In this document: positions 1-41,832 of the stretch, piece after piece
Layout of the letters: the number at the start of each line of letters is the position of its first letter
Numbering within the stretch: the stretch's first letter is position 1
DNA from: Ochromonas danica
Lineage: Eukaryota; Sar; Chrysophyceae; Chromulinales; Chromulinaceae
NCBI GenBank assembly: GCA_015146655.1
Contig: VKHL01000207.1
Coordinates: forward strand, 1 to 41,832
Length of the DNA: 41,832 nt
Direction: 5' to 3'
Program-made: the position numbers and the translations under genes
The notes under the pieces: generated by a model
Databases searched by the model: none
What the model was told of the DNA's origin: nothing
What the model saw: the letters and a program-made list of their open reading frames with translations, nothing else

Positions 1-525
1 AGACAAAGAGAGAAGAAACAACTCAGCCCTCTCCGAAGAAGAAGATGGACGAATTGGAACAAGTAAAGAGGGACATCGCCCAGGCCAAAGAGGACTTAGA
101 GCGCGCGAAAGCTTTAGGAGATAGAGAGTTAGAATTAATAATCAGAGAAAGTATCAACTTACTCATGAGGAAGGAGGAGCGTTTAACTTCATCATCAGGT
201 AATTAATCATTTACATTTTGTATTTGTTTGCTAAGGATTTGTTTGATAGTCCAGTCTGTATAATAATCAATATTCTATTCACGTGTATCTCCTCATTCTC
301 TCTCTCTCATACACTCACTCTCGGTCTCTCTCTGTCTCTCTCTGTCCCTTTTGTTTCATCTGTTTTTTTACAGTTACTGGTGGTGTACAAGTTATTACTT
401 TGTCAGAGGAATCTGTGGAAGCACTGGCAAGTGCCGTTGATAGAAACAGAAGAGGTATTGTGATTGTTGTTTGCTTCAACATGTTTCTTGAATAGTTTTG
501 TGTAGCGCTTTGTATCTTCTTCTTT

Positions 526-777
526 AGCTTGTTTGTATAGCACCATCGCGTGTCCCTCAGCCTCCATGTTCTCTTGATGTAAGTGAGCAAGCGGATCGAC
601 AGGAGTTGGCATAAAGATGAGCGTGCTGTGAACATTATTTCATCAGAATTAAGTTATGATGAAATAATGTTCACAGCACGCTCATCCTTTATGCCAACTC
701 CTGTCGATCCGCTTGCTCACTTACATCAAGAGAACATGGAGGCTGAGGGACACGCGATGGTGCTATACAAACAAGCT
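526..777. repeat. Long inverted repeat A (about 120-bp arms, 11-nt loop)
   Basis: The left arm at 526-645 is the near-perfect reverse complement of the right arm at about 657-777, separated by an 11-base spacer at 646-656. The right arm reads as protein on the + strand (MFTARSSFMPTPVDPLAHL and onward), so the left arm looks like the reversed copy. A transcript through it would fold into a hairpin of about 120 bp. Its right end overlaps the start of the next inverted repeat at an AAGCTT palindrome. Confidence 0.92.
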
Positions 778-1128
778 TGTGACTGAAGGAGGTCCGAGTT
801 GAAGAGATGTGGATGGCAAGCGGGTGATTCTCATCTTCTAACAGCTCCAATAGATCTTTGTTCCTGCAGTGCTTCTTGTGCAGAGAGACCACGACTGAGC
901 AGAGCACTCTGCCACAGCCAACACCATGGACACACACAGGTTGTCTTAAGTTCTCCTTCACTTGAGTGAGTCCATGGTGTTGGCTGTGGCAAGAGTGCTC
1001 TGCTCAGTCGTGGTCTCTCTGCACAAGAAGCACTGCAGGACAAAGATCTATTGGAGCTGTTAGAAGATGAGAATCACCCGCTTGCCATCCACATCTCCTT
1101 CAACTCGGAGACCTCCTTCAGTCACAAG
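776..1128. repeat. Long inverted repeat B (about 155-bp arms, 40-nt loop)
   Basis: The arm at 776-930 is the near-perfect reverse complement of the arm at 971-1128, with a spacer at 931-970. The right arm carries the Walker A coding segment of the flanking gene and runs on into its unique 3' coding part, so it is the likely original. The left arm is the reversed copy and is slightly more diverged as coding sequence. The repeat begins within two bases of where repeat A ends, giving two head-to-tail hairpins in about 600 bp. Confidence 0.92.
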
Positions 1129-1407
1129 TATGAAACCAGGATCAATTTGGCTCTTATTCGTCGAATCCTGGCTAGCTGTCTAGGCTTCTTGGATTGGGGA
1201 GATGCTCTTAATCTCCCTCTCAGCGAGTCACTTAAAGTTTTGGACAGCTTGCGTGCACTCATGGCCTACCACAGGAGTGTCAATGGAATGAAAGCAGATC
1301 AAAAGCTGTTCGTGTATTTGGGCATCGATGAGATCAACCAAGTTGTCCGTTATGCGTTCAGTGGAGCGAAACCTGACATAACCACTCTGAAGGACGTTGT
1401 AGCTTGA

Positions 1408-2109
1408 GGCGCGTTATCGGAAAATAATCATTGGGCCAGCTGTGACTTAATAAATGTCTGAGAAACCTTGTCCTTGACTGAATTTAGCTCCTTTCCACTC
1501 CTCCCCTCTACTACTGTACCCTATTTCTGATACGCAACAGCCAAAAGGAGCCCATCTTCTCCATCCAGAACCTACAGTACTACTTCAAAGCTTCGACCAG
1601 ATCCAGCAAAGCTTACAGTCCTGGGCATTAGACTACTTCCCTCACATGCAGCGGCTTATGCGAAGAACGTGTCAAACAAATACCTAACACAACTGATGTG
1701 ATTAGCAGCTGCAGTGTTGTCGTAGTATCTTGGGTGATTAGCAACTAGTGGGAACTACTTGCAGAGAGCGAGCCTGTTCTTAACGGGGTCGATCTTCTCT
1801 CCTGTTCTCGACTTCTTCTCCTTGTCCTTTTTCTTCTTCTTGGTTGCTGCCTTGGTAGTTGAGGGGAGGAGTGGAAAGGAGCTAAATTCAGTCAAGGGAA
1901 AGGTAGTCAGAGAAACAGAACCAATTGATGATGTAGAAATGGATGAATCGACGAGCAACTACACTTTAGATTATGAACCAAAATAATCTAAAACCCACTA
2001 CTAGTACAAGACACTAACAGTACCAACGAATCTAGAACTTTCTACAAAAACTGTTACCCTAGTTCTTTATCGTGACAGGACAAGTACAATCACCACGACA
2101 AAAAATCAA
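1408..2109. other. Intergenic stretch with a 37-bp perfect inverted repeat
   Basis: No gene could be assigned. Bases 1472-1508 are the exact reverse complement of 1861-1897 (37 bp), with 352 bp between. Overlapping short open frames on both strands near 1755-1986 cover a Lys-rich or Phe-rich low-complexity stretch (reading direction undecided) and match no family I recognise. The reverse-strand frame ending at 1755 (KKKKKDKEKKSRTGEK) could be the 3' exon of a small basic protein, but no upstream exon is convincing. Confidence 0.6.
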
Positions 2110-4428
2110 TCAAGAGAGGCTGTCCAACACGGCCAGTTGAAGCTTCATCCTTTCTACTGATTTCTCATATAGTATCATATCGCACGGATTCAACCGAATT
2201 ATCAAATCACGTAAATCCGAGCGAAGCGTGTGGATAGTCTCTCTGTTCTTCGGCAGCTTGAGATTCTTAGTGGGAAGCTTTACACGGTTGAAATCTCCAG
2301 CAAAATTAATCCATGGAAAGAAATGATTGATAACACGCACGCTCTCTTCCCACTGTTCTTGAATTCCTACAACAACATGATCCAATCGATTCAAAGCTAA
2401 TGGGTAGTCGCTCTCGTTGATCGGTTGAACTTTCCACGCCAACGTGACATTGAGAATGCGCTCGCCAGTATCATAGACAGTCTGTCCCATGGGCAGACGA
2501 ACACCACTGGTTTTCTTTTGATTAAGCAACATTCGACAACCTGCATCAGAGAGACTCTCATCGACAATGACCATTTCGAAGTAGTCATTAGGAATGACTG
2601 ACAAGAGCTTTAACTCTTTCTCTTCGTAGATTGATTGAGGCGGATGTGTTGCATATTTCTCACGAAGAAAGCTGCTGTGGTCAGAGAGCATGTCGTCTTT
2701 GTGGGAAAAGCGACTTCGAATCATCCATCTCGTGAGCTCTTCGGAGGAAAGCTGATTGAAAGTTTTCCCCAACGGATTGCACTGGTGGAAGCTGAAGCAT
2801 CTGTCGTAATATTGTGAGATCACTCGAGACACAGGATGGCGGTTGACAAACAACAATGCTGGCAAGTGCCGTGGACAAGCAGCATTTCCATCGTGTTGGT
2901 GTTGTGCACAAAGCCCCCGAGTGGAAGGGAGTTGCTGCCAGACTCCCCAAGAGAAATGTCCTGCCATCACTGCAGGCTCACCATACTTGGCATAGTAATG
3001 CTGCAGAAGCGCTCTGCCAGGAGTATAATCACAAGTATAAAGTGCTTCATCCATTCCACAGGTTGGTAAAGAAAATACGAGACAAGAAGTCGGTGCATGG
3101 CATCCTACAAAACTCTCCACGCCCAGCGTTTCAGCAGACGTGGAAATATAACTGAAAAGAGAACACATGAATTACATGAACATTGAATATAAAGTGAGTT
3201 AATGAAGTATGTTAATAAACACTTACTCTCTCAAAGTAGTGCCGGCAGTCTTCTCCAGGTGCAAGAAGATGAAAGGTTGTCCCTTGTTGAAGACTTGGGG
3301 GCGCCATTGTATCTTTGGAAGGCCCATGGCGACTTGTAACAACTGAAGGAAGAATGTGCGATGCATCTCCTTGAGAATACCACCACACAGGGATCGTACA
3401 CCTCCCGCTTCATGCCATTGCTGTTGGATGGGTTGCAAATGCTTGTTACACAGCTCCATCCCACCCTTCAACAACAACATCCACAGTTCATGATTTAACA
3501 CCTCTTCTTCTTGATGCTGTTGCTGGGAATCACCAACTGATGATATTGTAAGTAACAGTTGTTCTAGTTCAGTCATATTACGGATAGTTCTGGATGTGCG
3601 ATTCTTAATGGGATTTTCAAGTGAAACCTGAAAACGCTCCACTGTCGATCCATTTAAAGGGAAAATAGAAGCTTGGTCTTTTTGTATTCTTGGATACTGG
3701 AAATAGAAAATTCTGGATTGATCGCGTTGTCCCAGTAATGCCATTTGTTCTTCGTCTAGCTCAGCAGTCAAGAGATTGGCCATGAAGAAGAACTCTTCGG
3801 GGTTTGTTTCCGCCTGTAAGTCTACGGTGTGACGATAGTCCTCTCCAAGAGGCAGCAGGTCATTGGTGATATCAGCAGATAGTAAATGGTGAGCAAGAGC
3901 TCGCAGACAGCTTCCATAGCGACAGTGTGGGTCCACAACATGTGCCCACACCACCCACTGCCCAGAGAGGGACGCTTCTAAGACAAAGCTGTGCTGGGCA
4001 TGCAAATGAGATAATGAAATAGTGAAAAGAAGCTGGGAAATGGAAGGAAAAAGAGCAATACAAGTGGAATCCTTGGTAATCTCTTTCATATCAAAACAAA
4101 ACACTTCCTGTTCGCTAGTATTGTCATTGACATCTGATACAGCCGGCCAGGAGACACTGACAGCGATTGTAATAGATCTTGTGTTATCATCGTTTAAGGA
4201 GAGAGTCTGATGAAGGAAAGAGAGGTCTGGTATGACAGTGTCATTGTGAACGGTCAGCGGTGGGTAGGATGGACGAGGAAGCAGAAGACATGGATTTCTT
4301 TCATTCTCTACTAAACAATCTATTGAAAGACTTGCTGAGGAATGGAGACTTCTCGTAAATAAAAGGCTGTAACTTGTAAAAAGAAACCCCCAAATAATCT
4401 TGCTCCAGAACCATCTAACAGCAGTCAT
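2110..4428 (-). CDS. Golgi-type II sulfotransferase (heparan-sulfate O-sulfotransferase-like)
   Basis: Two exons, 4428-3227 and 3151-2110, joined across a 75-nt intron (GTAAGT donor, TTTTCAG acceptor), give 747 aa with frame preserved. The N-terminus has a short basic head and one hydrophobic segment (about residues 6-24), fitting a type II signal anchor in the Golgi. FIFLHLEKTAGTTLRD (about 386-401) matches the PAPS 5'-phosphosulfate-binding loop of the HS2ST/HS6ST-like clan. LLFVNRHPVSRVISQYYDR (about 501-519) matches the 3'-phosphate-binding motif, with Arg and Ser in place. The expected reaction is sulfate transfer from PAPS to a glycan. The roughly 380 residues before the PAPS loop are long for the family and may be a stem or an extra domain. 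The exact acceptor sugar cannot be told. It shares a 209-bp divergent promoter with the LRRC49-like gene. Confidence 0.8.
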
Positions 4429-4637
4429 CGCAAATAATACAACAGCATGAACTCGAACGGTTTACTCCTTAAGTTAACGATCCTTCGGTATTGTTGCCAT
4501 GCGTGGGGTGTGCAAGGCGTTTGAAAATGCTTTCTCTGCTCTCTCTGTCTGTGTATGACATGAATTAGTCAAGGAAAGACATAGCCACTGTAGTATTGAT
4601 AGAAAATATTGAAGATATAGTTAATAACTATTGTATC
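4429..4637. promoter_or_regulatory. Divergent promoter with TTAAGTTAAC element
   Basis: This is the 209-bp gap between the ATGs of two divergent genes. TTAAGTTAAC lies at 4469-4478, about 41 bp from the sulfotransferase ATG and 160 bp from the LRRC49-like ATG. The same 10-mer recurs upstream of other genes in this window. Confidence 0.5.
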
Positions 4638-7338
4638 ATGTATCGAACAACGCTAGATTCTGGAAAAGTCTCTCAATATCAACGTGCGGTAACACCCACT
4701 ATTGATCCCCCGCCTTCTTCCCTCAACACGGGGGGCATGCCTGGTGGGATGGGAGGGGGTGGGATAGGAGCAGCTGTTGGAGGAGGAAGCTATAGCAATG
4801 GCTTGAATAACCTCACTTCCCCTTCATCCAACAACAGCATTCGAGGCAAGATCTTATCTTACAACCCCCCACCTACCAACAACTCCAGCAGTAGTAGTGC
4901 CGCCACCGCTAACAACAACACAAGAAGTACATTTCTCCGCAATAACCTCCCTCCCTCATCTAACAGTAGCTTAGGAGGAGGAAGCAATAGCTCTCCCTTG
5001 TACACTCACAATTCTCAATACCGTCTAACCAATATCACACCCTCTGATATTAACGTGCAGGGCATGAAGTCTTCCCATCCCTACCCACCCCTCAGAAATA
5101 CAACCACCAAGACAAGTGATATTCAACAACCACAAGATGCGTCATCGGTCTCCGCACTATTGCCCAGATATGACCTCATTCCTGTCTCTGACGAAATCCC
5201 TCCCGATGGAATCATCTTCGCCAAGATTAGAAATCCAAGCAGTAGTATAAGTGGGGATACTTTTGTAGTCTTTCGAACTGCTGAGGAAAGACTTCGTAAT
5301 CCTGAGCGGTTAAATCTTGATCGAAGACAACTTGACCATTGTCCTGTGCTGGAACAAGAGCAGCGCCTGAGACTGCTCAACTATCAAAACAACAATATCA
5401 AGCTCATCGCCAATCTTGAGAACCTTCCTAATCTGATCTTTCTTGATCTGTACAATAACAAGATTGTCACATTAGATGGTCCTCTCTCTCATGTCAAAGG
5501 GCTGAGAGTTCTTATGGCAGGCAAGAATCGCATCAACAAAATCTCAAATCTTCTGTCTTTGAAGAAGTTAGATGTGTTGGATCTACACAGTAATGAGATA
5601 AAGGTAGTGGAAGGTTTAGAAGGTCTCACGGATCTTCGAGTTCTCAACCTAGCAGGTAAAGGACAAGATAGCATTCTGTTGTGTGAGTGTTTGGTTGTGA
5701 TCTGTTGTCTCTGTTGATGCATTGATCCTAGGCAATCGTATTAGTGAAGTGAACAACTTGGACACACTAGTTTCTCTCACAGAACTTAATCTTCGCCGCA
5801 ATCAGATTACGCAAATCACAAGTCTCAATCATCTGCCTGCCCTACAACGAATATTCTTGTCTCATAACCAGATCGCTCAATACCAAGATATCGACTGCGT
5901 CTTTTCCTTATCATCTTTGATCGAGTTGTCGTTGGATAATAATCCATTGGCCGAGAAGGATGCTGTTCTTTATCGTCTTACAGTACTGTCCAAGCTCTCT
6001 GCTCTAAAGCATCTAGATCTGAAGCGAGTGACAGATGAAGAGAGGGCCCAAGTTCAACAGAGTTTGTTATTGCGGAGCAATTCAGATGGTGAGAGTGTCG
6101 ATCCGGCATTGAAGACCTCTAATGAGAAGAATGGCAAAGAAGAGCCAGTGGCTGTTGCTGATGTGAAACCTGTCGCCTCCGCCGCAGGTATTCTTTTGCT
6201 TTGCTTTGCTTCCACGCTGTGCTTGACTAGTGTAAGGCATGGGTTTCAATTTGATGTTAGTGACTGCAACCAATGCTTCAGAACTCTGCGAGCACGACAC
6301 AAGCAAGGCTTCCTCGTTAACGCTTGCTAGCTCGAAGCCAAATGCTCTCGAGGATGGTGGAGACTCCGTTGTTTCCACTCCCGTGGATAGTGGCTTTGAA
6401 GCAAAAACTGGTGCCGGACTGTCTGCAGCAGCCAGAGCTGGTCGCATCGCCAAAAACCAGAACATCTTTGACGTGGAGGTAAGGTACTTACTCTTTTGTA
6501 CTTATTAGAAAAGAATATAAACAGTTTGCAAATATCTTGGAAGATTCTGGGAGCTGATGAGAAGGTTCTCATCGCCAGTGGAGAGAAGTGGGACTTGACT
6601 CTTCCCAGAAGAATTCTTGCCGGAGTTACAGAGATTTGCCTGCTCCATATCCGCAAAGACCTCATTATTCAGAAGCTAAATGCTTCTTCGTTGCAAAGTT
6701 TCCCTGCGTTACGTGTGTTACGCCTATGGGACAACGATCTGCAGAGTTTGAAACACTTGGAGTTTCTTCCCACATTGTTTGGTCAGACCATCGAGCATCT
6801 GTCTATACGAGAGAATCCAATCAACAACTTCTCCGAAGATTTGTTGCGTTATTATCTAGTGGCTTATATGCCTCGTTTATTGACATTCAATGATGCTTCT
6901 ATCACAAGTGAGGATCGCATTCGAGCTCAACGGCAATGGAAATGCGTGGATGAAGTGCGAAATAAAGCTGCGAAGCTCTTTACAAATCGTAACCCTACAA
7001 TGGGAGCTTGGGGTGCATCAACAGATTTGAATGGTCGCAATGATGACAGTTCTGACCAGGCTGGTTCAGGAAGGCAAGGTGAAAGCAATGAAACAGGCAA
7101 CGGTACTCGGAACAAGACGTCCTCGCTTGCTTCATTGCTTCGAAGTACTTATGCGTCGAAAGAATTCGGTAGTCTTGGTAATTCATTGAGTGGCTTTTCA
7201 TCGGCTGCCGCTGCAATTCCTACACCAGGACCTTGGCATGTCAAACGACAGAACAAGATGTCGTACTCCGAGTTTAGCACGGAATTCGATCGAATTGTGT
7301 TAGATACCATAAAGCAAACATTACAAGAAATGAAATAA
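4638..7338 (+). CDS. LRRC49: LRRC49-like leucine-rich repeat protein (tubulin polyglutamylase complex family)
   Basis: Four exons (4638-5655, 5732-6187, 6282-6483, 6525-7338) give 829 aa in frame. Residues 1-170 are low-complexity Ser/Asn/Gly/Pro. From about residue 220, RLNLDRRQLDHCPVLEQEQR opens a run of SDS22-type LRRs (LRLLNYQNN, LIFLDLYNNKI, LDVLDLHSNEI, LTELNLRRNQIT), ended by LKHLDLKRVTDEERAQ. This order and the LRR cap closely match animal LRRC49, a subunit of the TTLL1 tubulin polyglutamylase complex that acts at cilia and centrosomes. The 3' exon carries another LRR pair and a cap (FNDASITSEDRIRAQRQW). The third intron is the least certain: a GTAAGG donor at 6479 breaks the frame, while a GTACTT donor at 6484 with AG at 6524 (41 nt) keeps it. 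Human LRRC49 is shorter (about 686 aa), mainly because it lacks this N-terminal extension. Confidence 0.82.
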
Positions 7339-7527
7339 CAGTAATGATATCCTGGATATGTAGAGTGAATTCGTTGATCATTTGTTACATGTACATGTTA
7401 CAGAGCTATAATAGTCAATGTAGAACCAGACTGCGAAGCAATTTAACCTGATTTCATCGAAATGTGGGTTATAAGTATCAAATTACGACTTCTGCCGTTG
7501 CCTGCTGGGCGGATCTGATCAGGTAGA

Positions 7528-9552
<2,025 letters not shown>

Positions 9553-9742
9553 AACAGTCGCCATCAACCACCAACCACCTAGCTATGAGGAAAGGTCCAG
9601 CTGTTAAGCTCTGTTTTGCTCGCACATACATTGATGCGAAGAGGATGGTTAGAAGTGATAATGCTGATGGATGATGGTGATGGTTGAAGTTTTGCAATTT
9701 CTTCTATACAGTATACACAGACCACACCCCCATTAGTAGTGG

Positions 9743-10696
9743 CTAACATATAATACATTTGTTGGCATGTCGCTCCTCTTTCTGAGTCTCTGCAAGAAGT
9801 TCTTGTTCTGCAGCTCGTTTTGCAGCTGCTTCCATCTTCTTGACAATCTTCTTCGGCATGTTTCGATTAAGTTCATCGATTCGTGACTGCATGTCAAGGA
9901 TTTTCTCCTGGTACCATCAATCAACATCAACATGCATCACGATTAGTCCATCTGTCAGAGAAATGAGAGCACAGAGAACCACCACCTTAAGAATGATATT
10001 ATCTTCTTCCACCATTTGAGCATGCTTGGAAAGGTCGCCATTGGCGATATTCAACTCTGCCATCTGAATGTTGTAATCTATTGTGACCAGACGGTCTTGT
10101 AAGAGATTGCAATCGAAGAGGATGTACAGACAGGTACCTCTATGCAAACGACAAGTAAAGAGCAAGCTTTCCGTATCACCTCTCCACTTAGCAGGCACAG
10201 TGGTGAGGTGTGGATTGTTGCCACAGTCCAACTCCTCCAGAGAGAGAATGTTCGCGATCTCGAAGGGGAGCGATCGCAGACGATTGCTTGTCAACTTAAG
10301 CACTCGCAAGTTCGTCATTTTCGCTATGGTGGTAGGAAGATCTTCAATGAGATTTTCATTGAGTAGAAGGTCTTCTAACATTTCCATGTTGCCCACCTCG
10401 GCAGGCAAGATTTTGATGCGATTGTTGTTCAGCACCAAGCGCTTCAATCTTCTTAGCTTGCCAATCTCGGAAGGAAGAAGTGTGATTTTGTTGAATGAGG
10501 CGATGAGCTCTCTCAACATGACCATCTCGCCAATCTGCACGGGCAGTTCTGTGAGGTGATTGTAGGAGACGTCCAGTCGAACTAGTTTCATGTTATAGCT
10601 CCAGATAATAGGGTCTAGATGAACCCATGCACGGTTAGATAAGACTAGGATACCATTCTCATCTGGTTCAGGTGTCAGTTCTTCATCATCTTCCAT
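9743..10696 (-). CDS. Small leucine-rich repeat protein with C-terminal CaaX-like box (CIIC)
   Basis: Three exons (10696-10138, 10095-9986, 9907-9743), with introns of 42 and 78 nt, give 277 aa in frame. After a short acidic head, about six typical LRRs of about 23 residues follow (LVRLDVSYNHLTELPVQIGE, LKRLVLNNNRIKILPAEVG, LRVLKLTSNRLRSLPFEIA), of the plant/Ras-suppressor type. Then comes LEELDCGNNPHLTTVPAKW, a link, and a basic Glu/Lys/Ala-rich coiled-coil tail. The protein ends KCIIC-stop, which fits a CaaX box (Cys, two aliphatics, Cys) and suggests prenylation and membrane attachment. The role is unknown; such LRRs are protein-interaction scaffolds. Its 3' end converges on the GDH-like gene with 190 bp between stops, and TTAAGTTAAC lies about 60 bp upstream of its ATG. 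Confidence 0.78.
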
Positions 10697-10755
10697 GTTT
10701 GGTGTTTGAGATGTCCTGGATGTCTGTATTGAGGGATGAAACTGTGGATTCCTTA

Positions 10756-10765
10756 TTAAGTTAAC
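10756..10765. promoter_or_regulatory. TTAAGTTAAC promoter element
   Basis: An exact TTAAGTTAAC lies 60 bp upstream of the ATG of the small LRR gene (read on the reverse strand as GTTAACTTAA). It is the same 10-mer as at 4469-4478. Its function is inferred from position and recurrence only. Confidence 0.45.
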
Positions 10766-12259
10766 TGGAATCTGGAGATCTAGAGATCTGGCGTCGTCTT
10801 GTCTGGAACTGCCACCAACTAAGAGATCTTTTGAGAAATCTTGGCAATTGGTTAGGGAGGGGAGGAATGTAATTAGAAAGACGCTCTTGTCTTATTTCCT
10901 TTTTGTCTTTTCTGGGCAGTTGTAGGTTATCAGCCTTTTCTTTGACAACTGACCACCTGATGGGGAGGACATTGGAAAGATGTTTGGCCAGCAGAAAAAT
11001 ATGGTGGAGAAGTAAATCTCAGAAAAGTGTTAGGGCAGTATAGAGCTCTCCTAGTAGGCATGGCCAATCCGTAGTCATCCAGACAGAACTGCATAAGACC
11101 CAATAACAATGAAGTCAGCAGAGGATATTGATGCAGACTGATAGAGAAGATGGTGAGATGAAGAAGGCTAGCAGCATGACGTATGGATTTCATTCTGTGA
11201 TATCTGATTAGTACGTTAGAGTTGTGTTACAACAAGTATGCCTCTGACATATAACGTGCTTCTTCTGCTGAGGTGCTACTATCCAGTTTCTGTTTGATTC
11301 TTGCTTCTCTTTCTCATTTAGTATCCAGTTGGGTGGTCCTTGTCTACTCATAACGTTGACTATGCCTCCTCTGCGGATATTGATGCAATTTGCCAGTGTC
11401 ACGAAAAACTGCTTTTCACAAATTCAATGCAAGTGATATCTCTATGCGGTTTATGCACATTATTCATCTTCATGAGTTCTGAGGTGATGAATTTGTTCAT
11501 CATTTCTTTTAATTGATTGTTCTTGCGTCATTGAACATGTGTGCTCACTTTCCTATGCACAAGTGGTCAGCACGTAGGTTTAACAACAGTGAGATGTGGT
11601 GGCTCTTCTAGAAGCACGATTACTCTTTCCTTTAGTATGCTCTTTTGTTATTGTCGTCAGATGCAAATGCCATTCAGATTTATGGGAATCATTCAATAAC
11701 CATTTCACTATGTTATTGTGTGGAAGATCATGTAATACTGCATATATAAAACTATAGTCTACAAGTTCTCAATTACATACATATTATTGAAGCACAATGA
11801 TGTCCACAATTTATTCTGCCGTTCCTCAATATAGACGGCTAATAATGAGTGAGGTGGTTAACACGTGGTTGGGTGGTTCAGAGGGTTAATGTGGAATTTC
11901 TTGAATCCCATGCTTTTCCCTTTTTCTTCGTGAAACACCCCCACCACCACCTCACCGCGCACACACTGTGCTGTACAGTACCACCGCAGAGCACAGCCAG
12001 GAACAGCTTCACTTCAAACTCCTCAGGCGGAGGAGGCTTTTCCTCAACTTGAAAAGTCGTGTTTTCGGAGATTCGCTAGTTCAAGTCGCACATCTTCAGG
12101 AGGCAAGAAGCCCTCTTCCGGGACGGCAAGGGAGTGTGGTCATCGAGAACACAGCAGCGGTCGTTGGCGATCTTCATCGTTGAAGGGTTGTTGGCCACAA
12201 TCTTGCTTGTGAAGACAGCACCGTTTCAATTGATAAAGGACTGTTTTCCATCAGTGAAA
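10766..12259. other. Intergenic region of about 1.5 kb before the fusion gene
   Basis: I see no convincing gene. Reverse-strand open frames at 10930-11193 and 11208-11402 have no recognisable motifs and poor codon flow. A TATA-like run (CATATATAAAAC) lies near 11741-11752. A 30-codon frame at 11797-11889 (MMSTIYSAVPQYRRL and so on) is followed by a leader rich in CCACC and GGAGG. The last few hundred bases are probably the 5' UTR of the glutaredoxin fusion gene. Confidence 0.5.
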
Positions 12260-15160
12260 ATGGTAAATTGCATCATCTTTTTTATCTCTTATTTAGTCTA
12301 GTGGGTAGTGGTTAAGTTGACTGGTGTTGGCTGTATGTTGTAGAGCAATGGACTTAAGGGCTACAACCAGCTCAACCTCTCTGTAGACATTGAGGCTGGA
12401 GCGGTTGAGACGCGCGTTTCTCAGCTTATTGCTAGCAATGATGTGATTGTCTTTTCTAAGACAACTTGCCCCTTCTGCACTGGTAGGTGTTAACATGGAC
12501 CTAGTTGCAGTTTTTTTTCTTTTGGAACTAACAGTGTCATCACTTCAACAGAATTGAAGAGAACTTTGGTCTCCTATGGAGTCGCCTTTGCTGTCTTCGA
12601 AATCGATGAGACTGAAGTTGGTAATGAAATTTTGTCTTCTTTAAGTCAGAAGAGTGGTATTACCACTGTGCCCAACCTCTTCATCAAGGGGGAGAGCTAT
12701 GGTGGTTGCACTGATGTCAAAGCACTTGAGCACAGTGGCAAACTCTTTGGCATCCTTTCCCCATTTATTGGAAAGGGTTTGAAAGTGAAGACCCCTGAGC
12801 TTACTAAGCTTGGTCTTCTGTGGTACCCGGAGACTGTGAATGCTCATGTCACACGCTTGGTCGCTCTCTTCACTTGCATATTCTCTGCGATCTGCGTAAT
12901 CTTGTACTATCGTAATCCTACGAGGTGGGCAGTACTGGGTCTTGCTATGGATTGCCTTGCCCGCTATGTATATGGTGTCCGCGTTTCAATTCTTGGAATG
13001 TTGGCCACAGCTTATCTTGCTAAAATTCCTCCAAGATACACTGCTGGCCCTCCTAAACAGTTCTCAGCTCTGTTTGCTTCCTTCTTCTCCATCTTTGCTG
13101 CCGGCCTTTGGTTGGGTGGCAGAAAGAACGGTGGCGCTGTTGTGCTGGCGCTTCTGTTCTTCTTCACTTTCTTGGAGTCCTTCCTTGACTTCGACGTTGG
13201 AGCTTACATCTTTGGCGCCTTCTTGCGCTGGAAGGTTATTTCCCCCAGCATTTATAGACCTTATCTCAACCTTGTCGAAGACAAGAAGTGGACATACAAC
13301 TACCTCAATGAGAAGCGTGAATTCGCTGTTGCTGTCAACGAGCACTACTTGCTTCCTGGTCAGAAAGATCCTACCCCTGTCGATCTGATTAGAAAGGACC
13401 GCCTCGAGCTTGAGTACAAATTACAAGACGAGAGTGTTCTTCGCCATCTTCGTGTTGAATTCTTTGGACTTCCATTGGCTATCGCTGCCTTAGCTTACTG
13501 CTTCAACTTGACAGATGGTCATGCCAAGCATGGCGCCAACTTCAACGCTGGTTGGGCTTACTTCACGCTGGCTGTTCTGTCCGTGGTTATCTATGGCATT
13601 CTCTTCTTGATCTACTTCTTCAAGACCCTTCTCTACCCCAAGAAGGTTTTGAAGGAGTGGCATCATCCTGTCTATGGCAACTACTTCAACGCTATCACAA
13701 TTTGCATTGTTCTCTATGGTATTCTTCTCCTTCCTAGAGATGTTAGCGGTGGTGGAGTGGTTATCTGGATTGGTGCTATTGGTCAAATGATTGTTGCAGT
13801 GTTGAAGATCTCTGACCTTGTTTACAACCGTGTCCCTGATGACTATCTCAACGGCAGCATTCTCCTTTCTCCTATCGGCAACTTCATTACTGCTCTTGCC
13901 TTCGCTAGATATGACTATGTCGGTGGCCCTGACAGACATGGTGATCTGAACTATCTGTTCATCTCCAGATTGTGGTTCGCCTCTGCTGCTCTGTTTGGCC
14001 TTGTCATGTTTACCATTACCTACAAGAAGACTTTCGCTGACCACCACTCTGATGAGCGCTACAGACACAACACCTGGTTATGGCTGGCAACTTCATCCAC
14101 TGCTGGCCCTGCCTATTTGGCTGTTAGCAACTTCGATCGGGAGGTGGGCTTGGGTGTTCTCTTCCAAAGCTTGTGGTGCATTTCATTGTTCTTCTTCATT
14201 CTCAACTCTTACGGATGGATTCGCAACTTCCACAGCTACTCGAATGACTTGTCCATCTGGATTGTTCCTTTTGCTAATGCCACCTTCGCTTACAGCACCA
14301 TCTACTATCTCATCCAAGTTGGTGATGAACTGTTCAAGACTTTGTCCTTCCTGACTGTAGTTTTCACTTGCATCTTCGCTTCTGTCAGCGGTCTGTACAC
14401 TCTCTATTGGTTGTTTGATCACAAGCTCTTTGTTCCCAGACCTAAGTGGGGACCAGGAAGCTTCACCAAATTTACTCATGATGCTTTCCGCTTCGCTGTT
14501 CCCAAGTATGTTACTATTGTCAACGGTTTGGATCATGCCAGCCCTGATGCCATTGAGAGATTTGTTGCCGATTTTGAGAAGTTCATTGCTGCTTTTGATG
14601 CTCGTAACCAACACCTTGAGCATCTCATCTTCCCTGCTGCTCGCCGCTACTTCCCTCAGCTCAATCCTTCTTTGGATGCCGAGCTCGTTCAATTGACAGC
14701 AGATTTGGAGAAGTTGAAGCAGTTCGTGAAGGAATTCCACAGCAAGAATGGTAACGAGAAAGTTCTTGCTGGCCAGGAGTTCGTGGCCTATCTGAAGAAG
14801 TCTTTTGCTGCATGGGGCAACTTTGCTCTCGATCATCTCCGCAATGAGGAGAGCACCATAGCCGCTGTAGTTAGAAAGTACATTCCTGTTGAATATCAGG
14901 TGGAGTTGGTGAAGAAGGCCTTCGACCTCACAACTGGCGAGGAATGGCGTAAGGTTTTGCCTTGGGTGGTCTTCAACCTTCCTAATGACGAATGGAAGGT
15001 GAAGTATGTGAAGAGCTTTATCTGGGCAGATTCCAAGCGTGCACAGGAAATAGGATTAATTCTCTATGCGAATGTTGACAGTGTCACGTGGGTACTGCTT
15101 GCCAGAGAAGTCCCTGAAATTATCCCCCGTGGTCTGCCCGGTTTCAACAGAATCTATTAG
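12260..15160 (+). CDS. Four-domain fusion: glutaredoxin + DUF4395 + TehA/SLAC1-type channel + hemerythrin-like domain
   Basis: Exons are 12260-12262 (the ATG alone), 12344-12482 and 12552-15160, giving 916 aa in frame. Residues 1-115 form a glutaredoxin: CPFC at 43-46, TVP with the cis-proline at 88, and the Gly-Gly (98-99) that helps bind glutathione. Residues about 143-275 match DUF4395 (HVTRLVALF, LAMDCLARYVYGVRVS, PPKQFSALFASFFS, FLESFLDFDVGAYIFG), a membrane domain with four hydrophobic spans. Residues about 348-668 look like a ten-helix TDT/SLAC1-TehA channel (VEFFGLPLAIAALAY, EWHHPVYGNYFNAI, SILLSPIGNFITALAF). Residues about 688-830 resemble a hemerythrin-like four-helix bundle: FTHDAFRF, NQHLEHLIFPAARR and the HxxxEE of DHLRNEES. 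DUF4395 here lacks the usual Cys pair. The domain order suggests a membrane anion channel gated by thiol redox state and by an iron/oxygen sensor. That reading is inference. Confidence 0.85.
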
Positions 15161-15381
15161 ACTTGTTGCATTTCAACTTGTAGGTTCTGTGATTGATAAT
15201 TGTCTAGCGAATTAAAGTGTTAACCTACAGTAGTTTTAATATCAGCATAACTGAGTGAGGACTATTTAAGTTTTGTTAGTAAGATTGAAGATAAATTTAT
15301 TGAATTATGTAATACCAGTGTTGTTCGGAATATTCTCACATAGAAGGTATTGCATGACACTCCATGTACTCGACTCAACCA

Positions 15382-16251
15382 TCACCGACTCGCTTCTGGA
15401 GAAGAGGTCGTATTCGTGTTGGTGCTCTCGTTCATGCTGGCCAGCGCTCGCCTTCGTCGACGAGCTTTCTCATACCTGGCCTGCCTCTTCTCTGCTGTGC
15501 GTTCTTTCAATTGGTTGATGAAGCTTTGTGCCTCTTCATTGGATGGTGCTTTCGAGTGGTAGATCTCTTCCAGGCGCCGCTCGAAGATATCAGGTGCCTC
15601 ATAAGAAATGGACAACTGCACACTATCCGCATCTCCACTGCTGATGCCCATCTTCTTCAAGTTTTTCTCAAAGAAGTCTACACCTGTACGCTCTGCTTTT
15701 GTAGCTTGTAACCGCTTCTGAATGAAGGATAACTCACCCAACTTCTCCACAGTCAGCTCGTATTGCAAGTCTCGCTTGACACGATCCTGCTTGACCCGCT
15801 GGGTGTCTTTCCATCGTTCAGTCATCTCCCGCATGAACTGAGTTGTTTGAGATTTCTTATCTTTTTCTTTGGTAAGCATAGTATCACGAAAGCCTCGTCG
15901 AGTAGCAGCCAAGGCCAGTGCGTCTTCTTCCTCCAAATTGCGTACTTCATGTTCTCGATGGTATTGAAACCTAGACGATGACATTACATTAACAAAACAT
16001 AACGAGGTCAGTCAGGCTCGCTCATGTGGCGAAAGGAAATATCACCAAGTGTCACTGTGACAGACTTACTCTTCGAACTTTCGCAGTTGGCAGTGTGTGT
16101 CGATGTCGTTCACTGTGCCTTTTCGCAACGTTTCCGTGGCTTTCAACAAAAACTTTTGATTCTCATCAAGTGTTAATTGCGCTGCATAAGTTAACTTTCT
16201 TAATGGTTTAGGCCTTAATGACTGAGTGGCAGCAATTGTTCGCTTCTCCAT
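15382..16251 (-). CDS. Coiled-coil protein of unknown function, divergent from the DLEC1-like gene
   Basis: Two exons (16251-16070 and 15970-15382) with a 99-nt intron (GTAAGT donor) give 256 aa in frame. The protein is soluble, highly charged and mostly helical. It has a basic N-terminus (MEKRTIAATQSLRPKPLRKL), a long Glu/Arg/Lys heptad region (about 60-135), a short acidic segment (MGISSGDADSVQLSISYE), and a basic tail with RRRRR followed by a Ser/Thr/Asn-rich end. I do not recognise the family. It shares a 179-bp divergent promoter with a gene for an axonemal-type protein, and its composition resembles small cilium-associated coiled-coil proteins, so a ciliary role is a guess. Its stop converges on the fusion gene with 221 bp between. 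Confidence 0.7.
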
Positions 16252-16430
16252 GTTGTTGTTTGTTTCTCATGTCTAGAGGTCAGACAGTAAGCAGTGAGTG
16301 TGTAACGTCAGGAAACATTTACCACGCAAGGCAATAATAAGAGACGGTTTCTATGATGGCATTAATGACATAACTATTTCGTTATCTAATTATTAATGAA
16401 TAGTCCTTGAATTATATACAATCAGTTAAC
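16252..16430. promoter_or_regulatory. Divergent promoter of coiled-coil and DLEC1-like genes
   Basis: Only 179 bp separate the two ATGs, so both genes must share control sequence. The strip is AT-rich on the right half (ATTATTAATGAATAG near 16388-16402). The exact TTAAGTTAAC word is absent; GTTAAC sits directly before the ATG at 16431. An RFX-like site was not seen by eye. Confidence 0.45.
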
Positions 16431-19400
16431 ATGGCAAACGATGATGATGTTGAAGCAAAGATTCAAGCAGTCTATGCTGAGGTAGAGAAGAAAACTCGTG
16501 AAGCAGAGATGCTGTCAGCATATCTCCAAGAACAACAACAACTTGCTCATCTGACAGAAGAGAAAGAAGAAGAAGATTTGAAGCGACAGGGAATTATCGT
16601 TGGTCAACATATCCCATCATTACCTTCTCGTCTTCATCTTGATCCACAGCAATTGTCTGAATTTGAGAATTTCTCTTCCACCGTTTTGGTGGCCAAAGAC
16701 CTCATGATACAAAATCGTACTAACTTTCTTCGAAGAACGGGTAATCTACCTATTTCAGATCTTGCTGAAACAAGAAAAGAAGCAAGTTTGAAATATGTCT
16801 CTGAGATGACAGAAGAAGTTCCTCATTATCTCTTACAGACACGATCAGCAGATATTCGTAAAGAACGCAATACTGTGCGCTTTGAGGAAACTATCCAAGC
16901 AGTTGCCACTGCCACTGCTATGACAAGGAGCAAAAGACTTGCTAATAGCAAGACAGCAGCAGCAGCAGAGACCAAGTCAGAGCGAGTCTTGCCTATTTCT
17001 GCTAAAGAGCGACTGGAACACGAAAAAGTCCTCCAATCCATCAATCACAAACTACAATATCTTCGAAATCCACGTAATGATCCTGCAGCTGTATCTAAGA
17101 TGTTAGTTAAGCCTAAAGCTTATTTTGTTAATAAGCAAAAGGAAGAAGAAGCTTCTCTGGCAAGTCAACATGATGCAGCAAGTTTGAAAAAGAAATATGC
17201 CAAGCATACGCTAGTTCAAGATAACCCTTTATTCGTCTGTGAACCATCTTCAGTCTTCTTTATTGATTATGAAATTGGTCAGAAGTATAATCGAACATTA
17301 ATCTTTCGAAATACGTCAGCAGTAACAAGAAGTGTTCAAGTGGTTCCACCCAAATCCTCATTATTCACACTCTCTGCTATAAAATATCCAACTAATTCAG
17401 TGGGAGGTATGGTAGCACCAGGCATGTCTGTTAGTACTGTCTTGACCTTCATTCCAAAGGAATTGGGAGATTTTGAGGATTTTGTTAAAGTATTGTCAGA
17501 ATCTGGAAGTTCTGAAGTGCGCATTGTTGCACAACGAGAACCTCCTCAACTGAGCATTCCTCCTATCGTTGGATTGCCTGATTGTTTGGTAGGTGATGCT
17601 CAACGATCATCATTGACATGTGTGAATAATGGTGGTAGAGGGAAATTTGTGCTTTATGCGGAAGGAGTTGACAAAGAGAGAATGGATCAAAGCAACGTCT
17701 CTTTACGTATTCCACCTTTTACTCTCTATCCCACGTCGTTCACATTGGATAAAGGAGAGTCTATTGACTTGGTCATCGAATTTGTTCCGTTGACTATGGG
17801 GCTATTGCAGCGGCGATTTTCTGTCTTTTGTGACAATGGGCAAGAAAGAGAATTCACGATACAAGCTCGTAGCAAACAGTTGCAAGTTACAATGGCAGAG
17901 ATAAACCATGTCCTCTTTGATTTTCATGACAATCGTACAATTCATGACATGGTCTTTCAAGGCATCTCAATAGGATCAGATAGCAACCAACAGTTGGTGG
18001 TAATCAATGATACTGGACTGGCGGTTGAATATGAATGGGTTTGGATGAACTCTTCTATTCCGGATGATAGTTTGAGTAAAGAAGGGCAAAAGGTGATTCG
18101 ATCGCGACAGTCTGAAGAAAGGCCCATAACTGGCAGTGGCGATGACGGATCTCCAGACCATGGAGCAATGATGCACTCCTTGAAACAATCACTGGACATG
18201 ACCAAGGAGGATGGTAATTTCGGGCACTCTGATAGTGAGAATCGTGTGGTAGAGGGATCGTTGGAGATTTATCCTGCTCGGGGAGTGATTGCAGGAGAAG
18301 GTGCAGCTGAATTTCAAGTGCTTTATGCTCCCCAGGCCTTGGAGAAGATCTCATTGCAAGCTGTTCTGATGATCAAATCTATTCCACAGGCTGCATTACC
18401 AAGTCCAAAGCAGACGGCCTATCTGACTAATCTGGCCGAGCAAGGGCATGGACAGCATGTGCGATTGTTGAGTTGGTTGGAAGATCTCGCCTCCATGGGC
18501 ACAGTGACGGAATATGAGAAACCTAACGGATCCCCTTCCACACAATTACCACTCTTACAATTGAGTACAATAGTGCATATGGTACAGGGCCAGGTGATGG
18601 GTGCAGAGGAAACACTTGATGCCAAGGAATGGCAAGAAGAGATTCGCTCTTTTCATAAACTAGTCCATCTTCTACTAAAGCATACATATGATTCGCGGGT
18701 GAATAATGGACTGAGCGATGATGATAGCACCCTTAATGAAGAAGGCTCTGTTATCCATGAAAAGGACTCTATGATTGATCTCTATGACTGGGATGGGGAC
18801 AGTGGCACTAAACCAGAACAACTCTATCCTTATTCTATTCCTACAAATCTCTTTGCCAGTGAAGAAGAGGAAGAGGACGAAGAAGAAGAGGCAGAAGGAG
18901 AAAGAGAAGCGGTTGAACAGCAAGATCATTCCTCCAATCTCAGTGATTACAATGAAGCTGAAAGAAGCATGCTGGTAACAATCTGGGTAGATATACAAAA
19001 TGCGGTCAAGATTTTTGGGACAGCGATTGCCACATTACTCAATGATAAAGTGATGCATGAAGCTGTTGAGTATCTAAAAGATTGCGCATTGAATCATTTA
19101 GCATGTTTCAAATTGGATGTTCTCGCAGAAAGTGTTAAACCAAGAGTCACCGTGTCTCCTCCCTGCTTGGAATATCTTCAGCCTATTTCTATTGGTAAAG
19201 AATGTCAGGCAGAGATTCTTCTTGAGAATCATAGTAATGCACCGGTTCAATTGAAAATCATGAAAAATGATTTTATTGCCAAGCGATTGTTTTCAACGTA
19301 TTCAGATGAGATTGCAGAGGATAACCTGCCCAATAGCTTTATGGATACCTTGGAGATTATCAAGTCTTTCTTTACTATCAATTGTGATTTTGATAATGTC

Positions 19401-22400
19401 CTCATTATGCCCAAATCCACTGAGAAGTTGTCATTCTCCGTTGTTAGTACTAATACAGGAAGATTCGCAGTTACTCTGCCTCTTCGAAGCGAGCGTGGAA
19501 TTGTCGATGTTGAGTCGATTCAAGTCTTTCTAAATATCACTGGACCCAAGTTAAAGTTTTTGTCTGCTGAGATTGATTTAGGATTGTTGGGTGTTGGTCA
19601 GGAGCAAGTTTGTCCTCTTAGCTTTGTTAATGAAGGAGATGTGCCGGTCATGTTTATAATGAAACCTCAGCTATACATTGAGACAACCATTCCAAAGAAA
19701 GGTGGAGCAAGCAGCAATCAGAAAGATGCGGTGACTGTGATAACCTCACGACCTAATACAAATCGAGATCCGGGCAGTGCTCGCAGTACAATGTCTCGTC
19801 AATCAATGCGCAGTGATGACTTCTCTGTGGCTGATTCTGCTGCAACCTCAACTGACTTTAAAATAGAGATGAAGAATGCAGTGGTTACGATTGAGCCATC
19901 TTCAGGTGTAGTTCAACCAGGAACTTCTTTTACAGTGAACATTTGTGGAAAAGCAGGCAAGCTGCCTCAGCGTATCCGAGGAATGTTAGAAAGCCGTCTA
20001 TTTGACGAAGTTGGTCAGTTGGAAATCCATCGTCAATACTTGAATCTTCGTGGTGAAGTACAGCAACCAAAGGTCATGCTCTATCCTATGCAGCATAACT
20101 TGGGACAGGTTTATGTTGGTCGACCTGTCAAATTCCAACTCACTTTAGAAAATGTTTGCAATCTGCCAACCAAGTTCAAGTTTCTTCGTCCTGGTGGACA
20201 ATCGTCTCTCTTCCACTTTACTGTAAATCCCACTAAAGGCAGCTTAGAAGCGAAAGAGAAATTGTTGATCGAGGGAGTCTTCACTGCTTTAACACCTGGT
20301 GCTATCGATGATGTGATTTCATGTAAAATGTTTGGAATTACACTCCCACTCGGCTTTGCTCTGAAAGCCTTTGCCAAAGGCATTCAGCTGGACTTCGTCA
20401 ATCTGGCAGATGGTGATCCTTTGCCTCCTCCTTTAGCTGATCCAGAGGCTGTACAGTTTCCTGGTGGGGGGAAAGCACCTGAGGCAGGACCAGTGCATCC
20501 CATATTCTTGGGAGATCAAGTCCCGCTCTATGAACGACGATCTGGTCGATTTGTTATTCGCAATCTGTCTGCTATTCCAGCTGCGTTTGAAATACGCCCA
20601 CGTAAGTTTGTTGTGGTAGAAGTGAAAGGAAGGAAGAAGACCGTCTTGCTTGAAGCGCCATCGTCTTCCACATCCCTTGCCTCCTCGGTGGCACTTCGAA
20701 AAGATGCGATACTTGCTCCTCATGAAGAAGGAACCAATAAGTTCCAATCAATGGCGGGTAAGAAGTACATTGGTGCTATCGTAGATCGTCGAGATGATAA
20801 AGTGTTTCTTAAATCGGGCCTTGGTGCTGCTTATGCCTTCAGCACTGCTCTGGGAGTTATTCCTCCTTGGGGTGTTCAAGAAGTCTTTGTTCATGCCTAC
20901 AATGATATCCCAGGTTGTTATGATGATGACATTGAGGTCTCGCTGCATGAAAACGAGATAGTTCGAAAGTTTCTCATCCCTGTCAAACTTTCGGTCGTTG
21001 GTTGCCCTGTTGTGATCGAAAAGAGTACTGTGGGAATGACGACGATGGGAGATAAGGGTCCCCAAGAGCTCAGAGGAAAGCAGTTGCTTCAATTAGGTCA
21101 GGGATATGAACATGGACCACCTCTAGTCCGAGAGTTCTTTGTTCGAAATCATGGTTCGAAGAGTGCGCAAGTGAAGTGGATGATTCGTGGGTTAGCTTCA
21201 AAGATGAATGGACCAGTCAAAGTGGGCATTGTTTTGGATCCTGTTACATGCCGTGCAAAGTGTCAAATTCGATATTGGGAAGATTTGGCGAAGGAAAGTC
21301 CATTTGTGGTGCAGCCTGCCAGTTATGAGGTGCCGCCGTATGGCAAGGCGCTCTTCCGAGTCACTCTTGCTCGCAGCTCTCCTGCTGTTTTGGAACGGGC
21401 CCAATTGACTGCAATTATCACTGTACCTGACAATATGAATCAAGATGATGCCTCCTTAATGGAGAAAGAAACAGGGAGTGATTCAGCCTCTCTTGCTGGA
21501 AGTGTACATTCCGTAGGATCTGCGTCTGTAGTTCCGCGCTCCAGGTCTATGAGTTCGGTGGGGCTCAAGAAACATAACTTTTCCTTGCAGATGATAGTTG
21601 AAGGGTCATTTATTCATCCTCAGCTTGCGATAGAGAAGCGAATCTTCTCGATTTCGCAGTCGCAAATGGAAGTGTCTGAGCAAGAAGCATTGGCATTGAA
21701 AGCCAAGGCCACTCTCCTCTTTTCCTCTGATGGAAAGCTCTCTCAGCCATGTAAAAAGCTCTTGACTCTTGCCAATCCTCTGGACATTTCTGCGGTATTC
21801 ACAGTGAGTACCGAGGGATCAGTCGCAATCAAAGACTTACAAGACTCTTCTTCTGTGAAGGAGGAAGGCTCCCATGGTAGCCACACGAGTAAGATTACCA
21901 TCGATCATAAGAATGTTCCAGTGACGAGCAGTACCCAGTCGTCCCATGGTCGATCTTTGCATCTTGGTCCTCAGGTATGATTGATTTTATCTGTTTGCTA
22001 CTTTCTGTTTGTTCAAGTGGTATCACGGAATGGTATGGTTTAGGAATCTGTTAAGCTTATGATTGCTTTCTATCCGCGCAAGCAAGTCCGAGAGACTCTG
22101 TTGGGAACATTTGGCAAAGAAGCGGGCAAGCCAACTGAGAATATTTCGTATTTGGTGGCTTCCTATCCTACAGGCCAAAGCCTGCGCTTGCCAATTATCA
22201 CATCCATCAGCACTCCATTCATTGCTGGTTCTTCCCCTCGCCTCAATTTTGGTACTTGTCATGTGCGTTTCAACTGTCAAGCAACTTATCTCCTCAGCAA
22301 TCCAACCGATGTACCCGCGAGATGGACTGTTGCCCATGTTCCTGGTGGAGGCCAATGGAGGCAGTCCACAGCGATTAGAGTGCGAGGATTTGACCAAGAG

Positions 22401-22943
22401 AGTGCTGGTGATGTGGATGATCCACAAGTCTTTGTCATTACTCCCACCGCTGGAATGGTAGATGGCCCAACTGTCTCAATTGCAGCAGCGATGGCGGCGC
22501 CTCCGAAAGATTTCAATCGATTGTGAGTCACTCTTCCATCTCATCGATGGCTGTCGCTAATCACTCGGCTTGACTTGTTATATAACAGAGAGGAGAGCAT
22601 CGTCCCACAACGCTTAGTGGAGTCTTCATGGGCATCTAACACATTGACATTGGATGATTCCTTACAGTTGAAACATCATCATCACAGCGACGTGGAGTTT
22701 GCGAAGACATTGGGTCTGCGATCATCTGTTGGTGCTGCCGGAGTGAGCGATGCAGATTCTGCCGCAAAGCCAACATGCTATCCCATGCCCTTGACCATTC
22801 AATTCTCCCCAAAGAAGGGAGTTCGTTATTGCAGTCGATTCCGCTTCCAATGCGAATTCGCGAACACCTTCGATGTGGTCTTGCAAGGTGTGGGTACATT
22901 GGAAGAACATGAGCACAAGCCACTCAATCCAATACCACGATAG
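16431..22943 (+). CDS. DLEC1: DLEC1/CFAP81-like ASH-domain axonemal protein
   Basis: Three exons (16431-21974, 22044-22522, 22589-22943) give 2125 aa in frame. The N-terminal 270 residues are charged and helical. Then come repeated Ig-like ASH/MSP-type beta domains, recognisable by phrases such as FVCEPSSVFFIDYEIGQKYN, LIFRNTSAVTRSVQVVPP, VAPGMSVSTVLTFIPKELGD, CLVGDAQRSSLTCVNNGGRG and PSSGVVQPGTSFTVNICGKAG. An acidic linker lies near 805-845. The C-terminus contains FQCEFANTFDVVLQGVGTLEE. This order matches the DLEC1/CFAP81 family of ciliary central-apparatus and manchette proteins as I remember it; CFAP74, CFAP47 and HYDIN are related alternatives. It is somewhat longer than human DLEC1 (about 1750 aa). 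Together with LRRC49 it indicates a flagellated life stage. Confidence 0.68.
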
Positions 22944-23361
22944 CGCTTGATGACGATAGCTAATCTAGTTAGCACTAATGTTTTATGGTCGTGTTGTTTG
23001 TTTGTGTATTCTGTTAAAGGTTAATGGGTTTAGCCAGTCGCTTTGTTTAGAAAGTGTGAGCTTTCTGATCAATCAGAGCATTCAATTGGATGCTATAGTT
23101 CTTTTCAAGAACGTTCCAAGCACTAGCATGTATACTGTAGACCTAATGTCTTGGGCCTTGTCATGATGAGATAAACGCTAACAGTTTTTGTCTAGCGTTT
23201 TTGCCGAAAATCAGTTTTTGCTGCCGTGGCAGAGCACAGCCCAGCGACAGCGAAGAAGACGAAGTTGAAGGAAAGTGAGCAAGAGGAATAGGAAGACTTC
23301 CTGCTGGACCTCATTACCACACCACTGCTTCTCTCCACCTCTTAAGATTGTTGTCTTGACC
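22944..23361. other. Intergenic spacer with the 5' leader of the lumen-protein gene
   Basis: This is a 418-bp gap between co-directional genes. The left part is AT-rich and holds no supported frame. The right part from about 23210 is GA/CT-rich (CAGCGACAGCGAAGAAGACG) and is probably promoter and 5' UTR. The repeat pair AACGCTAACAG and TAGCGTTTTT at 23172-23202 could form a small hairpin. Confidence 0.4.
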
Positions 23362-24176
23362 ATGATAGCCTTCCTCTTTTTGCTCTCTTTGTCCACAACT
23401 ATTGCATTCCAGGCAAATCTTCTTCGTTCTCCTCGAACATTGTCAGCCTTGGCCATGACTTCAACCACTTCTGAGGCATGCACCAACAGTCGCTGGATGC
23501 AAAATGCATTAACAGGTACTATCATTGCCAGCTCGTTGCTAAGCGTGGAATACCTTCCCATATCTGCTGCGCCTTGGGCACCTGTGGCAGCAGTCCATGC
23601 CTCCGCTCGGCCTGCTCAGAAGAGCACTTTCTTCCGCTTCTCTCCAAAGTTCATTGAAGGCAGAAATTATTATCGCACAGAGCTCAAAAATGCCATCGAC
23701 CACGAGGACTGGCAGGTGGTGGGCAAGTTCTTCGAGGTCTACGTCAGCAGGTACAACAAGAACTTCCCCGACCAGGTCGACGCCTACGACACCTACGTCA
23801 ACAAACAGCTCTATCGTCCTATGAAAGTCATTGCTACTAGCTTCTCCGACCGCTCTGTGAGTCCTAAGGAGACAAAGCTAACGGAGCACATCACAGCCTT
23901 TGAGAAGGCCATGGCCAAACTGGAAGGCAAGGCTGACTGACTCTCTCCTCTCTCAGCTGTGATCTCTGAGTGCTCGTTCTCTCGATGTGTTGCATAGGAA
24001 GCATTAAAGATCGGAAGGGAGAAGGTCTCTTCGCAGGAACGATCAAAGCGCCCACAGGAAAGGAGCGCACGAAACAAGCCAAAGAGGCATGGGCTGAGGG
24101 AAAAGCTGCTCTCGACCAATACACCGCCACCCTCAATGACGGCCTCATGCTCGAGCTCAACAAGATCCCTCTCTGA
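23362..24176 (+). CDS. Predicted thylakoid-lumen protein with heterokont plastid leader (helical, possibly PsbQ-like)
   Basis: Two exons (23362-23926 and 23998-24176) give 247 aa. The only splice solution that keeps frame uses a GC-AG intron (GCAAGG donor at 23927, ATAG acceptor at 23996-23997). The N-terminus has three parts: an ER signal peptide (MIAFLFLLSLSTTIA), a Phe right after the cleavage site (IA|FQANLL) with a Ser/Arg/Thr-rich transit stretch, then a second hydrophobic segment ending in AVHASA (about 79-82), an AxA thylakoid processing site. No twin arginine precedes it, so the Sec route is more likely. The mature part (about 165 aa) is helical and charged, with FIEGRNYYRTELKNAI and WQVVGKFFEVYVSRYNKNFP. 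A four-helix PsbQ/Psb31-like fold is plausible, but the family is not secure. Confidence 0.75.
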
Positions 24177-24266
24177 TCAAGCTACTATCACAGTGAATTG
24201 TATTAACGCGTGCTGCAGAATTTGCAATGTCTGCTAAACTCGTATTTGTCAGTTATTCAGCGGCAG

Positions 24267-24987
24267 CTACCGCCATTTAGCCTCTCGCAGCTCTTCTCCA
24301 CTTGACTCCTCCTTCTTGCCATAGAGAGAGACGAGCAGTTCAATAGCAAGATTGACTGTAGCCTCAAAGTGCTCTTTGCCTCTGCCTTCTTCTTTCAAGG
24401 AGATTGCCAGCAAGAGTGGCTTGGAGGTGAAGAAGCTGCAGCGCTCGATGAGCTGGCGAGCGAAAATGTTGAGCAAAGGATCATCTCTGCGGCCCAAGAC
24501 ATTCTCCACGAAGTAACGCAAACCTCCATCAGACTTGGGCTCCGACCAAGCCTTCAACAAGCTGCCCACTTTGTTAATTTGTGTGATGAGGACGAAGTTC
24601 TGGTTGGCAAAGACTGGAAGAAGAGAAATGGGTTAGTGTAAAGCCATAACAACGGCACCACAGTATAGTATGACCAAGGGATGGAGAGAGACAGAGAGTC
24701 AGTCAGTCAGTCAGTCAGTCAGTCAGTCAGTCAGTCAGTCAGTCAGTCAGTCAGTCAGTCAGTCAGTCAGTCAGCCAGTCAGTCAGTCAGTCAGCCAGTC
24801 AGTCAGTCAGTCAGTCAGTCAGACAGTCAGTCAGTCAGTCAGTGCGGGTCGCTGAGAAATGTTTGGAGGAGGAGAGAGATTTCTCACCTGAACAAACTAT
24901 CTCAGTCTCAACATCATTTATAAGGATGGTTTCTTTCTTTTCAAGTGGAAAAGCAGCGCTCTCTAGAACTGTGTCCGCTATTTCCAT
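24267..24987 (-). CDS. PSMG3: Proteasome assembly chaperone 3-like protein (PSMG3)
   Basis: Exons 24987-24888 and 24613-24267, joined over a 274-nt intron (GTGAGA donor, TTCCAG acceptor), give 148 aa in frame. The join yields EIVCSVFANQNFVLITQINK, then VGSLLKAW, and later VLGRRDDPLLNIFARQLIER and KPLLLAISLKE. This lines up with animal PSMG3 in order and spacing (VVCTAFSSHILVLVTQFGKM, then VLLGQDEPLIHVFAKNL, then AVLLAVAVKD). PSMG3 pairs with PSMG4 to help build the 20S proteasome alpha ring in the cytosol. The length is close to the family (122 aa in human). Its long intron holds the tetranucleotide repeat listed below. The start is 158 bp from the divergent EXS-protein ATG. Confidence 0.78.
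24697..24843. repeat. (AGTC)n microsatellite, about 147 bp, in the PSMG3-like intron
   Basis: About 37 tandem AGTC units with a few interruptions (AGCC twice, AGAC once). All three forward frames translate as Ser-Val-Ser-Gln, so long open frames here are an artefact of the repeat. It makes this intron, at 274 nt, the longest in the window. Confidence 0.97.
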
Positions 24988-25145
24988 TTCTTTCGATCAG
25001 ATTTGATCACTTCCAAGTGACAGCTAGTAGTTCCATGGAAACTATATGGAATCCATAGTTATTGTTAGGTGTGGGAATATCTCATAGTCCAGTTGATCAA
25101 ATCCCACAGAATTTCATTTGATTTGATACTGCTGGCAGAGAGATA

Positions 25146-27684
25146 ATGGAGGGATTAAATTGGAGGTTAGCAATAGGACAAATCGAGCAAGAAATCAACA
25201 ATCTTCATTGCAATGTAGTCATTCATGGGAAGTTCCTGAACAAGTTTGACGCCATGTCTCTGTCCTCACTGGATCTCGACGAGTCCACCGGAGCAATCCA
25301 AGGCCAGCTGCCCAAACTCGAGGGACTAAATAATCTCTATAAGGAGTTGAATGATATTCTCAATAAAGGGTTTATTCGCCAGCAACAGTTTTTAGCGACA
25401 GTGAAGGAGTTGTTGTGTCGAGGACAAACTCTCGCCCACGCTCTCCACCTGCCCTCACACAAGAAAGAGAAGGAAGAAGTTATAGGAGGATGGAGTCAGG
25501 AGGAAGAAGAAGTGGATGATCTCCTCACTTTTGAATCACCAGACCCTGAGTCAGCTTCTTATCAAAAGCAAGAGCTGCGCGTTCTGTTGAGAGATCTGTA
25601 CATGGCGCTTACTTCCTTCTCAGAGACCAAGCTGGCCTTCCTGCGATGTACACAGGAAATCATCCATTGCTATGAAGAAACCATCGTTGGTCTGGCAGAA
25701 GAAAATGGTGTTTTGCAAGTGGCTGTCAAGTACCGATTAGCCACCTCAACTATCATGACGGCCTTGTTGGAGCACAAGTTCTTTATGACACAAGAGGAGG
25801 ATAAAATGCTTGAAAGAGTTAGAAGGTTGTGGGGAAGACTAGCACTGGGAGGAAATACAAGCCAAGTTCTCACGGAGAAAGATCTAGCGCGTGTGGTACG
25901 TGTTCCACCTTGATCAATAACATCAAAATATCACTGTTTTTGACCTTTTTATGGTTGTCTTATATACAGGCGAGGGACAGTCAGTGGAGTAAAAGCAAAT
26001 CCTTGGCTGGGCAAGTAGGAGCTGCCTTGGTCTTAATGTTATGGGCAACCTCAGAGTGTCTCTACAACGAAAGCGCCTCTTATCCTGTTTGGAATGTGAG
26101 AATGATGATGTGTTTACTTTATTTATTTTCAACTGTTACCTATTACTGTTCATGGATGTCTAGGATCCAACATTTGCTATATTCATGTGTATCGGAGACT
26201 TCCTGTTGTTACAGTTTATGTGGGGCTTGGCCATGTTTGTCTGGAAGCAGTCAGGCATTGATTTTGTACAGTTATTACAACTGCAAGGTACAGAAGTCGA
26301 AGCTGCAAAATATCCTGCAGCATTAGTTATTCAGTCTGCTACTAAGCGTTCTATAATCTTCCTTCTTACTTTCATTGTCTTTAACAAGTCCGTCCATATG
26401 GCTGTGAATGGACAGTTCAGTTTAGCCTATGCGCATACACTTCCTGTCTTATTGGGCCTCTACTTTCTCTACATCGTCTTCAATCCTTGGGAAAAGCGTA
26501 AGATCTGGCTGAGTATGGTTGGAAGAGTTTTGATTGCCCCATTATCTCCTGTCATTTTCCGCGATGGCTTTATTGGTGATATTCTCACATCATTGGTACG
26601 CGTTCTGGTCCCAGGCGCTTTTTCTTTGTTATATGTGGTTATTTCAGTCTACGCATGGTTATGCAATGACATTCGGTGGACTGTAAGTACTTCAGATCGA
26701 TGGTGGTCACATAGTCAATGGTGCCATCACTTAGTGATCCCGCTGTTGACTCTCTACCCTCTCTGGATTCGTCTTGTTCAATGTCTGCGTCGCTCCGTAG
26801 AAACAGGACACCGCTGGCCACACATGGTCAATGCACTCAAATATACCTCAGCTATTATTGTGATCTCCTTTGCTACATTCCAGCCTCGTCTTCGGCGAGA
26901 TCCGTGGTGGGTGTTGTCATTAATTGGGGCAACCCTCTTTCAATATTCCTGGGATTTGACTCAGGATTGGGGTATGATCATCTTCCATTTTCCTCGAGAG
27001 AGTCGTCATGGTTCTTCACCATTAGATCGCTGTTTGAAATGCTCAATCTCACTACGACAGAAGAGACTTTTGGGGCCATCCTGGTTATATATCTCTGTCA
27101 TGCTCTTTAATTTAGCGCTGCGCTTTGCTTGGACTCTGACTTTGTTGCCTGCTCCCGAAGAAGATGATGTGAAGAGCGTTTACGCCACTGTAGTCTCTCA
27201 TATCGGTCCTATCGTGGCTGCGGCAGAGATTGTGCGACGGATGGTGTGGGGATTCTATCGATTGGAATTTGAGCAGATAGAGATCCTGCAGCGCCAACCA
27301 GTTGTTGTTGCTACGCTCCCCGTCACTGAACTCGAACGGGTACAGTTAACATTGTCCTTTTCTTGGTTTCTTATATCATGTCAATTGATCATTTTGTGTG
27401 CACAGATGGACGTGGAAACTTCGTTTGAAGGGCAATTATCTCAAAGCCATGAAAAGCAGCAAAGCTACCAAGCTCTGGATGTGGAAAACGGTGATGCATC
27501 ACCTGAAGATTGGACTTCCTTCTTGCCCTCCGATGTGATAGCTTACATTGATGCGATGAGCCTGTCGACGGGATGGCAGCCCAAAGTGCGTTTTATCGAG
27601 TGTGTCCTATTTGCAGGTTCTGTGCTCTGTGCTGTGCTATTGGCTGCCAGTCCTATTTTCTTCTCTGCGCATCCTCTTCAATGA
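25146..27684 (+). CDS. EXS-domain phosphate exporter-like protein (XPR1/PHO1 family) with shortened SPX-like head
   Basis: Exons 25146-25895, 25970-26095, 26164-27339 and 27406-27684 give 776 aa. The C-terminal half has many hydrophobic spans and EXS signatures: DPTFAIFMCIGDFLLL, FNPWEKRKIWLSMVGRVLIA, FRDGFIGDILTSL, LYPLWIRLVQCLRR, GHRWPHMVNALKYTS and LEFEQIEILQRQP. EXS proteins of the XPR1/PHO1 group export inorganic phosphate and are gated by inositol pyrophosphates bound to the N-terminal SPX domain. Here the head starts late: VVIHGKFLNKFDAMS resembles the SPX Lys-cluster helix (FRKILKKFDK), but the usual first helices (MKFGK) are missing and only part of the Lys cluster remains. The proposed last intron (27340-27405, 66 nt) is in frame and stop-free, so a longer isoform is possible. 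A divergent PSMG3-like gene starts 158 bp upstream. Confidence 0.82.
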
Positions 27685-27830
27685 AGAAGTTAGGGTGATA
27701 GATAGACCCTTCTCGCTCCTTTCTTCGGATGAAGTTGGTTGGGAAGTAGAAGACATCTGATTATGTGACAGATAACTTTCTCATATTAGGGTGTGTGATA
27801 ATAGTGTAAATAATACCAGGCTGCGGTCTG

Positions 27831-29030
27831 CTACTTTTGAAACACCGCAGAACAGATAGCGTCAACAGCCTCATCAAAAGGTCCAACATCTTCTGTCCAT
27901 TGGTTTATTGCCGCACAACACGAGGAGAAGAAAGCTTGCTGTTCCTTCCAAGGCTGCGCACACCAGGCAGTCAGAGCTCGTCTGGCAGGTAGGGCATGAA
28001 TCTTGAGATACTCACTGTCAGGTTCTTTTGAAATGGAATAAGCCCCAACCATGATTGATAGGCATAATCTACTTGCTATTAGAATGGGTAAACATGTAAT
28101 CTCCACGGAACTGATATCCGCTTGTTTAAGATATCCTCTAAGCACTGCAGCGACGGCGTGCCAAGGACTGCGTTGAGCATATGAAGTGAGCAACATGTAG
28201 GCAATCGTGATAGCGACTTCATTAATTGTCCATGTATAGACTGCATCACTAAAGTCAATCAGGCCGACAACTTTGAAATTGGGCCCTTCTGGGGTAATGA
28301 TCACATTGGCATCATTGCAATCTCCCATGATCACTGACATGGAAAGCATAGATGCCACAGGCAAAACCTCTCGATCATAGGATTCTTTCACATAGCTGAT
28401 AATATCTTTGATTTGATCGTCGTCTACAAAGGGCAGGAGCAGCATGGAGGATGGGAATTGTTGTAAATCCCAGAGATGTGCTCGATGGAAAGACGGATGA
28501 TCTGTATTAACCAGGCTCTTCTGCATATACCCTATCACCTCTCCCACCTCTGTTAATAGGCTGGCATTAGTTTGGATAGAGTTCATAGTGACACCTGAGA
28601 TCCAATCAAAAACGCGCATGAAGACTGAAGCCTCTGAACCATCTGCCAATGGACAATCTGATAAAAAGACCATATCTTCATTGCCACTATCATGTAAAGG
28701 AGAGATAATATGTGGGAACTGACAAACATCACGTAACTGTCTATTCAATGCTTCTAACATGTGAGACAAGCCGAAGAGAATGTCCGGGTCATCTGCTTCC
28801 ATCTTGTTGTAATACTTCACCAGGTATTCTCTCTTACGACCTTCCTTCTCATCATAAGCAGCAAGGTAAAAGTTGGCATCATCATAGCTGTCGAGTATTT
28901 TGACAGAGTTTTCGAGGGCGTTAAGTCCCCAGTGGCGACGGCATTGGCTAATGACTTGCTCTACCGTGGGACAAGGTTTGTGCCGTTTGCGAACCTCTTG
29001 ACTATGCCCTATGATGTCTTGTTCACTCAT
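27831..29030 (-). CDS. HYKK: Hydroxylysine kinase-like aminoglycoside phosphotransferase-family protein
   Basis: A single exon of 399 aa. It has the APH/choline-kinase-like fold: LVKYYNK (Lys72 region) for ATP binding, MGDCNDANVII (235-245) as the catalytic loop, and LIDFSDAVYTWTINEVAITI (257-276) as the metal-binding loop. The last is nearly diagnostic of hydroxylysine kinase (HYKK/AGPHD1), which uses GTP to phosphorylate 5-hydroxylysine in lysine/collagen breakdown. The usual His of the HGD motif is Met235, while Asp237 and Asn242 remain. Length matches the family (about 370 aa). It converges on the EXS gene with 146 bp between stops and is divergent from the PH/Sec6-like gene. Substrate is inferred from similarity only. 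Confidence 0.8.
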   Translation of the reverse strand: MSEQDIIGHSQEVRKRHKPCPTVEQVISQCRRHWGLNALENSVKILDSYDDANFYLAAYDEKEGRKREYLVKYYNKMEADDPDILFGLSHMLEALNRQLRDVCQFPHIISPLHDSGNEDMVFLSDCPLADGSEASVFMRVFDWISGVTMNSIQTNASLLTEVGEVIGYMQKSLVNTDHPSFHRAHLWDLQQFPSSMLLLPFVDDDQIKDIISYVKESYDREVLPVASMLSMSVIMGDCNDANVIITPEGPNFKVVGLIDFSDAVYTWTINEVAITIAYMLLTSYAQRSPWHAVAAVLRGYLKQADISSVEITCLPILIASRLCLSIMVGAYSISKEPDSEYLKIHALPARRALTAWCAQPWKEQQAFFSSCCAAINQWTEDVGPFDEAVDAICSAVFQK

Positions 29031-29186
29031 TTGTCTGGGTAGATGGTAAAAACCAAAGTGGTTATCAAGTGATAGACTACCAACAGGAGTTGTTTGGAAA
29101 GCAAGATCAACAGCAAGGAAGGCTTAACTTATGAGAAAAGCTGAGATTTCAATCTTCAAACCCTCTCTACACCCAAGAAAAGTCGC

Positions 29187-29214
29187 TAAGTTAAGTTAAT
29201 GTGTCTTAAGTTGA
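29187..29214. promoter_or_regulatory. Cluster of TTAAGTTAA-like elements in a divergent promoter
   Basis: CTAAGTTAAGTTAATG (29186-29201) and CTTAAGTTGA (29205-29214) place two or three overlapping variants of TTAAGTTAAC between the divergent starts at 29030 and 29322. Confidence 0.45.
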
Positions 29215-29321
29215 GGCCCAGCCAGCAGGTGCGCGAAGCAAATCAACGCAAAACAAAAGCAAATCCAATCTAATCGAATCAATCCCAGCAGGTGAATTGG
29301 AGGTGATTTTGGTCATGCAAG

Positions 29322-32251
29322 ATGATGCTTGCTGATGATGAAATGGAAAATGAAGTGCTAACTGAGTTAGATCATCATGATATTAATAAATCTGGTTATC
29401 TGCAAAAGAAAACCTCCAAAGGACTGTGGGTGCCACGGTTTTTCACCACAGACAGTCGTTACCTTCGCTATTGGCATGATCGTGATCAATATGATAAACA
29501 GGCACAAGCATGTGAAGAGTTCGACCTTGGAGAAGTGAGTGCTATTGATAAAACAGAAAACAAAGTCTGCAAGATTCGATTTCTGAAAAATACAAAATTC
29601 CAACTGCTTTTAAAAGCAGAGACAGAAGGAGAATTATTAGAATGGATGGAGATTATTCGTGCTAAAATTAGACTCTATTCTATTGATGAGTTATTAGCAG
29701 ATTTAGTGGGGCAGAAGGTTTCCTTCCGCACGAACACTTTCCAGACGATGTTATTACTTTCTGAGAAAGAACAGAATCGTTGGATTCTTAATCGATTAGA
29801 TGAAGCCTTTGAATGTCGTGGTGATGATGAATATGTGCGAAAGTTAAGATCCAGTCCAACACATTTATTACGTGCTACATGCCGAGCATTCCAAGAGTTC
29901 ATGGATGTTTGTTTGGATTGCAGGCAAGAAATGACCTCTCGATCACCACGAATCCTAGCCCATTGTAAGAACTATATGCAACGCTATTCTGATATCTTGA
30001 AAGGGCGAACCATGTTAGAGCTTCTCTATATCCCTGGTATTGAGAACAAAAGGTATGAGGCCATGGGGGAACAAGCGCTTTGTGTGGCATTAGAATTAGC
30101 ACAAAAACTTGAGAGTTTGAAAGAATATAGCTTTGTTCCCAAGTCTTTTACAAATATATTGGCTGCTTCATTGTTCACGTTTGGAGATCTGTTGTCAGCA
30201 TTGTTGAGTCTTTCCCTGCGCAGAGTGGATGCCTTCTTTGAGGTTATCACCACACTGCCAGTTGAGTTACATGCGAAAAGGTTCTCTGAAGCTCCTATGC
30301 TAATCGGTGAGTTTGTACAGTTAGTGAAAGATGACTTGATAACAGACTATCTCTTTCGTTTGGTCATGGACAAGGTGAGGACAATCTGATAATAATGTTA
30401 TGCCATGAAAGAGATGATTGGTGATATTGTTTGATTGTATTTATCTTCTAGGCTGCCACTACGCTGTTATTAGCTTTCAATGATCATTTCCTTGAATGGG
30501 ACATTTCTTCTTATACTGAGACTCACTTCATAAATCATGTCCAAGCATGCGATAGTCTGCAAGTCAACGTCTCTCGTACCTACATTGATTTGGCGGTTCG
30601 AAAGGTGGTGATAGCAGATAGTGATATTCAGTTTACACCCGAGCAACCTTATTTGGTCATCTCCAGCTCAATTCAAGATGCCGTACGAAGCACTTGCTGC
30701 ACAAGCGCATCTCGTGCAGTGAGACAAGCTGTGCAGCGCTTGGAAGATAACAAGGTTTACCTCTTGGAAGGATTCCTCAATGAATATAATGTTTCTTGGC
30801 TGGACGGTTCATTATGCAATGCATTTATCAATAACCTTGACCAATGGGCTTCTTTCGTTTGTGCTGCATTACCTGAACGTTTCTTGTTTATGGTATACTT
30901 GCAAGTCAGTCGATTGCTCATTCGGATGTATATTCACCATATGATAGCCAGACACAAGGAAAAGAAAAGACACATTTTGACAGAAAAGGGCGTAAGGCAA
31001 ATATCACAAGATTTGGTAGCCATCAAGGCTTGGATTGTTAGTAGTGAAAGTCGTACCCATGCAGTTACAGAGCAACACATTATAGTCGCGTTACAGTCCT
31101 TTCTATTATGTTCTCAGGAAGATATAGTCAAAGCATTCAGTGAGTCAGTGCTTTTCTTTGGGATTAAGTATGCTTATCATGCCTATGATCTTTTGAGATT
31201 GATGCTTAAGTTCCGACCAGATGTTTCCGACACAGATCGCAGGGCAATTTTGGGAAACTGCTCTGAATTCATCAATCAAATAAAGAAAGCCATCGATGGA
31301 GATAGTTTTTCCTTCGCATTGCCCACTCAAGATATGGCGATGCTGGATGATCTTCTTCCTCTGGTGGGAATTGAGCATTGCACGGGGAAGAAGTGGAAGC
31401 TGTGCACCTTAGCTGATCCCAGTTCAGTCAAGCTCACGTTGTCAATCATAGTTTCAGAAACGTGTAACAAGGCGTTGGCTTCTCGAAAGCGACCAGGTGG
31501 TCGATCGAGCATTCATGCGATACGCCCAGCGCCAGCACCAACTGAGAGCAATAATTCGTCGAGAAATGAGTCTCCAACAGTCTCCCCAAGCTCTCCAAAT
31601 GCAGATGCGGAGATAGAGATGGAGGAGAAGAAGGAATCTTCCGCACCTTCTCCACCCCCAGTCTTGAAACCAGTGCTTGTTCGCGCGAGGTCTTCCCGAC
31701 CGCCTCCACCTCCGCCACCTCCTCGGCCTCGTCGGGCAACAGTGTCGGTTCCTGATGGGGTTGCCGCTTCAAAAGCACAAGGTGAAAAGGCTGTCAGCAA
31801 TGAATCTTCTGCCATCCAACCAGCGAAGCCGAGCAAACCTCCAAGACGAGCGAGCTCTGCCACAGCTTCTGCTTTACCAGTTGTGAAAGAATCGAAAGAA
31901 GAGCAGCCGGCTGTAATTGTGAAGCAGAAGGAAGATTGTGCAAGCACAGAGACGAAGCCAGCGTCAACTGAGGTAACTCAGTTAGAAGTGAGTGCTCCTC
32001 AATCTCCTCTCAAAACTCCGCCGCCACCCAAGCCCTCACGTCGAGCTTCGGCCTCAACGGCAAAAGGACAAGTTGCAGATGCAAAGATCTCTTCAGATGA
32101 GACGCAGATGAGACGAAGCTCTATTGCCCATAGTCGCATGGAGCCAAAAGCGCGAACTATGTCGCCTGACGAAGCTTTGCGAATCATGCTAGAAAACGCC
32201 AAGCGAACCGTGGCACTTCAGAAAGAAGAAGGATTAGTGCACCCTGTTTGA
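29322..32251 (+). CDS. PH-domain protein with Sec6/EXOC3-like helical region and proline-rich tail
   Basis: Exons 29322-30374 and 30452-32251 give 950 aa in frame. Residues about 23-120 are a PH domain (SGYLQKKTSKGLWVPRFFTT, LRYW, FQLLLKAETEGELLEWMEII), so phosphoinositide binding is likely. Residues about 125-690 are all-helical. Stretches such as LPERFLFMVYLQVSRLLIRM and YDLLRLMLKFRPDVSDTDRR recall the C-terminal part of Sec6/EXOC3 tethering subunits, but this match is by eye. The last 250 residues are disordered, with PPPPPPPRPRR and repeated PxPSRRAS motifs that could bind SH3 or WW domains or be phosphorylated. A role in membrane tethering is a reasonable guess. The start is the first in-frame ATG after the divergent promoter. 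Confidence 0.65.
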
Positions 32252-32888
32252 TGCTTTTGCCAAATGTGTAAAGTGTGAAGCACATTTCCATGTGCTATTG
32301 TTGTTGTCAATGCGTATGTATATTGTTTTTGATTATTTCTGGATTAAAGCTCTCGTTCCCTGAGACGACCACCTAGGTTTAGTTGGTGAAGGGGGTGCTG
32401 GCTTGGCGGTGACTCCATGTACGCTTTATGTTGGTTCAGTAGTTATGATTTACCCCTAGCTTAGTCAAACTGGCCTTATTTTCTAAATACTATGCTGTTG
32501 TTTAGTCCTGACCCTAGATAGCGAGCCTAAGTTTAGTAGTAAATTTCTTCAGTTGTAAAGAATAGTGTGGAGATTATCTTGTTAGATAGTAGACTTGCTG
32601 TACAATAGACCTTCTCACATCAACGTTACATCAGAACAAACTGATATCACAGACAGTATTATGTGCGCTTATCATTAGCACCAATTTTCCTTATAGCAGT
32701 AACTTAAACCTTGTTGCTTCAATTGGGTGCAAGAGCTTACATCAACTTGGTCACTTTGTAGCATTGCATTTGAACTTTACACGATTGTTGAAGTTAACTT
32801 AACGAGTGCGAGAAGAAGATCGTTAAGTTAAGAAGAGAATGGGGTGATCTTGTCGTCAAGGTGATGATTGGAAGACTATTTCGGATTT
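32252..32888. promoter_or_regulatory. Intergenic region with paired TTAAGTTAAC-type elements
   Basis: This 637-bp stretch has no gene. GTTAACTTAA at 32793-32802 is the exact reverse complement of the shared TTAAGTTAAC word. A near copy, TTAAGTTAAG, lies at 32823-32832, 57 bp before the next ATG. The two are in opposite orientation and 20 bp apart. Confidence 0.5.
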
Positions 32889-35027
32889 ATGAGCATCATG
32901 GATGCCCTCGAAGAACAGAAGAAAGAAACCATAAGAGTAGATAATGAGGATGAAATAGAAGATTTTGAAGATGATATCTGGAAAGATGTCAGTTCCGTGG
33001 AGGATGAGGAAGCACTAGGAGAAGGAGAAGAAGCAGAAGAAGAAGGACAAGAAGAAGAAGAAGCACAAGGGGAAAGGAGAAGGATTGCAGTGGACAAATT
33101 AGAAGATCCGCTGCAGTCTGCACTTCCTCCGGCAACACCACCTCCGTCCACTCAACCTGTCTCTCCTCTCATGGAGACTTTTACAACACCGCTCGACAAT
33201 ATTCGATTGGCTACCCCCGCGGCAGAGGAGGAGACGGTCGAGCTGAAGGAAGTATCTGCCATTGAGCTGCTCAAGCCACGATATGTGAGACGCATGCATA
33301 ATTTCCTTGTTGTAGTCGCCGTGGCTCTCCTAGCCACAGTCTGTTGTTCCATTCTGTCCACTAGCAAGGCTCGTTGGCGGAGGGTCGTGCTCGATCTAGT
33401 GCCAACAGATTTACGCGTTGTGGGTATTACAGGAGAGGATAGCTCAGGTGATGCTATGGCTAATCGTAGTGTCCTACTAAACATCTTCGAGGAGAAAGGA
33501 CAAGACGCGAAGGAGAAATCTATTGCTTCAGATCCTGTTACTGCTCTGGTAACAGTTGTCGAGCAATGTCCCGAGATTGGGAGCAGCGGCGCCGAGGCAG
33601 AAGAAGAACTGACTGAGCAAGTGAAGGACGTAGCATTACCGCAAGAAGAAGAGGTGCTGATCGAAGAGAAAATGCAGTCTCTATCGAGTCTAAATGAGGT
33701 AGAGGCGACAGAAGCAGAGGTGATGGAGAGTGATGATGGATTTGTCGCCCAAGCCAAAGAGAGAAATGAAATAGAATCATCTGCTTCTCTTCCTTTGGAA
33801 TGTGTCGTGGAGAACAGCGATTTTGAAAGAAAGCAAGTGGTTCAAGAAGAACCATCCGTTGTTCTCTTTAGCAACTCATCCAGTGGGGATGATGCAGTGG
33901 GCGAGGTATTTGATTCTATCGTCTTCAATCAGCACGAAGAACAAGAGAACATTGGTCTGGAGCCAACCCCACAATCTGAGCAGGATTTGGAGGAAAATGA
34001 GCTCTTGTCTTCTTCTGATGTTGATAAGGATGAAAAGAAAGTGTCAACTGAGGAAAGTGTTGATGAGGAGAAACCTGTCGAAGAACCCTCTCAGTCTGCT
34101 GTTATCGCTAAGCAATTGTTTAATGAAAGCGTCCTTGTTGAGACAACGAAAGAAGATGAAAAGGTGAAAAGGGAGGAAGACGAGGCGGTGTTCGAGGAAA
34201 AGCTGGTGGGGGTTGATGATGAAATGAAACTACTGCCTAGTGAGAGCGAAACCAACGTTTGTGTTCCCACCGAAGAAGGAGGAGAGAATGAAGAAGTGAG
34301 AGAAGGGGAAGAAATTACGGGCGAAGCAGCCCCTCCCATCAACGAGCAAGAGAATAGCGAGAGAATCGTGAAAGACGCTGTCGATAACACCCTCTTGTCA
34401 GATTCTCCTTCCTCATCTGTTGAGAGTGACGAAGGCGATCATGATGTTGAAAGCAAGTTGGCAACAGAGGAAGATCTCACTCTTCCCAGTGATAAAGGGG
34501 TGACAAATGAAGACCAACCTTTGCCTGTGGACTCGCTATTCTCTTCCAGGGAAGAGGAGGAAAAAGCACCCATCTTTGCTTCTGAAGATCCTGGAGAAAG
34601 CATGGAACTTATGGATGACCCCCAAATAACCGGCTCGGAGCTTTGCTCTGCCGCTATTGAAGGCGATCCGCCAGGTCCATTGGAAAGTGGATCTGAGGAC
34701 TGCCTTTCTGAAGGTCTTCTTTCTGTGCCTGCAGTCCAGCCTGCTGGTCCGACCCCATCTTCAAGTTTGATCCCTGAGACGGCGGTCGATGTGGAAGCAA
34801 ACTTGATGGAGAGCTCGTCTACAATGGACGATGTTCATGTTTTGAACGAACAAGGAAGTCTGCGCGAGACAGATCATCTGCACCTATTGCATTTCACCTC
34901 AGCGGCTTGTTTGATATCTGCCACCATATTTCTTCTAGGCATTCTCTTTTATTTGTGCCCCTTTCGCCCAAATACCTCGCAACCTGTCCCGAAAACTCGA
35001 GCTTTCCGAGACCTCGAGATAATCTAG
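32889..35027 (+). CDS. Large acidic protein with two transmembrane segments, unknown function
   Basis: One exon, 712 aa from the first ATG (32889) to a TAG at 35025. The chain is extremely rich in Glu, Asp, Ser and Val. There is an acidic head (about 1-75), a Pro/Thr patch (PPATPPPSTQP), a hydrophobic span at about 136-156 (LVVVAVALLATVCCSIL), some 500 disordered acidic residues, a second span at about 668-690 (ISATIFLLGILFYLCPF) and a short basic tail. This topology would put the long acidic loop on the other side of a membrane. I recognise no domain. Such loops may bind calcium or basic proteins, but nothing in the sequence proves this. No splice sites are needed. Confidence 0.68.
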   Translation: MSIMDALEEQKKETIRVDNEDEIEDFEDDIWKDVSSVEDEEALGEGEEAEEEGQEEEEAQGERRRIAVDKLEDPLQSALPPATPPPSTQPVSPLMETFTTPLDNIRLATPAAEEETVELKEVSAIELLKPRYVRRMHNFLVVVAVALLATVCCSILSTSKARWRRVVLDLVPTDLRVVGITGEDSSGDAMANRSVLLNIFEEKGQDAKEKSIASDPVTALVTVVEQCPEIGSSGAEAEEELTEQVKDVALPQEEEVLIEEKMQSLSSLNEVEATEAEVMESDDGFVAQAKERNEIESSASLPLECVVENSDFERKQVVQEEPSVVLFSNSSSGDDAVGEVFDSIVFNQHEEQENIGLEPTPQSEQDLEENELLSSSDVDKDEKKVSTEESVDEEKPVEEPSQSAVIAKQLFNESVLVETTKEDEKVKREEDEAVFEEKLVGVDDEMKLLPSESETNVCVPTEEGGENEEVREGEEITGEAAPPINEQENSERIVKDAVDNTLLSDSPSSSVESDEGDHDVESKLATEEDLTLPSDKGVTNEDQPLPVDSLFSSREEEEKAPIFASEDPGESMELMDDPQITGSELCSAAIEGDPPGPLESGSEDCLSEGLLSVPAVQPAGPTPSSSLIPETAVDVEANLMESSSTMDDVHVLNEQGSLRETDHLHLLHFTSAACLISATIFLLGILFYLCPFRPNTSQPVPKTRAFRDLEII

Positions 35028-35213
35028 TTCTGCACTTAGCATTGTATATACAGTATTTGACCCTTTTTTGTAACGTGCCTTGTAACATTCAAAGTATGAA
35101 AGAAGTGCTCGTGTGGGTGTTTTATCCAATCAAAGTTCAATCGTCAACTTCAACGAGGTGCACATCGGAATGCAAGAAAAGAAAAGTGTGGAGAGATGAA
35201 AGTTAATGGAAAG

Positions 35214-35792
35214 TTAGGCTTTCTTGCTAGCTCTGGCAATCGCTGCATTGAGTCTCTCCAACAGCACAAGTGAATCTGGATCCGCCAAGTAACGCTTCAT
35301 GGCATCCGGTCCGCCAGTCATGACAGCTTGCATGATGTCCTGCATTTTGGGGTCTCGCAGCATTTGCAAGATCTGAGGGTCCGAAGTTAGCGCCTTGACC
35401 ATTTCAGGCGGTAAACCACCTGGTAAGGTTCCATCCTTCGATTTGGCCTTGTTAATGAGGTCGTCATCAATGGGCGGCATCCCCTTTTGATCGAATCGTG
35501 CTTCCTCATTGAACTTCTTCAAAATGTCTGGGTTGGCTTTCCCTTTTGCGCGGCTTTCAATTAGCTTGTGAATAAGTTCTTGTCTCGATACGCAATCTTG
35601 ATAATCTACTCCTCGTAGGTCGAGCTCTGATTTGATCTCATCAATGGACATTTGGAACTCCGAGAGTTTCTCAGAGAGAAAGAGTTTTTGTGATGCTAAC
35701 CTAGGCGTTCGCGTAACCCAGCCATTGGGAACATAGGCTAATACCACAGCAAGGAAGGAAAGAGCAAGAACAGTCAAGTACAATGCATGCAT
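35214..35792 (-). CDS. Plastid-targeted protein with SAP-like and STI1 domains
   Basis: A single exon of 192 aa from the ATG at 35792. The N-terminus is a signal peptide (MHALYLTVLALSFLAVVLA) followed by YVPNGW, fitting a heterokont bipartite plastid leader with an aromatic residue at the cleavage site. Residues about 48-82 (IDEIKSELDLRGVDYQDCVS, then RQELIHKL) form a SAP-like helix-turn-helix with the usual Leu-Arg-Gly pattern. Residues about 137-186 (DPQILQMLRDPKMQDIMQAV, then AMKRYLADPDSLVLLERL) match the STI1 motif of HOP, Hip and Tic40, which contacts Hsp70/Hsp90-type chaperones. A co-chaperone role in the plastid is inferred. An in-frame upstream ATG would bury the signal peptide, so it was not chosen. 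Confidence 0.75.
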   Translation of the reverse strand: MHALYLTVLALSFLAVVLAYVPNGWVTRTPRLASQKLFLSEKLSEFQMSIDEIKSELDLRGVDYQDCVSRQELIHKLIESRAKGKANPDILKKFNEEARFDQKGMPPIDDDLINKAKSKDGTLPGGLPPEMVKALTSDPQILQMLRDPKMQDIMQAVMTGGPDAMKRYLADPDSLVLLERLNAAIARASKKA

Positions 35793-35961
35793 TCTTTTTC
35801 CAGAACTTGGCCAGCAATCTGTTGTGTAATGTATTGTTGCGGCACGTGGGAAGAAGCACTTCACCGACGAAGTCAGCAAGACCACACACAGAAGAGTCTG
35901 GGAACAAAGACCAAGGAGACAAGACGAGATATGCATCTGTATTTTCCTCCTTGAGTATTCC

Positions 35962-38900
35962 ATGAAATCACCGTTGCCATATCTCTCTATTTTTCATCTC
36001 ATTTCCTTGTGGGGATGTCTCTGGGTTGTGCGAAGCGCAGAATTTTTCGGGGATGCCAAGGATTTGGACACGAAAACTAACAACATCACCCTTGTGACAG
36101 CAAAAGCGACACCAACTACAAGACCCAGCTTAAAGCCGACACCTCCACCAACTACAAGACCCAGCTTAAAGCCGACACCTGCTCCATCTGCTGCTGTGAG
36201 TCGTTCTTGGGCTTTTTACTATGAATACAATTACTATTATTGCTTTTCATATTCAGCCAGTAACACTAATTCAGCCACTACATATGCTACCACACCTCAG
36301 TGCTATATTTCTTTGTGCCCAGGTAACACTATATCATTGGGCAGCTGCTCGAGTTATGCATCTGGTACAATATACCCTACGTGCTCTGGCAATCAGGTTT
36401 TGAGGTTGGTGGACGACTATGGCAACACAGTAGCTATAAGCAGCGCATCGTGTGGGACGTGTGCTGAGTTGAGCTATACAGTTCCCTCTTATACATCTTG
36501 CCAGACGTACAGTATCTGGGAAGGTTGTAATTCCGCGGAAAGCTGCAGCGGTCAAGTGGGAATCGAGCTAACCTCCCCAACTTCAAGTCCCAACTACAAG
36601 CCGACACCTGCACCTACTACCGTTGTGAGTCGCTCTTCGGCAATCTATTCTGGAAACAATTACTATTATTGCCCTTTCTATTCAGCCAGCAACACTTATT
36701 CTGCCACTTATTATACTACCACATCTCAGTGCTACATTTCTTTGTGCCCAGGTGACACTATATCATTGGGCAGCTGCTCGAGTTATGCACATGGTGGGGT
36801 ATATCCTGAGTGCTCTGGCAACCAGGTTTTGAGGTTGGTGGACGGTTATGGTAACACAGTAGCTATAAGCAGTGCATTGTGTGGGACCTGTGCTGCGTTA
36901 AGCCATTCAGTTCCCTCTTATACATCTTGCCAGACGTACAGTATCTGGGAAGGTTGTAATTCCGCGGAAAGCTGCAGCGGTCAAGTGGGAATCGAGCTAA
37001 CCTCCCCAACTTCAAGTCCCAACTACAAGCCGACACCTGCACCTACTACCGTTGTGAGTCGCTCTTCGGCAATCTATTCTGGAAACAATTACTATTATTG
37101 CCCTTTCTATTCAGCCAGCAACACTTATTCTGCCACTTATTATACTACCACATCTCAGTGCTACATTTCTTTGTGCCCAGGTGACACTATATCATTGGGC
37201 AGCTGCTCGAGTTATGCACATGGTGGGGTATATCCTGAGTGCTCTGGCAACCAGGTTTTGAGGTTGGTGGACGGTTATGGTAACACAGTAGCTATAAGCA
37301 GTGCATTGTGTGGGACCTGTGCTGCGTTAAGCCATTCAGTTCCCTCTTATACATCTTGCCAGACGTACAGTATCTGGGAAGGTTGTAATTCCGCGGAAAG
37401 CTGCAGCGGTCAAGTGGGAATCGAGCTAACCTCCCCAACTTCAAGTCCCAACTACAAGCCGACACCTGCACCTACTACCGTTGTGAGTCGCTCTTCGGCA
37501 ATCTATTCTGGAAACAATTACTATTATTGCCCTTTCTATTCAGCCAGCAACACTTATTCTGCCACTTATTATACTACCACATCTCAGTGCTACATTTCTT
37601 TGTGCCCAGGTGACACTATATCATTGGGCAGCTGCTCGAGTTATGCACATGGTGGGGTATATCCTGAGTGCTCTGGCAACCAGGTTTTGAGGTTGGTGGA
37701 CGGTTATGGTAACACAGTAGCTATAAGCAGTGCATTGTGTGGGACCTGTGCTGCGTTAAGCCATTCAGTTCCCTCTTATACATCTTGCCAGACGTACAGT
37801 ATCTGGGAAGGTTGTAATTCCGCGGAAAGCTGCAGCGGTCAAGTGGGAATCGAGCTAAGCTCCCCAACTTTAAGCCCCAGCTTGACGTCGACAACTGCAC
37901 CAACTACCGTTGTGAGTTGTACTTGGGCAACTGACTCTGGAGACAATTACTACTATTGCCCTTTCTATTCAGCCAGCAACACTGATTCAGCCACTACATA
38001 TGCTACCACATCTCAGTGCTACATTTCTTTGTGCCCAGGTAACGCTATATCATTGGGCAGCTGCTCGAGTTATGCACATGGTGGGGTATATCCTGAGTGC
38101 TCTGGCAACCAGGTTTTGAGGTTGGTGGACGGTTATGGTAACACAGTAGCTACAAGCAGCGCCACGTGCGGGACCTGTGCTGAGTTGAGCTATACGGTTC
38201 CCTCTTATACATCTTGCGAGGTGTACAGTATCTGGGAAGGTTGTAATTCCGCGGAAAGCTGCAGTGGCGAAGTTGGTGTGCTCTTCAGTGCTTCAGAAAG
38301 TCCTACGCTTAGTCCTACTTTTTTCCCCTCTTTCTCGCCTTCCTTAAATCCTAACACAATGTTCACCTTCGCCACCTACTACAGCGCCTACGGAGGGCTG
38401 GCCTCAACCACTAGTCAAACTGAATCAATCTGGGTGCAATCCTTGGCAGAAGTACTGGGCATACCGCCAAGTGAGATTATTTTTATTTCGACTTCAACTT
38501 TTGTCTCCGCTGCTGGTAGAACGGGTGCGGAACGTTTGACAGAAGGCGACATTGTGGTAAATATGGAAGTGAAAATGCTGCTGTCTGACTTGTATCTTCC
38601 CTATGGAGCTACGCTAGATGATGCATTGGACGTGGTGAACAATGACATCACTTGGCTGGAGAGTCCCAGTGGTCTGCAGAGCCTTCAGGACACGTTGATC
38701 AGCGTGGCTAATGGCATGGGTGATTCCAGTTTCACTGTGAGTGTGGCGGAGCTGCAATGTAGCACGGTGGTGGTAAGCACTCCGGTGGATGATGATGATG
38801 ATGGCGGAGGGGATGGAGGGTCAGTCGACGTTATGTTCTGTGTGCTGTTTGTATTTGTTCCCATCGCTGGGGCTTCTGTGTTGTTTGCGCTGTGTTGGTG

Positions 38901-39195
38901 GTTGTGGCGCAATTACTGCCGTAGAAACTCATCACCTCCAGTTGTGGTGGACCAGCAGCAAAATGTTTCCCGTAGAGCTGGAGCAGGTAGCAACAACAAT
39001 AATAATAATGTCAACAGCGACCAGAACGTGGCGAGAGATTTGGAGTCAGCTGCAGCAGTGATGAACGTTATTTCCATTGTCCATTCTATACCAGACGCGG
39101 CTGTACGCTATCCATCTACGACGGAAGTTGTCGTGGCCATTCCATTAGCTAGTGAGAATGACAGTAAACTTCCTTCTGCTCCACCTTTGCCATAA
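35962..39195 (+). CDS. Cell-surface protein with five Cys-rich repeats, SEA-like domain and one transmembrane helix
   Basis: A single exon of 1077 aa. A signal peptide (MKSPLPYLSIFHLISLWGCL) is followed by a Thr/Pro linker (TTRPSLKPTP twice). Five tandem 143-residue units then run from about 75 to 788. Each has ten cysteines in a fixed pattern (YYYC, QCYISLC, LGSCSSY, ECSGNQVLRLVDGYGN, CGTC, SCQTYSIWEGC, ESCSG), probably five disulfides in a beta-sandwich, joined by NYKPTPAPTT linkers. After a PTLSPTFFPSFSP linker comes a roughly 130-residue alpha/beta domain (about 799-930) that looks SEA-like, then an Asp/Gly spacer, a hydrophobic helix (about 957-980) and a cytosolic tail with an Asn run. 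It is likely an adhesin or wall/scale anchoring protein. Units 2-4 appear identical at DNA level. A paralogue begins at 40535. Confidence 0.8.
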   Translation: MKSPLPYLSIFHLISLWGCLWVVRSAEFFGDAKDLDTKTNNITLVTAKATPTTRPSLKPTPPPTTRPSLKPTPAPSAAVSRSWAFYYEYNYYYCFSYSASNTNSATTYATTPQCYISLCPGNTISLGSCSSYASGTIYPTCSGNQVLRLVDDYGNTVAISSASCGTCAELSYTVPSYTSCQTYSIWEGCNSAESCSGQVGIELTSPTSSPNYKPTPAPTTVVSRSSAIYSGNNYYYCPFYSASNTYSATYYTTTSQCYISLCPGDTISLGSCSSYAHGGVYPECSGNQVLRLVDGYGNTVAISSALCGTCAALSHSVPSYTSCQTYSIWEGCNSAESCSGQVGIELTSPTSSPNYKPTPAPTTVVSRSSAIYSGNNYYYCPFYSASNTYSATYYTTTSQCYISLCPGDTISLGSCSSYAHGGVYPECSGNQVLRLVDGYGNTVAISSALCGTCAALSHSVPSYTSCQTYSIWEGCNSAESCSGQVGIELTSPTSSPNYKPTPAPTTVVSRSSAIYSGNNYYYCPFYSASNTYSATYYTTTSQCYISLCPGDTISLGSCSSYAHGGVYPECSGNQVLRLVDGYGNTVAISSALCGTCAALSHSVPSYTSCQTYSIWEGCNSAESCSGQVGIELSSPTLSPSLTSTTAPTTVVSCTWATDSGDNYYYCPFYSASNTDSATTYATTSQCYISLCPGNAISLGSCSSYAHGGVYPECSGNQVLRLVDGYGNTVATSSATCGTCAELSYTVPSYTSCEVYSIWEGCNSAESCSGEVGVLFSASESPTLSPTFFPSFSPSLNPNTMFTFATYYSAYGGLASTTSQTESIWVQSLAEVLGIPPSEIIFISTSTFVSAAGRTGAERLTEGDIVVNMEVKMLLSDLYLPYGATLDDALDVVNNDITWLESPSGLQSLQDTLISVANGMGDSSFTVSVAELQCSTVVVSTPVDDDDDGGGDGGSVDVMFCVLFVFVPIAGASVLFALCWWLWRNYCRRNSSPPVVVDQQQNVSRRAGAGSNNNNNNVNSDQNVARDLESAAAVMNVISIVHSIPDAAVRYPSTTEVVVAIPLASENDSKLPSAPPLP
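36183..38327 (+). repeat. Five tandem 429-bp coding repeats
   Basis: Units begin at 36183, 36612, 37041, 37470 and 37899, each exactly 429 bp apart. By line-by-line reading, units 2 and 3 are identical and unit 4 is identical except at its 3' border. Units 1 and 5 are diverged. The same unit recurs in the paralogue from about 41170. The fifth unit loses similarity near 38290. Confidence 0.93.
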
Positions 39196-39864
39196 TCGCC
39201 TTCCCCTTCCCATTTCTAGTAGCGTTTTACGCCTGTTGATACCTTTCTGTTCTTCCCAAACACTACTAACAGTGTTGTTTGCTTATGAATGTTTTGATCA
39301 TAACACAAACAAATTGTTCAGTCTCGTACACTCATAATATGTTAGTGTATGAAGTGTTGTAGCTTAGATTTCTTAGTCTCATTGTATCACAGGAAGCAAT
39401 TGATTGTTTTTATTTTAATTAGATAAGCAAATTAACTAGGGCAATATTGGAATATTGCTGTCCAATTAAATGACGTAACTCTCACCTTGTTCTTTTTTGT
39501 TTTCATTTATTATCACATGGATGCATGAAGATTCTCCTTTCGTAATGGAAACTTCTTTCATAAAACGAGCACTGAGACGACAAAATAAAAGGTGTGAGGC
39601 ATCGTGCCTAATCCTTCCATCAATTGCGACAAGAATGTCAACATATGGGGTTAAAAATGTAAATGTACTTTAGTTGTGGGGGGGATTCATCTTTTAGAAA
39701 AGGTAAAATATTTGAAACAAAGCAAGCGTTTTCCTTTGCAGATGTGACGTTGACGTTTCGTACCAAGAGAAAATAAAAAGTAAGTGAGCATAAGAGAACG
39801 TTAATATAGAAGAAGAGAAAAGAAAGCAGTAACAGTAATTACTCTCCATATCGGGAATCCTGGG
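39196..39864. other. Intergenic region, 3' flank of the surface-protein gene
   Basis: About 670 bp of AT-rich sequence with no supported gene. It holds a few poly-purine runs (GTGGGGGGGATTC near 39677) and no clear terminal repeat of the neighbouring transposon remnant. Confidence 0.5.
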
Positions 39865-40480
39865 TCTTCATCTTCTTCTACTCCCTTCTTCACAACAAGT
39901 AAGAAAACAAGCCGGTTTCGTCCATGTTAAAAAAATGGTCTCTGATTTATAAGCTTGCAGTGCTGTCTTTAAAGCCTCAATTTGTGCAGCGTGATCGACT
40001 CGACTATACCCACCAGCCTCGCCATGAAGATTAGTGAAATCGATATCGTATCTTCGACGAAACGTTTTCTGTCGCTTACAATTGGGCAGCAGTACTTTCG
40101 AATAATTGGTGCGACTGTTACTGCTTTCTTCTCCAAAAAGTTCTTTCTTCGTCACTGGCACTCCAGTACGAAAGAAGTTTTCTCGGGTGGTTTCGATAAA
40201 GCCAACGACTTTCTCCTCAATCCACATAAATAAAGGCTCGAAACATGTCCGTGTCCATTCCTGCATCAAGTCGGATCTGTTCTTTTTCCGAATGACGACG
40301 AATCTTTCGAACACCACGAACAGAAATTCCATAGTGCAGAGCCAGCTTCCCGGTTTCAAGAGTGCTTCATCGAATCTCTTATCTCTCCTTTATAATAAGA
40401 TTTCGCTTCATAGATAATATTGATCATCTCGCCAGATTCATCAGATTCCCAGATCTTGCAGTATGACACCAAAGCCAAAG
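39865..40480 (-). mobile_element. Decayed pogo/Tigger-type (CENP-B-like) DNA transposase fragment
   Basis: Reverse-strand reading shows the transposase N-terminal layout spread over more than one frame. There is a first HTH-like stretch (ALHYGISVRGVRKIRRHSEK), then a CENP-B/Tc5-type second HTH (PLFMWIEEKVV, GVPVTKKELF, FRRRYDIDFTNLHGEAGGYS), then NMDETGLF near 39930-39905. The last is the start of the pogo-clan DDE catalytic domain with its first Asp. The frame changes at least twice, and the rest of the DDE domain and the terminal repeats are not visible, so it is a dead, truncated copy. It sits between the two surface-protein paralogues, just upstream of the second. Confidence 0.72.
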
Positions 40481-40534
40481 CTAAAGGAAGACAAGATCTA
40501 CATCTCGATCTGTATTTTCCTCCTTGAATATTCC

Positions 40535-41832
40535 ATGAAATCACCGTCACCATACCTTTCTATTTTTCATCTTATTTCATTATGGGGATGTCTTTGGATT
40601 GTGCGAAGCGCAGAATTTTTCGGGGATGCCAAGGATTTGGACACGAAAACTAACAACATCACCCTTGTGACAGCAAAAGCGACAAGTTCTGATACCACTT
40701 CTGGCCTGGCGGAGGCATCACCTCTCGCAGTAAGTCGTTCATGGGCCTATAATTATGACCTCGGGCATTATTATTGCCCTTCTTATTATGCCATCAACAC
40801 TAACTCGGCCACCAACTATGAAACCACATCTCAATGCTATATAACCATGTGTGGAGGTTATACGATGACGTTAGGGAGCTGCTCAAGCGACTCTAACGGT
40901 GGTGTGAATGCTGCTTGCAGTGGCAATCAAGCGTTAAGATTGTTAGATGCAAATGACAATGTGGTGGCGACGAGCGGCGCGAGCTGTGGCACCTGTAGCC
41001 AGATCACTTATTACGGCAACTTCTCCGCCTCCTTGTGCGAAACGTTTTCGATTTGGGAAGGTTGTTTTTCCTCGGAAAGCTGCAGTGGTGAAGTGGGAAT
41101 TCAACTGGTCAGCTTGAAGCCGACACTTGCACCAACTACAAGACCCAGCTTGAAGCCGACACCTGCACCAACTACTGCTGTGAGTCGTACTTGGGCAACT
41201 GACGCTGGAGACAATTACTATTATTGCCCTTTCTATTCAGCCAGCAACACTAATTCAGCCAATACATATGCTACCACATCTCAGTGCTACATTTCTTTGT
41301 GCCCAGGTAACGCTATATCATTGGGTAGCTGCTCGAGTTATGCACATGGTGGGGTATATCCTGAGTGCTCTGGCAACCAGGTTTTGAGGTTGGTGGACGG
41401 TTATGGTAACACAGTAGCTATAAGCAGTGCATTGTGTGGGACCTGTGCTGCGTTAAGCCATTCAGTTCCCTCTTATACATCTTGCCAGACGTACAGTATC
41501 TGGGAAGGTTGTAATTCCGCGGAAAGCTGCAGCGGTCAAGTGGGAATCGAGCTAACCTCCCCAACTTCAAGTCCCAACTACAAGCCGACACCTGCACCTA
41601 CTACCGTTGTGAGTCGCTCTTCGGCAATCTATTCTGGAAACAATTACTATTATTGCCCTTTCTATTCAGCCAGCAACACTTATTCTGCCACTTATTATAC
41701 TACCACATCTCAGTGCTACATTTCTTTGTGCCCAGGTGACACTATATCATTGGGCAGCTGCTCGAGTTATGCACATGGTGGGGTATATCCTGAGTGCTCT
41801 GGCAACCAGGTTTTGAGGTTGGTGGACGGTTA
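40535..41832 (+). CDS. Paralogue of the Cys-rich surface protein (5' part; runs off the window)
   Basis: The ATG at 40535 opens a frame that stays open to the window end (at least 432 aa). The signal peptide and first 50 residues nearly equal those of the gene at 35962 (MKSPSPYLSIFHLISLWGCL, AEFFGDAKDLDTKTNNITLV). The first Cys-rich unit is divergent (SRSWAYNYDLGHYYC, ITMCGGYTMTLGSC) but keeps all ten cysteines. The second unit is a mosaic: its first half resembles unit 5 of the other gene (TWAT, DNYYYC, GNAISLGSC) and its second half equals units 2-4. The third unit is identical to units 2-4 as far as visible. Linkers are TTRPSLKPTPAPTT. The role is presumably the same as the neighbour's. 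Confidence 0.85.
   Translation, partial: MKSPSPYLSIFHLISLWGCLWIVRSAEFFGDAKDLDTKTNNITLVTAKATSSDTTSGLAEASPLAVSRSWAYNYDLGHYYCPSYYAINTNSATNYETTSQCYITMCGGYTMTLGSCSSDSNGGVNAACSGNQALRLLDANDNVVATSGASCGTCSQITYYGNFSASLCETFSIWEGCFSSESCSGEVGIQLVSLKPTLAPTTRPSLKPTPAPTTAVSRTWATDAGDNYYYCPFYSASNTNSANTYATTSQCYISLCPGNAISLGSCSSYAHGGVYPECSGNQVLRLVDGYGNTVAISSALCGTCAALSHSVPSYTSCQTYSIWEGCNSAESCSGQVGIELTSPTSSPNYKPTPAPTTVVSRSSAIYSGNNYYYCPFYSASNTYSATYYTTTSQCYISLCPGDTISLGSCSSYAHGGVYPECSGNQVLRLVDG
40599..40684. repeat. 86-bp segment identical to 36026-36111
   Basis: The 5' coding part of the second surface-protein gene is identical over 86 bp to the first gene. The similarity extends upstream, with scattered differences, through the ATG to CTGTATTTTCCTCCTTGA (35938 and 40510 regions). 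It marks the start of a duplicated gene block that includes a short piece of promoter. Confidence 0.9.

Follow-up and report, generated by a model that had tools for sequence, protein, structure and literature searches.

The window, by which I mean the whole stretch of 41,832 nucleotides of Ochromonas danica DNA analysed here (contig VKHL01000207.1), carries on its forward strand a gene in which a glutaredoxin, a DUF4395 membrane domain and a TDT (TehA/SLAC1) channel domain are followed by a C-terminal part that is possibly a hemerythrin-like helix bundle (Table 1). Spliced together, the three exons encode a product of 916 amino acids. The two introns, of 81 bases (12263-12343) and 69 bases (12483-12551), are both of the GT-AG type and each brings in an in-frame stop when kept unspliced, with splice sites that are predicted from the genomic sequence alone. 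Exon 3 reads through 868 codons before it comes to its stop, whereas in 200 shuffled versions of this exon no run without a stop exceeds 191. The GC content at third codon positions (GC3) amounts to 0.50 in the glutaredoxin, 0.53 in DUF4395, 0.55 in the linker and TDT domain and 0.52 in the C-terminus, as compared to 0.37 and 0.45 for two open frames nearby, and this uniformity along the gene argues against a join of unrelated sequence. An earlier note on this DNA had held that these are not two genes misjoined, and I can uphold that: the even GC3 and the single exon that holds the later half of the glutaredoxin and all that follows lead me to reject a misjoining. Its statement that all four parts lie in one exon needs a small correction, as the 69-base intron separates the CPFC motif, encoded in exon 2, from the remainder of the glutaredoxin and everything downstream of it, which are in exon 3. 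Judged by its reading frame and composition, the fusion is one real eukaryotic gene, with predicted splice sites. In the window, no second copy of the gene was found at E up to 1, nor any tRNA, nor any Rfam match at the gathering score.

Table 1. Exons, domains and single residues of the fusion gene, with positions in the window and residue numbers of the 916-residue product.
Feature	Position	Strand	Basis
Exon 1, coding part (ATG only)	12260..12262	+	Gene model, GT-AG; stop upon intron retention
Exon 2, N-terminus and first part of glutaredoxin, including CPFC (12467-12478)	12344..12482	+	Gene model
Exon 3, including stop codon: remaining glutaredoxin, DUF4395, linker, TDT channel, C-terminal bundle, tail	12552..15160	+	
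Glutaredoxin domain, residues 35-113 (split by intron 12483-12551): CPFC, TVP, GGCTD	12443..12748	+	Pfam, TIGR02180, PDB
DUF4395 membrane domain, residues 143-272	12836..13225	+	Pfam PF14340
D262-V-G-A265 in place of bacterial C-x-G-C	13193..13204	+	Alignment with 43 bacterial domains
Charged linker, residues 273-345, probably cytosolic	13226..13444	+	Sequence; membrane side inferred
TDT (TehA/SLAC1) channel domain, residues 346-658	13445..14383	+	Pfam PF03595, phmmer, profile
F621, at the position of the gating Phe262 in HiTehA	14270..14272	+	Alignment
Possible hemerythrin-like helix bundle, residues 676-833	14435..14908	+	Sub-threshold Pfam, profile, predicted structure
C-terminal tail, residues 834-916, without assigned family	14909..15157	+	No Pfam match at E up to 10; low model confidence

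The fusion gene is adjoined by an open frame of 1858 amino acids (16404-21980, + strand) with cilium-associated Ig domains of the CFAP65/HYDIN/DLEC1 type, which, along with the GT-AG introns, gives the window a eukaryotic look and suggests a source that bears flagella. The same strand further holds a simple repeat, translated in one frame as (SVSQ)n (24674-25003), and an EXS-family membrane protein (26164-27681, E 3e-61), a family linked to phosphate export. Two open frames, at 35830-39192 (+) and at 40424-41830 (+), of which the latter extends to the window end, have a near-identical stretch close to both starts (EYSMKSP.PYLSIFHLISLWGCLW.VRSAEFFGDAKDLDTKTNNITLVTAKAT) and are probably a tandem duplicate.

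Searching the product against Pfam places Glutaredoxin (35-95), DUF4395 (143-272) and SLAC1 (346-658) above their curated cut-offs. The order of four parts given in the earlier note thus stands for the first three, the fourth being reduced to a possible hemerythrin-like fold; among the Pfam families it had named, PF00462, PF14340 and PF03595 score over the cut-off and PF01814 under it. The glutaredoxin match is strong (E 1.5e-15, 57.6 bits versus a cut-off of 22.9), and its closest structures in the PDB are 5zvl and other glutaredoxins. The eukaryotic glutaredoxin model TIGR02180 gives 82 bits over residues 35-113, below the NCBIfam equivalog cut-off of 87.25. The motifs that the earlier note had named for this domain are present, namely CPFC (43-46), the cis-Pro in TVP (86-88) and the glycine pair in GGCTD (98-102), which also holds the aspartate of the glutathione site. 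The domain has these in common with the eukaryotic dithiol glutaredoxins (TIGR02180, PF00462), from which it differs in being built into a membrane protein and in its score slightly below the NCBIfam cut-off.

The channel domain is similarly well preserved (PF03595, E 1.4e-23, 84 bits versus 27.9, profile positions 1-324 of 331). It shares with the TDT family (TehA, SLAC1/SLAH, Mae1 and Ssu1; PF03595) the full-length channel domain, the gate phenylalanine and a glycine equivalent to G15 of HiTehA, which is G353 here. With phmmer it aligns across its length with HiTehA at E 7e-9, and a profile of five sequences that includes the domain itself finds HiTehA at 6e-43, SLAH3 at 2e-41 and SLAC1 at 2e-35. 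The gating residue of HiTehA is Phe262 according to PMC11050165, and this conserved phenylalanine on TM9 is retained as F621. A search of contigs with the TDT alignment confirmed at least 302 bacterial relatives; 80 were retained, and 46 of these were compared by frame length alone. Their open frames measure 320-451 amino acids in 45 of 46 cases and 789 amino acids in one (L031, with 473 residues ahead of the match), so that by length none could hold the whole C-terminal part, and short extra ends occur in L017, L030 and L035. Around 39 bacterial TDT loci, 93 neighbouring ORFs (of 148 listed) include no sulfur-assimilation family among the 25 of 101 families listed, and the sole thiol-linked families recognised there are AhpC/TSA and glyoxalase II (HAGH_C), with 2 of 93 each.

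The DUF4395 match covers practically the entire profile (positions 1-129 of 130, E 1.5e-13, 51.7 bits versus 24.5). I aligned it with 43 bacterial domains, taken from 45 loci (L086-L130, leaving out L127 and L129), in which a C-x-G-C motif is nearly invariant, the glycine occurring in every row and each cysteine missing from just one of the 43. The fusion protein reads D-V-G-A in this place, in a stretch that aligns without gaps and in which a conserved R (35/43) and F (42/43) are retained. The closest bacterial rows, at 24% identity, belong to members of the phylum of Flavihumibacter and begin with CPV, a cysteine that is missing in the fusion protein as well. Going by this alignment, the copy described here lacks the cysteines that are probably the active ones in bacteria. 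It resembles its bacterial counterparts as a whole-profile membrane domain and differs from them in the two sites just mentioned and in being fused, as the bacterial open frames among those listed span 96-528 amino acids, a length that is insufficient for the fusion architecture.

Among the bacteria, the genomes with PF14340 number 95 of 296 in the Flavihumibacter phylum, 11 of 199 in that of Paenibacillus and 3 of 398 in that of Halochromatium. Enzymes of the PLP-dependent Cys/Met metabolism family are the commonest neighbours (8 of 95 ORFs, out of 130 listed) and rhodaneses occur in 4 of 95, which are raw counts without background in which near-identical loci (e.g. L101 and L102) are unmerged; these neighbours indicate that bacterial DUF4395 tends to adjoin sulfur amino-acid metabolism. 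The claim that DUF4395 often lies near thiol-redox proteins is right only in part: glutaredoxin and thioredoxin, like SLAC1, are absent among the 25 of 132 neighbour families listed. This sulfur context derives from relatives that retain the cysteines lost in the fusion protein. With its near-invariant C-x-G-C and its sulfur-linked neighbours, the bacterial DUF4395 itself may be a membrane protein that handles sulfur.

The C-terminal part is more difficult to assign. No hemerythrin is listed by Pfam for the whole 916-residue protein at E up to 1; when the region is isolated, Hemerythrin is the best match, at a sub-threshold 16.1 and 14.1 bits (versus 25.3; E 0.016 and 0.065) for two different cuts. 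A profile of bacterial hemerythrin domains from 57 of 60 loci (3 were skipped) gives 7.5 bits, which 1 of 1000 shuffles exceeds, and hhalign against a hemerythrin alignment of 20 sequences gives E 0.0036 with a probability of 9%. AlphaFold without an alignment yields a mean pLDDT of 53 for 241 residues, and for the 158 residues 678-835 a single-sequence model of four long and two short helices (pLDDT 69.4, pTM 0.61). In Foldseek, this shorter model finds 3cax (PF0695) first, at probability 0.99, TM 0.60 and E 0.27, with designed bundles scoring close and no match at E 0.001; 3cax is in turn matched by the hemerythrin profile at 2e-4. The longer and poorer model has no hemerythrin by name in its best 50 of 204 matches. 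With phmmer, searching the PDB at E up to 10 yields five matches to the C-terminus. No hemerythrin is among them, and the best one (8vd6, E 0.0015) owes its score to several repeat units within the tail, each very weak. Ten matches to the C-terminus in 200 genomes of one phylum, the best at E 0.03, were dismissed as noise. With the hemerythrin HHE domain (PF01814; YtfE, DcrH, PF0695), this region may share the helix bundle of the model, which finds PF0695 first, and it has an FP motif after helix B; the score below the Pfam cut-off and the loss of three of six ligand columns set it apart. The hemerythrin-like bundle of the earlier note survives as the best Pfam match, below the cut-off, and as the top Foldseek hit, at an E that is not significant.

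That note had suggested that a di-iron hemerythrin sensing O2, NO or iron would, together with glutathione, control an anion channel. The similarities just described speak for such a sensor, as do H690, H809 and E813, which occupy three of the six columns that hold the metal ligands in hemerythrins. However, the other three columns read R732 and L766 in place of histidine and L736 in place of glutamate, so that, even if the bundle is a hemerythrin, control by iron or oxygen finds no support, and the alignment holds no complete set of its ligands. On a helical wheel, which is uncalibrated on true hemerythrins, only D756, D765, E813 and E814 among the His, Asp and Glu residues point inward, and H690 and H809 do not. 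In addition, 27 of 150 shuffles do as well or better at the conserved His/Glu columns (at least 4 of 7), and a score of 6 of 9 or more is attained by 9 of 150; the bundle's matches at these columns are not unusual, and the alignment is weakly anchored. The C-terminal part would therefore be hemerythrin-like at best, lacking a complete set of di-iron ligands, and I regard the di-iron sensor, which was not borne out, as highly improbable.

Alternatively, the glutaredoxin could sense the glutathione pool and gate the TDT pore, either by a change of shape or by (de)glutathionylation, as its intact motifs stand in cis with a well-preserved channel domain. If both DUF4395 and the TDT domain have an even number of membrane passes, the glutaredoxin and the bundle would be on the same side, presumably the cytosolic one, the membrane sides being assumed from the families. 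Apart from the cysteines of the glutaredoxin (C43, C46 and C100), the protein has C156, C162, C182, C364, C432, C590 and C654, all within or beside hydrophobic segments, and none at all in the last 262 residues (655-916). A clear target thiol is hence hard to see in the channel, and to judge from this cysteine map a switch in its cytosolic loops is unlikely. This objection has its limits, as C182 and C364 have the least hydrophobic surroundings and are possible thiol targets, and gating might also be non-covalent; I consider a redox-gated channel unlikely, yet with a chance that is more than slight. It could also be that this is an ordinary, lineage-specific multidomain TDT protein with extra domains for localisation or stability, and that it carries malate, nitrate or chloride, the substrates known from its relatives in the TDT family. 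HiTehA, SLAH3 and SLAC1 are its nearest solved structures, and the algal TDT proteins are diverse (PMC3509319). However, the intact motifs would be surprising if the glutaredoxin domain were idle, and I find this explanation rather improbable.

The reading I favour, to which I would give somewhat less than an even chance, is that an active-looking dithiol glutaredoxin is fixed via DUF4395 to a TDT anion channel and finds its substrate, a small molecule, at the mouth of the channel. As DUF4395 and the bundle are without all or half of their key residues, respectively, a redox enzyme tethered to a channel is likelier than a channel that senses iron or oxygen. Both domains would be non-catalytic adaptors, serving as membrane anchor or for contacts within an oligomer or with a partner, which would leave the glutaredoxin's chemistry as the only one; and since the channel has no obvious cytosolic cysteine target, the glutaredoxin would more likely act on a small molecule. 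At the pore mouth it could reduce a mixed disulfide of the glutathione or S-sulfo kind, and the anion set free, perhaps sulfite or another oxyanion like it, would cross the membrane through the TDT pore. The sulfur-linked neighbours of the bacterial DUF4395 genes also speak for this reading. Grx1 and NrdH of Escherichia coli reduce S-sulfocysteine and thereby release sulfite (PMC3528435), and Ssu1 exports sulfite and selenite (PMC10269739), which together make sulfite a candidate cargo, although these precedents are separate proteins and not a fusion. By analogy with them, sulfite would be a guess within the tethered-enzyme reading, and a doubtful one; the lack of sulfur-assimilation families near the bacterial TDT loci, among the 25 of 101 listed, weakens it.

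Among the open-access papers listed, I found none that describes such an architecture. Viral contigs gave no confirmed relative of the fusion with any of four queries (exon 3, TDT alignment, C-terminus, DUF4395 region). Nine plasmid records match weakly within the TDT or the glutaredoxin part, and five phage records match the glutaredoxin part. The fusion combines known families in a new way, and one of these, perhaps also a second, is degenerate; the analysis covered one sequence of this architecture, so that the residue losses are those of a single protein. The most far-reaching version, a transport-coupled redox enzyme of a new type in which an oxyanion is freed at the pore from its glutathione or S-sulfo adduct and then carried, with DUF4395 and hemerythrin reduced to structural adaptors, would have to be called improbable at present. 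If true, it would link glutathione chemistry and anion transport within one polypeptide. It would also give DUF4395, which is seldom mentioned in the open-access literature, a context that can be tested. The fusion illustrates, too, that a striking list of domains can mislead, as two of the four are without residues that a sensing role would require.
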